Shown here one piece after another: positions 1-64,000 of a stretch of DNA of 64,000 nucleotides. Numbering within the stretch: position 1 is the stretch's first letter; every line of letters begins with the position of its first letter. The notes below the pieces were generated by a model, which had not been told where the DNA came from, searched no databases, and worked only from the letters and a program-made list of their open reading frames with translations. Source of the DNA: Sneathiella sp. P13V-1 (lineage in GTDB: Bacteria; Pseudomonadota; Alphaproteobacteria; Sneathiellales; Sneathiellaceae); assembly GCF_015143595.1 (NCBI RefSeq), contig NZ_WYEU01000001.1:248001-312000 (forward strand), given 5' to 3'. The position numbers were made by a program, and so were the translations under genes.

Positions 1-463
1 CAATCAAATGCACATCTTCAGGATAAAGATTTGCAATCACTCTCAATGATTGCCCATCAGTAAATTTCTTTTGAAACTGCCCTGTTCCGTAGAAGGCCGC
101 GAAAATAACATCCGATTGCGCCAGGGCAGATTCAAGGCTGCCATCGAGAACACCAGTGATATTCGCAACACTGCCACGTGTTGTCTGCGCCGCGGCGATC
201 AATCCGGGTACGCCACACGATCCGCCGTCTTCACAGCTTCGGCTGCCCGGTGGACCAGTGATGGTTGACCCGATGAGAGTGCCAATGGGAAAGTAAGTAC
301 CTGAAGTTGCTCCGGTGCCAATTCGAAAGAATGTCACGTCTTGTGCAAAAGTCGGCAAAGAGAACCCGATCAGGAAAACAAACGCAGCAAACAAAGAGGC
401 AACCCTTTTCTCCATAAATCTGAAAATGGAGGTACTTTTCACTCTTTGATTATCTGGCGTCAT
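1..463 (-). CDS. TAXI-family TRAP transporter solute-binding protein (C-terminus beyond window)
   Basis: Periplasmic receptor of a TRAP transporter of the TAXI type, which hands small organic solutes to an inner-membrane permease. The reverse strand reads an N-terminal signal peptide (basic start, hydrophobic core AAFVFLIGF, likely cleavage after TFA) followed by the family hallmark RIGTGATSGTYFPIGTLIGS and then an AQSDVIFAAFYGTG segment, as in other TAXI proteins. I chose the ATG at 463 because it has AGGAAAGAGG a few bases upstream; the in-frame ATG at 415 has no ribosome site and would give a shorter signal peptide. An insert with two Cys (SRSCEDGGSCG) lies in the substrate lobe, as often seen in this family. 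The gene runs off the left edge, so no permease partner is visible and the substrate is unknown. Confidence 0.85.
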   Translation of the reverse strand, partial: MTPDNQRVKSTSIFRFMEKRVASLFAAFVFLIGFSLPTFAQDVTFFRIGTGATSGTYFPIGTLIGSTITGPPGSRSCEDGGSCGVPGLIAAAQTTRGSVANITGVLDGSLESALAQSDVIFAAFYGTGQFQKKFTDGQSLRVIANLYPEDVHLI

Positions 464-531
464 AAATTGCCTCTTTCCTGTAGGCTCTTCCTATACTTGA
501 TATAGAAAAAAAATGTGCCGAAAAGAAGTCT

Positions 532-1488
532 TCATTTCGAAAACCCGATCTTCCGAACTGGGCGCGTTTTGATTTCCTGGGACAGTCTTGCAATATCAAA
601 CCGCATTTCCGCAGACATCCGGACCTGTTCTGACGCTTTGTGAAGGGCAAAAGGGATTTGATACATCAATTCTCTATCCTGATCAGAAAGCTCTGTCGCG
701 CTGCCTCCCACTTTCTCAAGGACTTTGTCCAGCGCCTCTGCCAAAGGCAACAGATGTTCAAGTTCAGTTCCCTTGATCCGGTCGATCAGGTCCTCGGTCA
801 TATTTAGCATCTGCAAGACCAGTTTCCGGCGCGTCTCCAAATCTTCAAGCCCTCCCGTCAGAGACATGACTTTTTTGGAAAGTTGCACAAATCTCTCAGT
901 ATAAATGGAAACCTTGCGTTCATTTACAGCGCTTATAGCCAGTTTGATGTTACCGGGTGTTGCGTCCAGTTCCGGTCGGTTCTCCACCTTCGCTTTCAAA
1001 GAATTGGGGACAATCAGTTGATTGTTACCATCCACAACACGCCCAATACTTCGCCGTTCCGGCCCAACATAATCTTCTGCAACAACAAAGGGTTTTCGGG
1101 AACTTACCAATCCCGCGACCCTTTCAGAGATCTGTTGCGTAGACATGGGACGTCCCACCAGATCATCCACTCCCGACGAGATCACCTTCTGCACTTCCTC
1201 CGGTGCCGTATTCCATGTTGTCACGATGATGTTCGCGAACGGATTTTCTCCAACTTTGTGAAGACGAATTTTCTCAACGATTTCATTGACGCGACCTTCC
1301 GGCCCTTTTGTATCGGCAACAATGAGATCGTACGAGTTTTCTTTGGCCTTTCGCGTGAACTCTTCGAGGGAGCCAACCGCCTCTACTGATCCGAACCCAA
1401 CGCCAAGCAAAGCCACCCGCGTGTTATGACGCATGGTTGCTTGCGGATCATAAAGTAATACTGACGCTGGCTCGAACCGCTTATCCAT
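532..1488 (-). CDS. Response-regulator receiver protein with alphaproteobacterial C-terminal extension
   Basis: The first ~125 residues form a CheY-like receiver: LLYDPQ at the start (acidic position partly kept), VADTKGPEG holding the probable phospho-acceptor Asp near residue 58, and VGRPMS where the invariant Lys of the LxKP motif is normally found. That Lys is Arg here, so phosphorylation chemistry may be altered. A VGPERR motif near residue 142, common just after such receivers in alphaproteobacteria, is followed by a mostly helical region (residues 165-300) without a DNA-binding or output domain that I recognise. It lies 15 bases downstream of a PilZ gene on the same strand and near a protein with a CheY-binding-like tail, suggesting c-di-GMP or chemotaxis-linked signalling. 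The exact output is unknown. Confidence 0.75.
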   Translation of the reverse strand: MDKRFEPASVLLYDPQATMRHNTRVALLGVGFGSVEAVGSLEEFTRKAKENSYDLIVADTKGPEGRVNEIVEKIRLHKVGENPFANIIVTTWNTAPEEVQKVISSGVDDLVGRPMSTQQISERVAGLVSSRKPFVVAEDYVGPERRSIGRVVDGNNQLIVPNSLKAKVENRPELDATPGNIKLAISAVNERKVSIYTERFVQLSKKVMSLTGGLEDLETRRKLVLQMLNMTEDLIDRIKGTELEHLLPLAEALDKVLEKVGGSATELSDQDRELMYQIPFALHKASEQVRMSAEMRFDIARLSQEIKTRPVRKIGFSK

Positions 1489-1503
1489 ATCAAGCGTTCT
1501 GGT

Positions 1504-1905
1504 TTAGGCGTTCGGCAAAACGCGGGTGAGATATTTGAAAACTGTTTCAGGGTCGTCTTTAAACTGAACACCAACCATGCAGTCATTTACCCAGACGGCG
1601 TCGCACATGAAGTGTCCCAATTTGGGAATAATAAGATCCAACCCCATGGTTTCAGAAATAGGCTCTTTCAGGACTAGTTTAGCACCATTTGCAGAAATGT
1701 CGCGCACCATGCCATGGACTTCACGCACTTCACTTTTCAGCGTCACGTCGTTGAAATAGACCTTGACCTTCGCTTCCCAGACAACTCTGCTCCGGCGGAA
1801 ATGGCGATTTTCCCGATAACGCGCTTCTGCATCGCCCTTTTCAGAGGATCGCGCCGCGTCCAACTCATCTAGCATTCGTTGTATATCTTTGCCGATTATC
1901 ATCAT
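1504..1905 (-). CDS. PilZ-domain protein (putative c-di-GMP receptor)
   Basis: Short single-domain PilZ protein. After a ~35-residue helical lead it shows the RRSR segment (RxxxR-type c-di-GMP motif) and DISANGAKL, which matches the D/NxSxxG second half of the binding site; the rest is the expected beta-barrel (VREVHGMVRDIS, DLIIPKLGHF, GVQFKDDPE). It should therefore bind c-di-GMP in the cytoplasm and act through protein contact. A longer frame opens at a TTG at 1932, but ATG at 1905 (or the next ATG at 1902) follows AAAGGG and is a better start. It is immediately upstream of the receiver gene and probably cotranscribed with it. Confidence 0.8.
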   Translation of the reverse strand: MMIIGKDIQRMLDELDAARSSEKGDAEARYRENRHFRRSRVVWEAKVKVYFNDVTLKSEVREVHGMVRDISANGAKLVLKEPISETMGLDLIIPKLGHFMCDAVWVNDCMVGVQFKDDPETVFKYLTRVLPNA

Positions 1906-1982
1906 TTGCCCTTTCAAGCCCCCCTTCAGCAATGTTGGAGAGCTATTAAACGCCTAATTGGTTAACGTTTTGCGAAGAAATA

Positions 1983-2711
1983 TCACCAATTTGAACAACG
2001 ACTATCAACCCGCCGATAACTGCTTTCCGTATCAATTTTACTACTTTCCCGCTTCCCAACTCTTCCATGCTCAACAATTATTGGTTGCATATCCTCTATT
2101 AGCCTTTTTGTCATAAGGTCGGCTCCACTTGTTGAAACACTCACTTGTACAGGCTGCATGTTATGTGCCCACCTGGTCAGTCGATCACGAAGTATTGCTT
2201 CATACTTGCGTTTTACTCGGGCGTAGATACTAATATGCTCCTTTTCATGAGAAAGTACCGCATCAAATTCACACGTCCCTTTCCTGTATTTTCTATCCAC
2301 AAAAACCTCACTTTTAATGGTATCGAAAGTCATCTTAGCCTTGAGAAGCCAAACGCATTTTACACCGCTTCTCATCTCCAACTCTCTGACTTCAATTCCA
2401 TATTTAGGCTGTACGAAGACTGAAGCTAATCCTCTCAGTCTAGAAAACAGGTGACTATTAGCAGAACCAGATGTCGCCAGTTCGGTAATCTGGCTTGAGG
2501 AAAGGTTGTGATTTAGGGTCGTTGCTACATCCTCGTGATTAAATATCACTTGTGGTTCTATTTTTTGCGCAAGGCATTCGCGGGAAGTCGCATGGCCTTC
2601 ATGGACATTGCCGAAAGTTACCAAAGACATAACCGCAACAGATAACGCGATAACCGCTCTCAGATTTCCAAATTGTGCAGATAACAAAGGCATGGTGAAA
2701 CAGCTTTTCAT
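1983..2711 (-). CDS. Exported HExxH-containing protein (putative zincin metallopeptidase-like)
   Basis: No family name can be given with confidence. The product starts with a membrane-export signal (AVIALSVAVMSLVTF) ending near HATS and has a mature part of about 200 residues. Near the middle, CEFDAVLSHEKEHISIY contains HEKEH, the HExxH zinc-peptidase signature, preceded by a Cys; a second Cys pair member (GVKCVWLLKAK) lies upstream, so a disulfide is possible. Similar 'HE+EH' exported proteins of unknown role are common in alphaproteobacteria. I chose ATG 2711, which sits just after the stop of the upstream gene (2713); the longer open frame to 2867 lies wholly inside that gene and is a shadow. 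ATG 2696 is an alternative. Function and substrate are unknown. Confidence 0.6.
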   Translation of the reverse strand: MKSCFTMPLLSAQFGNLRAVIALSVAVMSLVTFGNVHEGHATSRECLAQKIEPQVIFNHEDVATTLNHNLSSSQITELATSGSANSHLFSRLRGLASVFVQPKYGIEVRELEMRSGVKCVWLLKAKMTFDTIKSEVFVDRKYRKGTCEFDAVLSHEKEHISIYARVKRKYEAILRDRLTRWAHNMQPVQVSVSTSGADLMTKRLIEDMQPIIVEHGRVGKRESSKIDTESSYRRVDSRCSNW

Positions 2712-2712
2712 C

Positions 2713-3309
2713 TTAATCAAACAAAGCGTCAATATCAGCCTGATCCAGCATATCACCTTCAGGCGCATTAATAACCTGTGTTTCTTGGCCAGTAGACTTG
2801 CCTTTAGCAGCAGCGGCCGATTTATCAAATGGTAGATGTCCATTGATAATACCGCCCGCTTTGTCAATGAGGGTTCTGATCAGCTCACATTTTGCCAATA
2901 AAAAGTCATTCTTGGAACCTGTCAGCAAAGTTTCCTTTTCTGCCAACAAGGATTTCTGAAGAAGCCCCAGTTGTTTGTTCAACATGGAAATCGTTTTGTC
3001 AAAAGGCTCGCGGTATTCTGAAGGAGAGACGTCATATGCTTCTACAGCCAACTCGCGATCTGCGATGCCGCTATCTCTGAAGTGGTCGCGGTAATGCTTG
3101 GGTTCCCACAAAGCAAATTCGTCCAACATGTCAGGCATGTCCACCAATAACTCTGCCAGCATGAGGGCTTCGTTAAAGTGATTCAGATAGTCTGTCGCAA
3201 GAAGGGATTTCTCATTTACATTAGTCCCAATAGCTCGCGCTCGATATGTTTCTAACTGACTGGTAACCTCGGACATCAACTTTTGCCTATACGCACACAA
3301 CTCTCGCAT
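2713..3309 (-). CDS. Uncharacterised protein with CheZ/FliM-like C-terminal CheY-binding tail
   Basis: I do not recognise the 198-residue protein as a named family. It is soluble, mainly helical (residues ~1-150), with a Lys/Ala/Gly-rich linker (KSAAAAKGKS) leading to the extreme C-terminus GDMLDQADIDALFD. This tail has the pattern [S/D]Q-x-x-[I/V]-D-x-L-[L/F] that is used by CheZ (at its C-terminus) and FliM (at its N-terminus) to dock on phosphorylated CheY. The neighbouring receiver gene (532-1488) would be an obvious partner, though that is inference. The frame could also start at the internal ATG at 3276. It overlaps nothing, and its stop is one base before the start of the exported HExxH gene. 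Confidence 0.65.
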   Translation of the reverse strand: MRELCAYRQKLMSEVTSQLETYRARAIGTNVNEKSLLATDYLNHFNEALMLAELLVDMPDMLDEFALWEPKHYRDHFRDSGIADRELAVEAYDVSPSEYREPFDKTISMLNKQLGLLQKSLLAEKETLLTGSKNDFLLAKCELIRTLIDKAGGIINGHLPFDKSAAAAKGKSTGQETQVINAPEGDMLDQADIDALFD

Positions 3310-3394
3310 ATAATATTTCCCACAATAAGGAATACTATAATATTCTTAACGAAGTGTGTTTGAAACGCGAAGGCTCTTAACTTCAGGAAAGTGT

Positions 3395-3595
3395 CTAGTG
3401 TTTACCCAATTGAAGAGGATCGTCGCTTTTAAGAGTGAGGCCAGAAAGATTTATAGGACTCTCAACTTGTTTTTCGCTTTCCATCGTCGACAGAGTAATC
3501 GCGAGTATGAGAGATAAAAATACAAGTGATGCAGATTGCATCATTCGCGAATAATGATTTTTCACTTCCAGCGCTGCACCCAACTGTCGAAACAT
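3395..3595 (-). CDS. Small single-pass membrane protein, unknown
   Basis: A 66-residue product starting at ATG 3595, which has a strong GGGGGAG ribosome site immediately upstream; the in-frame ATG at 3613 lacks one. Residues ~25-45 (SASLVFLSLILAITLS) form one likely transmembrane segment, with a basic N-terminal side and an acidic, soluble tail. No homologue is recognised. The good ribosome site and the absence of any competing gene are the only support, so it may not be expressed. Confidence 0.45.
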   Translation of the reverse strand: MFRQLGAALEVKNHYSRMMQSASLVFLSLILAITLSTMESEKQVESPINLSGLTLKSDDPLQLGKH

Positions 3596-3888
3596 AACTC
3601 CCCCCAATTTCATTTGAAACGATATGACTTGGCCAAATCGTAACGCGTGTTAAGAGAGAAAAACAAGCGTGTTAATAGTAATATTTAAAACAATCACACT
3701 CATAAGTATGCATTTAGTAGGAAAATAGAATGCAACTTACAGGACGTATACCAAATATTGATTTCCCTCAGCGTTTCAATTTACGAGAATTTAATATTTT
3801 GTCAGCACTAACCAATGGTTGTATCCATGGAAAAGCGGAAATTACGCGAATCAATGGATCCACCCAAAATCAAGAATTGATCAAAAAC
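3596..3888. other. Gap without a convincing gene
   Basis: About 290 bases, A+T-rich, between the small membrane protein and marR-like gene. A forward open frame starts at 3730 but most of it is antisense to the MarR gene and it resembles no family. I see no clear terminator or RNA gene here. Confidence 0.5.
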
Positions 3889-4422
3889 CTAGTTTTGCAA
3901 GGTATCGTGAAACCGTTTCAGGAGCGAAATCAGTTGTTGGTGATTTCTGGCTCCAAGCCCACCAACGAATACCTGCTCCATTTCATTGATTTTGATGCGC
4001 AAACTGTCAAGTTCGGCATGCCCTTGCTCTGTCAAGGTAACTGCGTAAGCGCGTTTATCATTCAAAACGGGCTCGCGAACGATCAAACCGCTCTTCTCCA
4101 GCTGGTTAAGAATAGGCACCAATGAAGACCGATCCAGTCCCGCCGCCCAGGCAATCGCCGATTGTGTTCGTCCAGGGTTATTTGAAATGATTTCCATGAC
4201 GGAATATTGTCCCGTCATCAATTTCACACCGGTTTCTTTCAAAAATGCACCCTGAGCCGCCAAAAACGCTTTACGCATATGGAAGCCTACATTTTTCTCC
4301 AAAGAACTCAGATCCATATCAGCGTGTGCTGGCTCATCGATCTTCCCGGACTTAAGTTTTGTACGCACTAAAATTCTCCCACTGGCCCCATGCCCAGTTT
4401 CCCCCTGCTTTGTTATTGGCAT
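3889..4422 (-). CDS. MarR-family transcriptional regulator
   Basis: Winged-helix repressor of the MarR type. Residues ~45-175 show the family layout: dimerisation helix (GFHMRKAFLAAQGAFL), helix-turn-helix RTQSAIAWAAGLDRSSLVPI, the recognition-wing segment EKSGLIVREPVLNDKRAY with the conserved D-x-R, and VTLTEQGHAEL. The first ~35 residues look like a non-conserved extension, so ATG 4317 is a possible start. No adjacent gene is divergently arranged that would reveal the target; malate synthase lies 118 bases upstream of nothing shared with it (same strand, separate unit). Ligand unknown; related proteins sense phenolics or oxidants. Confidence 0.85.
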   Translation of the reverse strand: MPITKQGETGHGASGRILVRTKLKSGKIDEPAHADMDLSSLEKNVGFHMRKAFLAAQGAFLKETGVKLMTGQYSVMEIISNNPGRTQSAIAWAAGLDRSSLVPILNQLEKSGLIVREPVLNDKRAYAVTLTEQGHAELDSLRIKINEMEQVFVGGLGARNHQQLISLLKRFHDTLQN

Positions 4423-4540
4423 TGGGATTACTTTTTTTCAAGCATGGAAATGGATTTAGCACAAACTAAAAAGGGGAGGCGTGCTATTTATGATATTATA
4501 GCGCGCCTCCCCAGTTCAATTATATCAGCGTAGAGAACAA

Positions 4541-6712
4541 TTAACTTGCTGCTTTCAACTCTCTTCTGCGGGCGTGTAGAATAGGTTCTGTATATCCACT
4601 CGGCTGGTTAATACCTTCAAAAACCAAATCCAGGGCCGCTTGGAACGCGATGGATCCCTCAAAATTCTCGGCCATGGCATGATAGTCAGGATCAGAAGCG
4701 TTCTGCCCATCGACAACAGCCGCCATACGCTTCATAACTTCCATCACCTGATCTTTAGTGCAGATGCCGTGATGCAACCAGTTTGCGATATGTTGACTGG
4801 AAATACGCAAAGTCGCACGATCTTCCATCAAACCCACATCATGGATATCGGGCACTTTGGAACAACCAACACCCTGATCCACCCAACGCACCACATACCC
4901 AAGGATACCTTGTGCGTTATTTTCCAGCTCAGCCACAATATCCGCGTCAGACAGATTTTCACCTTTCATAACTGGCGGTGTCAAAATAGCGTTGATATCA
5001 GCACGGCCGCGTTTGGAAAGTTCTGCCTGACGGTCCTGAACGCTGACCTGATGATAGTGGATAGCGTGCAATGTCGCTGCAGTTGGGGACGGAACCCAGG
5101 CACAGTTGGCCCCCGCTTGAGGATGCCCTACCTTAGCCGCCATCATTTCTTTCATTTCATCTGGCTTTGCCCACATCCCCTTACCGATTTGGGCGTGACC
5201 TGGCAGCCCAACCTCCAGGCCAATATCCACATTCCAATCCTCGTAAGATGCAATCCATGGTTCCGCCTTACAATCGTCTTTACGCATGAAAGGGCCAGCT
5301 TCCATATTGGTGTGAATTTCATCACCCGTCCGATCAAGGAAGCCTGTATTGATAAAGAAGATGCGCTCAGATACAGCCCGGATACACTCTTTAAGGTTGG
5401 CGGTAGTGCGACGCTCCTCGTCCATAACACCAACTTTCAGGGTATTACGCGCCAACCCCAAGCCATCTTCAATGGCAATGAAAAGGTCGTTCGTAAATCC
5501 AACCTCTTCCGGACCATGCATCTTCGGCTTCACAATATACACACTGCCCGCGCGGCTGTTCTTCAAGGACCCGTTTCCTTGCAAATCATGCATGGCGCAT
5601 ACGGATGTCATCACCCCATCCATAATACCTTCCGGGATTTCGTTGCCGTCTGCATCAAGAACCGCAGGGGTAGTCATAAGGTGGCCAACATTACGAACCA
5701 ACAGAAGACTACGGCCATGCAAAACAAGGTCACTGCCGTCACGCGCTGTATAGGTCCGATCTGCTGCCAAAGACCGCGTGATGGTCTTCCCGCCTTTTTC
5801 AAGCCGCTCCTGCAGATCCCCTTTCATCAGGCCGAGCCAGTTGCGGTACACAAGTGCCTTGTCTTCTGCATCCACCGCCGCGACGGAATCTTCACAGTCC
5901 TGAATGGTAGACAAAGCCGCTTCCATCACCACATCTTTCACACCAGCGGCATGGGCACTTCCAACAGGATGTGACTTATCAATTTGAATTTCCAAATGCA
6001 GACCATTGTCCACACATAAAACAGATGAGAGCTCACCTTCACCGTTATACCCCACAAACTGAGAGGCATCTTTCAAACCGGTTTCTGATCCATTGGCAAG
6101 CGTTACCACCAAGTCACCGGTAGCAGCCAGCACATAAGAGGTTGCATCCTTATGTGAACCGTTGGCAAGCGGGACCGCCTGATCAAGGACATCCGCGGCA
6201 TAAGCAACAACCTTTTCACCGCGAACCGGATTATATGAAGAGCCTTTCTCGGCACCACCTTCTTCACTGATAACATCTGTGCCGTACAGGGCATCATAAA
6301 GGCTTCCCCAACGGGCATTTGCGGCGTTAAGGGCATATCTTGCGTTCATTACCGGCACAACCAGCTGAGGCCCTGCAACAGACGCGATCTCGGGATCCAC
6401 ATTGGCAGTGGTTACTTTAAAGTCCGGGCCTTCAGGAACCAGATAACCAATTTCGGTCAGGAAGGCTTTATAGGAATCCATATCCACATTTTTGCCGGCA
6501 TTCTCTTTACACCATGCGTCCATTTTCTCTTGAATGATGTCTCTTTTTGCCAACAGGTCCCGATTGCGCGGGGCGAAGTCCGCGACCATCTTATCCAGCA
6601 GGTTCCACACATCTGCGGCCGACACGCTCAGACCGGGTGTCAATTCATTTTCAACAAAGGTGATCAGTTCATCTGCCACCTGAAGGTTTCCAATTTTCTG
6701 ATAGCTGGACAT
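4541..6712 (-). CDS. glcB: Malate synthase G
   Basis: Condenses glyoxylate with acetyl-CoA to malate, in the glyoxylate cycle and in glycolate use. The 723-residue length equals that of E. coli GlcB and separates it from the shorter malate synthase A. Recognisable family segments run throughout, for example [56 protein letters not shown] (catalytic Arg and acidic metal ligands), [20 protein letters not shown] and [17 protein letters not shown]. The start was set at ATG 6712 because GGAG lies six bases before it; an upstream ATG (6724) lacks one. It is divergent from an IclR regulator, which very probably controls it. No other glyoxylate gene is present here. Confidence 0.97.
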
Positions 6713-6736
6713 TAAATTCTCCATTATTCCGCTTTG

Positions 6737-6810
6737 TGGAAATCATATTGACATATAGAAAAAGAAAGCAAAATATATTTTGGAAATCTTTTCACAATAT
6801 GGAAACGACA
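6737..6810. promoter_or_regulatory. glcB / iclR-type divergent control region
   Basis: The sequence TGGAAATC occurs at 6737-6744 and again at 6781-6788, and a third related ATGGAAAC at 6799-6806. TGGAAA is the half-site core of known IclR/KdgR-type operators, so these are candidate binding sites for the adjacent regulator. A forward TTGACA lies at 6748-6753 with A/T-rich -10-like sequence (AATATATT) about 17-20 bases on. The role is inferred from position and motif only. Confidence 0.45.
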
Positions 6811-7622
6811 TGGCCAGCACCGACAAACAACCTGCCAATCGAAGCGGACAGGTTCAATCCCTGACTCGCGCACTATCCCTTATGAACGCCATTAGTCAGA
6901 CCCCAAACGGAATCAAACTCACAGATCTGGCAAGAAAGGTCGGGCTGGCCGCCTCAACAGCACACAGACTACTGACCACGCTTCAGGAACAAAGATATGT
7001 CCAATATGACAGAGATACAAATTTCTGGCAGATCGGTATTCAGGCCTTCGTTACTGGTAACGGTTTCCTGTCCTCAAGAGATCTTGTAAGCGTGGCACGG
7101 CCCATCATGCGGCGTATGATGGAAGAAAGCGGCGAAACCATTAATCTCGCCATCAGTGAAGGGGATGATGTAATTTACATGGCACAAGTAGAAAGCCGTG
7201 AAATGATGCGTGTTTATTCAAAGCCCGGCAATCGTGTGCCCCTTCATTGTTCCGGCGTCGGCAAAGCCATTATGAGTGTCATGTCAGATAAAGACATAAA
7301 CCGTATCATCCATGAAAAAGGCCTCCCTCGCCTCACAGACCGAACACTTACGGATCCCGACGCCCTGATTAAAGAGCTAAAAAACAGCAGGGAAAACGCT
7401 TACGCCATTGACGATGAGGAACATGCAATTGGTCTCAGATGTGCCGCATCCGTTATTTATGATGAGTATTCTGAGCCTATGGCCGCCATTTCCATCTCTG
7501 GCCCGGCTGCCAGGATTTCAAATGAGAAGCTGGCAAAACTAGGGCAGACAGTTCGCACCTATGCCGCTGAAATAACCTCGGCTCTTGGCGGAGTGATACC
7601 TGCCTCCATAGATGCAGGATAA
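6810..7622 (+). CDS. IclR-family transcriptional regulator
   Basis: N-terminal winged helix (QSLTRALSLMNAISQ, LTDLARKVGLAASTAHRLLT, YVQYDRDTNFWQIG) followed by the IclR effector domain (VARPIMRRMMEESGETINLA, VPLHCSGVGKAIMSVM, GLRCAASVIYDE, AISISGPAARIS). Family members bind small organic acids. Divergent placement 67 bases from glcB makes malate synthase the likely target and glyoxylate or a related acid a plausible ligand; both are inferences. The open frame begins with TTG 6780, but ATG 6810 has GGAAACGAC before it and begins where the family normally does. Its last ~60 bases overlap the 3' end of the convergent histidine kinase gene. Confidence 0.92.
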   Translation: MASTDKQPANRSGQVQSLTRALSLMNAISQTPNGIKLTDLARKVGLAASTAHRLLTTLQEQRYVQYDRDTNFWQIGIQAFVTGNGFLSSRDLVSVARPIMRRMMEESGETINLAISEGDDVIYMAQVESREMMRVYSKPGNRVPLHCSGVGKAIMSVMSDKDINRIIHEKGLPRLTDRTLTDPDALIKELKNSRENAYAIDDEEHAIGLRCAASVIYDEYSEPMAAISISGPAARISNEKLAKLGQTVRTYAAEITSALGGVIPASIDAG

Positions 7623-8776
7623 AGGGTTACCCGTTCAGGCGGAAAATACATTTTAGCCTCAGAGCCCACATCAAGTTCGCTTTCCAGCTTAAACTCTGCC
7701 CCGTGCAATTCGGCTAGGGATGCAACGATGGAAAGGCCCAGCCCCGTACCTTCCGTCTTGTTATCAATACGGCTTCGCGCTTGCGCAAACGGCTCCAACA
7801 CCCGCTGAAGATCACCTTCTGCAATGCCGATACCAGTGTCGCGAACGGTTAAGCTCAGCCCGCCGATCTGATCAACGATCATGCTGACAACCACCTCGCC
7901 GCCGACCTTGTTATATTTCACCCCATTGGAGACAAGATTGACCATCATTTGTTTCATGGCTCGCTCATCCCCCAAAATACTGAAGTCCTGCCCAGCCTGC
8001 TCAATCCGCAATGTGACATCTTTTTGATCCGCAAGCGGTTGGCACATTTTTAAGGTGGATTTCAATATCCCCCTCACATCAACCTCAACCAGATCAAGCG
8101 TATAACGTCCCGCCTCAATCTTTGACATATCCAGGATATCATTGATCAAAGCCAACAAATGGCGGCCACTATCCAAAATATCATTAGTGTATTCCAGATA
8201 TCGCGGTGGACTAATAGGACCGTATGCTTCGGTAGAGATCAATTCTGCAAATCCAATGATCGCGTTCATTGGGGTGCGAAGTTCGTGGCTCATGCTGGCA
8301 AGAAACTGGGATTTTACTGTATTTGCATGTCGCGCCTGTGCTGACGCCGCCTCTAGCTTTGCATTTCTATATCTGGATTGATCCACACTTTTACGAAGAA
8401 GCGCAATCGCGGTGCCCATTCCAAGGTAGGTTCCGCCTTGAGTAATAATAAATCCGGTGGAGAGAGCATGTGAATACTGCTCTGCAATTTGTTGTTCCAC
8501 ATGATCAACATCTGCCGTGACATCAACGATCAGCGGATGGATATCCATCAACTCGCTTACCGGGCGTTTGGCGTACACAGCATGCCCATACTGCGCCGCC
8601 ATCTTAATGATCAGATCATCCCTTCCGATAACCCCAACGGGTAGGCCATCATTCAGGACAGCAAACCCGGGCACGCTCGGAAGGGCGCGAAATTTTTCCG
8701 CCACATCATTGCAGATTTCGGTGTGTTGAACAGCGGGTACCGCGTCCAAGATATCCAGCATCCGAGTACTATCCAT
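7559..8776 (-). CDS. Soluble histidine kinase with N-terminal CBS-like sensor
   Basis: 405 residues with no membrane segment. Residues ~1-125 resemble a CBS pair (PGFAVLNDGLPVGVIGRDDL, RPVSELMDIHPLIVDVTADV, GFIITQGGTYLGMGTAIALL), a nucleotide-sensing module. A coiled linker (SRYRNAKLEAASAQARHAN) leads to the phospho-acceptor H-box SHELRTPMNAIIGFAE, then the ATPase domain with N-box NLVSNGVKYN, G1 DTGIGIAEGD and G2 EGTGLGLSIV. No receiver domain is fused and no response regulator is adjacent, so it is an orphan kinase. Its 3' end overlaps iclR-type gene by 64 bases, tail to tail, making antisense effects on transcript ends possible. Confidence 0.88.
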   Translation of the reverse strand: MDSTRMLDILDAVPAVQHTEICNDVAEKFRALPSVPGFAVLNDGLPVGVIGRDDLIIKMAAQYGHAVYAKRPVSELMDIHPLIVDVTADVDHVEQQIAEQYSHALSTGFIITQGGTYLGMGTAIALLRKSVDQSRYRNAKLEAASAQARHANTVKSQFLASMSHELRTPMNAIIGFAELISTEAYGPISPPRYLEYTNDILDSGRHLLALINDILDMSKIEAGRYTLDLVEVDVRGILKSTLKMCQPLADQKDVTLRIEQAGQDFSILGDERAMKQMMVNLVSNGVKYNKVGGEVVVSMIVDQIGGLSLTVRDTGIGIAEGDLQRVLEPFAQARSRIDNKTEGTGLGLSIVASLAELHGAEFKLESELDVGSEAKMYFPPERVTLYPASMEAGITPPRAEVISAA

Positions 8777-8888
8777 ACCCCCTCACAAAACTCTTACAAA
8801 TCTCAAGCCCCTGAGTTAAGGATCTAAGGCTAAAAATCTTAACAAGTCGTCACCCCAATATGACAGTTTTGTGAAACCTCAATAAAAC

Positions 8889-10241
8889 CTATGCGAGATC
8901 GTTGGCTGGAATATAGTATTGTGCCTGATGTGTTTCCCTATCCCGTTCCATCACCAAATTACCCGCAACGTAGGTTGCGCGCACAAGCGCATCCGGCGCC
9001 AATGTCATCGTGGCAAATAATTGATCATGAACACTTTCTGCCGCTTCCATGCGGTATTTAAGAAGTGACGTCGCCTGCAAATCCAGAATAGCCAAATCTG
9101 CTTCCATACCGATATCAAGGCTTCCAATTTGATTTTCAAGGTAAAGCGCTTTCGCTGCACCTCTGGTTGCAACATAGAGCGCTTCAAATGCGCTCAGACT
9201 TTGGCCTCGCAACTGGGCAATTTTATAGGCCTCCCCCATCGTTCTGAACTGGGAAAAACTTGTCCCCGCCCCAAGGTCCGTTGCTAGTCCCACCCGAACC
9301 GGATTGGGCCTTTTCATAGCTCCCTGAAGATCAAACAATCCGCTTCCCAAGAACAAATTCGATGTCGGACAGTGCGCGATGGAAGCCCCTACTTCACTCA
9401 AGCGATCGAGTTCACGCTCTTCTAAATGAACGCCATGGCCAAAAACCGCCTTGGCCCCTACTTGTCCAAACCTGTCATACACATCGAGATAATTCTTCGC
9501 ATTTGGGTAAAGCTCTTTCACCCATTTAATTTCGTCCAGATTTTCTGAAATATGGGTCTGCAAATAGGTCCCAGGAAATTCTTTCCACAAGGCACCTGTA
9601 GCCTCCATCTGCTCATCCGTACTGGTAGGCGCAAATCTTGGCGTCAGGCTATAGAGAAGACGCCCTTTCCCATGCCAGTTTTCAATAAGCTCCTTGGATT
9701 GATCATACCCGGTTTTTGCCGTATCACACAAAGCATCCGGGGCATTTCGGTCCATTAGAACCTTACCTGCAATATTGCGCAGCCCGTATTCTTCAGACGC
9801 TTTGAAGAAAGCATTGACCGATGCAGGCTCAACCGTACAAAAGACAGACGCCGTTGTAGTTCCCGCGCCTAGCATTTCACGCATAAAAAGACGGGCCGTT
9901 CCCAAGGCATAGTCAGGGTCTTTATATTTTTGCTCGGCCACAAAGGTGTATTTATTCAGCCAGTCGATTAACTGCTCGCCATAGGCACCAATGATCTCTG
10001 TTTGAGGATAATGGACATGGCAATCAATAAAGCCAGGCATAATGAGGCAATCTTTATAGTGATTGACCACTGTTCCCCGCTCAAGTTTTGGAAGAATGTC
10101 TGATGCGCTTCCTAACGCGGTTATCACGCCACTTTCCATCACGATAACACCATCCGCTTCGTGATAAACACACTCTTCCAAAGGCACCTCAAAAGGATCA
10201 GCCCGAAACGACAATAACGCCCCTCTAACAGCTTGTTGCAT
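8889..10241 (-). CDS. guaD: Guanine deaminase
   Basis: Hydrolyses guanine to xanthine and ammonia in purine salvage or catabolism. The amidohydrolase barrel is clear: PGFIDCHVHYPQ (HxH zinc ligands) followed by the guanine-deaminase-specific IIGAYGEQLIDWLNKYTF, YLQTHISENLDE (His ligand and substrate contacts), AVFGHGVHLEERE, ASIAHCPTSNLFLGSG and ATDLGAGTSFSQ (Asp ligand). Length (450) is normal. No other purine genes flank it; it stands alone between the kinase and two acyl-CoA dehydrogenase genes and faces away from the latter. Confidence 0.95.
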   Translation of the reverse strand: MQQAVRGALLSFRADPFEVPLEECVYHEADGVIVMESGVITALGSASDILPKLERGTVVNHYKDCLIMPGFIDCHVHYPQTEIIGAYGEQLIDWLNKYTFVAEQKYKDPDYALGTARLFMREMLGAGTTTASVFCTVEPASVNAFFKASEEYGLRNIAGKVLMDRNAPDALCDTAKTGYDQSKELIENWHGKGRLLYSLTPRFAPTSTDEQMEATGALWKEFPGTYLQTHISENLDEIKWVKELYPNAKNYLDVYDRFGQVGAKAVFGHGVHLEERELDRLSEVGASIAHCPTSNLFLGSGLFDLQGAMKRPNPVRVGLATDLGAGTSFSQFRTMGEAYKIAQLRGQSLSAFEALYVATRGAAKALYLENQIGSLDIGMEADLAILDLQATSLLKYRMEAAESVHDQLFATMTLAPDALVRATYVAGNLVMERDRETHQAQYYIPANDLA

Positions 10242-10393
10242 CCTCTACCCTTACACTCTCCATAACGCGGCCCAACTAACGATAATAGCCCAAACATTTG
10301 CCAAGTTGAGTCATTTTTTCAGATAAGATTTACAGCCACGCTTCCGACCCGTTAAACTCACCGAAAACCAATAACAATAATAACGAGGCGAAT

Positions 10394-11509
10394 ATGCAGT
10401 TTCAGACACCCGGGCTTCAGGACATTGTGGACGATTTTGTCTCTTCCTTTTTGAAAGATAAACGCCACGAATGGGAAAGTACTAAAACGCAACATATGGA
10501 GCTATTCCAAGAAGCCTCAAAATTTGGATTATTGGGTCTTGAAACTGATCCTGCCCATGGCGGTTTGGGCGCACCATTTTCCGATAAAGTCAAACTTGCT
10601 GAACTGATGGCACAAACCTCTTTTGCCGCCGCTTTCTCCATTATTAACAGTCAAAATGTTGCGGCCCGCTTGCGAGAAAGCACCGCCCAGCGCCATCATC
10701 AGATGGCAGACGAAATCATGGCAGGTGATCGTGTGGGTTGCACCGCACTTACGGAACCCACGGCCGGAAGTGATTTTGCGGCCATTCAAACGTCAGCCAA
10801 GAAAATCGATGGGGTCTGGGAAATTTCAGGGAACAAAGCCTGGATCACAAACGCAACTAACGCTGAAACAATTATCCTTTATGCCCAGACAGATCCTACA
10901 AAAGGTTGGAAAGGCATTGCGTCTTTTCTGATAGACGGCCGGAAAGCTGGCTTTGAAAGAGGAGAGAGCTATTCTCTGATCGGCGGACATATTATTGGCG
11001 CAGGGGAGTTTTCATTAAGCAGCTATGTTGCTTCAGAAGAAGATATGCTTGCCCCGCCAGGTGAAGCGTTCAAAGTAGCGATGACATCTATAAATGGGGC
11101 GCGAACTTATGTAGCAGCTATGTGCGTCGGCATGATGAAAAATGCTTTGGAACTTGCCACGGCTTACGGGAAAGAAAGAAATGCCTTTGGCAAACCCCTC
11201 CTCACTCATCAGGGGATGGGATGGTCCTTATCAGACATCTATACAAATATCGCAGCACTTGAAGGATTGGTGGAAAAATCCGCAGCACTGATTGACGGGA
11301 AACAGGATGCCGTCTTGGCTGCTGCACTTGCCAAGAAAATGGCGGGTGACATAACGATACCAGCCATCTCCGCTTGCATCCAAGCCATGGGGGCTAATGG
11401 TCTTCGATCCGAACATTTCTTAGGCGAACATTTAGCGTGCGCAAAAATTGCCGCCTATACCGATGGCTCTACCGAAATGATGAAGGAGCGGATTTCTGCA
11501 TATCTTTGA
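10394..11509 (+). CDS. Acyl-CoA dehydrogenase
   Basis: Flavoprotein that introduces the alpha-beta double bond into acyl-CoA and passes electrons to ETF. Seen: CTALTEPTAGSDFAAIQTSA (FAD-binding signature), KAWITNATNAETIILYAQ, RNAFGKPLLTHQGMGWSLSD and ANGLRSEHFLGEHLACAKI. The C-terminal motif that usually reads YEGTSE with the catalytic Glu is YTDGSTE here, so the base may be elsewhere. The start ATG 10394 follows GAGGCGAAT. A second acyl-CoA dehydrogenase begins 74 bases downstream; the pair may form a heteromer or act in the same degradation route. Substrate cannot be told from sequence. Confidence 0.88.
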   Translation: MQFQTPGLQDIVDDFVSSFLKDKRHEWESTKTQHMELFQEASKFGLLGLETDPAHGGLGAPFSDKVKLAELMAQTSFAAAFSIINSQNVAARLRESTAQRHHQMADEIMAGDRVGCTALTEPTAGSDFAAIQTSAKKIDGVWEISGNKAWITNATNAETIILYAQTDPTKGWKGIASFLIDGRKAGFERGESYSLIGGHIIGAGEFSLSSYVASEEDMLAPPGEAFKVAMTSINGARTYVAAMCVGMMKNALELATAYGKERNAFGKPLLTHQGMGWSLSDIYTNIAALEGLVEKSAALIDGKQDAVLAAALAKKMAGDITIPAISACIQAMGANGLRSEHFLGEHLACAKIAAYTDGSTEMMKERISAYL

Positions 11510-11583
11510 ATCAAATGCAGACAAGACCTGGCAGTCGTGTTAATTAGTAAGCTAGCTAATAAATAAGAAAAACGAGCGACAAA

Positions 11584-12789
11584 ATGGAACTGGCACTTAA
11601 ACCCGAAGACGAAGCCTTCCGTCAGGAAGTCCGTGACTTCATTTCAGAAAACTTATCTGAAGAACTCCGCGCCAATACGGCAATTCAAGCATCCATTCGG
11701 ACAGATCCCGACACGGCCGGCCGTTGGGCCCGTATACTGGGTCAAAAAGGCTGGCTTGCATACAACTGGCCCAAATCCATGGGCGGTCCAGGTTGGAACG
11801 TCCTGCAGCGATATATTTTTGAATCCGAATGCGCCACCGCAGGAGCCCCTGCAATTAATTCCATGGGCTATCGCATGATCGGTCCGCTTATTGATAAATT
11901 TGGCACTCAGGAACAAAAAGATTTCTACCTGCCGCGGATTGCTCTACATGAAGACAGCTGGTGTCAGGGATATTCTGAACCTGGTGCAGGGTCAGACCTT
12001 GCTGCCCTTCAGACCAAGGCGGAAAGTGATGGCGATGATTATATTATCAACGGCACTAAGATCTGGACGACAGGTGCCCATTACGCGAACAGATGCTTCT
12101 GCTTGGTAAGAACTTCGAACGAGGGAAAAAAGCAGGAGGGCATTTCCTTCGTTTTAATGGATATGGACACACCGGGCATTACAGTTCAGCCCATCATGAT
12201 GCTGTCCGGGGATCATGAACTCAATCAGGTCTTCTTCGACAACGTTCGTATTCCGAAAACCAACAGGATCGGAGAAGAAAACCAGGGCTGGACCGTAGCA
12301 AAATACCTTCTGGAATTTGAGCGTGGCGGCATATCCTATACGCCGGGCCTCAACGCCAACCTCGCCTCCATTCGAAAAATTGCGGCGGAAGAGCGCAGCA
12401 ATGATGGCGGTAGATTAATCGATGATTCAGGTTTCGCTGGACGCCTTGCCAAACTCGAAGTGGAGGTGATGTCCGCTGAATATACCGAGAAAAAACAGAT
12501 GGCCGCATTGGCAAAGGGGCATAACCCCGGTGCAAAGTCATCTATTACAAAACTTCTGGGTTCGGAGATTGGCCAGCGGGTTGCGGAATTAAAAATGGAA
12601 GCCATTTCCTATTATGCGCTCCCCTTCCTTCCTGAAAGTCGCATCCCCGGCAACAACGTTGAATATCCGGGCCCAGAATACGCAAGAACAGTCACCGCTA
12701 GCTATCTGAACGGACGCGCCTCAACCATTTACGCCGGCTCCAGTGAAGTTCAGAGAACTATCCTTTCAAAACAAGTACTTGGACTTTAA
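11584..12789 (+). CDS. Acyl-CoA dehydrogenase (second of pair)
   Basis: 401-residue acyl-CoA dehydrogenase. Signatures: WCQGYSEPGAGSDLAALQTK, KIWTTGAHYANRCFCLVR, GDHELNQVFFDNVRIPKTNR, ARTVTASYLNGRASTIYAGS and a C-terminal SSEVQRTILSKQVLGL. The usual YEG catalytic Glu is Ala (IYAGSSE), as in a large subgroup acting on unusual or branched substrates whose base lies in another helix. Lies in the same direction as the previous gene and is probably cotranscribed. No thiolase or hydratase neighbours, so the pathway is unknown. Confidence 0.88.
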   Translation: MELALKPEDEAFRQEVRDFISENLSEELRANTAIQASIRTDPDTAGRWARILGQKGWLAYNWPKSMGGPGWNVLQRYIFESECATAGAPAINSMGYRMIGPLIDKFGTQEQKDFYLPRIALHEDSWCQGYSEPGAGSDLAALQTKAESDGDDYIINGTKIWTTGAHYANRCFCLVRTSNEGKKQEGISFVLMDMDTPGITVQPIMMLSGDHELNQVFFDNVRIPKTNRIGEENQGWTVAKYLLEFERGGISYTPGLNANLASIRKIAAEERSNDGGRLIDDSGFAGRLAKLEVEVMSAEYTEKKQMAALAKGHNPGAKSSITKLLGSEIGQRVAELKMEAISYYALPFLPESRIPGNNVEYPGPEYARTVTASYLNGRASTIYAGSSEVQRTILSKQVLGL

Positions 12790-12803
12790 TTCAGCTAACA
12801 CTC

Positions 12804-12833
12804 TCCCTCTCAGGTCTCGCACTCTGAGAGGGA
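12804..12833 (+). terminator. Hairpin after acyl-CoA dehydrogenase pair
   Basis: A 10-bp perfect stem TCCCTCTCAG / CTGAGAGGGA with a 10-base loop follows the stop codon. There is no U-run, so it is a stem-loop that may stabilise the 3' end or act as a weak terminator. Confidence 0.5.
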
Positions 12834-12932
12834 TTACCATTCGGGAAATCGCCACCGCGCTTCATAATTGATTTACCATTTCGGCATATACCGAAAGTTA
12901 GAAGTGCAACTTTTAATTCGGGCGATCCCATA

Positions 12933-15086
12933 ATGAACTCAATTCGTCAACGGCTCCTTGTATTCATCGTCAGTATTTTGCTGCTCAGCAATCTATCCTT
13001 GGTGTTTACGACAAACTCAATCTCCACAGATAATGCTCAGAAAAGTGTTGATGAACTTCTGAAAACAGACGCTGCTAAAGAATCTGCGGCTATTCAGAAA
13101 ATTGTAAATGAAGCATACAACACGGCCAAAGCTCTGGGTGCGACCGTTGAAAGTATGATGAAAGCCGGCATTGCCACACGTGAAGGCATTGCACAGGTTG
13201 CAATCCGGGTTGTGGAAGAAAACCCGACTTTGATTGGGTCCACCGTCGCATTTGAACCAAATGGATTGGATGGCAAAGACGCAGATCACAAGGATGGTAT
13301 CTATACAGATGCTGCGGGTCGCTACGTCCCCTACTTCTTCCGTCAAGGTGACGGCAAAGTAGGTGTTGAAAAGCTGGTCATGACAAAAGAAGCTGGAATT
13401 GACGGCTGGTACACCGCCCCTCTGGAAGCGAATAAATCAATTCTCACAGAGCCTTACATTTACCCAATTGAAGGGGTTGATGTCTTGATGACGACGATTT
13501 CCGTTCCTATTCGCGATGCTTCCGGAAAGGCTGTCGGTATAGTGACTTCAGATATTGCCATGACGGACCTGCAAGCCACAATGGCAGCAGTTAAACCATT
13601 GGGCGCAGGCCACATCAAACTGACCTCCCCGGGAGGCCTATATGTCTATACACCTGAAACAGATAAGTTAGGGAAACAGACTGAGTCTGAAGCAATGATG
13701 GCAGCCCTCGGTGAAGTCGCAAAAGGGAATAGCAGCGATTATGAAGGTTCCGCCGCAGATGGTACAGCAGACGCACTGGTAAAGGTCGTCCCTGTTCCTT
13801 TCAACGGTGTAGAGTCCCAATGGGCACTTGTTTACGTTACCCCAAATGAAGCGATCTTTGCATCCGCAAACGAAATCAGAAACATTTCTCTGATGGTTGC
13901 AGCAGGCGTGATCTTGGTCGGTATTCTTATCGTCTGGTTTATTGCGAACGGTATTTCTTCACCGATTACTCGTATGACAGAAGCCATGGGTGTTATTGCA
14001 GGCGGCAATTTTGACGCTGATGTACCTGAACAAGATCGCAAAGATGAAATCGGTAAGATGGCAGCCGCCGTTGAAACCTTCCGTCAAAATGGTATGGAAA
14101 ACGCCCGACTTCAGCGCGAAGCGGAAGAAACACGCGTTGCAAGACAAGCTGCGAAAGAGCAACGTGAAAAAGAAGCGCGTGAAGCCGAAATCAAACTAGC
14201 TGAGGAGCGCCGTGAGGCAGAGGAGAATTCAAACCGTGAACGCGCTGAGGCTCTCAACAATATGGCTAATTCATTTGAGCATGAAGTTGGTTCCGTCATT
14301 GATCAACTATCAGGTTCAGCGACAGAGATGCGAAACTCAGCAGAGTTGATGACACAAACAGTTGACCGTGCGTCTGAGCAATCAAGTGTCGTCAGTACCG
14401 CCTCTGAAGAAGCGACCATGAGCGTAAATTCCGTGTCTGCTGCAACTGAGGAACTCTCAAGCTCCATTCAGGAAATCAGTCGACAAGTCAATACATCTGC
14501 AACGATTACAAGTCGTGCAGTAGATGAGGCGAACAACACAAACCAGACAATGAACAGCCTTGCAGAATCTGCTCAGCGCATTGGTGAAGTTGTCGGAATG
14601 ATCAATGATATTGCGGAACAGACAAATCTCCTTGCCCTCAATGCAACAATTGAGGCAGCACGTGCCGGTGAAGCAGGTAAAGGTTTTGCTGTTGTAGCGT
14701 CAGAGGTTAAGAACCTCGCCTCTCAAACGGCGCGTGCCACAGAAGAAATCACTGAACAAATCTCCGGAATGCAAGGCGCAACCGGTGATGCCGTATCTGC
14801 CATTGAAAATATCGTGAAAACCATTTCTGAGATCAGTGATGTTACTGGCAGTATCGCAGCCGCTGTTGAAGAACAGGGTGCCGCAACCAGTGAAATTGCA
14901 CGCAATGCTCAAACAGCAGCAAGTGGTACAACCGAGGTGAACAACACCATTGGATCCGTTAGCCAAGCCGCAAGTGAAGCGGGTACTGCCGCAAGTACTG
15001 TTTTGCACACAGCGACAAATCTGGAAGGTTATTCTCGTGACCTCAGGGAAAAAGTACAACATTTCCTGGCAAGTGTTCGAAGCTAG
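12933..15086 (+). CDS. Methyl-accepting chemotaxis protein with Cache sensor
   Basis: 717-residue chemoreceptor. TM1 covers ~8-28, a ~280-residue periplasmic double-Cache sensor follows ([20 protein letters not shown] is typical of ligand-binding Cache folds), TM2 is near 315-336 ([20 protein letters not shown]), then HAMP ([20 protein letters not shown]), an unusually charged coiled coil rich in Glu/Arg/Ala (~395-450), and the signalling domain with the hairpin tip [20 protein letters not shown]. There is no C-terminal CheR-tethering pentapeptide. It is monocistronic, closed by a strong terminator. The ligand is unknown; the Cache type commonly senses amino or carboxylic acids. Confidence 0.93.
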
Positions 15087-15103
15087 TCTTCTGCCAATCT
15101 GGA

Positions 15104-15136
15104 AAAGGCCGCGCTTACCACGCGGCCTTTTTTTGT
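15104..15136 (+). terminator. Rho-independent terminator after chemoreceptor gene
   Basis: Perfect 10-bp stem AAAGGCCGCG / CGCGGCCTTT, 7-base loop, followed by a run of T. It also ends at the convergent cytochrome gene, so may serve both strands. Confidence 0.85.
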
Positions 15137-15138
15137 GT

Positions 15139-15567
15139 CTACATTTTGTGAGGTTTGCTTACGATGCCGTTTGCAACCTGCGTTTCCCGTATAAAAGCAA
15201 TGATCTCCGCTATCTGCTGATCTGTTACCTGGGTCTGAGGCGGCATGTTGCCAAATGGCCAATGATGGGCTCGCACACCTTGTTTAACAGCACGGTAAAA
15301 CGATCCGTCTCCATGATGGCCCGGATTGTAAATATCGTGAATAAGCGGCGGCCCTTGCTTGGTCCCTCCCGCTGATGCGCCATGGCAAGCCGCGCAATTT
15401 TCTTTAAATGCTTCATGACCGCCTGACGCCATATTGCTCAGCGCCGGAACGTTCACCGCAATCATTTCCGCGGGTTCACCTCCTTTGATGATGATCTCAA
15501 TAAAGAAATACACACCAGCAAGCCCTGCAATAATACCCAGCAGGACCATTCCTTTTTTTACATTCAT
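15139..15567 (-). CDS. Membrane-anchored c-type cytochrome
   Basis: Single haem cytochrome c tethered by an N-terminal helix (residues ~7-27, MVLLGIIAGLAGVYFFIEIII). The haem-attachment site is ENCAACHGASAGG, with GPPLIHDIYNPGHHGDGSFY after it and the axial Met in FGNMPPQTQVTDQQIAEII, the standard class I arrangement. ATG 15567 is preferred over a TTG at 15594. It sits 20 bases downstream of a Cys/Met-rich exported protein on the same strand, an arrangement often linked to copper handling or periplasmic electron transfer. Confidence 0.88.
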   Translation of the reverse strand: MNVKKGMVLLGIIAGLAGVYFFIEIIIKGGEPAEMIAVNVPALSNMASGGHEAFKENCAACHGASAGGTKQGPPLIHDIYNPGHHGDGSFYRAVKQGVRAHHWPFGNMPPQTQVTDQQIAEIIAFIRETQVANGIVSKPHKM

Positions 15568-15614
15568 AAAAATACTCGTTTCAGATTGTTTCAATTTGGT
15601 TGGTTAAAGAACAA

Positions 15615-15944
15615 TCACACGATCTTGGGAGGAGGTATGAGTATTGGTATGACGGCTGAAACCGCCTGATCTTTCCGAAACTGCGGCTTTGCAGTAACAA
15701 CGTATGACAAATTGGCTTCGGTACGTACTTGACGTGCCAAATCAGTGCAGGATGTCTGCATACTACATCCCCCTTCATCTGTCATGCAGGTCGCCCCACA
15801 CACATCCATTTGCATATCAGAAGCCATCTCAGCCATGGCAGCTGATGAACCGCAATGAGCCTCACCTGCCAAGCCAAGCCCAACCGCAATAAATGAGCTG
15901 ACTATTAAGGCCACAAATAAATATGTCAGAGTCCGTTGCCACAT
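15615..15944 (-). CDS. Small exported Cys/Met-rich protein (possible metal-related)
   Basis: 109 residues. A signal or anchor segment (YLFVALIVSSFIAVGLGLAG) is followed by a short mature part with clustered Cys and Met: HCGSS, a MAEMASDMQMDVCGATCM stretch and GGCSMQTSCTD. The C-terminus AVIPILIPPPKIV resembles tails of small proteins found beside copper-resistance genes (DUF2946-like), but I cannot assign the family firmly. The Met/Cys clustering suggests copper or another soft metal. Probably cotranscribed with the downstream cytochrome c. Confidence 0.6.
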   Translation of the reverse strand: MWQRTLTYLFVALIVSSFIAVGLGLAGEAHCGSSAAMAEMASDMQMDVCGATCMTDEGGCSMQTSCTDLARQVRTEANLSYVVTAKPQFRKDQAVSAVIPILIPPPKIV

Positions 15945-15953
15945 TCGGGGATA

Positions 15954-16565
15954 TTAGCTTACTTTTTTTGCAAGAAGAAGTGTGGAGCCATCACATTCCG
16001 GATCCTCGGGCATAAAATCAACGATATCAATTCCATATTTTGCGAGCTCTTGGCGATATCCGTTTGGGGAGAGGCTGGAATGATAAACGGGCTCTCCTCC
16101 GACCATACCGTCAACCTCACCTTCTTCTGGACCAACGGTGAGAAGAAGGGCGCCTCCCAATTTCAAATGATCTGCAAAATGTTTTATCGTTGCCTTCTGA
16201 TCTTCCTGTGTGAGGTGGAAAAAACTATGCCACGCGATAATGCCATCGAACTGTTGTCCCATAGACAGTTTCCGCATGTCCATCTCAATCCAGTTATTAT
16301 TCGGAAACCTTTCTCTGGCCAATTTCAGCATGGAGGTTGAAAAATCAACACCCGTAAGAGCAAACCCTTGTTCGATAAAATAGGCGGCAATTGGATCAGC
16401 CGCCCCGCACCCCACATCAAGAATAGCGCCGCCTGACGGCAACAGCTCCTGAAAACGCGACAACCACTTTCTCTCTTGAAGCCTTTTAGGGCGCTCTGCA
16501 TCAAAGCGAGGACCTAAGCGCTCGTAGACATCCTGTGTCGTTTTTTCAATGTCTCGAAGGTTCAT
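15954..16565 (-). CDS. Class I SAM-dependent methyltransferase
   Basis: Rossmann-fold methyltransferase of ~203 residues. Motif I is AILDVGCGAADPIAAYF, followed by the acidic end of beta-2 (LTGVDFSTSML) and motif IV-like FDGIIAWHSFFHLTQED. Substrate unknown. Its start overlaps the stop of the upstream TetR gene (ATGA), with GAGGA as ribosome site, so the two are translationally coupled and the methyltransferase is likely under that regulator's control. Confidence 0.85.
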   Translation of the reverse strand: MNLRDIEKTTQDVYERLGPRFDAERPKRLQERKWLSRFQELLPSGGAILDVGCGAADPIAAYFIEQGFALTGVDFSTSMLKLARERFPNNNWIEMDMRKLSMGQQFDGIIAWHSFFHLTQEDQKATIKHFADHLKLGGALLLTVGPEEGEVDGMVGGEPVYHSSLSPNGYRQELAKYGIDIVDFMPEDPECDGSTLLLAKKVS

Positions 16566-17149
16566 TCCTCAAAAACCTTATTGGCAAACTCTTCAAAAGC
16601 TGCGGCATACAACTCATACGTCTTTTCCGGCTCTTCAGAAATGGCGATCCGCTCCGCATAGAAATCTACAGCACCTGACAGGAAATCAGTTAACAGCATC
16701 GCTCTTTCAGCATTCGGTGTAAATGCATGTATGCCGTCATAAAGCTCTTTATAAGCAGTTTCAGCATCTCTGGATCTGCAATACTCCATCCCTAGAACAT
16801 TTGGCGCATCCATCAGAATGATGCGAGCGAAAGCGGGATCAGTAAAAAACCTTAAATACTCAAGGCACCCCTTCACCAGTTCCTTGGGCGGATTTATTCC
16901 CTCATATGGATACCCACCGACACGATCGGAAATGACCACGCACTGCTGATCATAAACCGCCTGAAAAAGCGACTTTTTGTCCGGAAAATGATGATAGAGC
17001 GACCCCCGGCTGCTGTTTGCAGCCTTGATAATCATGGTTGTGGAAGTCTCCGCAAAGCCATGCTCGGCAAAACAGGTTGTTGCAACAGACAATAGATGTG
17101 CCCGCGTACGTTCCCAGTTTTCCTTATTTTTCCCCGTTGGTTTTGGCAT
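16562..17149 (-). CDS. TetR-family transcriptional regulator
   Basis: N-terminal helix-turn-helix (ERTRAHLLSVATTCFAEHGF, TSTTMIIKAANSSRGSLYHHF, PDKKSLFQAVYD) and a variable ligand domain. I start it at ATG 17149, since the frame upstream to 17302 runs through the operator and the divergent gene. It is divergent from a VOC-family gene across a 70-base region with a large inverted repeat, an arrangement expected for an autoregulated repressor. Ligand unknown. Confidence 0.9.
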   Translation of the reverse strand: MPKPTGKNKENWERTRAHLLSVATTCFAEHGFAETSTTMIIKAANSSRGSLYHHFPDKKSLFQAVYDQQCVVISDRVGGYPYEGINPPKELVKGCLEYLRFFTDPAFARIILMDAPNVLGMEYCRSRDAETAYKELYDGIHAFTPNAERAMLLTDFLSGAVDFYAERIAISEEPEKTYELYAAAFEEFANKVFEE

Positions 17150-17166
17150 ATGAGAAATATATTGAC

Positions 17167-17216
17167 TTACAGACAATCTGTCTATAAATAAATTTTTATA
17201 GACACCCTGCCTGTAA
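17167..17216. promoter_or_regulatory. Large inverted-repeat operator between tetR-type and VOC genes
   Basis: Two 22-base half-sites face each other across 6 bases: left 17167-17188 (TTACAGACAATCTGTC then TATAAA), right 17195-17216 on the other strand. They match at 18 of 22 positions, and the inner ten bases (TGTCTATAAA / TTTATAGACA) are identical. Each half also holds its own short palindrome (AGACAATCTGTCT on the left). This fits two TetR dimers binding cooperatively and repressing both directions. Confidence 0.7.
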
Positions 17217-17235
17217 AATGAATGGAGATTATCTG

Positions 17236-17645
17236 ATGAAACTGAACAGCTATTATCCAGTACTATGTGTTGAAGATGTTTTCGAAGGCGCCGCTTTTTC
17301 AAAACCTATTTTGGCTTCAAGACAATCTTTGAAAGCGATTGGTACATTCACCTACAGATGGAAGGTAATGAGAATGTTAATCTTGCCTTTGTCTCTGCAA
17401 CCCATGAAACTGTGCCGGAGGCATATCGTAAAACCACCGAAGGGGTTCTGCTGAATTTTGAATTTGAAGAAGTGGATGATTTGTACGAACGGCTTCAATC
17501 CGCCAACCTCAATATCCCTCTTAAACTTCGGGATGAGCCATGGGGTCAACGCCACTTTATCGTCACCGACCCATGCGGCGCGATGGTGGATGTGATCAAG
17601 CTGATCGAACCTTCTAAGGAATATCAGGAACAATATGTTGCTTAA
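17236..17645 (+). pseudogene. VOC-family (glyoxalase/bleomycin-resistance-like) gene with a one-base frameshift
   Basis: The protein is split over two frames. Frame one starts at ATG 17236 (GGAG upstream) and reads MKLNSYYPVLCVEDVFEGAA. The rest of a VOC domain is in the -1 frame from about 17295: FFKTYFGFKTIFESDWYIHL, then LNFEFEEVDDLYERL, FIVTDPCGAMVDVIKLIEPS, to the stop at 17645. The join falls in the run GCTTTTTCAAAA (17293-17304); one extra T would restore a continuous ~136-residue protein. It is either a fresh disruption, a homopolymer sequencing error, or a -1 slippage site. Divergent from the TetR gene, which probably regulates it. Confidence 0.8.
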
Positions 17646-17690
17646 ATCGTCTTACTGCTTCGCCCTTATGTGGGCGAAGCAGTCGATCCT

Positions 17691-18422
17691 TTATGCGCCA
17701 GTAAACTGTTGCTCCAACTCTCTTGGGCTACGCTTCCAAAGCAAGCCAACTTCCTGTCCATGTCCCGGGTAAATATCAAGAACGCCCTGCGACATCTGAT
17801 CAAGGATCTCCTTTGCAATCAACGTTGGATCATCCTTCTCCTCTCCGGTCACGGCCGCCAACATGTCCGTATCCATTCCCCCCGGAAATGCCGCGTGAAC
17901 GGCAATACCTTCCTTAAACAAGGTCCCGCGGATGGCTTGCGTTGCTGAAAAAGCCGCAGCTTTGGAAGTGGCATACCCCCCAATTCCCGCTTTGCTAGCC
18001 AAGGAAACAATGGAAAGTATATTTAACACCCTGGCGTCTTTCGACAATTTCAAGTGGGGTGTGAATTGGCGAATCACTTCCAAGGTTCCATAAAAATTAA
18101 CCTCCATGTCTTCCCGAATATCCCTCACCGGCATATCCAGAACATTTCCAAAATGAAGAAGTCCGGCGTTATTAATAACAATAGACGCAGATTTCGCCGC
18201 TTCCACCGCCTTATGAATGGAAGCCGGATCACTTAACTCCATTTCAATCGGGACAACTCGATCTGGGGCTTGAGCAACCAGATACCCCAGATCTTCAGAC
18301 TTTCGCGCTGTCACAAATATTCTGTCAGCACCACGTTCGATAACCTCTTTTGCAAACGCCGCCCCAAGGCCACGTGATGCCCCGGAAATGAAAACACTTT
18401 TTGAATTGAACATCGCATCCAT
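17691..18422 (-). CDS. Short-chain dehydrogenase/reductase
   Basis: Classical SDR of 243 residues: nucleotide-binding SGASRGLGAAFAKE, the structural INNAG motif and the catalytic YATSK (Tyr and Lys) after ILSIVSLASKAG (catalytic Ser). NAD or NADP specificity is not certain; the Arg in TARKSE after beta-2 favours NADP. The start ATG 18422 follows GAGAGG. Divergent from a LysR regulator 98 bases away, which presumably controls it. Substrate unknown. Confidence 0.9.
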   Translation of the reverse strand: MDAMFNSKSVFISGASRGLGAAFAKEVIERGADRIFVTARKSEDLGYLVAQAPDRVVPIEMELSDPASIHKAVEAAKSASIVINNAGLLHFGNVLDMPVRDIREDMEVNFYGTLEVIRQFTPHLKLSKDARVLNILSIVSLASKAGIGGYATSKAAAFSATQAIRGTLFKEGIAVHAAFPGGMDTDMLAAVTGEEKDDPTLIAKEILDQMSQGVLDIYPGHGQEVGLLWKRSPRELEQQFTGA

Positions 18423-18462
18423 GATTTACCTCTCTTTCTAAAGGGAGGTTCACATTTACCTA

Positions 18463-18518
18463 ATGCACATTTCTCAATAAATAGGTACAAATGCACTTAT
18501 ATCATGCGTAATATGCAC
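18463..18518. promoter_or_regulatory. Repeated ATGCAC boxes between SDR and LysR genes
   Basis: ATGCAC occurs three times in the same direction, at 18463, 18491 and 18513, in the divergent promoter region. The last lies in an imperfect palindrome of T-N11-A form (18506-18518), the usual LysR recognition pattern. Candidate binding sites for the LysR protein; function inferred. Confidence 0.45.
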
Positions 18519-18520
18519 GA

Positions 18521-19414
18521 ATGGAAACTGACTTACTTCGCATATTTCTTTCTGTCGCGAATAAGGGAAGTTTCGCGGCTGTTGCTAAAGAGCGAAACGT
18601 TGACCCTTCTTCCATTTCCCGTGCCATAGCCACCCTTGAAAGCCAATTGGACGCTCGCCTTTTCCAGCGCACAACCCGAAGCTTAACCTTAACCGAAGCA
18701 GGCCATTTATTCTTGGCGCGCGCCAAGCCCATCTGCGATGAACTGGAAATTGCACGAGACGAACTTGCTTCTTTTCAAAAAAAGGTCAGTGGAAAGCTGA
18801 GGATTTCCACCTCAGTTGCCTTTGGGCAAACCTGTCTCCTGCCGCACTTACCCATATTTAGGGACCTATACCCTGATTTGCAGATTGACCTGAAATTAAG
18901 TGATCAAAATCTGGATCTCATTTCCAACGAAATTGATCTGGCAATCCGCCTTAACCCTCTCTCTGACAATCGTTTTATTCGTAGCCGGCTTAAACACACC
19001 AGATACCGGGTCGTTGCGGCGCCAAATTACTTATCTAAAAATCCACCCCTCTCAACACCAGCCGACCTTGAACAGCATGAATGCCTGTTATTTGACTTAC
19101 CTCAGTATCAGGATTTCTGGAATTTCAAGGATGGGCAAGGAAAATTGTCGCAAATTCCCATCAGCGGCAACCTGACCATGAGCAATGCGCTTGCGATCAA
19201 AGAATGCGCTCTTCGCGGATTAGGGATCGCACTTCTCGCCGACTGGATGGTGGAGAAGGACATCCAAGATGGAAAGCTGGTTGACCTGTTCCCAAACCAT
19301 GAAGTTTCTGCGGAAGAATTTGATACCGGTATCTGGATCATATACCCAGACCGGGCCTTTCTTCCCTCAAAGACCCGGGTGATGATTGATTTCCTGAAAG
19401 ATAACCTCAAGTGA
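18521..19414 (+). CDS. LysR-family transcriptional regulator
   Basis: 297 residues with the N-terminal helix-turn-helix (LLRIFLSVANKGSFAAVAKE, VDPSSISRAIATLESQLDAR, LFQRTTRSLTLTEAGHLFL) and a periplasmic-binding-like effector domain from ~90 on. The DNA-binding part resembles the subgroup that controls divergent oxidoreductase genes, and an SDR gene is divergent here. Its last eight bases overlap the end of the convergent alkB-type gene. Confidence 0.92.
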   Translation: METDLLRIFLSVANKGSFAAVAKERNVDPSSISRAIATLESQLDARLFQRTTRSLTLTEAGHLFLARAKPICDELEIARDELASFQKKVSGKLRISTSVAFGQTCLLPHLPIFRDLYPDLQIDLKLSDQNLDLISNEIDLAIRLNPLSDNRFIRSRLKHTRYRVVAAPNYLSKNPPLSTPADLEQHECLLFDLPQYQDFWNFKDGQGKLSQIPISGNLTMSNALAIKECALRGLGIALLADWMVEKDIQDGKLVDLFPNHEVSAEEFDTGIWIIYPDRAFLPSKTRVMIDFLKDNLK

Positions 19415-20030
19415 GCGGTGCATGACCTTCAATGGTTCGGAAGGTGAGGTTTATACGCGGGGTAAAGACACGTTTTGTGGTCGGAAGGCTGTGCAACCAG
19501 TGACTTTGCGTCTCCCCTTTCATGATAAGAAGGCTGCCATGCTCCAATATCTGCGCGGCGGTTTCCTTCGTTTTCTTGTGTTTAAAAGAAAACTTCCGCT
19601 CCGCCCCGAAACTCAAAGACGCGATTGCCCCATTTCGTTTAAGTTCTCGCTCGGCATCACTATGCCAGGCCATGCCTTCTGATCCATCATGATATAAATT
19701 CAAAAGACAGGAATTAAACAACTCCTGACTTTCCCGCTCGGCAATGGCTTTTAGCTTCAATAGCTCATCCGTCCAGGGAAGCGCTGATTTCGTTGTCCCG
19801 GAATAGGTGTAAGAAAAAGGCTCCGACCCGTACCAGGCTACTTTTCGTTTTGTGGTGATTTTCTTGCCAAAAATAACGGCTTGATCATGTTGCCAACTAA
19901 TCCCGGTGAGAAGTTGATCATAAAAACGATCCGCATCCGTCAATGACATAACGGATCCATGATAATGGACCACACCATCCTTCGGCAGAAGGTTACGGGG
20001 TCCTTCTTCTACCTGTTCAAAGAGATCCAT
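19407..20030 (-). CDS. AlkB-type 2-oxoglutarate/Fe(II) dioxygenase (alkylated nucleic acid repair)
   Basis: Oxidatively removes methyl groups from N1-methyladenine and N3-methylcytosine. The iron ligands are visible in MAWHSDAERELKR (HxD) and SHWLHSLP (His), followed by the 2OG-binding RINLTFR. The segment SEPFSYTYSG and NLYHDGSEGMAWHSD place it with the ALKBH2/3-like bacterial group. ATG 20030 is taken as start; a TTG 24 bases earlier is possible. The gene overlaps the stand-alone Ada zinc domain gene by 22 bases and is the last member of an alkylation-repair operon. Confidence 0.9.
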   Translation of the reverse strand: MDLFEQVEEGPRNLLPKDGVVHYHGSVMSLTDADRFYDQLLTGISWQHDQAVIFGKKITTKRKVAWYGSEPFSYTYSGTTKSALPWTDELLKLKAIAERESQELFNSCLLNLYHDGSEGMAWHSDAERELKRNGAIASLSFGAERKFSFKHKKTKETAAQILEHGSLLIMKGETQSHWLHSLPTTKRVFTPRINLTFRTIEGHAPLT

Positions 20031-20254
20031 TGCCGATACGCCTTTTTCATACAATGACCGCAGGGCCGGAACCCACTCGATTGGGCCTCTTCCTTGCTCT
20101 TAAAAAACACCCGATTTTCCCGTTTCATCTTTTTGCCAGACCAGCAATCAAGACGACCATAAATCTTCAATTTGCGATGCCCGCCCCACTGAATGTCTCC
20201 AGCTTTGATATACGCCTTAAACGCCGCATCCTGAATTTCAAGATGTCGCATCAT
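20009..20254 (-). CDS. Stand-alone Ada metal-binding (methylphosphotriester) domain protein
   Basis: 81 residues corresponding to the N-terminal zinc domain of Ada: IYGRLDCWSGKKMKRENRVF then SSGFRPCGHCMKKAYRQW. In E. coli Ada four Cys bind zinc and the first is the methyl acceptor. Here the first Cys and the final CxxC pair are present, but the second Cys of the CxxxC is replaced (CWSGK), so a His or another residue would have to complete the site. It overlaps its neighbours on both sides (17 and 22 bases). Because the operon's Ada protein lacks this domain, it may work as a separate damage sensor. Confidence 0.8.
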   Translation of the reverse strand: MMRHLEIQDAAFKAYIKAGDIQWGGHRKLKIYGRLDCWSGKKMKRENRVFFKSKEEAQSSGFRPCGHCMKKAYRQWISLNR

Positions 20255-20951
20255 GGAAGATAATCCCTAGAGTATACCGGTTTCCGCTTTTGACTTCACT
20301 GACCCCATGACGGATTTTAGCTCGGTAGTACCCACGCGTGCCCAGAACTGGACGGAAATTGGTTGTGAAGATGATCATGTCACCGCGCCGTGGCGCTAGC
20401 ACCATTGCTTTTGATTGCGCCCGTGGCACCTGCTCGGTCAATACAAACTCACCGCCTGTATAGTCCTCACCCGGTTCGTTCAAAAAGCAAGCCGCCTGAA
20501 TGGGGAAATACACCTCCCCATACAAATCCTGATGCAATGTGTTGTAGCCACCTTGCCCATATTTCAGGATAAGCGGCGTTGGTTTCGATTGTCCCGCCCT
20601 CTGACACTGCTCACTCAACGAAAGCAGGTCTTTTGGAAACTGATCAGAAATTCCAAGCCATTTCATCCAGGAATTGGCGACAGGCACCAGATTTGGATAA
20701 AGTCCTTCCCTCAGTTCCTGTACCAAATCCGGCAAAGGGTAATTCCAATATTTGTAGGATCCTTTGCCAAAGCGATGCCGTTCCATAACAACGGTCTTTC
20801 GATACCCCTCCTCCTGATCAAAGCCTTCAATCAAAGCCCCGCATTCATTGGGGGACAGAAACTCAGGAACAAGCGCATAACCTTTGTTGTTGAGGTCATC
20901 GGCAACAGTTTGCCAATCCAGTACCGCTATTCTATCCTTCAACTCAGACAT
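20238..20951 (-). CDS. 2OG-Fe(II) oxygenase of the alkylation-repair operon
   Basis: A second iron/2-oxoglutarate dioxygenase, different from AlkB. It shows YNTLHQDLYGEVYFPIQ (HxD), GDMIIFTTNFRPV and AKIRHGVSEV (distal His), with a nearby Arg for 2OG. Start ATG 20951 has GGGAGG upstream and overlaps the end of the ada-type gene. Proteins of this kind are found beside ada in many proteobacteria, but the substrate is not established to my knowledge; repair of alkylated DNA or RNA is the natural guess from context. Confidence 0.8.
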   Translation of the reverse strand: MSELKDRIAVLDWQTVADDLNNKGYALVPEFLSPNECGALIEGFDQEEGYRKTVVMERHRFGKGSYKYWNYPLPDLVQELREGLYPNLVPVANSWMKWLGISDQFPKDLLSLSEQCQRAGQSKPTPLILKYGQGGYNTLHQDLYGEVYFPIQAACFLNEPGEDYTGGEFVLTEQVPRAQSKAMVLAPRRGDMIIFTTNFRPVLGTRGYYRAKIRHGVSEVKSGNRYTLGIIFHDATS

Positions 20952-21777
20952 GGGCAGCCTCCCACCCGAGGATGGCAGATTTTTTATCTTCACCCCATCG
21001 GTATCCGCCCAAATGACCCGATTTTTGGATCACACGATGGCACGGGATAAGATACGCAACCGGGTTATTTCCAATGGCAGTCCCAACTGCGCGGAAGGAC
21101 TTTGGATTCCCGATTTTAGTCGCAATATCCCCATAAGTGGACACGGCCCCTTCCGGAATTTTAAGCAGGCTTTCCCAAACTTTAATCTGAAATGGCGTCC
21201 CTGAAAGATGCAACTTGATCTGATCAAGACGCTTCCAATCATCCTGGAAAATAAACAAAGCATCTTGTTGCAACTTGTCTGTAATCTGACGGAACGGAGC
21301 GTTTGGGAAACGTGCCCGAAGCCCTTCAAAGGCAAGGTCCTCATCTTCTTCAAACTGCATGTGACACACCCCTTTGGGGGTTGAGGCTACAATCAGCTTT
21401 CCAAATGGACTTTCCGCGATGGAGTAATTAATAGGCAAGTTCGCTCCACCATTTTTAAACTCTCCCGGTGTCATTCCTTCGATAGACACAAACAGATCAT
21501 GTAACCGACTTGTCCCGGAAAGTCCCGTTTCATAGGCCGCATCCAGCAATGTAGACCGATTTTTCAGGAGCTCTTTAGCGTATTCCAAACTTAAATACTG
21601 CATGAACTTTTTAGGGCTTACTCCGGCCCATTCCTTAAACATCCGCTGAAAATGATGGGGGCTGACATGCACTGCCTCGGCAATCTGCTCAAGCGACGGC
21701 TGTTCCTTAAAATTCTCACGGATAAAGTGGATCGCTTTCTCAATCCGCTTGTAATCAATCTCGTCCTGATTTTGCAT
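20944..21777 (-). CDS. ada: Ada-like AraC regulator fused to O6-methylguanine-DNA methyltransferase
   Basis: 277 residues. Residues ~10-105 are an AraC-type helix-turn-helix domain (SLEQIAEAVHVSPHHFQRMF, AYETGLSGTSRLHDLF). Residues ~115-275 are a methylguanine methyltransferase with AVSTYGDIATKIGNPKSFRA and the catalytic Cys in YLIPCHRVIQKSG, followed by GGYRWG. The N-terminal methylphosphotriester sensor of E. coli Ada is absent; it is encoded two genes downstream as a free protein. Starts 9 bases after the SDR stop, so all five genes look like one unit. Confidence 0.92.
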   Translation of the reverse strand: MQNQDEIDYKRIEKAIHFIRENFKEQPSLEQIAEAVHVSPHHFQRMFKEWAGVSPKKFMQYLSLEYAKELLKNRSTLLDAAYETGLSGTSRLHDLFVSIEGMTPGEFKNGGANLPINYSIAESPFGKLIVASTPKGVCHMQFEEDEDLAFEGLRARFPNAPFRQITDKLQQDALFIFQDDWKRLDQIKLHLSGTPFQIKVWESLLKIPEGAVSTYGDIATKIGNPKSFRAVGTAIGNNPVAYLIPCHRVIQKSGHLGGYRWGEDKKSAILGWEAAHV

Positions 21778-21786
21778 GTCACTACC

Positions 21787-22548
21787 TTACACCTTGCTGA
21801 TGGAAACACCACCATCGGCCAAAAGCGCGGCTCCTGTGGTAAAGCTTGATAGATCTGATGCCAAATACAGCGCTGTCATGGCAATTTCTTCGGGGGAAGC
21901 TGTTCTCTTTAGCGCGTGAATGTTTCTCACGAACTCTTTTACTTCCGGGCTATCTCCGAACTCCTTTGCCATGTCGGTATTTGTGCCGCCGGGTAGAAGG
22001 GCATTTACGCGAATACCTTCCGCGCCATATTCACTCGCCAGCGTTTTTACGAGGCCGATAATACCCGCCTTGCTGGCCGCATAAGCAGATTGATGGGGCA
22101 TTCCCATCTCATACCCCACGAAAGAAGACGTGAAGATAATAGACCCGCCAGCCGCCACCATCACCGGGACCTGATATTTTGCTGCCAGAAATCCACTTGT
22201 CAGATTTGTTGAAAGCGTCTGGCTCCAATTATCCAAAGAAAGATCAGTGATGGCACCCGGCCACCCCAAAGTCCCTGCATTATTAAAGGCGATATCCAGC
22301 TTTCCGAACTTAGACAAAGTCAGTTCAACCAGCGCTTTGTTGTAATCTTCTGAGGCAACATCTCCTGAAAGCGCCACTGCATTTCCGCCTTTAGCTCGAA
22401 TTTCGGAGACTAGCTCCTGCAATAACTGCTCCCGCCGAGCGGCGAGCACAACACTTGCCCCCTCTTCCGCAAATAACAACGCCGCCGCCCGACCAATACC
22501 CGCACTCGCGCCAGTTACAATGGCGACTTTCCCATCCAACATACCCAT
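21787..22548 (-). CDS. Short-chain dehydrogenase/reductase heading the ada operon
   Basis: 253-residue classical SDR: IVTGASAGIGRAAAL (nucleotide loop), ARREQL, FNNAGTLGWPG, ITSSFVGYEMGMPHQSAYAASKAG (catalytic Ser, Tyr, Lys) and the C-terminal LLADGGVSISKV. Resembles the glucose-1-dehydrogenase/3-ketoacyl reductase-like group; substrate unknown. Only nine bases separate it from ada, so it is probably cotranscribed, though its part in alkylation repair (if any) is unclear. Sits at the edge of the island that begins upstream. Confidence 0.88.
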   Translation of the reverse strand: MGMLDGKVAIVTGASAGIGRAAALLFAEEGASVVLAARREQLLQELVSEIRAKGGNAVALSGDVASEDYNKALVELTLSKFGKLDIAFNNAGTLGWPGAITDLSLDNWSQTLSTNLTSGFLAAKYQVPVMVAAGGSIIFTSSFVGYEMGMPHQSAYAASKAGIIGLVKTLASEYGAEGIRVNALLPGGTNTDMAKEFGDSPEVKEFVRNIHALKRTASPEEIAMTALYLASDLSSFTTGAALLADGGVSISKV

Positions 22549-22691
22549 CTTCGTACCCTTCTTCTAATTTTCGAATGAAGAAGGAGTAGCTGCGGGAATA
22601 AGTAAGCTCGACCCGTTTCTTGCGGTATTTAATAGAATGGAAATCACGGCGAAGCGTTGGTCTAGACAAAAAGTTCCAGTTCCAAAAAAAC
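22549..22691. other. Intergenic, left edge of the island
   Basis: Contains the promoter region of the SDR/ada operon (not identifiable by motif). I see no gene. No copy of the tRNA-Ser 3' end that would mark an attL site was found by eye here. Confidence 0.4.
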
Positions 22692-22885
22692 AACATGGGC
22701 TACAAGCCGAAGATTGAAGTCTTCCAAAGCATCAGGAATACCGTTGCCACCTAGTTTAATAACGCTGGAGTTCCTCCGCCAACATCTTAGGACATGACAT
22801 CCCTACCCTCACCTACGGGCTGTATGCATCTGACACTGACTTTGAGGTGGCGAAGGAGGCGATGGGGAGGTTAGTTTATCCTTAG
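22692..22885 (+). pseudogene. Decayed tyrosine recombinase (integrase) C-terminal remnant
   Basis: Forward strand, frame starting at 22692, reads MGYKPKIEVFQSIRNTVAT, a TAG stop at 22752, then FNNAGVPPPTS. A one-base shift near 22784 continues the integrase as ILGHDIPTLTYGLYASDTD and on to AMGRLVYP and a stop at 22885. The pieces match the end of phage-type integrases: catalytic Arg in the HxxR box (here QSIR, first His lost), the LGH box, and the nucleophile Tyr in TYGLY. The catalytic N-terminal two-thirds is missing. The gene is dead but shows that an integrating element was here. Confidence 0.85.
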
Positions 22886-23133
22886 CTGAACAATAAAAAT
22901 ATGTACTTTAACTATTTTCTGGAGCACAATAGGTTGAATCGAAATATCAAAATTAATAACAATACATGTGCCACTCTCTTAACATTCACACACGCCTCAC
23001 TAATCAGTATCATTTGAGATCTCTTAACGATTTTTTAGTCAATTTACTTGACAATCCTTCCTTTCAGCATCATATGATACCAAGCATGATGCCTGCTCCG
23101 TCATACAAGTTTAACAAGTGAGCTTCACGTAGA
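22886..23133. promoter_or_regulatory. Promoter/operator region of the three-gene island operon
   Basis: TTGACA at 23048-23053 is followed, 19 bases on, by TATGAT (23073-23078), which lies inside the palindrome ATCATATGAT (23069-23078). A related segment occurs 60 bases upstream: CAGTATCATTTGAGA at 23005-23019 versus CAGCATCATATGATA at 23065-23079. A further GCATGATGC lies at 23084-23092. These are good candidates for autoregulatory binding of the HTH antitoxin over its own promoter; the region is A+T-rich. Confidence 0.5.
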
Positions 23134-23481
23134 ATGAACGGGAGCAAACTTGATTCAGTTAGAAAGGAACTAGTTCGACTTTGTCGCGACGGTAGAAAAA
23201 GGTTCGTGGCTCGAAAATACCCACACAACTGGCACCCCCATTCTGTTCCTCGTAATTCAGCTCTCGGAACATTCTCAGACGAAAGCGCCTGGGAGTGGAT
23301 TGCTGACCAAATTGAAGCAGGATGTGAATTGAAAGCAGAAGATTGGCGGCACGGCCCTCAAGAAAAAATAGCGCACATTTTCGTCGCGAAAGCGTCTAAA
23401 GATGGCAAGCCGATATACGTCAAACTTCATTTAGGTAACCAAGTAGTCCTTGGGATTAGTTTTCATATTTCTACCAAATAA
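23134..23481 (+). CDS. Putative MqsR-like toxin
   Basis: 115 residues, basic, first gene of a toxin-antitoxin-like trio. I do not recognise a close named family. The C-terminal half (SAWEWIADQIEAG, EDWRHGPQEKIAHIFVAK, PIYVKLHLGNQVVLGISFHIS) follows the layout of MqsR/RelE-type mRNA interferases, in which a final strand pair such as IYxKLxxxxxVxxISF is typical. The 12-base gap to an MqsA-like antitoxin supports this reading strongly. Basic residues cluster in the N-terminal part (RKRFVARKYPHNW HPH region), as expected for RNA binding. Order toxin-then-antitoxin matches mqsRA. Confidence 0.6.
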   Translation: MNGSKLDSVRKELVRLCRDGRKRFVARKYPHNWHPHSVPRNSALGTFSDESAWEWIADQIEAGCELKAEDWRHGPQEKIAHIFVAKASKDGKPIYVKLHLGNQVVLGISFHISTK

Positions 23482-23493
23482 TGAAAGGGAAGC

Positions 23494-24027
23494 ATGATGA
23501 GTAAATACCTCGAAGATAACCACCAACATATTTGCTGCCCTCTTTGTGAAAACGAAAACCTCACCAGCACTTTTCAATCCGAAGACATCCAATACGGCAG
23601 TAGTGGAAAATCAGTTACAGTTGACATACCAGTTTTTATCTGTCCGTCTTGTAGCTTTGTATTTAGCGGCGAAGAAGCCGAAACTGTAATTCACGACGCT
23701 ATTTGCAAAGATATGGGCGTCCTTACCCCCTCAGAGATTACAGAAATTCGTAGGAAGCTTGGACTATCTCAAGAGAAATTTGCTGAACTCACAAAAATTG
23801 GAGTTGCTTCGATAAAGAGATGGGAAAGCGGTAAAACCATTCAAGATGCCAGCAAAGATACTTATCTTCGCCTCTTAGCAATCCCAGAGGTGATGGATAA
23901 ACTTGAGAGAATCAACAATAAGGCGAAACAATTACCAACCAAAAAGGAACCAAAATTTAGATCCCAATTTAGTCCCGCAACAATCTCGCGGGCCGAGAAC
24001 TTCCAATTGAGAAGGCTAGCCGCTTAA
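23494..24027 (+). CDS. MqsA/YgiT-like antitoxin: zinc finger plus helix-turn-helix
   Basis: 177 residues. N-terminal zinc domain with CPLC (residues 15-18) and CPSC (~50-53), the two-knuckle arrangement of MqsA, then a helix-turn-helix TPSEITEIRRKLGLSQEKFA with KIGVASIKRWESGKTIQDAS, the HTH_MqsA pattern that binds DNA. The C-terminal ~40 residues are Lys/Arg-rich and appear disordered. It should neutralise the upstream protein and repress the operon. ATG 23494 follows AAAGGGAAGC. It is longer than E. coli MqsA (131). Confidence 0.85.
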   Translation: MMSKYLEDNHQHICCPLCENENLTSTFQSEDIQYGSSGKSVTVDIPVFICPSCSFVFSGEEAETVIHDAICKDMGVLTPSEITEIRRKLGLSQEKFAELTKIGVASIKRWESGKTIQDASKDTYLRLLAIPEVMDKLERINNKAKQLPTKKEPKFRSQFSPATISRAENFQLRRLAA

Positions 24028-24039
24028 GGTGATCATCAA

Positions 24040-26001
24040 ATGCACGTAGTTACTTTTTATTCATATAAAGGTGGAGTTGGCAGAACACTCGCCCTAACAA
24101 ATTGCGCTGCAGAATTTGCGAAAAGAGGTAAAAAAGTCCTGATTGTCGATTTCGATTTGGAAGCACCAGGAATTACTTCCATTGACACTTTCAAAGAATG
24201 TGCTGGAAAAGGTGTAGTTGAGTATATTTCTGACTACATGCACAACGACTTAAAAGCTCCTGACATTTCAGGTTACATTCGAAAGTGCGACAAATGGCTT
24301 TCCACAACTAATAAGAACAATGAAACCGTGGATGGAGAGATTTGGGTTATGCCAGCTGGTGATAGATCCCAAAACTATGAACAAAATTTGCAAGGCCTGG
24401 ATTGGCAATTGCTCTACAGTGAATACAGTGGCTTCCTGTTGATGGAGGAGATGCGCAACCAATGGGAAGCTGTTTGCTCTCCAGATTATGTCTTAATTGA
24501 CAGCAGGACAGGACATACCGATGTAAGCGGTATTTGCACAAGACAATTGCCAGATTCTGTAGTTATTGTATTCGTGCCAAATACACAAAATTTAGACGGC
24601 CTAACAAAAGTTGTAGAGTCCATTCGGGATGAAGCTTTATCACAAAAAAGCGGACTAGAAAGGTGCGCCAGAGTTCTATTCACGCCAAGCAGACTTCCAA
24701 CGATCGATGATGAAGAACAAATACTCAAATCACAGCTGGAGACCTCTTCTATAAAGCTTAACTACAGAAAAGCAGCGGCATCCATATATCATTATGAGAG
24801 CCTTGAGCTTTTCACACAATCTTTGTTTACATTACACAGACCCAACACCAAGCTCTCAAAAGACTATTGCAAACTAGTTGACGCAATTTCAATTGGCAAT
24901 TTTGAAGACAAAATTGGCGTTCTGAAGTATCTTCAAAAACAAGCTAGCATCACGATCAGCCAACTCACCAACAATCCATTTAATTCTGATAATCAAATTA
25001 TTGATCCAGGAAGAGAGCAGGACAACTGGGCGGACACCAAAAGCAAGATTCTTTCAAACTTCAATACTGATGAGGAGGTCACCTTAAGCTTGGCTCAAGT
25101 TGAACACCTTCAAGGCAACAGTGAAGAAGCAGTATCAATCTTTGACCACTTTAGTCTCAGCGAACAAGACCTAGCCACTACTCACTTTTCATATGCACAG
25201 GCCTTAGAAGCAATTGGCAATACTGAAAAAGCGAACGCCAGTTATTTGAACGTTATTAATAAAAGCAGATATATTGAAGGTGCAGATATTGAATTGAGAG
25301 CTGTATCGAAGTTAGCGAATACATACCCTAAATCACTAGATTTAGTTGATGTATACCGATTACTAGAGAATTCTCCAATCGAACACTTACTCGAAATTGT
25401 AAGAAATGACTTATTAGTAGATGGAGTAAATTTCAGCAAAAGAACCGAATTCGCTTATCGAGTTGTTAAGGCTCTCGAACAAACTAAGTTAAATAAGGAA
25501 GAACTCAACCTTCAAAGACACACACTAACAATGCTAAATATCGCAACAAGAAGGTTCCCTGAAGCTACTGATGTTATATTCAACAATATGGAACAGAGAA
25601 CCATCAAAATGTTTGCAAGCATATCTGATGCTTTCAACGCTTCTATCGCTCTATGGGGGTTGGAAGGACGCCCAGACAAATCGAATTTTGTCTACGTGTT
25701 AAAACTGTTCCGGCAATATCAAAAAAAAGCAGCTCTACGGGATCCGAATATTCTTTTCTGTATTGGTATTACCAAAGCCGTTTGTGGAGAAACAAACGAG
25801 GCAATTCAAATCCTCGAACAATCTGCTAAAAGCGTGACTTTATACGGTTCAAGAGCGTTTAGCCCTTGGCGCTACAGAGAGGTCACATCAAATGTATTTA
25901 AAGAGGATATTCAGGAAGCAATCAAAACCATCAAATCGGACAACCACATACGCCCCTGGATAATATACCAAGATCAAGAAAGACTGCCGCTATTGAACTA
26001 G
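24040..26001 (+). CDS. KGGVGRT-type ParA/MinD-like ATPase with TPR-like C-terminal region
   Basis: 653 residues, 12 bases after the antitoxin. Residues 8-16 YKGGVGRTL are a deviant Walker A in which the usual second Lys is Arg, the hallmark of the KGGVGR-motif ATPase group. VLIVDFDLEAPG is the Walker A'-like strand and DYVLIDSRTGHTDVSG the Walker B region. From ~340 on, the protein is helical with TPR-like repeats (EEAVSIFDHFSLSEQDLATT, THFSYAQALEAIGNTEKANA). It is markedly A+T-rich compared with the core genes. KGGVGR ATPases often accompany toxin or effector modules; how it would work with an MqsRA-like pair is unknown. Confidence 0.8.
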   Translation: MHVVTFYSYKGGVGRTLALTNCAAEFAKRGKKVLIVDFDLEAPGITSIDTFKECAGKGVVEYISDYMHNDLKAPDISGYIRKCDKWLSTTNKNNETVDGEIWVMPAGDRSQNYEQNLQGLDWQLLYSEYSGFLLMEEMRNQWEAVCSPDYVLIDSRTGHTDVSGICTRQLPDSVVIVFVPNTQNLDGLTKVVESIRDEALSQKSGLERCARVLFTPSRLPTIDDEEQILKSQLETSSIKLNYRKAAASIYHYESLELFTQSLFTLHRPNTKLSKDYCKLVDAISIGNFEDKIGVLKYLQKQASITISQLTNNPFNSDNQIIDPGREQDNWADTKSKILSNFNTDEEVTLSLAQVEHLQGNSEEAVSIFDHFSLSEQDLATTHFSYAQALEAIGNTEKANASYLNVINKSRYIEGADIELRAVSKLANTYPKSLDLVDVYRLLENSPIEHLLEIVRNDLLVDGVNFSKRTEFAYRVVKALEQTKLNKEELNLQRHTLTMLNIATRRFPEATDVIFNNMEQRTIKMFASISDAFNASIALWGLEGRPDKSNFVYVLKLFRQYQKKAALRDPNILFCIGITKAVCGETNEAIQILEQSAKSVTLYGSRAFSPWRYREVTSNVFKEDIQEAIKTIKSDNHIRPWIIYQDQERLPLLN

Positions 26002-26459
26002 TGGGCTAGCCTATCGAACACTTCATAACGCTGCTACATATCCCGATCACTTAGCAAATTATGAGCATCAACTAACATTGCCCAATTATAGACGATATGG
26101 CTTTACTCAACACCACTCAACCAGTATTTGAGTGAATTGAAATCTCTATGTCCGCAGTATATTTTGACTGTCAAACATGATTTGCGACCTTGCCTATAAC
26201 AACCTCTATGGCATTACTCCATACTACACTTAGGTAGACAAAATAATATTCGACAAAAACTAGTGTTACGCATGGTCAACTCTACTTTTTTATGTAGTCT
26301 ATGGAAAACCACTGTAAATTTCTGAATGGGTATTAATACTTGGGGAAACGGCTTATCCCCCCTTGCCCTTAAATCCAAGTGCACCACAAGTATTCTGGAC
26401 AAACACTACCCAATGAACTGCATCTAATAAACAGCTGGCAGTCTTATTCCAGAAAATAA
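26002..26459. other. Non-coding gap between ATPase gene and tRNA-Ser
   Basis: About 460 A+T-rich bases. I find no gene, hairpin terminator or repeat that I can support. Most likely residual island DNA between the operon and the tRNA gene that served as the insertion site. Confidence 0.5.
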
Positions 26460-26550
26460 TGGCGGAGGGAGGGGGATTCGAACCCCCGATACGGTGTTGC
26501 CGTATACACACTTTCCAGGCGTGCGCCTTCAGCCACTCGGCCACCCCTCC
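26460..26550 (-). tRNA. tRNA-Ser (anticodon GGA)
   Basis: On the reverse strand the sequence begins GGAGGGGTGGCCGAGTGGC, with anticodon arm around CCTGGAAAG (anticodon GGA), a long variable arm typical of serine tRNA (ACGGTGTTGCCGT side), T-loop GGTTCGAATCC and an encoded CCA end (26460-26462). Acceptor stem pairs GGAGGGG with TCCCTCC, with one G-T. Its 3' end faces the island to the left, so it is a likely integration site. Confidence 0.93.
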
Positions 26551-26736
26551 GCGGGGGTCCCGGCTGTATTTGCGGGACCGCGGCAATATAACGGACAAGC
26601 CACAGAATGCAAGCCTGCAAACGCCAAATTCGGAAAAATATTGTCACGTCCTTTGAATTAGCGGTAGGGTAGCGGTTTACGAGCTGGAAAAATGGGGGAA
26701 ACCCCTGATTTTGGACGCATCGCAAGGGGAAATAAC

Positions 26737-27057
26737 GTGATTTTCGGGCGTATTATTGGGTGGATCCTGCTGATCATCGGCTTGATGCTGGTCGGCGCAG
26801 AGCTTTTAGCGTCCTTGCAAGCCGGCGAATGGGCCCCGATGCTGCTGGGTCAGCTGTGGTTTGAATTTGATTCTGAAAGCCTGAACCTGGTTCAAGCGGT
26901 CGTTCAGCGTTACTTATTGCCGTTCCTATGGGATCCTATGATCGTCACATTGCTGCTTGCGCCTGCATGGGTGAGCTTTATTGTGCCGGGTTTATTGCTG
27001 CTTTTGATCTTCAGGAAGCGCCAGAACCGCTTCGCCCCACGTAAATACTTAAGCTGA
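26737..27057 (+). CDS. Uncharacterised small integral membrane protein
   Basis: 106 residues starting at GTG 26737, behind AAGGGGAAATAAC; the ATG at 26692 would add 15 residues without a ribosome site. Two or three transmembrane segments: FGRIIGWILLIIGLMLVGAE, a stretch at YLLPFLWDPMIVTLLLAPAW and VSFIVPGLLLLLIFRKR. The basic tail RKRQNRF follows the last helix. I recognise no family. Four bases precede the GFA gene, so the two may be cotranscribed. Confidence 0.65.
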   Translation: MIFGRIIGWILLIIGLMLVGAELLASLQAGEWAPMLLGQLWFEFDSESLNLVQAVVQRYLLPFLWDPMIVTLLLAPAWVSFIVPGLLLLLIFRKRQNRFAPRKYLS

Positions 27058-27060
27058 GTT

Positions 27061-27423
27061 ATGTCTATTATTGGTCAATGCCATTGCGGCACCGTGCGTT
27101 TTCGCCTTGATGAAGCCCCAAGATGGCTGACGGAATGTAACTGCTCCGCCTGCCGGAAACTCGGGGCGCTTTGGATCTATTCTCAGGATCAGCGCATTAT
27201 CCTTGAATGTGAAGCTTCAGATACGCTGGGATACAGTCACGGGGATCGCAATATTGCCTTTCATTCCTGTATTCTTTGTGGATGCACCACCCATTGGGAA
27301 GGGTTGAAGGAAGGTTTTGATGATAAAATCGCGGTGAATGCGCGCCTGCTGGATCCCAAAATAACAAACCCCATCAAAATTCGTCATTTCGATGGGGCCG
27401 ATACATTTCAGTTTCTGGATTAG
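27061..27423 (+). CDS. GFA-family (CENP-V/GFA) zinc protein
   Basis: 120-residue protein with the glutathione-dependent formaldehyde-activating enzyme fold: QCHCGTVRF, TECNCSACRKLGALW, FHSCILCGCTTHW. These Cys pairs bind two zinc ions. Members bind glutathione or thiol-bound aldehydes, but for most, including this one, the true substrate is unproven. Convergent with lepA, three bases between stops. Confidence 0.88.
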   Translation: MSIIGQCHCGTVRFRLDEAPRWLTECNCSACRKLGALWIYSQDQRIILECEASDTLGYSHGDRNIAFHSCILCGCTTHWEGLKEGFDDKIAVNARLLDPKITNPIKIRHFDGADTFQFLD

Positions 27424-27426
27424 CGT

Positions 27427-29229
27427 TTAATCGTCACCCATTTTAAGGGCGGCGATAAAGGCTTCCTGCGGAATATCCACATTACCGACGGAGCGCATGC
27501 GCTTCTTACCCGCCTTCTGTTTTTCCAGAAGTTTCTTCTTACGTGTGATGTCACCACCATAACATTTGGCGGTCACGTCTTTACGCATGGCACTGATGGT
27601 TTCACGGGCAATCACCTTGCCGCCAATGGCTGCTTGCAGGGCAATTTTAAACAGCTGACGCGGGATAAGTGTTTTCAGACGCTCACACAGGTGACGACCA
27701 CGGGCCTCCGCCTGGCTTCTGTGCACCAGCATGGCAAGGGCGTCCACAGGCTCACTATTTACAAGGATGCTGAGCTTCACAAGATCGCTCTGTTCATACC
27801 CCATCATTTCATAGTCGAAGCTGGCATAACCACGGCTGACGGACTTCAGGCGGTCATAGAAGTCAAACACCACCTCGTTGAGCGGCAATTTGTAGATCAC
27901 CATGGCACGGTTACCCGCATAGGTGAGATCCAATTGCGCGCCGCGTTTGTCCTCGCAAAGTTTAAGAACCTGTCCCAGATATTCGTCCGGTACCATAATG
28001 GTCGCCTTGATCCATGGCTCCTGAATATGGTCGATCTTCATGACGTCCGGCAGGTCAGCCGGGTTGTGAAGATGTTCAACTGCACCATCTGTTTTGTGAA
28101 TTTCATATACAACGGATGGGGCTGTTGTAATCAGCTCCAGATTAAATTCACGCTCCAGACGTTCCTGGATAATTTCAAGATGCAGCAATCCTAAGAAGCC
28201 ACAACGGAAACCAAAGCCCAAGGCCGCGGATGTTTCCGCTTCAAACGAGAAACTCGCGTCATTCAGGCGAAGTTTCGCCAAGCTGGATTTCAATTCCGTA
28301 AAGTCCGCGCTATCCACTGGATAAAGACCACAGAACACCACCGGCTGATTTGGTTTAAATCCGGGAAGGGGTTCTGATGCCGGTTTTTTATCGTCGGTGA
28401 TGGTGTCACCCACATTGGTGTCGGCCACTTCCTTGATGGCGGCGGTCATAAAACCGATTTCACCCGGACCCAGCTCATCCACGATCAGGCCTTTTGGCGT
28501 AAACACACCCACACGGTCCACAAGGTAGGATGCGCCTGTTTCCATCAGGCGGATTTTCTGCCCCTTCTTGATCACGCCATCGCGCACACGGAACAGAACC
28601 ACAACCCCAAGATAGGCGTCATACCAGCTGTCAATCAGCAGGGCTTTGAGCGGGGCATCCCGGTCCCCTTCCGGCGCTGGCATTTTATGGACAACAGCTT
28701 CCAGAACTTCGTCGATACCAAGGCCCGTTTTGGCGGATACGGCAATCGCGCCGCTGGCATCAATACCGATCACATCTTCAATCTGTTCAGAGACACGATC
28801 CACGTCTGCGGCCGGAAGATCCACCTTGTTCAACACAGGAACGATCTCATGATCCACTTCCAGTGCCTGATAAACATTGGCCAATGTCTGCGCTTCAACC
28901 CCTTGGGAGGCGTCAACGACCAGCAGTGATCCTTCACAGGCCGACAAGGAACGGTTCACCTCATAGGCAAAGTCCACATGGCCTGGGGTGTCGATCAGGT
29001 TCAGGGTGTAAGTTTCCCCGTCTTTCGCTGTATAGAGAAGGCGCACCGTCTGGGACTTAATGGTAATCCCGCGTTCGCGTTCAATATCCATGCTGTCGAG
29101 AACCTGCTGCTGCATTTCCCGTTGATCCAGACCGCCGCAATCCTGAATCAACCGATCCGCAAGGGTAGACTTGCCGTGGTCGATATGGGCAACGATAGAG
29201 AAATTTCTAATTTTGCTAAGGTCTGTCAT
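27427..29229 (-). CDS. lepA: Translation elongation factor 4 (LepA)
   Basis: Ribosome-associated GTPase that acts in elongation and initiation fidelity. All G motifs are in place: [15 protein letters not shown] (G1), [10 protein letters not shown] (G2), [11 protein letters not shown] (G3), NKVDLP (G4), SAKTGLG (G5). LepA-specific C-terminal segments include [20 protein letters not shown] and [14 protein letters not shown]. At 600 residues the length is exact for the family. Monocistronic or followed by the thioesterase upstream gene in the same direction. Confidence 0.98.
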
Positions 29230-29269
29230 GGTGTCACTATCTGAACAAAAGAACCGTAGGGTCTAGATA

Positions 29270-29719
29270 TTACCCTTTTGGTTCGAAAACAATATCTGAA
29301 AATTGCCCATTGTCGCCGGGAATTTTCATAATGCCGGAGGCGCTGAAACATGTTTCGCCATCCGCGGTTACAAGGCAGGTCGCAAACATTGTTTTACGGG
29401 TCTGCTTTGTCACCAATGTTGTGCCTTCCAGCCAGCTTCCAAGCGGGGCAGGCGCCACAAAATCACAGGACATATGAACCGTTGGCAGGAATTTATGGAT
29501 CTTCTGCGCCACTTGAGACCCGACGCCAAGCTGCATATCCGCAAAGGTCATCAACATACCGCCGTGGCAAATATTTGCGATATTGCAGTGTTTCTCTTCT
29601 ACCCGAAGGCCAAGATTGGCCTGACTATCGTGATATTTCACATAAAGCGGTCCGGTCGTGATGAGAAAACCCGGCAATCGTGCGAAGGGTTCAAACCCTT
29701 CCGGTGCATTAATATCCAT
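29270..29719 (-). CDS. PaaI-type hotdog-fold thioesterase
   Basis: 149-residue hotdog protein with LRVEEKHCNIANICHGGMLM, the family's active-site helix with N/HGG, and the following AGLQLG-like strand (FADMQLGVGSQVAQKI). Hydrolyses acyl- or phenylacyl-CoA type thioesters; actual substrate unknown. Lies between pheT and lepA on the same strand. Confidence 0.85.
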   Translation of the reverse strand: MDINAPEGFEPFARLPGFLITTGPLYVKYHDSQANLGLRVEEKHCNIANICHGGMLMTFADMQLGVGSQVAQKIHKFLPTVHMSCDFVAPAPLGSWLEGTTLVTKQTRKTMFATCLVTADGETCFSASGIMKIPGDNGQFSDIVFEPKG

Positions 29720-29739
29720 AAAACTCTCCTGACAAGTTT

Positions 29740-29765
29740 AAAGGGGGCGCAACAGCACCCCCTTC
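29740..29765 (-). terminator. Hairpin after pheT
   Basis: Reverse strand AAGGGGGTGC / GCGCCCCCTT with a four-base loop (one G-U pair), followed by a weak T stretch. Probable end of the thrS-to-pheT transcription unit. Confidence 0.6.
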
Positions 29766-29781
29766 ATCCTGTTTCTTGTTA

Positions 29782-32187
29782 TTAACCGCGAAGGGTGCCG
29801 CCGCTCGTTTTCTCGACGTTGGCGATAACCTTCTGGGCTACAGCTTCGATCTCTTCGTCGGTCAGGGTCTTATCCTGAGGTTCCAGACGAACGGACAGTG
29901 CAATCGACTTCTGACCTTCGCCCACTTTTTCACCTTCATAGATGTCGAAGACGGTCGCATCAGCGATCAGTTTCTTATCCGCTCCTTTTGCCGCCCGCAA
30001 GACTTTGTCCGCTGTTACATCACGGTCCATGACAAAGGCAAAGTCACGCTCGACCGCCTGGAAGTCAGAAACCTGAAGAGGATCTTTCGCTGTTTTGCGC
30101 TCCCCCTTCGGCATTGGAACATTATCCAGATAAAGTTCAAACGCCATCACACGGCCTTTGACCTTCATGGCTTCCAGAACCGCAGGATGCAATTCACCGA
30201 AGGCCGCAAGGCGGTTCTTTGGACCCAACTGCAGCACGCCAGAACGACCCGGGTGATACCACTCAGGGGCACCTGTATCAATTTGCGGTGATGCTGGACC
30301 GCCAATGGCTTCCAGCAATGCAAGAACATCCGCCTTCACGTCAAACAGATCATATTCACGACCGGCACCCACCCAGTGGCGTCCTTGAGTGACACCTGCG
30401 CGAATACCCGCGGCAACTGTGCTTTGCCCAGATGGCGTATCATCATGATATTCACCCGCGACTTCGAACAGACAGATATCATTAAATCCGCGCGCCTGAT
30501 TGCGGCCCGCCGCTGCCACCAAGTTTGGCAGCAAGGATGGACGCATTGTGTCCAGATCCGTACTGATCGGGTTGGCAAGAACCAGATCTTCATTCGCACC
30601 GCCGAACAATTCAGCGTGGGCACGTGGCAGGAAGGAATAGGTCACCGCTTCAATCATACCGCGACCGGCAAGGGTGCGTTTTGCGGTGCGAACCCGGCGC
30701 TGTTTTGGTGTAACGGATGGCTTGGCCACCACATTTTCACGATCAAGCGCCACCGTTGGGATATTGTCATACCCCACCATTCGCATCACTTCTTCCACCA
30801 GATCGGCTTCGCCATCAATATCCATGCGCCAGGACGGCACATCAGTGACAATGACATCACCTTCTTCTTTTGGCGCAAATCCTAAGCGATCAAGAATGGA
30901 GATCATGTCGGCAACCGACACATCCATACCACCGAGTTCTTTGACCCGTGTTTTGCGCAAAGAGACTTGCTTCTGCCATTCAGGACCTTCCCCGTCGGAG
31001 ACAACATGGCTTGGCTCGCCACCGCATAGTTCCATCACAAGACGTGTCGCGATTTCCATGCCTGTACCAACAAAATCGGGATCTACACCACGTTCAAAAC
31101 GGTAGCGCGCATCAGATTCAATGCCAAGACGGCGACCCGTTGTGGCAACGGCAATCGGATCGAACAACGCAGCTTCGATAAAGAGGTTTGTAGTCTCTTC
31201 GGTGCAACCGCTGAGCTCCCCGCCCATAATGCCACCAATACCTTGAGGCGCCGCATCATCAGCGATGACACAGTCTGTATCTGACAGTGTGTATTCTTCA
31301 CCATCGAGCGCCAACAGTTTTTCACCGGCTTTGGCAAGACGCGGCTGAATATTGCCTGACAGTTTATCCGCATCAAATACGTGAAGCGGACGACCCAGAT
31401 CAAAAGTCACAAAGTTTGTGATATCCACAAGTGCGGAAATTGGACGCAAGCCAATAGACAGCAGGCGATCCTGCATCCATTTCGGGCTAGGACCGTTTTT
31501 AACGCCTCTGACATAACGACCAAGGAATTTGGAACAAGGAAGCGGATCTGCATCTGCATCAAACTTCAGCTCAACACCGATTGGGCTGTCATATGAACCT
31601 GCAACAGCAGAAACATCCAATTCTTTCAGTGTGCCAAAGCCACCAGCGGCCAGATCACGGGCGATACCGTAAACACCCAAAGCATCCTGATGGTTAGGTG
31701 TAATGGCGATTTCAATGATTGGATCATCAAGACCAGCCAGAACCGCAAACTGTACACCAACTTCTGTATCTTCTGGCATTTCGATGATGCCGTTATGCTC
31801 GTCGGAAATACCCATTTCCCGCTCGGACACCAGCATGCCGTTACTTTCAACGCCACGGATCTTTGTTGGCTTTAGCCACAGATCTGTCCCCGGAACATAA
31901 GATCCAGACGGTGCAAACACACCTTTCATGCCTGTGCGGGCATTTGGCGCGCCGCAGACGACCTGTACGGTTTCCGAACCTGTGTCCACTTGACAAACGC
32001 GCAGCTTATCCGCATCTGGGTGCTGCTCGGCTTTAATCACGTGGCACACACGGAACGCTTCGAGTTCTTTGGCGCGGTCGGTGATTTCTTCCACTTCCAG
32101 ACCGATGGCGGTTAGCTTTTCGGACAATTCATCAAGTGTTGCGTCAAATTCCAGATGTTCACGCAACCAGGATACTGAGAATTTCAT
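29782..32187 (-). CDS. pheT: Phenylalanine-tRNA ligase beta subunit
   Basis: 801 residues. tRNA-binding domain at the N-terminus ([38 protein letters not shown]), B3/B4 editing domain ([30 protein letters not shown]), B5 ([18 protein letters not shown]), and the C-terminal anticodon-binding ferredoxin-like domain ([18 protein letters not shown]). Translation begins four bases before the pheS stop (ATGA overlap), giving equal subunit synthesis. Confidence 0.98.
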
Positions 32188-33260
32188 CGTGACAACCCTC
32201 CGCCCAATGTTGGGACATCCATTGGAACAAACCCATAATGCTTCAGCCAGCGAAGATCTGAATCGAAGAAGGCACGGAGATCAGGAATACCGTATTTCAA
32301 CATGGCGATGCGGTCGATACCCATACCCCAGGCAAAGCCTTGATATTCAGTTGGATCGATACCGCAGTGGGCCAGAACCCGTGGGTTCACCATGCCGCAC
32401 CCCAGAATTTCCATCCAGTCGTCACCTTCACCTACTTTGATATGATCCTTCGCAAAGGTGCAGCGAATATCCATCTCGGCGGATGGCTCCGTGAACGGGA
32501 AGTAGGAAGGGCGGAAACGCATTTCCACATCATCTACTTCGAAATAGGCACGGCAGAACTCTTTCAGGATGCCTTTCAGATGACCCATATGGCTGGTTTT
32601 GTCGATAACAAGACCTTCGATCTGATTGAACATCGGTGTATGCGTATGATCGCTATCACTACGGTAGGTACGGCCCGGCACCACAATGCGGTGCGGTGGC
32701 TCTACACTTTCCATGGTGCGAATCTGCACGGATGAAGTGTGCGTACGAAGCAACTGACGGCTGCCATCTTCTTTTTCAGGAAGATAGAAAGTGTCATGCA
32801 TCTGACGTGCAGGATGTTCAGGCGGAATATTAAGGGCGGTAAAGTTATGGAAATCATCTTCCACATCCGGACCTTCAGCAATATCGAAGCCCATGTCGGC
32901 GAAAATCTCGGTGATTTCATCAACGACCTGACTGATCGGATGAATTCGTCCAAGATTTTCAGGACGGCTTGGCAGGGTGACATCAATTGTCTCTGCAGCA
33001 AGGCGCGCTTCCATGGCTTTTTTATTCAGGCCAGATTTGGCCTGATCAATTGCATCGGCAACTGATTGCTTCAGTTTGTTCAGACGTGGGGCGACTTCCT
33101 GTCGCTCTTCTGGTGCCATCTGGCCCAGCCCCCGCATCATCAGACTGACACGACCTTTTTTACCCAGCGCGGAAATCCGGACCGCTTCCAGCGCATCCAG
33201 ATCATTTGCGTTGTTGATTTCACCCAACAATTCGCTTTCTAGCGTTTCAATATCCTGCAT
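32184..33260 (-). CDS. pheS: Phenylalanine-tRNA ligase alpha subunit
   Basis: 358 residues; class II synthetase catalytic subunit. Motif 1-3 regions: [71 protein letters not shown] and [18 protein letters not shown]. Forms an (alpha-beta)2 enzyme with PheT. A hairpin with a T-run just upstream may attenuate expression. Confidence 0.98.
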
Positions 33261-33271
33261 CGTCTCTTTTC

Positions 33272-33313
33272 AATTAAAAAAGGGGACCCGTAGCAATGGG
33301 CCCCCTTTTTAAT
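33272..33313 (-). terminator. Terminator/attenuator hairpin between rplT and pheS
   Basis: On the reverse strand AAAAAGGGGGCCC pairs with GGGTCCCCTTTTT around an eight-base loop (one mismatch), ending in a T-run and located 12 bases before the pheS start. It could separate pheST from the ribosomal genes or act as attenuator. I found no Phe-rich leader peptide like E. coli pheM. Confidence 0.75.
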
Positions 33314-33372
33314 AAAGTGGTCTTCGAAAAAGTCTAGTGCTCTAACATGAAGTTTTCGAGGGCCCGATAAAA

Positions 33373-33738
33373 TCAGGCTTTGGCAGCAGTTGCTTTCTCA
33401 GCAGCTTCAACCAATGCCTTAAAGGCCTCAGGCTCACGCACAGCAATATCAGCAAGTACCTTACGGTCAAGATCAATGCCAGCCAGCTTGAGGCCGTGCA
33501 TAAAGTTGCCGTATGTCATACCAAGTTCGCGTGAAGCGGCATTAATACGCTGGATCCACAGAGCGCGGAAGTTGCGTTTCTTAACGCGGCGGTCGCGGTA
33601 TGCGTATTGGCCTGCTTTTTCAACAGCCTGAACAGCAGTACGGAAAGTGTTCTTACGGCGACCGTAATAACCTTTCGCTGCTTTAATAACTTTTCTGTGG
33701 CGGGCGTGAGTAGTCACACCGCGTTTAACACGTGCCAT
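33373..33738 (-). CDS. rplT: Ribosomal protein bL20
   Basis: 121 residues, begins [20 protein letters not shown] and contains [20 protein letters not shown] and [20 protein letters not shown], all standard for bL20. Binds 23S rRNA early in 50S assembly; in other bacteria it also represses its own operon by binding the mRNA leader. Downstream of rpmI with 12 bases between. Confidence 0.98.
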
Positions 33739-33750
33739 GGTCTACTCTCC

Positions 33751-33948
33751 TTAGCCGTAGGGTAAAAACTTTTTCACAATGCGGGCATCCTGTTCGGCCA
33801 GGATAGTTGTGCCGCGCTGATTGCGGATCTGTTTGTTAGTCCGTTTGATCATACCGTGCTGTTTACCAGCCTGGTTTCCACGGACCTTTCCTTTGGCTGT
33901 CAAAGAAAAACGTTTCTTGACGCCACTTTTGGTCTTTAGCTTGGGCAT
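33751..33948 (-). CDS. rpmI: Ribosomal protein bL35
   Basis: 65-residue basic protein, [20 protein letters not shown] near the start and [20 protein letters not shown] later, as in bL35. Part of the infC-rpmI-rplT block. The ~200 bases between it and infC have no gene. Confidence 0.97.
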
Positions 33949-34151
33949 TTTGGCTTCCCTTAACTAGAAATGAAGCAAATGAACAAACGCGGCAGCCCTT
34001 GTTGGCCGGAATGTTCGACGAAGCGTGGGTTATATCCACAGGCTTGCAAAAGATCAAGCCCTGATTTCCCCACAAAAGACAAAGGCAGCCACCTTCCCCT
34101 CTCTATTCGAAAAGCTTGGAAAACTGCGTTTGTCAGTAATTACAAAATTGA

Positions 34152-34691
34152 TCAGTTGCCGATTGGGGCAACAACCATCGTCATCTGCCGACCTTCCATC
34201 TTTGGATGGAGTTCCACTTTAATGGAATCGGCAAATTCCTCTTTGACCTTGTTCATCAATTCCATGCCAAGTTCCTGGTGGGCCATTTCGCGACCGCGGA
34301 AGCGGATCGTCAGTTTCACCTTGTCACCTGAGTTCAGGAATTTAGTCACAGACCGCATCTTGACTTCATAGTCATGCTGATCAATGTTCGGACGGAGTTT
34401 GATCTCCTTCACGTCGACCGTTTTCTGCTTCTTACGGGCTTTCGCGGCTTTTTTCTGCGCCTCAAACTTGGCACGGCCATAGTCCATAATTTTGCAAACC
34501 GGTGTCTGACCCGGGGAGACTTCTACAAGATCCAATCCGGCCTCATCAGCCAGACCTGCAGCAACCTCAACAGTGACAACACCGATATTTTCCGCCTCTT
34601 CTGTAATAAGGCGAACTTCAGCGTTCTCAATTTCTTCGTTCATACGAGGGCCTTCTTTGGCCGGCATCGTATTTCTTTGTGGACGAGCTAT
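34152..34691 (-). CDS. infC: Translation initiation factor IF-3 (probable AUA start)
   Basis: IF-3 binds the 30S subunit and discriminates against non-canonical start codons. Domains: [40 protein letters not shown], the linker, then [20 protein letters not shown] and [17 protein letters not shown] set the start at 34691, an ATA codon placed seven bases after AAGGAG, which gives the usual N-terminus [15 protein letters not shown]. The internal ATG at 34667 would lose eight residues and has no ribosome site. Rare AUU/AUA/AUC starts for infC are known and let IF-3 repress its own translation. Confidence 0.9.
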
Positions 34692-34723
34692 CTACCTTCT
34701 CCTTCGTCGTTGACAGCAGCATA

Positions 34724-34745
34724 AAGGTGCCCCAGAGAGCACCTT
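34724..34745. promoter_or_regulatory. Stem-loop in thrS-infC spacer
   Basis: Perfect 7-bp stem AAGGTGC / GCACCTT with an eight-base loop (CCCAGAGA), some 33 bases ahead of the infC start, without a T-run. It could be an mRNA structure involved in infC control, or chance. Confidence 0.35.
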
Positions 34746-34804
34746 CACTGCATCTTAGCCGAGAATTTGGGAATTTTCTATCAAAATCAGCTTTGAAACC
34801 GCTT

Positions 34805-36736
34805 TCAAGTCCCGGGAACGCGTGCTTCTTCAACAAGCGCGTCCAGGGCTTCTTCCAATCCCATCACCTTCTGGTGTTTCTCACCAAGACGGCGAACCGA
34901 AATGGTGCTCTCTTCCGCTTCGCGCGCACCCGCCACCAGCAAGGCCGGAACCTTGGCGAGACTATGCTCACGAACCTTCAGATTGATCTTCTCATTACGA
35001 ATATCCAGCTTGGCACGCAGACCACGGGCTTCACACGCGTCCAGAACCTTTCTGGCATATTGATCCGCATCCCCGGTAATGGTCGCGACCACAACCTGTG
35101 TTGGGGACAGCCAAAGCGGGAAGCGACCTGCATATTCTTCGATCAGAATGCCAATGAATCGCTCCATGGATCCAAAAATCGCACGGTGCAACATCACAGG
35201 TCGGTGTTTTGCCCCATCCTCACCAATATAGTTGGCGTTCAGGCGTTCAGGCAGCACGAAATCCACCTGCAAGGTGCCACACTGCCAATCGCGCCCGATG
35301 GCATCCGTCAGAACGAATTCCAGTTTTGGACCGTAAAATGCGCCTTCACCCGGGTTCATTGTATATTCAAGCCCCGCAGCCTCCACAGCTTCTTTCAAAG
35401 CCCCTTCTGACTTATTCCAAGTAGCATCATCACCCGCACGCACATCTGGACGGTCAGAGAATTTCACCCGAACCTTGGTAAAACCAAAGTCCTTATAGAT
35501 GTCCATCAACAGGTCACAGAAAATCTCTGTCTCAGACGCAATCTGATCCTCAGTACAGAAAATATGTGCATCATCCTGTGTAAAGCCACGCACTCGCATA
35601 ATGCCGTGCAAAGCACCTGACGGTTCATACCTGTGGCAGGAGCCAAACTCAGCCATACGAAGCGGAAGATCGCGATAACTGGTGATGCCCTGATTAAAAA
35701 TCTGAACGTGACACGGACAGTTCATCGGCTTTAGCGCAAATGTGCGCTCTTCCGATTCTGTTGTGTACATGTTTTCGCGGAACTTATCCCAGTGACCTGA
35801 CGCTTCCCAAAGCTTACGATCCACAAGCTGAGGTGTTTTCACCTCTTCATAACCTGCTTTTTCAAGCTTGTTACGAATGTAGCTTTCCAAAGTACGATAG
35901 ACTGTCCAACCTTGCGGGTGCCAGAAAACCATGCCAACAGCCTCTTCCTGCATATGGAAAAGATCCATTTCACGGCCAAGTTTCCGGTGATCACGGCGCT
36001 CTGCTTCTTCCAGACGATTGAGATAGGCTTTCAGCTCTTTCTCGGTGCGCCAGGCAGTACCATAGACACGCTGCAGCATCTCGTTATTTGAATCGCCCCG
36101 CCAGTAAGCACCGGCAAGTTTCATCAATTTAAACGCATGTCCGAGCTTCTTTGTACTCGGTAAGTGAGGTCCGCGGCAAAGATCCTGAAAGTCACCTTGC
36201 TTATAGATACCGATCGGCTGATCCGCAGGAATGGAAGCAATGATTTCCGCTTTATATTCCTCGCCCTGATCACGGAAAAATTTCACCGCGTCATCGCGAT
36301 CCCATTCTTCACGATCAATGGATTCATCGCGGTCTACAATATCGTGCATCCGTTTTTCGATCTTTTCCAGATCTTCCGGTGTAAATGGCTTTTCACGCGC
36401 AAAGTCGTAGTAAAAACCATCCTCGATCGCAGGACCAATTGTGACCTGAGTTTCCGGGTAAAGCTCTTTTACAGCTTCGGCCAACACGTGGGCAGCGTCG
36501 TGACGGATCAGTTCCAGAACTTCGTCGCCCTCTTCCTTGGTCGTGACAATTTCCACCGTCGTATCTGTGGTGAGGACTGTTTTCAGATCTCTCATCTCAC
36601 CATCGATGCGCAGCGCAAGCGCCGCTTTTGCCAGACCAGGACCGATATCTGCCGCAAGTTCTGCACCAGAAACGGGGTTTTCAAAGCTTCTGACGCTTCC
36701 ATCTGGAAGCGTGATATTTACATTTCCGTTTTCCAC
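34805..36736 (-). CDS. thrS: Threonine-tRNA ligase
   Basis: 643 residues with TGS domain ([20 protein letters not shown]), the editing domain ([20 protein letters not shown], HxxxH and the later Cys region), class II core ([38 protein letters not shown]) and C-terminal anticodon domain ([19 protein letters not shown]). First gene of the thrS-infC-rpmI-rplT-pheST block. Confidence 0.98.
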
Positions 36737-36885
36737 AATATTGACCTTTGCTAGGTTCCGATCATTACCCTGACCTGAACCGGGTTTTTGAGAATGCTGA
36801 CTGTAGAAATCTGCGCTTCTATGTCAAGCAAGCTGACAGGCATCTTGCGCAGAAAACGTCAATATTGCCTTATTAGGCACAAGTT

Positions 36886-37821
36886 TTAGGAAATATCGGG
36901 AAATTTAAGCTTTTTCACCACGGTCTCAAACGATAGATCTGCGAGATCCGCTTCCCTCAAGACCGTGACATCAGCGCCTCTGGGTCGTGCCCTTGCCGGA
37001 TCAGACGCGTTTGAGAAAAGAACCACCGTTGGACATCCTACCGCCGCGATCAGATGAAGGGGGCCAGTATCATTTCCAACGGACAAAACGGCTTTGTCAC
37101 CTAACCCAGCAAGATCTTCCAATCCAGTCTTACCGGAAAGATCAATGCAATCCGGGCAGAGGCTCATAATTTCATCAAGGACGTCCTGCTCAGCCTTGCC
37201 GCCGATCAGAACCGGCGCAATCCCTTTTTGCGTCAACAAATTGGCAAGCTCCGCATATTTTACGGCAGGCCAACGCTTTTCAGGACGATGAGCAGACCCG
37301 CCTGGCACCAGCAACGAATAAGGAGAAGGCAAGTTGAAATCCTTCGAGGCCGAAATCGCCCAAGTAAAATCAGCCTTAGGGATGTATTTAATACCGGCAT
37401 GATTTAACTGCTCTGCCTGACGCTCAATAGTATGTAACTTACCACGCTCAGGATTATTGTGAGGATGAGTACATCCCTTTGCCACACCGGACCACTCAAC
37501 TTTCTGAGAGGTTGGAATTAACCCAAGATAAGAGCTGGATCTTGTGGACGTTTGAAGATCATAGACTCGGTTAAACTTACCGGACACGAGCTTGCGTTTT
37601 AAATCCCAAAGGCGCGCCAGTTGCCAGAATTTCGGTTTTTCATCCACCCATACCTCATCAAACAGGCCTGACTTTTCCATGAAAGGTTTAAACAGCTTAG
37701 TGGTGAGAAGTGTAATTTTTGCATCCGGATGATGGGCACGAATGGCTTGAAACGGTGATTGCGCCAACACTACATCCCCAAGTGCCCCGTGCTTGATGAC
37801 TAGGATATTCTCCGCAGTCAT
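36886..37821 (-). CDS. Glycosyltransferase family 9 (heptosyltransferase-like)
   Basis: 311 residues with HGALGDVVLAQSPFQAIRAH at the N-terminus and the ADP-heptose-binding C-terminal segment GNDTGPLHLIAAVGCPTVVL. Transfers a sugar from a nucleotide to the lipopolysaccharide core, in the cytoplasm at the inner membrane. Start shares one base with the stop of the upstream glycosyltransferase (TAATG), so both are coupled and probably work on the same surface glycan. Confidence 0.88.
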   Translation of the reverse strand: MTAENILVIKHGALGDVVLAQSPFQAIRAHHPDAKITLLTTKLFKPFMEKSGLFDEVWVDEKPKFWQLARLWDLKRKLVSGKFNRVYDLQTSTRSSSYLGLIPTSQKVEWSGVAKGCTHPHNNPERGKLHTIERQAEQLNHAGIKYIPKADFTWAISASKDFNLPSPYSLLVPGGSAHRPEKRWPAVKYAELANLLTQKGIAPVLIGGKAEQDVLDEIMSLCPDCIDLSGKTGLEDLAGLGDKAVLSVGNDTGPLHLIAAVGCPTVVLFSNASDPARARPRGADVTVLREADLADLSFETVVKKLKFPDIS

Positions 37822-39017
37822 TATACCGCAGCCCCTTCCCGGTTTTTGAGGACATCCTCATAAACTTCCAAAGTAGCATTACACATTTTCTCAACAGTAA
37901 AGTTGTCTGTTACGTGTTGCCGCGCACGGGCGGCAACCTTCTCGCGCTCTTCTCCCGACATCCCAAGCGCCGTTTTTACAGCACTCGCCATGGCATCGAT
38001 GTCGCCAACCGGAACAAGCCAGCCGGTTTCCCCATTAAGCACTGTTTCAAGAGATCCCCCATGCGCCGTAGCAATTACCGGGCGCCCCATGGCTTGGGCT
38101 TCTACTGAAATGCGGCCAAACCCTTCCGGGACATTCGTCGCAGACACGACGATATCCGCCAACATCAAAGCGGCGGGCATATCGGAGCAATAATCCTTAA
38201 TCTGGACCTTGCCTTCCAACCCCTTGGATTTCACCAAATTGGTGATCTCGGTGCGGTAGGCTTCTCGCCCCTGCCCGGCGCCCACAAAAAGTGCCAGAAA
38301 ATTCTTATCCTCAAGACGGGACAACGCCTGTATCAGTTCCACATGCCCCTTAAGGCGCGTCAGTCGCCCTGGCAACATAATGATCGGCACACCATCAGGG
38401 AGTGCCCAATCGGTCGCCATTTTGATAATACGTTCAGCGCTCACGGCACCCGGATTAAACTTATGGCAATCCACACCCCGGGGGATCGTAACGATCTTAT
38501 CTTCTGGGGTCATGTAATTTTCTGCGATATGCCCTGCAATAAAATCAGAGATCGCAATCACTTTTTGGCCACGCGCCATAATTCCGTTATAGGCGTTTTT
38601 GAAAAATCCACCACGCGTGTAGGCCGCATGAAAGGTTGTGACATAGGGTACTTTTTCGGCTCTAGCAGCGGCATAGGCACTCCACGCTGGCGCACGACTT
38701 CTGGCATGAACCAAATCCACACCATAACGTTCAATCACCTGACGGATCCGCTTGATATTGCGATACATCACCCATGGTTTTTTGGAATGCACCGGTAAAG
38801 TCAGATGGGTCGCACCAATTTTATCGAGCTCATACACCATCTTGCCACCGTTGGAGACAACGATAGCATTCCACCCCTTTGCCTTGATCGCAGCTGCCAT
38901 CTCGATGGTACCGCGTTCCACTCCACCCCCTTCAAGGGCAGGAAGGATTTGCATAATTGTACGCACCTGTTTGTCCTGGCTTTCGTTTTTCGCAAAAGAG
39001 GTGTTATGTTGATTCAC
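37821..39017 (-). CDS. Glycosyltransferase family 4
   Basis: 398 residues, GT-B fold: LPALEGGGVERGTIEMAAAI near the N-terminus, ISVEAQAMGRPVIATAHGG with the E-x7-E donor site near 295-320. Start is a GTG at 39017; an ATG at 38954 is possible. Likely builds a lipopolysaccharide or exopolysaccharide core sugar with the coupled family 9 enzyme. Divergent from a hydrolase gene, 34 bases apart. Confidence 0.9.
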   Translation of the reverse strand: MNQHNTSFAKNESQDKQVRTIMQILPALEGGGVERGTIEMAAAIKAKGWNAIVVSNGGKMVYELDKIGATHLTLPVHSKKPWVMYRNIKRIRQVIERYGVDLVHARSRAPAWSAYAAARAEKVPYVTTFHAAYTRGGFFKNAYNGIMARGQKVIAISDFIAGHIAENYMTPEDKIVTIPRGVDCHKFNPGAVSAERIIKMATDWALPDGVPIIMLPGRLTRLKGHVELIQALSRLEDKNFLALFVGAGQGREAYRTEITNLVKSKGLEGKVQIKDYCSDMPAALMLADIVVSATNVPEGFGRISVEAQAMGRPVIATAHGGSLETVLNGETGWLVPVGDIDAMASAVKTALGMSGEEREKVAARARQHVTDNFTVEKMCNATLEVYEDVLKNREGAAV

Positions 39018-39051
39018 GGTATTTATTCTCTAACTCACACAAGCGGATACG

Positions 39052-39822
39052 ATGACCCAACCTGAACTTCTCCAACGTCCCGACGGCCAATCCATAGCAT
39101 ACCACCATACACCCGGCGATGCACCTGGTGTGATATTCTGCTCTGGCTTTATGTCCGATATGGAAGGCACAAAAGCTCTGGCCCTTGAGCAGGCCATGAA
39201 GGATCTTGGACGAAGCTATACACGCTTTGACTATTTAGGGCACGGACAATCTACAGGTTTGTTCAAAGATGGCACAATTAGCCGCTGGACGGATGACGCA
39301 CTGGCTGTATTGGATGAATGCACCGCGGGTCCTCAGGTTGTCGTGGGATCTTCCATGGGGGGATGGATCGGTCTTCGCATGGCTCTTCTTCGCCCTGAAA
39401 GGGTTTTAGGATTTGTTGGCATTGCGGCGGCCCCTGATTTTACACGGCGCATGAAACGGGACCTTACCGATGATGCAAAAGCGGATATCGAACGTCAGGG
39501 TTACTGGGAAGAACCATCTGAATATTCGGAAGAGCCATACACAATCACCGGCAAATTGCTGGGAGATGGTGAAAAGAACTGCATCATGGATAATGCAATC
39601 CCTTTTGATGGCCCGGTTCACCTTCTTCAAGGTATGAAGGATGACGCGGTGCCATGGCAAACCGCCCTGGATATTCAGGAGAGGCTGACCAGTGACAATG
39701 TGAATGTCACATTAGTAAAAGAAGGGGATCACCGTCTATCAGAAGATATCGATCTAAATCGTTTGATATTGACCACAGAAACAGTTTGTAGTCAGGTCGC
39801 CCGTAACTTGCTTCACAGGTAG
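39052..39822 (+). CDS. Alpha/beta hydrolase
   Basis: 256 residues. Oxyanion/HG region FCSGFMSDMEGT, nucleophile elbow VVGSSMGGWIG (Ser), Asp likely in GMKDDAVPWQ and His in EGDHRLSEDID. Ester or thioester hydrolase of unknown substrate. Similar to the group seen next to palmitoyl-type thioesterases in alphaproteobacteria, though that is a weak assignment. Followed by a hairpin terminator. Confidence 0.85.
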   Translation: MTQPELLQRPDGQSIAYHHTPGDAPGVIFCSGFMSDMEGTKALALEQAMKDLGRSYTRFDYLGHGQSTGLFKDGTISRWTDDALAVLDECTAGPQVVVGSSMGGWIGLRMALLRPERVLGFVGIAAAPDFTRRMKRDLTDDAKADIERQGYWEEPSEYSEEPYTITGKLLGDGEKNCIMDNAIPFDGPVHLLQGMKDDAVPWQTALDIQERLTSDNVNVTLVKEGDHRLSEDIDLNRLILTTETVCSQVARNLLHR

Positions 39823-39961
39823 GTCACAGTTCCAGCTGCAGGAGTAAAAACACTCATCTCTAATACAATGAGATTGTAATGTTTGAAAGGCGCCATATAT
39901 CTATTTTTGTAGAGTGAAATGCATTCAGTGAGAAACTCCCCTCTTCCACTGGAAGCAAATA

Positions 39962-39996
39962 ACCGGGCCGGCTCCCCCCCTAGCTGGCCCGGTCTC
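39962..39996 (+). terminator. G+C-rich hairpin after hydrolase gene
   Basis: ACCGGGCCGGCT pairs with AGCTGGCCCGGT (one G-U) around a C-rich eight-base loop, then a short T stretch. Lies between convergent genes and may act for both. Confidence 0.65.
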
Positions 39997-40008
39997 TATT
40001 TCAAAACC

Positions 40009-40221
40009 CTAAATCTCTTCTTCAGGATCCCCCGGCTGCATGAACTTTACAATTTTCATAACAGGGAAAATCCATAGCACCCCGGCTATTGGATAATAAA
40101 TCAGATCAATCCACTTATTCTCTGGCAAGAAATTCACAGCGATCAACATCGCCCCAAAGCAATAAACCGTCAGAAAAACCAGGATCATCAGAAGGCCAAT
40201 CGGTTTTCGACTTTTATTCAT
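40009..40221 (-). CDS. DUF2842 family small membrane protein
   Basis: 70 residues, starting at ATG 40221 with GGAG seven bases upstream. Two membrane segments: IGLLMILVFLTVYCFGAML and DLIYYPIAGVLWIFPVMKIV, the arrangement of the alphaproteobacterial DUF2842 family. Function unknown. The longer frame to 40305 lacks homology at its N-terminus. Confidence 0.75.
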   Translation of the reverse strand: MNKSRKPIGLLMILVFLTVYCFGAMLIAVNFLPENKWIDLIYYPIAGVLWIFPVMKIVKFMQPGDPEEEI

Positions 40222-40383
40222 AGCACACTCCATTTCTACCCTGCTTTTAGATAACCAAGCCTGTTTTGAAAAGGGGGCATCCACAGCAAACAGTCTTTTC
40301 CACAAAAAAGTCTAAATCTGCCCCGCATTTCAACATCTTTCCCCTGTCTTATTTGCCAGCTCAGAATTCAAGGGGATACCATC

Positions 40384-40908
40384 ATGTTCAACAAGAAAAA
40401 CCAATCGCTTTCAAATCAATCTAGAGACACCACGGATTCATTAGAAAAGCAGGTCGCCAAGCCGGCCTCCATGCCGCGCCCCGCGCCTTCAAACCCCGTA
40501 CCGGCGGGAAATTCCTCATCAGCGTTTCCGCTGCGCCCGTCTGGCATGAATATGCAGGAAGAAACCAAAGAAGGGAGCCGCCTGCATGTGGGAAAAGATA
40601 TCCACCTGAAAGGTGAAATAACCGCTTGTGATCGCCTGATAGTTGAGGGAACGGTTGAAGCCTCTATGGACTCCAAAGAAATTGAAATCACTGAAAGCGG
40701 CATCTTCGAAGGAGAAGTAACCATTGACCGTGCAGAAATTTCAGGGCGGTTTAACGGAACAATGACCGCACGCAAGAAACTGGTCATTCATAAAACCGGA
40801 ATTGTCAGTGGCACCATCCGATATGGCGAGATCGAAATAGAACCCGGCGGATGCATTTCCGGCCAGTTGGCACAACAAAGTAAAACCCCCGAAACCACTA
40901 CTACATAA
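40384..40908 (+). CDS. Bactofilin (polymer-forming cytoskeletal protein)
   Basis: 174 residues. Pro/Ser-rich N-terminal arm (~1-60, including the motif for polymer membrane anchoring), then the right-handed beta-helix: RLHVGKDIHLKGEITACDRL, IVEGTVEASM, GIFEGEVTIDRAEISGRFNG, KLVIHKTGIVSGTIRYGEIE. Bactofilins polymerise without nucleotides and organise shape, stalk or polar structures. No peptidase partner is adjacent. Confidence 0.93.
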   Translation: MFNKKNQSLSNQSRDTTDSLEKQVAKPASMPRPAPSNPVPAGNSSSAFPLRPSGMNMQEETKEGSRLHVGKDIHLKGEITACDRLIVEGTVEASMDSKEIEITESGIFEGEVTIDRAEISGRFNGTMTARKKLVIHKTGIVSGTIRYGEIEIEPGGCISGQLAQQSKTPETTTT

Positions 40909-40999
40909 TTCTTTTTATCTTCGCGACGGATTTGTCGAACTCAGCCGTTTTATCATAAGATAGTTTGAGTTTTTCTAATTGGATTGACAGTATAACGGC

Positions 41000-41554
41000 A
41001 TGAGCGACAGCAACCTGATAGATCGGGATGCCCAATTGCTAAGGCAACTGGCTAAGGGTGATTTGCGTGCGAGTCGTGAAATTACGTCGCTGTATACAGA
41101 TCAGGCATACAGAACCGCTTACCGGATGACGGCGGACCAAATGGTTGCCGAAGACATTACACAGGAAGCCTTCCTCAAACTTTGGAAGGCCGCTGCCAAA
41201 TGGGAAGCCAAGGCACGCATCAGTACTTGGCTTCACCGGGTCATTCATAATCTGGCCATAGATCATTTGCGGAAAACCAAACGGTTTTCTGATGCAAAAG
41301 TCCCTGAGCGGGAAGATCCTGGTCTCAATCCATATGAAAATCAAGCACTGGCGGAAATGAAACGCTCGGTTCGCTCCGGCGTGGTGGATTTGCCGCACAG
41401 GCAACGGGTTGCTATAACGCTTGTTCACTTTGATGAATGTGGCAACAAGGATGCAGCCGAAAGAATGGGGATTTCAGTAGAAGCTCTCGAGTCGCTCCTC
41501 TCAAGGGGGCGCCGAAAACTGAAAGAACTCTTATCGCCTGACCATATACGATAG
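41000..41554 (+). CDS. ECF-type RNA polymerase sigma factor
   Basis: 184 residues. Region 2 (RTAYRMTADQMVAEDITQEA, FLKLWKAAAKWE and STWLHRVIHNLAIDHLR) and region 4 (LPHRQRVAITLVHFDECGNK, DAAERMGISVEALESLLSRG) are both complete. Followed by a predicted membrane protein and a CpxP-like sensor with short gaps or overlaps, the typical layout of an ECF sigma/anti-sigma cassette that senses envelope or metal stress. Confidence 0.9.
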   Translation: MSDSNLIDRDAQLLRQLAKGDLRASREITSLYTDQAYRTAYRMTADQMVAEDITQEAFLKLWKAAAKWEAKARISTWLHRVIHNLAIDHLRKTKRFSDAKVPEREDPGLNPYENQALAEMKRSVRSGVVDLPHRQRVAITLVHFDECGNKDAAERMGISVEALESLLSRGRRKLKELLSPDHIR

Positions 41555-41568
41555 CGTGGAGATGGAAG

Positions 41569-42015
41569 ATGACACATTCAGAAAATCCGTCAATTGAAAG
41601 GCTTCAATGGATTGTAGATTGCTACGGCAATGATCCGAAACGCTGGCCTGCGGATGAACGTCAGGCACTGCAAAATCTGGCATCGACATATCCTCATTAT
41701 CTCTCCGATTATGCAGAGGAAATAGAGTTGCAGGATTTGCTAGACCACGATCTTGAAGATCTTCGCGCACCATCTACGCTACACGCCCGTATCCTCTCAG
41801 ATGCCGAGGCAATCCACGGCGATACATTCAGTTTAGCTGATTTGTTTGGTCATGGTTTTTTACGCCCCCTTGCAGGCCTAATGACCGCTGCGGCCCTTGG
41901 TGTGATGGTTGGATGGTTTGGTCCCGGCATTCTGATTCCAACTGATGTAACCATAGATGAGCTGGCCCTGTCAGACTCAGTTCTGGATTGGGAGCAAGAT
42001 AATGAAAATGGGTAA
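41569..42015 (+). CDS. Putative membrane anti-sigma factor
   Basis: 148 residues, one transmembrane segment near 107-127 (GLMTAAALGVMVGWFGPGI) with the N-terminal ~100 residues in the cytoplasm, acidic and helical (ERLQWIVDCYGNDPKRWPAD, ELQDLLDHDLEDL). No anti-sigma zinc motif (HxxxCxxC) is present. The call rests on its position right after the sigma gene (14 bases), and the layout fits an anti-sigma of a novel type. Confidence 0.6.
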   Translation: MTHSENPSIERLQWIVDCYGNDPKRWPADERQALQNLASTYPHYLSDYAEEIELQDLLDHDLEDLRAPSTLHARILSDAEAIHGDTFSLADLFGHGFLRPLAGLMTAAALGVMVGWFGPGILIPTDVTIDELALSDSVLDWEQDNENG

Positions 42016-42496
42016 AACCAGAGTTCTGACCATTCTGCTGATTGCTTCCATCGGCTTGAACATAGCCGGTGCCGCTTTTGTCGGCGCGCAATGGTATCGA
42101 TACAATGTGAAATCCGCACGAAGCGGGGAACTCACCTTCGATCGCCGTGCGGCCTTGTCTTCTCTTGAAAAATCAGAGAAGAAGCAAATCCGCGCCATTT
42201 GGAACTATCACAAGCCGTATTTCAAAGATGAAGTGAGAGATTTTAGGGAGGCGAAACGTATCCTGAGTGACAGTCTTTCTGCGGAAAACTTGGATGATAC
42301 CGAGATTAAAGAGGCTTTTGATGTGTTAATCTCAAGCCGGCAGAATGTTGAGAAAAGGCTATTCACAATATTATACGAGTCAGCCCGTTTACTTCCTCCA
42401 GAAAAACGAGAGACGTTTTTTAACAGAGGGTTCAAACGCTGGTCAGACAGGCATCACAAATTTAAAGATCACAAATTCGGTGATAAGGACGACTGA
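42002..42496 (+). CDS. Periplasmic CpxP/ZraP-like heavy-metal sensor
   Basis: 164 residues: anchor (VLTILLIASIGLNIAGAAFV), then a long alpha-helical periplasmic part (LTFDRRAALSSLEKSEKKQI, FREAKRILSDSLSAENLDDT, LSAENLDDTEIKEAFDVLIS, SSRQNVEKRL) ending in a His/Lys/Asp-rich tail (DRHHKFKDHKFGDKDD) that could bind metal. This arrangement is that of CpxP/Spy/CnrX-like sensors. It overlaps the preceding gene by 14 bases and the next by one base. Confidence 0.8.
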   Translation: MKMGKTRVLTILLIASIGLNIAGAAFVGAQWYRYNVKSARSGELTFDRRAALSSLEKSEKKQIRAIWNYHKPYFKDEVRDFREAKRILSDSLSAENLDDTEIKEAFDVLISSRQNVEKRLFTILYESARLLPPEKRETFFNRGFKRWSDRHHKFKDHKFGDKDD

Positions 42497-43116
42497 TGGA
42501 CAACAGAATCTACTCTCCGTCGACAGCACGAAACAGGAGCTTTATCGCTGAGGCATTATTACCTCGTCTCCCAAAAGGTGGATCTGTTTTGGAAATTGCC
42601 TCAGGCAGTGGCGAACATGCGACCCACTTCACCCCAATACGTCCCGATGTCACATGGCAGCCCAGCAATCTGGAAGAAGACCAGATTTTAAGCACTGAAA
42701 GCTGGCGAGCACATGTCGGCACCGAAAACTTCTTGCCTGTCCTTAAACTGGATGTAACCGGTGAAGTTTGGCCGACCGAAGCCCCAGATTACAGCCATGG
42801 GCCCTTCGACGCCATATTCAACGCCAATATGATTCATATCGCCCCATGGGTGGTAACAGAAGGATTGTTTAAGGGTGCAAACCGTGTTCTTAAGAAAGGC
42901 GGATTTGCGTATCTATACGGTCCCTACAAAGTAGGCGGGAAACATACATCCGAAAGCAACATCGCCTTCGAGGAATGGCTGAAAGCGAAAGATTCTTCTT
43001 TCGGCGTTCGTGATATTGAAAAGGTTGCCGCCGAAGCTGAGAAAAATGGGTTACTCCTGAAAGAAAGCCTGCCCATGCCTGCCAATAACTTCTTTCAGAT
43101 TTTTGAAAAGCAATAA
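42496..43116 (+). CDS. DUF938 family SAM-dependent methyltransferase-like protein
   Basis: 206 residues, RIYSPSTARNRSFIAEALLP at the start and GGSVLEIASGSGEHATHF as motif I, FDAIFNANMIHIAPW, followed by GGFAYLYGPYKVGGKHTSES. This matches the DUF938 group found in many proteobacteria; substrate unknown. Starts on the stop codon of the CpxP-like gene (TGATG) and therefore is coupled to the sigma cassette. Confidence 0.85.
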   Translation: MDNRIYSPSTARNRSFIAEALLPRLPKGGSVLEIASGSGEHATHFTPIRPDVTWQPSNLEEDQILSTESWRAHVGTENFLPVLKLDVTGEVWPTEAPDYSHGPFDAIFNANMIHIAPWVVTEGLFKGANRVLKKGGFAYLYGPYKVGGKHTSESNIAFEEWLKAKDSSFGVRDIEKVAAEAEKNGLLLKESLPMPANNFFQIFEKQ

Positions 43117-43145
43117 AAAAGGGCCGGAAAATCCGGCCCTTCTTC
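43117..43145. terminator. Bidirectional terminator between DUF938 and groL
   Basis: AAGGGCCGGA / TCCGGCCCTT stem with a three-base loop, A-run on one side and T-run on the other, so it should work in both directions between these convergent genes. Confidence 0.85.
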
Positions 43146-43169
43146 ATATTCGATATCGGATATGATGGC

Positions 43170-44822
<1,653 letters not shown>

Positions 44823-44852
44823 CTAATTCCTTAATGTCTGTAATTGCGGTGA

Positions 44853-45140
44853 TTAGCTAAGAACGCCGAGAATGTCGGATTCTTTCATGATCAGGAAATC
44901 TTCGCCTTCCAGCTTGATTTCTGTACCGGACCATTTACCGAACAGAACTTTGTCGCCTACAGCTACGTCAAGGGCGCGAACAGAGCCGTCTTCCTTAATC
45001 GCGCCGCCGCCAACAGCAACAACTTCACCTTCACTTGGCTTTTCCTGTGCGCTATCTACGAGGATAATACCGCCAGCAGATTTTTCTTCGCTTTCAACGC
45101 GTTTGATCAAAACGCGATCGTGCAATGGACGAAATGACAT
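44853..45140 (-). CDS. groS: Co-chaperonin GroES
   Basis: 95 residues from ATG 45140 (ribosome site GGGAGAG). [20 protein letters not shown] and [18 protein letters not shown] show the mobile loop, and [19 protein letters not shown] the barrel. A longer frame to 45200 would run through the leader next to CIRCE and is not a likely start. Confidence 0.97.
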
Positions 45141-45189
45141 TAATAACTCTCCCAATTGGTTCAATGAGTCGTCTTCAACTTTTCTGTCA

Positions 45190-45216
45190 TTAGCACTCAC
45201 CAGAGGGGAGTGCTAA
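45190..45216 (-). promoter_or_regulatory. CIRCE element (HrcA operator) of groESL
   Basis: Perfect inverted repeat TTAGCACTC - 9 bases - GAGTGCTAA, the HrcA binding site. It lies in the leader of groES, so heat-inducible repression by HrcA is expected. Confidence 0.97.
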
Positions 45217-45230
45217 CAAAATTCCTAACC

Positions 45231-45259
45231 GATGTAGGCGCTCCATCAAAATGAGTCAA
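45231..45259 (-). promoter_or_regulatory. Probable groESL promoter
   Basis: Reverse strand TTGACT (45254-45259), 17-base spacer, TACATC (45231-45236), just upstream of CIRCE. Fits a housekeeping or RpoH-type promoter; the two cannot be told apart here. Confidence 0.5.
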
Positions 45260-45411
45260 GAGAGAGGGGGAAAATTTTTGTCAATAAACGGATTAAAAGG
45301 ACTGTTTTCAGGGATTTTCTTGGCCTTTTTTGTCTTTTCCAGTAGATAAGGCTCAGAATGTGGGTTATGTCCCACCCATCAAATATGAATCCTTGGATTT
45401 GAGAGATTAAA

Positions 45412-47181
45412 GTGACTGCATCCCTACTCACTCAACTAAGTGCCCGCGTTGGGCAGGTTTTCGAAACATGTGATCTGGATCCAAAATTCGGTAAAGTGGT
45501 TCTCTCCCAACGCCGTGAACTTGGTCAGTTTCAATGCAATGGTGCGCTTGCCGCTGCAAAATCTGCGAAAAAGAACCCACGCGACATTGCTCAAACCGTT
45601 TTGGAGGCGCTTGAGAAAACAGGGATCTTTGCAGAGCTTTCCCTTGCAGGCCCCGGCTTCATTAATATGAAGCTAACTGACGAGTTCCTGAAATCACACC
45701 TGAATACGATTGCAGCGGACGACAGCTTTGGCATTCGTGAGGAGCATAATTCAGAAAAGGTTATTCTGGATTATGGCGGACCAAATGTAGCTAAAGCGAT
45801 GCATGTGGGGCACCTTCGTGCCACCATTATCGGTGAAAGTCTGCGCCGCTTGCATGTCTTCATGGGCGATGACGTCATCAGTGACGTTCACTTTGGTGAC
45901 TGGGGCCTTCCAATGGGCCTGCTCATTAAGGAAATTGAACTTCAGAAACCGGACCTTCCATACTTTGATGCTGATAACGAAGGACCGTTCCCCGCGGAAT
46001 CTCCAGTTACTGTGGATGAACTACAAGAGCTGTATCCTGCTGCGTCTTCACGCAGTAAAGAAAACCCGGAATTCCTGGAAGCCGCCCGCGAAGCAACTTT
46101 TGAGCTTCAAAAAGGCCGCGCAGGATATCGCGCCCTTTGGAAACATATGCTGGATGTTTCTATTGCCGAGACGAAAATCGACTTTGATCTATTAGGCGCG
46201 CACTTCACTGAATGGAAAGGTGAAGCCGACACAAACGATCATATTCCGTCTATGCTGGAGCGGTTCGCCTCCAACAATCTGTCAGAAGAATCTGATGGTG
46301 CCATTGTAGTACGCATCGCAAGGGAAGATGACAAAAAAGAGATGCCGCCATTGATCCTACAAAAATCAGATGGCGCGGTGATGTACGGCACCACGGACCT
46401 CGCCACCATCGAAATGCGGCAGCTGGAACATGACCCGGACAGCATTCTCTATGTGGTAGATGCCCGCCAAGGATTGCATTTTGAACAGGTCTTTCGCGCC
46501 GCCCGCGTAGGTGACAGCCTAGATGCTGACGCCACCTTGGAGCATGTCGGATTTGGCACCGTGAACGGCAAAGACGGCAAGCCACTTAAAACCCGTGATG
46601 GCGGAGTGGTACGTCTTCGCAGCATGATCGAAGATGCCATTGGCGAAGCCCGTAAAGTCGTTGAAGAAGCGGGCTTGAAAGACAAATTCTCAAGTGAAGA
46701 GCTTGAAGATATTGCCACCAAGGTTGGCATTGCCGCCATTAAATATGCGGATCTTTCCAACCAACGCATGTCCAACTATGTTTTCGATCTGGAACGTTTC
46801 ACCAAGTTTGAAGGTAAAACCGGTCCTTACCAGATGTATGCGGCGGTCCGGATTAAATCCATGTTGCGCAAAGCCACAGATCAGGGAATTGCATCTGGTG
46901 ATATTGTGGTCACTCACGAAGCCGAACGCAACCTGATGCTCGCCTTGTCACAGCTCTCCGAAGCGGTCTTTGCAGCAGCCGACAAAAGTGCGCCGAACAT
47001 TCTTTGTGATCATGTTTATGCGCTCACGCAGGAATTCAACAGCTTCTATCATGATTGTCAGGTTCTCGGTGAAAGTGATGAAGCCATCCGCGCATCCCGC
47101 CTGAAACTTTGCGAGATTACGCTCCGTCAAATTGAAGCGGTTCTGGATATGCTTGGGATCGCAGTACCAGAACGTATGTAA
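45412..47181 (+). CDS. argS: Arginine-tRNA ligase
   Basis: 589 residues, class I synthetase: HVGHLRATIIGESLRRL (HIGH motif), LILQKSDGAVMYGTTDLATI, DARQGLHFEQVFRAA, KPLKTRDGGVVRLRSMIEDA (degenerate KMSK region) and the C-terminal anticodon domain from ~480 (VTHEAERNLMLALSQLSEAV, DMLGIAVPERM). Starts at GTG 45412. Monocistronic, ending at a strong terminator. Confidence 0.95.
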   Translation: MTASLLTQLSARVGQVFETCDLDPKFGKVVLSQRRELGQFQCNGALAAAKSAKKNPRDIAQTVLEALEKTGIFAELSLAGPGFINMKLTDEFLKSHLNTIAADDSFGIREEHNSEKVILDYGGPNVAKAMHVGHLRATIIGESLRRLHVFMGDDVISDVHFGDWGLPMGLLIKEIELQKPDLPYFDADNEGPFPAESPVTVDELQELYPAASSRSKENPEFLEAAREATFELQKGRAGYRALWKHMLDVSIAETKIDFDLLGAHFTEWKGEADTNDHIPSMLERFASNNLSEESDGAIVVRIAREDDKKEMPPLILQKSDGAVMYGTTDLATIEMRQLEHDPDSILYVVDARQGLHFEQVFRAARVGDSLDADATLEHVGFGTVNGKDGKPLKTRDGGVVRLRSMIEDAIGEARKVVEEAGLKDKFSSEELEDIATKVGIAAIKYADLSNQRMSNYVFDLERFTKFEGKTGPYQMYAAVRIKSMLRKATDQGIASGDIVVTHEAERNLMLALSQLSEAVFAAADKSAPNILCDHVYALTQEFNSFYHDCQVLGESDEAIRASRLKLCEITLRQIEAVLDMLGIAVPERM

Positions 47182-47185
47182 AACG

Positions 47186-47217
47186 AAAAAAAGCCGGAAG
47201 AACTCTTCCGGCTTTTT
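47186..47217. terminator. Terminator between argS and ggt-like gene
   Basis: A long stem AAAAAGCCGGAAGA / TCTTCCGGCTTTTT flanked by A and T runs; works for both convergent genes. Confidence 0.85.
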
Positions 47218-47234
47218 CTTTGAAGGTTTTTTCA

Positions 47235-48824
47235 TCAGTATGCGAGCGCGTGCCCGTCTTTACGGGATTCTGTACCAGCTTCCAGAACACCTGTTTCCTG
47301 ATTAACGTAAATCATCTGCGCACCGCCATGAGGCATTTCAGGGGCAGTGATTTCATACCCCATATCTGCAAGTTCCTGCTTCACGCCATCAGAAATGGTT
47401 TCTTCCATTTCAAGAACACCCGCGTTGTAGAAGGCCCGCGGTGCTTCGATGGCTTCCTGAACATCCATACCAAAATCAAAGATATTGGACAGAACATGCG
47501 CATGACCGACAGGTTGATACGCGCCGCCCATCACACCGTAACAATGGGTCATTTTACCGCCTTTGGTAACCATACCTGGGATAATGGTATGCAGTGGACG
47601 TTTACCCGGTGCCACACAGTTTGGATGATCTTTGTCCACGACAAATCCAGCGCCGCGGTTCTGGAAGATCACACCTGCCTCTGCATCGGCAATGCCTGAT
47701 CCAAATGGATGGAATAGGGAGTTAATAAAGGAGACTGCCATGCCATCCTTATCAACAACTGACAGATAAACCGTATCTTTATGCTTATCCAACGCACCTG
47801 CGCCGCCAGCGTCACCGGCTTTACCAACTTCGATAAAAGTCCGAAGGTGAGCCGCGAACTCATCAGAGAGCAGCATCTCAACCGGCACATCCGCTTTCGC
47901 CGGGTCAGCCACATATTTATCCCGTGCAAGATAAGCAAGACGCGCAGCCTCTGCCTGAAGGTGGAAGCGTTTTGCACCGACCGGATCCAGCCCATCCATG
48001 TCATACCCTTTAAGGATATTCATCATCAGCAAAGCTGTGATACCCTGGCCGCTTGGTGGGATCTGATGCACATCATGCCCGCCGAATTCGGTCTGTATGA
48101 GGTCAACTACATCTGCAGAAGCCGCACCAAAATCACTGGCTTCGTGGAGGGCACCTGCCGCGTTGAGGGTCGCCACCATCTTCTCGGCAAGCTCTCCTTC
48201 ATAGAAGGCACTGCGCCCTTCCTTGGCAATACGCTTCAAAGTTTCTGCCAAAGCTGGGTTTTTCCAGACAGTTCCCGCCCCCGGAGTTTCTCCATCTTTC
48301 AGGAACAGCTTCGCCGCCTGTTCATTTTCAAGAAGTTTATCTTTCGCAAGGAGCCAATCCACAGAGGTGCGCTGCGTCACCACAAATCCGTTTTCCGCGC
48401 AATCAATGGCAGGGGCTAACAGATCCGCAAAATCCATAGAAGCAAATTGTTCATGAAGACGCGTCCAAGCGTCGATGGCTCCCGGCACCGTTACCGCATG
48501 AGGGCTGGTCAGCGAAATCTCGTCAATACCATCATCCAACAGTTTATCTGCTGTAAGAGCATTAGGTGCCTTACCGGAGCCATTGAGGCCAAAAAGTTTG
48601 TCATCACCAGAGGGGGAGACAATCGCGAAACAATCGCCGCCAATACCTGTTTGCATGGGGTCCACAACACACTGAACCGCGCAGGCTGCAATAGCTGCGT
48701 CCATGGCGTTACCGCCTGATTTCAGGATTGATAGAGCAACCTGGGAAGCGTGCGAGCTTGATGTCGCAACCGCACCGTTCATTCCATAAGTTACCGAGCG
48801 CCCGGGATTGGAGAAGTTTCTCAC
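47235..48824 (-). CDS. Gamma-glutamyltranspeptidase family protein
   Basis: 529 residues from GTG 48824 (AAGGTGG six bases upstream). Ntn-hydrolase layout: GAVATSSSHASQVALSILKS, GNAMDAAIAACAVQCVVDPM, GIGGDCFAIV, and autocatalytic processing site HKDTVYLSVVDKDGMAVSFI, where the Thr becomes the nucleophile; FHPFGSGIADAEAGVIFQN and HTIIPGMVTKGGKMTHCYGV follow. No signal peptide, so it is likely cytoplasmic, as in the 'gamma-glutamyltransferase-like' (CapD/oxamate amidohydrolase) branch. Substrate therefore uncertain. Confidence 0.9.
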   Translation of the reverse strand: MRNFSNPGRSVTYGMNGAVATSSSHASQVALSILKSGGNAMDAAIAACAVQCVVDPMQTGIGGDCFAIVSPSGDDKLFGLNGSGKAPNALTADKLLDDGIDEISLTSPHAVTVPGAIDAWTRLHEQFASMDFADLLAPAIDCAENGFVVTQRTSVDWLLAKDKLLENEQAAKLFLKDGETPGAGTVWKNPALAETLKRIAKEGRSAFYEGELAEKMVATLNAAGALHEASDFGAASADVVDLIQTEFGGHDVHQIPPSGQGITALLMMNILKGYDMDGLDPVGAKRFHLQAEAARLAYLARDKYVADPAKADVPVEMLLSDEFAAHLRTFIEVGKAGDAGGAGALDKHKDTVYLSVVDKDGMAVSFINSLFHPFGSGIADAEAGVIFQNRGAGFVVDKDHPNCVAPGKRPLHTIIPGMVTKGGKMTHCYGVMGGAYQPVGHAHVLSNIFDFGMDVQEAIEAPRAFYNAGVLEMEETISDGVKQELADMGYEITAPEMPHGGAQMIYVNQETGVLEAGTESRKDGHALAY

Positions 48825-48922
48825 TTTGACCACCTTAATTATTATTGAGAGGCCAAAGAGTACTGCGATCACTGAAAAGCGCAAAACAACTTTTTGCGCC
48901 TTTTCATGATCCGGAAGTCAAA

Positions 48923-49144
48923 TTACCAAAGGCGAACGATGACATATTTGGTAAATGCGTCATCAACCTTGCTTTGACTGGCTGCACGCCAGGCACCCAT
49001 AGCCGCATCGTGCGATTCAAAAAAACCGCGCACATCCATATTACCCGGATCTACAAAATCACGACCACGTGTATCAGTAACCCGGCCGCCGAACACCACA
49101 AACAATTCCTTCTTAGTGGCGTTAGCTGTCGCTGTATCTGTCAT
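48923..49144 (-). CDS. DUF4170 small protein
   Basis: 73 residues: VVFGGRVTDTRGRDFVDPGN and FFESHDAAMGAWRAASQSKV match the alphaproteobacterial DUF4170 family, whose role is unknown. Stands alone, same strand as the Ggt-like gene. Confidence 0.8.
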   Translation of the reverse strand: MTDTATANATKKELFVVFGGRVTDTRGRDFVDPGNMDVRGFFESHDAAMGAWRAASQSKVDDAFTKYVIVRLW

Positions 49145-49285
49145 TTCTTCGTCTCTTCAAAACACAAATAGTTCCAGACCAGCAAATAGCCGGTCTGCTC
49201 AAATACACTCGGATTATTATAGTTATGGGAGTTTTTACCGTGTTTATGATGAACAAACGGCTAACGCAAGGAAGAAAAACAGTTT

Positions 49286-49876
49286 TTACTCTTTAGAAGC
49301 GAATATTCCAAAAGAGAGGACCGATGCACTAAGAAAGCTGTGGTAAACGTTAAGTTCAGGGACCGAAAATTGCGCGGCAACAATTGCACTTCCAAGCCCG
49401 GCGGCAACCAGAAAAACCACACCCGCAAAAATGAATATCCCACTATTAGGTTTTACAAACAGCCGGTACAGTGCCGCCAAGGCCAACAAGCCAACAACAC
49501 CGTATCGAATTTCTTCGCTTAATTGCCAACGGTCAAACAAAGTCACTCCCGTGAGAGACAACAAACCGATTAACACGATCCACCAGCCCGCCTGATGGAA
49601 TTGTCGCGCAAATACACCGCCAACAGCGGCGATAGCGAAAGATATAATACCGATGGAGCCCGCAAATGCAGATAACTGCTTGTGATAAGGTTTGAAGTCA
49701 GACATTCCCCCATAAACGGCCGCCCCGAGCAGAGCCGCCAACGCAATTGTTGACACTCCAAATGCCCAGAAAAGGTTCATTGGGAAATAGGTACGACGCA
49801 TCAAAACAAGTGCAGCAATTGCACTCATGACAAGTATGAGTTCAAAGATGACCAAGCTATTCATGACATCCGTCAT
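49286..49876 (-). CDS. Uncharacterised polytopic membrane protein
   Basis: 196 residues with about six hydrophobic helices (IFELILVMSAIAALVLM, FWAFGVSTIALAALLGAAVY, GSIGIISFAIAAVGGVFA, AGWWIVLIGLLSLTGVTLF and others). I do not recognise the family. No conserved polar motif is apparent. Divergent from the cyclase gene with 158 bases between. Confidence 0.65.
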   Translation of the reverse strand: MTDVMNSLVIFELILVMSAIAALVLMRRTYFPMNLFWAFGVSTIALAALLGAAVYGGMSDFKPYHKQLSAFAGSIGIISFAIAAVGGVFARQFHQAGWWIVLIGLLSLTGVTLFDRWQLSEEIRYGVVGLLALAALYRLFVKPNSGIFIFAGVVFLVAAGLGSAIVAAQFSVPELNVYHSFLSASVLSFGIFASKE

Positions 49877-50033
49877 AACTCGGTCATCATGGAAAGTCTA
49901 ACGATCTTGGAAAATAAATATGACAGTGGACACATAAATGTCGTTGAATTGTAGAAAATTCCTATACATTACAATAGTGTGTGCAAAAAGTTTTTGAGGT
50001 GGCGCCATTCTCAACTTAGATTCCAACAAACCA

Positions 50034-51854
50034 ATGCGGCAATTCTCCATTGCAATGGTCCTGACCATGAGCTTTGGAACATTGGTAACATGCGCCGTTC
50101 TCTCGGTCCTCACGATCAGCCTCTATTCCGGACTTGCAAATACAAGGGATCTTCTTGAAGAAAAGGCAACATCTGAACTGGCTTCTGTTGAACAGAACTT
50201 AAGGAACTTGCTCAACCCGGTTGAAAGACAGGTTCAGTTCCTGTCCGAACTGATTTATCGCGAAGAAGTCGATATTAATGACCCCAAAAGCATTAACCAG
50301 GCGCTCTTAACCTCTTTAAGCGGCATGAACGAAAATGTCGGTATCTCTGTTGTTTATCCGGATTTCAGCAGCCGCGTTGCAACTCGTTATGACAAGAAGA
50401 TTGAATATAATCCTCCGGTGGAGCCGGAAGGCCAAGACAGCTTGAAGGAAGTCTTGATGACGGGAGTCGGCCATTGGGGTCCCCTTATCTATTCACCTGA
50501 AGTCCACGAAACCCTCATGGCTTTTCGCCAACCGATTATCCGGAATGAGAAATTTATCGGCCTGGTTATAGGAGGTATTCCTGTAAGTGAAGTCAGACGC
50601 GCGGTCCAGCTTGACGGGCTGTCCAGAAATGACGGCCGGTTTATTCTTTATGGTAAAGAACATATTCTAACCTATGACGGTTTTCAGGTTCATTCAGATA
50701 AACTGACCTATAAGGGCGTCGCTCCAAAACTTTCTGAAATTCCTGACCCGGTGCTGTCAGCGATTTGGAGCGCAGAGCGAAAAGACTTTAAATGGGTGAA
50801 GCCCAAAGGGGCCATGCAAGGCCATTTCATCGAACTCAACGATGAAACCTATCAATTCATTTACACCTCTGTCGAAGGCTATACGGACAAGCCCCTTATT
50901 GTTGGCTACAAAGTGAAATTTGAAGATGTGGCGGGTGCTCTGAAACGACTGGCCTGGGCGGGGTTTGCTGGTCTTGGCATTCTCATTGTCAGCTGCATAA
51001 TCGCGATCCTTATCGGTCGTCGCATCGCAGGGTCAGTCCACACAATTTCAGAAGCCTCGCAGAAAATCTCCAAACTGAACTTCAATGAGGTTGGCACCCT
51101 GCCCCCAAGTCACCTGAAAGAACTTCATGAAGCAAGCGAAGCCTACAACACCATGCTCCGGGGACTCAGCTGGTTTGAAAACTATGTGCCGAAAAGCCTT
51201 GTCAGGAAGTTGATGGAGACAGGCGAGGCCCATTCAGAGACACGCTCTGTCACGGTTATGTTTACAGATATCTGTGAATTTACCCCTTTTGCAGAAAACA
51301 TGTCCTCCGAAGATGTTGCCAGCCTGCTGAACCAGCATTTTGAATTGGTTACGGCCTGCATTGAAAAAGAAGGCGGCACCGTTGATAAATTTATTGGGGA
51401 CGCCGTTATGGCTTTTTGGGGTGCACCAGAATATCAGGAAGATCATGCTGCCCGCGCATGCCGCGCGGCCCTTGCCATTACTGAAACAATTGAACGTGAC
51501 AACGAAAAACGCCGACAAGAAGGGCGTGCGCCTGTGAAAATGCGAATTGGCATTCACACTGGTGATCTTGTTGTTGGGAATATCGGATCATCTGGCAGGT
51601 TGAATTACACCGTTGTTGGCGACACGGTGAATATCGCTCAACGGATTGAGCAACTGGGGAAAAGCATTCAAATCGATCCACAGCCGGACGTGCTAGCGCT
51701 GATTTCCACGACAACAGCAGATCAAGCAGGAGAGCATTTCCCATACCAAAGTGTCGGAGTTCACCGCGTCAAAGGGCGCAAAGAAGAAGTAGACGTCTGC
51801 CGTCTGCATCAGGCCGAAGCATCCCGGCCTAATGAAATGGAAGTAGGTGCCTGA
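50034..51854 (+). CDS. Membrane class III adenylate/guanylate cyclase with extracytoplasmic sensor
   Basis: 606 residues. TM1 near 10-35, a Cache-like sensor to ~305, TM2 (AGLGILIVSCIIAILIGRRI), HAMP-like linker, and catalytic domain from ~405: VTVMFTDICEFTPFAENMSS (first metal Asp), GGTVDKFIGDAVMAFWGAPE (Lys for purine and second Asp), GRLNYTVVGDTVNIAQRIEQ (transition-state Asn and Arg). The Lys before FIGD and the whole set of catalytic residues indicate an active, probably adenylate-forming enzyme. Signals an external ligand by cAMP (or cGMP). Confidence 0.9.
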   Translation: MRQFSIAMVLTMSFGTLVTCAVLSVLTISLYSGLANTRDLLEEKATSELASVEQNLRNLLNPVERQVQFLSELIYREEVDINDPKSINQALLTSLSGMNENVGISVVYPDFSSRVATRYDKKIEYNPPVEPEGQDSLKEVLMTGVGHWGPLIYSPEVHETLMAFRQPIIRNEKFIGLVIGGIPVSEVRRAVQLDGLSRNDGRFILYGKEHILTYDGFQVHSDKLTYKGVAPKLSEIPDPVLSAIWSAERKDFKWVKPKGAMQGHFIELNDETYQFIYTSVEGYTDKPLIVGYKVKFEDVAGALKRLAWAGFAGLGILIVSCIIAILIGRRIAGSVHTISEASQKISKLNFNEVGTLPPSHLKELHEASEAYNTMLRGLSWFENYVPKSLVRKLMETGEAHSETRSVTVMFTDICEFTPFAENMSSEDVASLLNQHFELVTACIEKEGGTVDKFIGDAVMAFWGAPEYQEDHAARACRAALAITETIERDNEKRRQEGRAPVKMRIGIHTGDLVVGNIGSSGRLNYTVVGDTVNIAQRIEQLGKSIQIDPQPDVLALISTTTADQAGEHFPYQSVGVHRVKGRKEEVDVCRLHQAEASRPNEMEVGA

Positions 51855-52667
51855 TCAGGACGGCTGGTAGTAAGGATTTGTTCCGCCTGCGTGGTCTGTC
51901 ACATCCAGCACTTCAGTAATGCGCGGCACCAATTCCATGATCTCTTTGGCAACACCTTGCTTCAAGGTGACATCGGCCATGCCACATCCCTGACATCCAC
52001 CCTCCAGGCGCACATATGCTTTATCGTCCTGCAAATCCACAAGAGTGATGTGACCGCCATGGGCAGCGATTGACGGGTTAATGCGGTCCTGAAGCAGGCC
52101 GCGAATGGCTTTACCTTCTTCCGTATCCAGACCGGGACGCGGCAAGGCTTCGCGATGATCAACCACCGCCTTAATTTCTGGAATATAGTGTTTCAGCATA
52201 TTCGTAATACCGGTCAGCATCCCGAAAGCGGATCCCTGCATTTTCAAATACAGGTTGCCGTCCTTGTAGCTGTGAAACTCAACATCACCACCGGATTGTG
52301 TCACCGCAGGAATAATGCGCGTAGCAAGCAAGTCTTTGGCTTGCGCCACTATTTCTTCGTCCATATCCACACCTTGTTCACTTTCGGCAATAACCGGTTT
52401 ACCAGAATTAAAATGCGCCATGATGGCAGAAAAGATGGAGGTATTTAGTTCACTCCAGTCTGTATCCTCAGGCTTCTCAACCAAAATACTCTCTGCCAGC
52501 AGAGTGACGGTCTGGACACCCTCCACCCCATAAATTGCACAAGCGAGCGGAGAAATCTCAGCCGCTTCATCAGCAGAAATATGCCGCTGACCTTTACCCA
52601 GAACAGCCTGTCCGGGGAAGAATTCCTGATAATTGGCATTGTGCCCTGGTTTGGTTTGTATAAACAT
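51855..52667 (-). CDS. Nfu-type iron-sulfur carrier with an extra NifU-like domain
   Basis: 270 residues, longer than usual Nfu (~190). N-terminal Nfu domain ~1-85 (MFIQTKPGHNANYQEFFPGQ, LACAIYGVEGVQTVTLL), then a NifU-like repeat ~105-180 (LLATRIIPAVTQSGGDVEFH) with no Cys pair, then the true NifU domain ~195-265 (DRINPSIAAHGGHITLVDLQ) with GGCQGCGMADVTLK that holds the [4Fe-4S] CxxC. Delivers clusters to apo-enzymes. The cysteine-free middle domain may be structural or a client-binding unit. Ends adjacent to the cyclase gene stop. Confidence 0.88.
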   Translation of the reverse strand: MFIQTKPGHNANYQEFFPGQAVLGKGQRHISADEAAEISPLACAIYGVEGVQTVTLLAESILVEKPEDTDWSELNTSIFSAIMAHFNSGKPVIAESEQGVDMDEEIVAQAKDLLATRIIPAVTQSGGDVEFHSYKDGNLYLKMQGSAFGMLTGITNMLKHYIPEIKAVVDHREALPRPGLDTEEGKAIRGLLQDRINPSIAAHGGHITLVDLQDDKAYVRLEGGCQGCGMADVTLKQGVAKEIMELVPRITEVLDVTDHAGGTNPYYQPS

Positions 52668-52769
52668 TTCTTCTCAACCTTAGCCGCAGAAGTTAAACTG
52701 CACTTCATGATGCGCAAATGCACGTCTCATCTACATATAATGCCGGACAACGAAAAAAAAGGGATAAAA

Positions 52770-53540
52770 ATGGCAGAATTTGTGACGGTCACACGGTCAA
52801 GCCGTGGAAATGGTAACTATTGCACCATTGCAATCAACAATCCAAAGAAGCTCAACACCTTGAGCTCTCAAATTCTTGAGGAACTTGAAGACGAGGTTAA
52901 AAAGCTCGTAAGTGATCAGGAAATTCGTGCTGTTGTCCTGACCGGGACTGGTGATCGTGCCTTTGTCGGTGGTGCAAATATCTACGAGATGGCTGAACTG
53001 AACCCAGAGACAGCACGCGTTTTCATTACGCGCATCCATACTTTATGCACCGCCCTCCGTGACCTGCCAGTTCCGGTTATTGCCCGCGTTAATGGGTTCT
53101 GCTTGGGCGCAGGAATGGAAATTGCCGCGGTTTGTGATCTGATCATCGCGGAAGAAAGCGCTGAATTTTCCATGCCGGAGGTTCGTGTCGGCATTCCATC
53201 CGTCATCGAAGCAGCCGTTCTCCCCCGATTACTGGGCAGTGGCCTCGCACGGGATCTTGTCATCACGGGACGTGCGTTGAATGGCAAAGAAGCCGCAGAT
53301 GCAGGCTTTGTCCAACGACTGGCAGAGTCTGGAAAGCTGGATGAGGCCGTTGGAATTGCGCTTGATGAAATTATGGCGGGTGGCCGGGAAGCCATTCGCC
53401 TGCAAAAAATCCTATGTAACTTCTGGGAAGAGGAAAACATGTCAAAATCGGTTCAGTTTGGAATTGATATGTTTGCCAAATCCTTCGAAGGACCAGAACC
53501 GGCAGAAATGCTGGGTGCCTTTACCAAACGTAAGCGCTAG
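52770..53540 (+). CDS. Enoyl-CoA hydratase/isomerase family protein
   Basis: 256 residues from ATG 52770 with AAGGG upstream. Crotonase-fold hallmarks: FVGGANIYEMAELNPETARV (CoA-binding, oxyanion), NGFCLGAGMEIAAVCDLIIA, AEFSMPEVRVGIPSVIEAAV (catalytic Glu region) and ALNGKEAADAGFVQRL. Acts in fatty acid or other acyl-CoA breakdown; specificity unknown. Confidence 0.9.
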   Translation: MAEFVTVTRSSRGNGNYCTIAINNPKKLNTLSSQILEELEDEVKKLVSDQEIRAVVLTGTGDRAFVGGANIYEMAELNPETARVFITRIHTLCTALRDLPVPVIARVNGFCLGAGMEIAAVCDLIIAEESAEFSMPEVRVGIPSVIEAAVLPRLLGSGLARDLVITGRALNGKEAADAGFVQRLAESGKLDEAVGIALDEIMAGGREAIRLQKILCNFWEEENMSKSVQFGIDMFAKSFEGPEPAEMLGAFTKRKR

Positions 53541-53554
53541 CACCGCAACCTGAT

Positions 53555-53590
53555 TGCCATAGATGAAATAAAAAATTTTCATCTATGGCA
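53555..53590 (+). terminator. Hairpin terminator after enoyl-CoA hydratase
   Basis: Perfect 14-bp stem TGCCATAGATGAAA / TTTCATCTATGGCA with an A-rich eight-base loop, followed by a T-rich stretch. Confidence 0.75.
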
Positions 53591-53682
53591 GATTTGTTTT
53601 TCGTCCATGGTTAATTATTGGTTAAACTAATAAATCAAGTTGAGTGATTTGTGGACGAAAGTAGATAAGCGGGGCTGGGCTT

Positions 53683-54864
53683 TTGAGTATTCTCAACTCC
53701 TGGATTGGAGGGCTGACAGGTGTAAGCGGATTTAATCTGACCGCTGATCGCATTGGTGGGTTGATATCGGCAACTGATCACTCCCCTTTGCTGACGCGCA
53801 GGCGTGCCCTGGTTATCCTGAGCCGCATTCGCTTTATGTGCTTGCTCGGGGCTTTTTTCTATGTGGCCGGTTTTATTTTCGATATCACACATTTTGATGC
53901 GGAAGTAACAAGAAGTTTGCTCATCTATCGTGCGACAGCCGCCTTTTTATATCTCGCTCTCCTGTTCGCCATTCGCAAAGCCGACAGCCTTAACAGCGCC
54001 TACCGCTCCCTTTTTGTGTTCTTTGCCACATCAGTAATTTTTCAGGCATTATATCAGCCGCTGGTATTGCCCGAATTTCTCTTCTCCATTCAAGGGCTAG
54101 CGACAGCAGGATATGCAATTTTCCCTTTCCTGATCTGTGCGACAATTGCGGTGTTTCCGCTCACCATAAAGGAAAGTTTTCTGATCAGCGTTATCTTCCT
54201 GACATCGGAACTCATCTTTATCGCGGTAGCCAATCCCCAACCCGACCCGCAACCCGGTCTTGGAATGCTCCTATCTCTTGGGACGATTGTTGGTATTTGC
54301 ACCTTCTCTGCAGTTAGCCAAATGAGCTACATGCTCTCTCTTGTGGAGCAGGCCTCTGTTGACAGCCTGACCAACTGCTACAGTCGGAACAGCGGCGAAG
54401 AAATCCTTGATGTTCAGTTCAGGATTTCATCGCGCCAAAACTCCAAACTGTCAGTGGTTTTTCTGGATCTGGATAATTTTAAATCCATTAACGACAGATA
54501 TGGACACGAAGCCGGTGACCGGGTTCTTCAAAATGCCGCCAACAACATACGCAAAAACCTTCGCGATTCTGATGTTTTGATCCGGTGGGGCGGTGAAGAA
54601 TTTCTAATGATCCTGCCATATACAGATGGGGAAGGCGCCAGTATGGCAATCCGTAGAATGCGCAATAATGGCTTTGGCAAACGTCCAGATAAAAACCAGG
54701 TCACTGCCAGTATCGGCATTGCGGAACTAACAGCTACCAAGGCATCTGACTGGCAGGAGCTGGTCGACATTGCCGATGAGCAAATGTATCTGGCCAAGAC
54801 AAAAGGGAAAGATCAGTTCCAACTTTACGCGCCTGAAGAAACACCCAATAGCAATGCTTCTTAA
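53683..54864 (+). CDS. Membrane diguanylate cyclase (GGDEF)
   Basis: 393 residues. About six transmembrane helices (~50-235) precede a GGDEF domain: SVDSLTNCYSRNSGEEIL, VFLDLDNFKSINDRYGHEAG, and the active site WGGEEF. Five residues before the site lies RDSD (RxxD I-site), so product inhibition by c-di-GMP is likely. Converts 2 GTP to c-di-GMP, for motility/biofilm control; the PilZ protein at 1.5 kb is one possible receptor. Start is TTG 53683, since upstream in-frame ATG is absent. Confidence 0.92.
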   Translation: MSILNSWIGGLTGVSGFNLTADRIGGLISATDHSPLLTRRRALVILSRIRFMCLLGAFFYVAGFIFDITHFDAEVTRSLLIYRATAAFLYLALLFAIRKADSLNSAYRSLFVFFATSVIFQALYQPLVLPEFLFSIQGLATAGYAIFPFLICATIAVFPLTIKESFLISVIFLTSELIFIAVANPQPDPQPGLGMLLSLGTIVGICTFSAVSQMSYMLSLVEQASVDSLTNCYSRNSGEEILDVQFRISSRQNSKLSVVFLDLDNFKSINDRYGHEAGDRVLQNAANNIRKNLRDSDVLIRWGGEEFLMILPYTDGEGASMAIRRMRNNGFGKRPDKNQVTASIGIAELTATKASDWQELVDIADEQMYLAKTKGKDQFQLYAPEETPNSNAS

Positions 54865-54882
54865 CCCCCGGAAAGTAAATCC

Positions 54883-55053
54883 ATGCTTCTCAAACTTATG
54901 TTGCTGGCCTTTGTCGCACTTTTCATCGGGCGTATTCTCTTTGCCAAGAAATTAAAGGAAATGGGCCGGGCGGCTGACCGAACGTTGAATTTATGTCTGA
55001 TCGCCATAGCGATCTATCTCGCCCTTCAAGCCCTTCTTTTTTACGCAGTTTAG
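54883..55053 (+). CDS. Small two-helix membrane protein
   Basis: 56 residues, ATG 54883, with GGAAAG upstream. MLLKLMLLAFVALFIGRILF and CLIAIAIYLALQALLFYAV form two hydrophobic segments around a basic loop (KKLKEMGRAADRT). Downstream of the diguanylate cyclase by 18 bases, and probably in the same transcript. Family unknown. Confidence 0.6.
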   Translation: MLLKLMLLAFVALFIGRILFAKKLKEMGRAADRTLNLCLIAIAIYLALQALLFYAV

Positions 55054-55075
55054 TTCAAGCCCACGCCTACATCTC

Positions 55076-55103
55076 TTGACAGGCCATAAAACCCTTATAT
55101 ATT
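55076..55103 (+). promoter_or_regulatory. Promoter of SAM-II/metZ
   Basis: TTGACA (55076-55081), 16-base spacer, TATATT (55098-55103), close to the riboswitch aptamer. Confidence 0.7.
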
Positions 55104-55110
55104 CCAGAAA

Positions 55111-55162
55111 CGTGGTGATTTGTGCCGACCGGCTTGCGGCCACGATAAATGAAACGCTAAAA
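55111..55162 (+). ncRNA. SAM-II riboswitch aptamer
   Basis: CGTGGTGATTTG... with P1 CGTGG (55111) pairing CCACG (55140-55144), a GCTTGCGGCCACG block and the pseudoknot-forming GCTAAAA (55156-55162) match the SAM-II consensus of alphaproteobacteria. It binds S-adenosylmethionine and should repress the downstream methionine gene. Confidence 0.93.
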
Positions 55163-55163
55163 G

Positions 55164-55206
55164 GTCGGGGCTCGCGAGAACCCTGACTGGTGGTCGGGGT
55201 TTTTTT
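55164..55206 (+). terminator. Riboswitch expression platform: competing hairpins with terminator
   Basis: AACCCTGAC (55179-55187) pairs with GTCGGGGTT (55193-55201), then T-run: a rho-independent terminator. GTCGGGG at 55164-55170 can instead pair with CCCTGAC (55181-55187), giving an anti-terminator. This suggests transcriptional control by the aptamer. Confidence 0.75.
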
Positions 55207-55222
55207 ATGCCTCGAGGACATT

Positions 55223-56407
55223 ATGACGAAGGATCTTAAAAACAAGGGACTGGCAACCAAAGCCATCCGCGGCGGTCTGGAAAGATCGCAGTTCAAAGAA
55301 ACATCGGAAGCCATTTTTCTCAACTCCGGCTTTGTCTATGACAGCGCTGAAGAAGCAGCTGGAAGATTTAGAGGGGAAAATGACGGCTTCATCTATTCAC
55401 GCTATGCAAATCCAACAACGTCGGTCTTCGAAGAAAGAATGTGCCTTCTGGAAGGTGCAGAAGCGGCGCGCGCAACCTCCAGCGGAATGGCAGCCGTAAA
55501 CCTGGCGATCATGAGCCATGTAAAAGCAGGAGATCATGTTGTCGCCCCGAAGGCCTTGTTTGGATCCTGCCTTTATATCATTGAACAGATCCTCCCCCGC
55601 TTTGGTGTCAAAGTAACACTGATAGACGGGACGGATATTGACCAGTGGCAAAAAGCGCTACAGCAACCAACATCGGCTGTTTTTCTGGAAACACCTTCCA
55701 ATCCAACGCTGGAAATTGTGGACATCGCGGCTGTTGCGGATCTCGCCCACAAGGTGGGGGCGAAAGTCATCGTTGATAATGTGTTTGCGACAACTATTTA
55801 TCAAAAACCGCTGGAGCTTGGCGCGGATGTTGTCATCTATTCCGCAACGAAACACATAGACGGCCAGGGACGTTGCCTTGGTGGCATTGTTCTTTCCGAC
55901 GAAGAATTTATTGAAGAAGTAGTGGCCCCGTATCATAAACACACAGGCCCTTCACTCAGCCCGTTCAATGCCTGGAACCTTCTAAAAGGGTTGGAAACAC
56001 TGGAACTGAGAGTGGAGAAGCAAACGGATAATGCAAGCCGCGTAGCAGACGCTCTTGCCGAGAATGCCAAAGTTGCACGTGTTATCTATCCCGGCCGTGA
56101 TGATCACCCTCAAGCTGCCCTCGCCCGTCAGCAAATGAAACGGGGAAGCACGCTGGTCAGCTTTGAAATTAACGGCGATCAGGAGGAAACTTTTGCCTTC
56201 CTCAACAGGCTTCAACTGATCGATATCAGCAATAATCTGGGCGACAGCAAGAGCCTGATCACCCATCCAACGACAACAACACATTCCAGTGTTTCAGAAG
56301 AACTGAAGGCCGAACTTGGGATTAACAGCAACTTGGTTCGTCTCTCTGTTGGCCTGGAAACAGCTGATGATCTTGTTGAAGACCTTCTTCAAGCCCTGGA
56401 AGGATAA
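55223..56407 (+). CDS. metZ: O-succinylhomoserine sulfhydrylase
   Basis: 394 residues from ATG 55223 (GAGG upstream). PLP-dependent gamma-family enzyme: IYSRYANPTTSVFEERMCLL, ATSSGMAAVNLAIMSHVKAG, VIYSATKHIDGQGRCLGGIV (Lys binds PLP) and SLITHPTTTTHSSVSEE. Makes homocysteine from O-succinylhomoserine and sulfide in methionine synthesis. Under the SAM-II riboswitch. Confidence 0.93.
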   Translation: MTKDLKNKGLATKAIRGGLERSQFKETSEAIFLNSGFVYDSAEEAAGRFRGENDGFIYSRYANPTTSVFEERMCLLEGAEAARATSSGMAAVNLAIMSHVKAGDHVVAPKALFGSCLYIIEQILPRFGVKVTLIDGTDIDQWQKALQQPTSAVFLETPSNPTLEIVDIAAVADLAHKVGAKVIVDNVFATTIYQKPLELGADVVIYSATKHIDGQGRCLGGIVLSDEEFIEEVVAPYHKHTGPSLSPFNAWNLLKGLETLELRVEKQTDNASRVADALAENAKVARVIYPGRDDHPQAALARQQMKRGSTLVSFEINGDQEETFAFLNRLQLIDISNNLGDSKSLITHPTTTTHSSVSEELKAELGINSNLVRLSVGLETADDLVEDLLQALEG

Positions 56408-56517
56408 TATCCGGCCTTTTTTGTTGAAGTCCAACTTGGCTTTCCTTGCGTATAAGTTTATGTCTTAGATAACGTATGGAGACAGCAAGGATACAAGTTG
56501 GGCAAAGGGCTGCAGAC

Positions 56518-56925
56518 ATGACGTGGGATAATGCCTACAGAAAAATCACCCATAACATAGAGATATTGGTCATTCCAGAATATCAGACAGATCGTTCGCA
56601 GCCAGACAACAATCTGTTTATTTGGTCCTATAGGATTCGCCTCGAAAATCACGGGGATGTGGCCGTCACGCTGCGTCAGCGCTGCTGGCACATTACCGAT
56701 GCCCTCGGACATACCGAAGTGGTTCGGGGCGCCGGTGTTGTTGGGGAGCAACCCACTCTGGCCCCCGGGGAGAGTTACGAGTATGCGAGCGGGACACCTC
56801 TTGCAACCCCCTCTGGAATTATGCTTGGCACATACGATATGGAAAAAGAGGATGGCGATTGGATCACCGTAGAAATTCCCGCCTTCTCGCTTGATAGTCC
56901 GTACGAACAGTCGCGGATGAACTAA
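56518..56925 (+). CDS. apaG: ApaG (Co2+/Mg2+ efflux-associated protein)
   Basis: 135 residues from ATG 56518; the frame extends to ATG 56476, but the core starts later. IRLENHGDVAVTLRQRCWHI, TDALGHTEVVRGAGVVGEQP, and TPSGIMLGTYDMEKEDGDWI are diagnostic. Role in metal or nucleotide metabolism poorly known. Followed by folE in the same direction. Confidence 0.92.
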   Translation: MTWDNAYRKITHNIEILVIPEYQTDRSQPDNNLFIWSYRIRLENHGDVAVTLRQRCWHITDALGHTEVVRGAGVVGEQPTLAPGESYEYASGTPLATPSGIMLGTYDMEKEDGDWITVEIPAFSLDSPYEQSRMN

Positions 56926-56946
56926 TTTGGATTAGGATATTTTTTG

Positions 56947-57549
56947 ATGGATAAGATAGCCGATCAACAACAGGCAAACACAGCCAAACCCACCAAGGAA
57001 GAAGCCGAGGATGCTATTCGCACCCTGATCAGATGGGCCGGAGATGATCCTACCCGCGAAGGCCTGCTTGGAACACCGGATCGCGTCGCCAGATCCTATC
57101 TGGAGTTCTTCAAGGGTTACACCGAAGAGCCCGCGGAGTTCCTTGAGCGAACCTTTGAGGAGGTTGAAGGATATGATGAGATGATTATCCTCAAAGGTAT
57201 CCGGATGGAAAGCTACTGTGAGCATCACATGGTCCCCATCATCGGAGAGGCTCATGTCGCCTATATGCCCGACAACCGTGTTGTTGGTATCTCCAAACTG
57301 GCTCGCGTCGTCGATGCTTTTTCAAAGCGCCTGCAAATTCAGGAAAAGCTGACCGAACAAATTGCGGAAACAATTGACGAGGTTCTTCGTCCAAAAGGGG
57401 TGGCCGTAATCATTGAGAGTGCGCACCAGTGCATGACCACACGCGGCGTTCATAAAGACGGCGTTACGATGATCACCAGCTCAATGAAAGGCTGTTTCAG
57501 GGATTCTGATATTACGCGAAAAGAGCTTCTATCTTTCCTTAGATCCTGA
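56947..57549 (+). CDS. folE: GTP cyclohydrolase I
   Basis: 200 residues from ATG 56947. First step of folate (and tetrahydrobiopterin) synthesis. Active site: SYCEHHMVPIIGEAHVAYMP (zinc Cys and His), ISKLARVVDAFSKRLQIQEK, and HQCMTTRGVHKDG (second Cys). Length and motifs complete; ends at a terminator. Confidence 0.97.
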   Translation: MDKIADQQQANTAKPTKEEAEDAIRTLIRWAGDDPTREGLLGTPDRVARSYLEFFKGYTEEPAEFLERTFEEVEGYDEMIILKGIRMESYCEHHMVPIIGEAHVAYMPDNRVVGISKLARVVDAFSKRLQIQEKLTEQIAETIDEVLRPKGVAVIIESAHQCMTTRGVHKDGVTMITSSMKGCFRDSDITRKELLSFLRS

Positions 57550-57579
57550 GTTTTCCCCAAAAGAGACTCCAAATTTATG

Positions 57580-57608
57580 AAGGCGGTGATTTTTACCGCC
57601 TTTTTTTA
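57580..57608 (+). terminator. Terminator after folE
   Basis: AAGGCGGT / ACCGCCTT stem, seven-base loop, T-run. Confidence 0.85.
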
Positions 57609-57918
57609 TGTGTCACTAATATTTAAATGAAGTAAAAATACAATTGACCTCAAGTAAAATTCAAATAAACAAAATCATCAAAAAAAGTGAATTAAATTTT
57701 CTCCAACTATAATTATATCTAAATAAATTTTATAACTATTGATACATCAATACTTTTCCTTTACATCAATTTTTTCTTCATGTTGACTTAAATTACTCAA
57801 ATTTGACACTTACACCCACCTATTATATTTTTAATTTGTCATTTTTTTCAGTAACTAAGAAAATTTTTTGAAATTTGACACAACAGAAAATATTAGTCGC
57901 AAAGACTGGGAGATCATC
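57609..57918 (+). promoter_or_regulatory. Very A+T-rich leader/promoter of the ABC transporter operon
   Basis: About 310 bases with visibly extreme A+T content and no gene. A TTGACA at 57803-57808 is followed by TATATTT-type sequence about 15 bases on, giving the best promoter. The rest may bind nucleoid proteins or a stress regulator; nothing more specific is seen. Confidence 0.5.
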
Positions 57919-58920
57919 ATGAAGAAACTGTTGGGTGCCGCCCTTGTAATGGCAGGTATGGCTGGCACAGCCCAAGCAGGTGAAAGCTGCGGTAGTGTCA
58001 CTATTGCAGATATGAACTGGAATTCCGCAACCCTGATCGCGCATGTGGATCAGTTTATCCTTGCAAATGGATATGGTTGCGAAGCTGAGCTCGTACCAGG
58101 CGATACAATGCCGACCGGCACCTCCATGACAGAAAAAGGTGAACCTGATATCGCACCTGAGCTCTGGAGCAACTCCATGAAAGCCGCCATTGACAAAGGG
58201 GTGGCTGAAAAACGTCTGCGCATCGCAGGCAAATCACTATCCGATGGCGGTGAAGAAGGTTTCTGGGTTCCTGAATATCTTGTAAAAAAAGACCCTTCCA
58301 TGGCAACAATTGCCGGTATTATCAAAAACGCCAAAATGTTCAAACATCCTGAAGATCCTGACAAAGCTGCCTTCTACGGCTGCCCGGCCGGTTGGAACTG
58401 CCAGATTTCCGGTGTAAACCTAAACAAAGCACTTGGTCTTGATAAAGCTGGTTTCGACATCATTGATCCAGGCTCAGGGGCTGGCCTTTCCGGCTCTATT
58501 GCAAAAGCGTACGAGCGTGAGCAGGCTTGGTTTGGGTATTACTGGGCGCCAACTGCGGTACTTGGTAAGTACAAAATGGTAAAAGTGGACTTTGGATCTG
58601 GCATAGATCTGGAACATTTCCGTAGTTGCACGACGAATGCCGACTGTATTGATCCAAAACCAACAATGTACCCACCTTCACCGGTACACACCATTACGAC
58701 AGAAGCATTTGCATCAAAAGCACCTGCTGCCTATGAGTATCTGACAAAACGTGCCTTCAAGAACGCCGAAATGAACGGCTTCCTGGCATGGATGGAAGAC
58801 AATCAGGCAGATGGTGAAACAGCTGCAATTCAGTTCATGAAAAACAACGAAGATAAGTGGTCTGCATGGGTCACACCTGATGCCGCCACAAAAATCAAAA
58901 AAGCACTGGCATCTTTGTAA
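57919..58920 (+). CDS. Glycine betaine/choline ABC transporter substrate-binding protein
   Basis: 333 residues from ATG 57919 (GGGAGAT upstream). Signal peptide MKKLLGAALVMAGMAGTAQA, then the ProX-type fold: GSVTIADMNWNSATLIAHV, TGTSMTEKGEPDIAPELW, CPAGWNCQISGVNLNKALGL, and YWAPTAVLGKYKMVKVDFGS with aromatic residues for the quaternary ammonium. Osmoprotectant or choline uptake; substrate cannot be decided. Separated from the permease by a terminator. Confidence 0.88.
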   Translation: MKKLLGAALVMAGMAGTAQAGESCGSVTIADMNWNSATLIAHVDQFILANGYGCEAELVPGDTMPTGTSMTEKGEPDIAPELWSNSMKAAIDKGVAEKRLRIAGKSLSDGGEEGFWVPEYLVKKDPSMATIAGIIKNAKMFKHPEDPDKAAFYGCPAGWNCQISGVNLNKALGLDKAGFDIIDPGSGAGLSGSIAKAYEREQAWFGYYWAPTAVLGKYKMVKVDFGSGIDLEHFRSCTTNADCIDPKPTMYPPSPVHTITTEAFASKAPAAYEYLTKRAFKNAEMNGFLAWMEDNQADGETAAIQFMKNNEDKWSAWVTPDAATKIKKALASL

Positions 58921-58933
58921 TCGTTTCACATCA

Positions 58934-58965
58934 CCCCGACCGAATAATCGGTCGGGGTTTTTATA
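58934..58965 (+). terminator. Intra-operon terminator after binding protein gene
   Basis: CCCCGACCGA / TCGGTCGGGG stem with a four-base loop, followed by T-run. It probably keeps permease and ATPase levels below the binding protein. Confidence 0.85.
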
Positions 58966-58992
58966 TTTATTGACCAAGTCTGGAGTTGACTT

Positions 58993-59886
58993 ATGTCAGA
59001 CAAAAACTTGCTGATCGAATTTCCCCAATTGGATCGCGAAAGTCTCCTATACATTCGAAAAACACTGGATGGAGCCTACAAGGATTTCTCTCGTGCTTAC
59101 GGAGATATCATTGAAAGCATTTTCGATCCCCTTCTCTACTTCCTTGTGTGGTTTGAGAAATTACTTCTGAATTCTCCATGGGTTGTTGTTCTCGCTGTCA
59201 TAATTGGCATCGTTTACGCCGCAACGCGCTCCTGGAAGCTCAGTCTGGGTGTTCTGATATCCTTCCTGCTCATCGGCTATTTCGGCATGTGGGAAGATAC
59301 GATGCGGACGCTCAGCATCATCTTTGTTTGCACAGTTCTCTCAATTGCACTTGGAATCCCTGTTGGCATTATGATGTCTCGCTCCGATCGTGTTCAGGCG
59401 GTCGTGACTCCGATATTGGACATTATGCAAACAATGCCGGCTTTTGTTTATTTGATCCCGGTTGTGATGCTTCTCGGTATCGGTAAAGTCCCCGGGGTTA
59501 TTGCGGTGGTAATCTACGCGATCCCGCCAGTTATCCGCCTGACAAATTTGGGCATTCGCCTTGTCGATAAGGAAGTATTGGAAGCGGCGACAGCTTACGG
59601 CGCAAATCCGATGCAGCGCCTGTTCGGTGTTCAGATCCCACTTGCCATTCCAACCATTATGGCAGGTATCAACCAGACCATCATGATGTCTTTGGCGATG
59701 GTTGTTGTGGCCTCCATGATCGGCGTAAAAGGTCTTGGACAACCGGTTTTGAAATCTATTACCAACCAGTATTTCACATTGGGCTTACTTAATGGTTTGG
59801 CCATTGTCGCGCTGGCTATCGTGTTTGATCGTGTCTCTCAGGCCTACGGCAAACGAACACAGAAACATTTGGAAGGTTCCCACTAA
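58993..59886 (+). CDS. ABC transporter permease (ProW-like)
   Basis: 297 residues with about six helices; binding-protein-dependent permease motif around EAATAYGANPMQRLFGVQIP, and LSIALGIPVGIMMSRSDRVQ, DIMQTMPAFVYLIPVVMLLG as in ProW. Translation coupled with the ATPase (TAATG, one base shared). Confidence 0.93.
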   Translation: MSDKNLLIEFPQLDRESLLYIRKTLDGAYKDFSRAYGDIIESIFDPLLYFLVWFEKLLLNSPWVVVLAVIIGIVYAATRSWKLSLGVLISFLLIGYFGMWEDTMRTLSIIFVCTVLSIALGIPVGIMMSRSDRVQAVVTPILDIMQTMPAFVYLIPVVMLLGIGKVPGVIAVVIYAIPPVIRLTNLGIRLVDKEVLEAATAYGANPMQRLFGVQIPLAIPTIMAGINQTIMMSLAMVVVASMIGVKGLGQPVLKSITNQYFTLGLLNGLAIVALAIVFDRVSQAYGKRTQKHLEGSH

Positions 59887-61145
59887 TGAATATTGCAAGT
59901 AATTTGGAACCGCTTCTGCGCGTAGAAAATCTCTACAAGGTTTTTGGTAAAAACCCAAAAGACATCATTCCTTTGATTGAAGCAGGAGAAACCAAAGATG
60001 ATATTCTGGTAAAGACCGGCCACACGGTTGGTCTAAAAGAGATCAATCTTGAGATCCAGAAGGGCCAGATCTATGTGATCATGGGCCTGTCCGGGTCTGG
60101 AAAATCGACCCTGATCCGACACTTCAACCGTTTGATTGACCCCACTGTTGGTAAAATCATCGTTGAAGGTCAGGACATTATGGAACTTAACCAGAAAGAA
60201 CTGGAAGAGTTTCGCAAACATCGTATGTCCATGGTGTTTCAACGCTTTGGCCTGATGCCTCATCGAACGGTTATCGAAAATGTCGCCTATGGCCTTACGG
60301 TCCAGAAGGTAGACAAAAAGACACGCATGGCAAAAGCTCAAAAATGGCTTGAGACAGTAGGTCTTGCAGGATACGAAAATCAATATCCATCACAGTTGTC
60401 TGGCGGCCAGCAACAGCGTGTCGGCCTCGCCCGCGCCCTTTGCACGGATGCGGATATTTTGTTAATGGACGAAGCCTTCTCAGCTCTTGATCCACTGATC
60501 AGAAGCGAAATGCAGGACCAGCTTATCGAATTGCAGGAAACGCTTCATAAAACCATTATTTTCATCACTCATGATCTGGACGAAGCTTTGCGCCTTGGGG
60601 ATCGGATCGCCATTTTGAAAGACGGCGAACTGGTTCAGGAAGGCGCACCAGAAGATATCCTGCTTGAACCTGCCACAGATTATGTGGAAGCCTTTGTAAA
60701 AGACGTGAACCGCGCCCGCGCGCTCACCGTTGAAACGGTCATGCGCCCACCGGCTCATCGGATCACTGAGGGCACCATCGATGATGCACTTGACCAAATG
60801 AAAAAACTTTCTGGTAACTACGGATACTATGTCACCAAGGATGGATATCAGGGGGTCCTCCTGCAGGAAAAACTGGAAAAAGCGGCGAAACTCAACGGCA
60901 GTTCCCCAGTTGGCGAAGCACTGTTTGAAGAGTGTGACCCACTTTCTCCAGACTCAGTCCTGGAACAAATTATTCCTGAGACCCTTGAATCCCAGTATCC
61001 GCTGCCTGTGGTAGATGAGGATGGAGATTTGCAGGGTAGCCTGCCTCGCTCATCGTTAGCTGAAGTCCTCTCAGTTCGGGATGACTCTGATGAAAATGGT
61101 AAAAAATCTGCTGTTGGGTTACCTGAAGAAAAAGTCAAAGCGTAA
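59886..61145 (+). CDS. ABC transporter ATP-binding protein with CBS domain (ProV-like)
   Basis: 419 residues: Walker A GLSGSGKSTLIRHFNRL, signature LSGGQQQRVGLARAL, Walker B ILLMDEAFSALD and switch FITHDLDEALRL. The N-terminal extension (FGKNPKDIIPLIEAGETKDD) and C-terminal CBS pair (~280-400) are of the ProV/OpuAA type and sense ionic strength. Terminated by a strong hairpin. Confidence 0.95.
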   Translation: MNIASNLEPLLRVENLYKVFGKNPKDIIPLIEAGETKDDILVKTGHTVGLKEINLEIQKGQIYVIMGLSGSGKSTLIRHFNRLIDPTVGKIIVEGQDIMELNQKELEEFRKHRMSMVFQRFGLMPHRTVIENVAYGLTVQKVDKKTRMAKAQKWLETVGLAGYENQYPSQLSGGQQQRVGLARALCTDADILLMDEAFSALDPLIRSEMQDQLIELQETLHKTIIFITHDLDEALRLGDRIAILKDGELVQEGAPEDILLEPATDYVEAFVKDVNRARALTVETVMRPPAHRITEGTIDDALDQMKKLSGNYGYYVTKDGYQGVLLQEKLEKAAKLNGSSPVGEALFEECDPLSPDSVLEQIIPETLESQYPLPVVDEDGDLQGSLPRSSLAEVLSVRDDSDENGKKSAVGLPEEKVKA

Positions 61146-61154
61146 GCCTTAACG

Positions 61155-61192
61155 AAAAAAAAGGGCTGCCGAATTTGGCAGCCCTTTTTTTA
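61155..61192. terminator. Bidirectional terminator after ABC operon
   Basis: AAAAAAGGGCTGCC / GGCAGCCCTTTTTT stem, six-base loop, A- and T-runs. Confidence 0.88.
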
Positions 61193-61201
61193 ATCTTACC
61201 T

Positions 61202-61573
61202 CTACCAGATCCATGTAGCAGGATCAGGAACAGCTTGCTGGTTTCCGTAGTATTTCAACCCCTTGATACAACGGACAATAAACCAGACCAGGAAAGCGAT
61301 CATAATCAGGAAACCAATGCCAAAGGCGATGGTAAAAGCACCAATAATTGAGATCAGAATACCGATCCAGAAGGTGCGAATTTGGAAACGATAGTGCGTT
61401 TGTGCCCACTCAGGCGCATCGCCTTTATTCATGTAAGCGATAATAACACCGATCAAACCAGTGATACCCAGAACCAAGCTGGCTAAATAAAGCAAGTAGA
61501 CGATCTGAACCATCTTGTTGTTGTTATTGTCCAGAACCTCTTGGACAACGTCAGTAGATTTCTCTTCGGACAT
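61202..61573 (-). CDS. DUF4870-like small membrane protein
   Basis: 123 residues from ATG 61573 with GGAGGGG upstream (the earlier frame start lacks this). Three hydrophobic segments: VYLLYLASLVLGITGLIGVI, FWIGILISIIGAFTIAFGIG and LIMIAFLVWFIVRCIKGL. Resembles DUF4870/TM2-like proteins; function unknown. Confidence 0.7.
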   Translation of the reverse strand: MSEEKSTDVVQEVLDNNNNKMVQIVYLLYLASLVLGITGLIGVIIAYMNKGDAPEWAQTHYRFQIRTFWIGILISIIGAFTIAFGIGFLIMIAFLVWFIVRCIKGLKYYGNQQAVPDPATWIW

Positions 61574-61619
61574 AGACCCCTCCAATAAAATTGGTTGCCG
61601 AATGTAAGGAAACTCTGGC

Positions 61620-63500
61620 TCAGTCGTCAAAACTCAGCCGATACTTAACTGGATAAGTCCCGAGTATATCCAGAACAGCCTGTTCTATCTCGGTTTTATT
61701 AACATTGGATTGAACGATCACCTCAACAGTTGCCACAATGCCATGACTGCCTTCCGCGCCCACTGTGACATTAAAAGTCACGCCCTGCAGGTTAAGATCA
61801 TTTAACAAGGGCTGAAAAGTTCGCGCTATAATGTCGTACCGCAATGAAGGTTTAAAGATCTTACCAACCGCCGTTACCGGCATTTCATCAATAAGAATGA
61901 CCTCGGCCGGCAAAGCGGGGCGTTCAAAAATGTTCTCTTCTGCAAATTTTCTGATCTCGTCCGCGGAAGTATTCGAGCCTGGGATCAGTTCTACATAAGC
62001 AACCGGAATTTCACCTGCATAGGCGTCAGGCCGCCCAACCGCAGCGGCCAATTGAACAGACGGATGCTGATGCAGGCATTCCTCAATCATGCTGGGTTCA
62101 ATATTATGACCTCCCCGAATAATCAGATCTTTTGCACGGCCTGACAGCCAGAAATATCCGTCCTTATCGATATAGCCCAAATCACCCGTGTCCAGCCACC
62201 CATCCCCAACAAACAGTTTTTCATTAAACTGTTCCTGAATATAACCGCGAATGGCGTTAGGCCCTTTGATACAGATATGCCCTGCTTCTCCGATATCACA
62301 GTCCCCGTAATACGCCCCGTCTTCATCCACCCGTTTTACAGCGACCTGCTGATAGGGATAACGAATACCGATGGATCCCACAGGGCGCGGTCCATTTGCC
62401 GGATTACAAAGAGAGACAGACGTCCCTTCGGTGAGACCATACCCTTCCAGAATGGAAATTCCCGTCACGCTTTCAAACTTACGAATGACCTCCTGAGGCA
62501 TGGGTGCCGCTCCGCAGATACCAAACTTCAAAGACGATACATCCACCCCATTTAGCGGGACATTCAGAAGAGCCGAATAAATTGTAGGCACTGCTGAGAA
62601 ATGGGTCACCTTATGGGTATCCACAATTTTCCAGAAATTAGGGATCAATTGCGGTGTTCTGAAGCCTGCAACACCGGCAAACAAGACCGTTGCCCCCGCC
62701 TTAAAGCCAGCCAAGGAACTTACCAGCACCGCGTTTACGTGGAACAGAGGAAGTCCAACAAGAACAACACTGTCGCTGTCATATCCCGCGGTATATTGGG
62801 TTGCCCATGCTTCATAGACTTCACCGCGGAAAGAATGTTGTGCCACTTTTGGCGATCCCGTAGTGCCACCTGTATGGAAGTAGGCGCAGACATCATCCTG
62901 ATCAAACTGTCGATCGAAGTTGAGTTTATCTGACGGGTGCTTTGCCAATTCTTCTTCAAACGACAAAATCTTGTTGCCTGGATCTGCACTTCCCCCAACC
63001 TGAAACACAAGCTCAAGTTCTGGCATCTGTTCGATCACTTCGGCGGTTTTCTCCCAGATATCGGAACCTGCCATCGGTCCCAAGGCGACCAGCATCTTGG
63101 ATCCGGTCGCCCGCAAAATTTCGACAATCTGCTCTGCCCGAAGCAGTGTATTGACGGCGCTTACGATCCCTGCCGTCTGTCCGCCCCATATGGCATACTG
63201 CGCTTCCGGCACATTAGGAAGAAGGTAGGTAACCGCTTCGTCTTCTTTAAGCCCATGAGCACGAAACATGTTGGCCGTTTGCGTTACTTTGTCCAAAAGT
63301 TCCTGGTACGTAATATCAACCGCTGCTTCGCTCACCTCACAGGTCGGCAAGAACCGGACAGCAACTTTGTCAGGATTGGCTTTCGCAGCATTCACTAGAA
63401 TATCGTATGTGCTAACTTCATCAAACCGCTCCGATAATGGCGTTTTTTCGATTTCCTCGATATCTTTTACAGAACGGATTTTTCCCTTCAGATCGGCCAT
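61620..63500 (-). CDS. Acyl-CoA synthetase (AMP-forming)
   Basis: 626 residues. AMP-binding motif HTGGTTGSPKVAQHSF, ILEGYGLTEGTSVSLCNP, DTGDLGYIDKDGYFWLSGRA, KDLIIRGGHNIEPSMIEECL, and C-terminal catalytic Lys in TAVGKIFKPSLR. Activates a carboxylic acid to acyl-CoA; chain length not clear. Single gene, upstream of the partial gene in the same direction. Confidence 0.93.
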   Translation of the reverse strand: MADLKGKIRSVKDIEEIEKTPLSERFDEVSTYDILVNAAKANPDKVAVRFLPTCEVSEAAVDITYQELLDKVTQTANMFRAHGLKEDEAVTYLLPNVPEAQYAIWGGQTAGIVSAVNTLLRAEQIVEILRATGSKMLVALGPMAGSDIWEKTAEVIEQMPELELVFQVGGSADPGNKILSFEEELAKHPSDKLNFDRQFDQDDVCAYFHTGGTTGSPKVAQHSFRGEVYEAWATQYTAGYDSDSVVLVGLPLFHVNAVLVSSLAGFKAGATVLFAGVAGFRTPQLIPNFWKIVDTHKVTHFSAVPTIYSALLNVPLNGVDVSSLKFGICGAAPMPQEVIRKFESVTGISILEGYGLTEGTSVSLCNPANGPRPVGSIGIRYPYQQVAVKRVDEDGAYYGDCDIGEAGHICIKGPNAIRGYIQEQFNEKLFVGDGWLDTGDLGYIDKDGYFWLSGRAKDLIIRGGHNIEPSMIEECLHQHPSVQLAAAVGRPDAYAGEIPVAYVELIPGSNTSADEIRKFAEENIFERPALPAEVILIDEMPVTAVGKIFKPSLRYDIIARTFQPLLNDLNLQGVTFNVTVGAEGSHGIVATVEVIVQSNVNKTEIEQAVLDILGTYPVKYRLSFDD

Positions 63501-63556
63501 CTGACGACACTCCTACTTATTATTCTTATTTGTAACTTTGTTTTTTATTCTCTGGT

Positions 63557-64000
63557 TCAGTGCACGGATCCCAACGCGTCATTGAGCATAAAATAGACTT
63601 TCCCCAGATCTGAGCTGGCATATGTCTCCGCGAGCAGATCGGAAAATTCAGAATTTTCTGCTTCCTGCAACAGCTGTTCAAACGCTGCACGATATTGATC
63701 TACATATCGCCTGAAATCACCCTGTTCCTTGTATAGGTGTTGTATCCGCTCTTCGTCTCTGTTTTTGATCAAGCGTCTTGTGAAAATACTTTTTTCACCC
63801 TTACGGTACCGGTTCCAAAGCTCATCCGGCAGCGTATTATCAATGGAGCGGGCAATATCAATCGACATGGAATGCATACTGTCCATGATGAGGGCAGACG
63901 CCTTTCGCATCGCATCTCCTGTTTTTTCCCGGCGATCACTCTCGATATATTCCAGCTGACGACGGACAACTTCTGAGGCTGTTTTAAGACGATCCGCTTG
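63557..64000 (-). CDS. Uncharacterised protein, N-terminus beyond the window
   Basis: Frame open from 64000 to the stop at 63557, ~147 residues seen. It is helical and charged: RLKTASEVVRRQLEYIESDR, SALIMDSMHSMSIDIARSID, RYRKGEKSIFTRRLIKNRDE, RYVDQYRAAFEQLL and a C-terminal SDLGKVYFMLNDALGSVH. No membrane segment. I do not recognise the family. An internal ATG at 63910 exists but the frame clearly continues upstream with the same character. Confidence 0.7.
   Translation of the reverse strand, partial: QADRLKTASEVVRRQLEYIESDRREKTGDAMRKASALIMDSMHSMSIDIARSIDNTLPDELWNRYRKGEKSIFTRRLIKNRDEERIQHLYKEQGDFRRYVDQYRAAFEQLLQEAENSEFSDLLAETYASSDLGKVYFMLNDALGSVH

Follow-up and report, generated by a model that had tools for sequence, protein, structure and literature searches.

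A conserved three-gene unit of a putative toxin, an MqsA-like antitoxin and a KGGVGR ATPase, probably a tripartite toxin–antitoxin module

To our knowledge, little has been established about how anti-phage toxin–antitoxin (TA) modules become activated. Among described systems, toxin–antitoxin–chaperone (TAC) modules, such as M. tuberculosis HigBA1-SecBTA and CmdTAC, are by analogy the closest working counterpart of the locus reported here. SecB-like chaperones occur with HigBA, MqsRA, and HicAB pairs, and a comparison of four TAC extensions revealed no significant similarity among them (PMC5105189). For CmdTAC, the toxin is freed when its chaperone, CmdC, becomes titrated by a phage capsid protein (PMC11618068).

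The window, that is, the whole stretch of 64,000 nucleotides from Sneathiella sp. P13V-1 that was analysed, contains at positions 23134-26001 three open reading frames (ORFs) on the + strand, separated by two gaps of exactly 12 bases, as the initial annotation had described them. That annotation had also placed the genes in A+T-rich DNA with a tRNA-Ser on one side, and both statements agree with our data: the G+C content of the trio is about 40%, compared with 47-50% in the flanks, and a tRNA-Ser(GGA) lies on the - strand downstream of the third gene. It knew of no described system of this composition, and we likewise found no published description of the trio in the open-access papers searched. 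The features of the locus are the following:

23007..23020, no strand assigned: possible second, degenerate operator GTATCATTTGAGAT, read from the sequence
23067..23080, no strand assigned: conserved palindromic operator GCATCATATGATAC (consensus GTATCATATGATAC)
23134..23481, + strand: putative toxin (gene 1), an ORF of 115 aa with an MqsR-like C-terminus
23494..24027, + strand: MqsA-like antitoxin and presumed autorepressor (gene 2), 177 aa (TIGR03830, E 6.7e-24; PF15731, E 3.1e-10)
23953..24024, + strand: antitoxin tail KFRSQFSPATISRAENFQLRRLAA, conserved in 67 trios, the proposed handle for the ATPase
24040..26001, + strand: KGGVGR ATPase (gene 3), 653 aa (NF047398, E 1.9e-52)
26460..26550, - strand: tRNA-Ser(GGA), found with ARAGORN, the chromosomal anchor that the trio adjoins

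The "dead integrase" that had been reported beside the trio could not be confirmed. An open stretch, NILGHDIPTLTYGLYASDTDFEVAKEAMGRLVYP, at 22781-22882, followed by a stop, reads by eye as the end of a tyrosine integrase; this short, relic-like peptide has no family match in PHROG and no convincing counterpart among the compared loci. Further upstream, the - strand carries at 19407-21777 what appears by eye to be an alkylation-damage repair cluster, with an AlkB-like protein, a stand-alone Ada-type Zn domain (20009-20254), a 2OG-Fe oxygenase-like protein, and an AraC/methyltransferase Ada-like protein.

Relatives of the ATPase were collected by scanning about 85,000 genomes with the pattern G[IV]CTR[QH]L[PA]D (region 160-290), which yielded 108 sequences, 80 of which were fetched. 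Judging from the titles of their records, which often denote metagenome assemblies, the 108 relatives are distributed among the Alpha-, Beta-, and Gammaproteobacteria, Planctomycetota, Acidobacteria, Nitrospirales, Omnitrophota, Binatia, Spirochaetia, Elusimicrobia, Latescibacterota, and others. An MqsA-like gene lies directly upstream of the ATPase gene in 78 of the 80 loci, and a toxin-like gene precedes the antitoxin in 73 of them, always in the order toxin, antitoxin, ATPase; the other two loci have different TA-like pairs upstream. The trio suggested by the initial annotation is found, then, in many phyla, and no full-length ATPase gene of the subfamily lacked a TA-like gene upstream among these loci. 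The junctions are mostly short overlaps or gaps of less than 30 bases, and the larger overlaps arise from choosing the longest possible start. Across loci, the distances calculated for the three proteins co-vary pairwise (r of 0.74, 0.78, and 0.81; n=67), and none of 2000 permutations gave a value as high, the largest being 0.26. The same gene order was found by tblastn on plasmids of Rhizobium phaseoli, R. gallicum, and Massilia forsythiae, and scans of viral contigs provided more trios. The trio is a conserved unit and not a set of chance neighbours. Among 96 relatives and 385 genomes of the source's class, the toxin and the full-length ATPase were found only in the window's own genome; therefore, the unit is rare and sporadic.

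Seven of the 80 loci lack a match to gene 1. In four of them (L028, L080, L100, and L048), a diverged small ORF occupies the position of the toxin, and in another (L057) no toxin can be read and a stretch of N lies upstream. The last two have a HicA-like ORF of 76 aa with a 220-aa HTH protein (L085), an arrangement shared with the Polymorphobacter plasmid L004, and a HigB-like ORF of 135 aa with an XRE protein (L075), both labels being assigned by eye to ORFs with no Pfam toxin match. In the planctomycete assemblies L028, L080, and L100, the MqsA-like gene and the ATPase gene are present, but the diverged small upstream protein, of the IYIETVLD / VTVVN type, is missed by the toxin model.

The product of gene 1 has no match in Pfam, NCBIfam, PADLOC, PHROG, or PDB sequences, and the MqsR model PF15723 did not match it at E<=1. 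Its C-terminus (PIYVKLHL...GISFHIS) resembles that of MqsR over 21 columns (hhalign against 14 MqsR sequences; P ~0.005), which correspond to the last two strands with the YxK...SF motif; local profile alignment gave this C-terminal motif only, and a global profile alignment with MqsR was unsuccessful. Residue Y95 aligns with Tyr81 of MqsR, which is essential for catalysis (PMC9636575), and H111 aligns with Lys96, each of the two residues being kept in 55 of 56 homologues, while Lys56, a further catalytic residue of MqsR, has no clear counterpart in the profile alignment. The residues conserved in the 56 aligned homologues are R23, W33, W53, Y95, K97, S109, F110, and H111. The AlphaFold model (pLDDT 87.4) consists of a helix, a short strand, a helix, and four strands, an order that we take to suit a BECR/MqsR-type toxin. 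Since Foldseek returned nothing below E 0.001 for this model against the PDB and viral models, we still infer rather than state that gene 1 encodes an MqsR-like RNase, on the grounds of its topology, of the YxK...SF motif, and of its pairing with an MqsA-like gene. Of the MqsR likeness given to the first gene in the initial annotation, the C-terminal resemblance was recovered; the helix and strand order of the confident model is compatible with it, and neither the family model nor the fold search gave a significant match. The window toxin alone had no match among viral contigs, and an eight-row toxin alignment was too diverse for a pattern search. It is worth noting that the toxin-like gene carries no annotation at the plasmid trios examined (PLSDB records), so the system is easily overlooked.

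The second gene was said to encode clearly an MqsA-like zinc-finger/HTH protein, and our analysis agrees: its product scores above the MqsA cut-offs (TIGR03830, 84.1 bits with a cut-off of 61.8; PF15731, 40.7 with a cut-off of 30) and has a Zn ribbon (C15, C18, C50, and C53), an XRE HTH at about 84-117, and a C-terminal tail. The Zn-ribbon cysteine columns are invariant among 67 trio antitoxins. In these proteins, a poorly conserved linker joins the MqsA part to the tail, whose motif, F…FxLR, is conserved at 93% (first F), 94% (second F), 94% (L), and 66% (R). Among 89 antitoxins, a set that includes two viral MqsA-like proteins (L015 and L016) with no ATPase seen beside them, 81 have the pattern F.[LIVMF] within their final 22 residues, compared to 23% of shuffled tails. 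The solved E. coli MqsA, of 133 residues, aligns to residues 12-135 of the window antitoxin; the classical MqsA proteins of 11 two-gene plasmid loci (131-143 aa) have no tail, and neither do those of two classical pairs from the source's class (L101 and L102), the MqsA of a third such pair (L103) having an unrelated extension. Because MqsA residues 1-76 alone bind and block MqsR (PMC9636575), the tail would be free for another partner.

The antitoxins of the other TA-like pairs end in FDLRR (L004 and L085) or FVVRR (L075), and the background frequencies near the C-terminus of other ORFs are 2.0% for F.[LIV]R and 0.65% for F.[LIV]R[RP]. A tail common to different TA families is suggestive only, given that the motif comparison was post hoc and that a tail-only HMM misses the HicB-like and HigA-like antitoxins (ranks 561 and 170).

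The product of gene 3 matches NF047398, the model of KGGVGR-motif variant AAA ATPases, with 178.4 bits (cut-off 90). Its AlphaFold model (pLDDT 88.5) has a SIMIBI (MinD/ParA) domain at about 1-285 and an alpha-solenoid at about 291-632, and the best PDB fold is MinD 1hyq (E 4.3e-7), the best solved matches being MinD and ParA/Soj. All 47 sequences compared have K10 and R15 of the KGGVGR (R15, 47/47) as well as the DSRTG motif. The ParA-like ATPase of 653 residues was correctly recognised, and so were its helical repeats, which appear as weak TPR matches and as the predicted solenoid. PADLOC PDC-M28B matches the ATPase domain only, and no ParB gene is annotated beside the trio in the plasmid loci examined. 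A different KGGVGR ATPase, of 1096 aa and with an apparent second ATPase domain, adjoins a caspase-like protein on a viral contig (L012, 3934-9288), probably another conflict cassette of the KGGVGR ATPase type.

Just upstream of the toxin gene, a palindrome with up to 3 mismatches to GTATCATATGATAC is present in 42 of 87 loci across phyla and would fit autorepression by the antitoxin HTH; the corresponding frequencies are 1.1% for shuffled stretches and 0.4% for control regions. The degenerate copy, GTATCATTTGAGAT, overlaps a TATCAT -10-like hexamer (23008-23013) and resembles GTATCATTTGATAC, found upstream of rhizobial trios; the promoter-like match at 22985-23013 is not above shuffle expectation. 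Neither this operator nor the tail of the antitoxin figures in the initial annotation; they are the best mechanistic clues to this system.

The toxin gene has a stop at the conserved W33 codon in L009 (5122-5217), with antitoxin and ATPase intact, is interrupted by a stop codon in L070, and has frame breaks in L094 and L095. The ATPase is split in L031 and L094 and shortened in L057, L070, L076, L077, and L096. Downstream of the shortened genes, no more solenoid sequence was detected; L096 retains the start of the solenoid. L076, L077, and L096 combine a whole toxin and antitoxin with an ATPase whose arm is wholly or largely missing. No broken antitoxin was seen among the trio loci surveyed. 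Taken at face value, these losses suggest with moderate strength that the antitoxin is indispensable, unlike the toxin and the arm of the ATPase, and this moderately favours an activating ATPase over a strict protector. The arm-less ATPases are no proof of dispensability because they come from metagenome assemblies and still have the ATPase domain.

On the side of the tRNA-Ser, lepA and a small ORF, the surroundings are conserved in 12 congeneric genomes, in none of which the trio and the genes beyond were found at this tRNA (three of the stretches are short and reach contig ends). In one congener, the end of the tRNA recurs as a 20-base copy (L173, 6183-6202). The tRNA-Ser is probably an integration site that takes up islands, considering that two congeners have integrase-like ORFs, identified by eye, 142 bases (L173, 10490-11722) and 135 bases (L178, 1614-2660) away from it. 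At other trios, some of 102 neighbouring proteins gave raw matches to models of pAgo, type I and IV restriction, AriAB, TRIP13, and PtuA; the defence types represented are pAgo, restriction, PARIS, CBASS, and Septu. Several copies of the trio are on plasmids or beside integrases, and many are on large chromosomal contigs from diverse phyla.

Our main reading, to which we assign a probability of about 0.5, is that the trio is a mobile tripartite TA module in which the ATPase senses a trigger, acts on the antitoxin tail, and frees the toxin. Gene 1 would encode a small toxin, probably an mRNA-cleaving enzyme of the MqsR/RelE type, and gene 2 a Zn-ribbon/HTH antitoxin that, judging from MqsA homology, would bind the toxin with its N-terminal domain and, from the same homology and the conservation of the operator, repress the operon through the TATCATATGATA palindrome. 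Gene 3 would provide an ATPase of the MinD/ParA type whose helical repeats serve as a sensor arm; this ATPase would grip the antitoxin by the conserved C-terminal FxLR tail. A trigger, for example a phage product, would bind the ATPase, which would act as an activator and not as a protector; the antitoxin would be altered and the toxin released, and growth or phage production would stop. A role in defence or addiction is plausible, the mobile and defence-gene neighbours being circumstantial indications of defence. The trio, in our view a variant tripartite TA module, is well supported as a unit; its mechanism and defence role we infer. A broader proposal is that the MinD/ParA-type ATPase with its sensor solenoid is an exchangeable trigger unit, combined for defence with MqsRA-like, HicAB-like, and HigBA-like pairs through a common antitoxin tail, which would make it a new class of tripartite TA systems; we put this forward tentatively, at somewhat below even odds.

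The third protein could instead protect, as in TAC-like addiction, where a chaperone-like grip on the tail would help the antitoxin to stay folded or shield it from proteases, and the toxin would be freed once the ATPase is lost or titrated. The gene order equals that of TAC, the antitoxin extension sits where the chaperone-addiction region does, MqsRA, HicAB, and HigBA pair with SecB-like chaperones (PMC5105189) and, by inspection, with the trio ATPase, and the titration of CmdC by a capsid protein is a proven precedent (PMC11618068). However, the third protein is not SecB-like, TAC extensions are dissimilar among themselves (PMC5105189) while the trio tail is conserved, and the three loci with intact toxin and antitoxin and an ATPase solenoid all or mostly lost are mildly against it; we regard this alternative as rather unlikely.

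It is improbable, in our view, that the trio is a stability module in which a TA pair and a partition-type ATPase serve plasmid or island maintenance and not defence. The MinD/ParA fold, the copies on plasmids or beside integrases, and the integrase-like ORFs seen by inspection at the same tRNA-Ser in two congeners are in its favour, but the unit has no ParB gene, the P-loop lysine is replaced by an invariant Arg, many copies are on large chromosomal contigs of diverse phyla, and the ATPase arm and the antitoxin tail would be left unexplained. The idea that an MqsRA pair of the ordinary kind happens to adjoin a ParA-like gene unrelated to it has almost no chance of being correct: both gene types are common on mobile DNA, but the near-perfect linkage across phyla, the tight junctions, and the co-variation refute chance adjacency.

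If the main reading, an ATPase that frees the toxin upon a trigger, is true, SIMIBI ATPases would join SecB chaperones in the toxin–antitoxin–helper idea, and some of the uncharacterised KGGVGR ATPases would be accounted for. With a conserved, proposed handle on the antitoxin and a nucleotide-binding protein that is encoded separately and has a sensor-like arm, the question of toxin release becomes testable.

Compared with known systems, the trio shares with TAC the set of toxin, antitoxin, and helper in the same gene order, an antitoxin C-terminal extension absent from two-gene relatives, and overlapping TA families. It differs in the helper, a SIMIBI ATPase with a solenoid instead of a SecB-like chaperone, which rules out membership in TAC, in a tail motif that is conserved across phyla, and in an apparent tolerance to loss of the ATPase arm. 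With MqsRA (YgiU/YgiT), it has in common that the toxin gene comes first, that the antitoxin passes the MqsA models with its four Zn cysteines and HTH, and that the toxin ends in YxK...SF strands; the toxin fails the MqsR model PF15723, which rules out a plain MqsRA pair, and the extra tail, the third gene, and the operator TATCATATGATA are further differences. The KGGVGR-motif variant AAA ATPases (NF047398; PADLOC PDC-M28B) have the same deviant P-loop, with R for the Walker lysine, and occur in conflict-type cassettes, whereas the trio subfamily stands apart by a solenoid arm of its own and by its link to TA pairs. ptuXYZ (PMC11980606) is similar in having three genes and an ATPase joined with a BECR-fold RNase, but it has a PtuA-like ATPase, a DUF262 nuclease, and no MqsA antitoxin. 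Finally, the trio ATPase is distinguished from the ParA partition ATPases by the lack of the canonical Walker lysine (R15 in 47/47) and, in the plasmid loci examined, of an annotated ParB partner.
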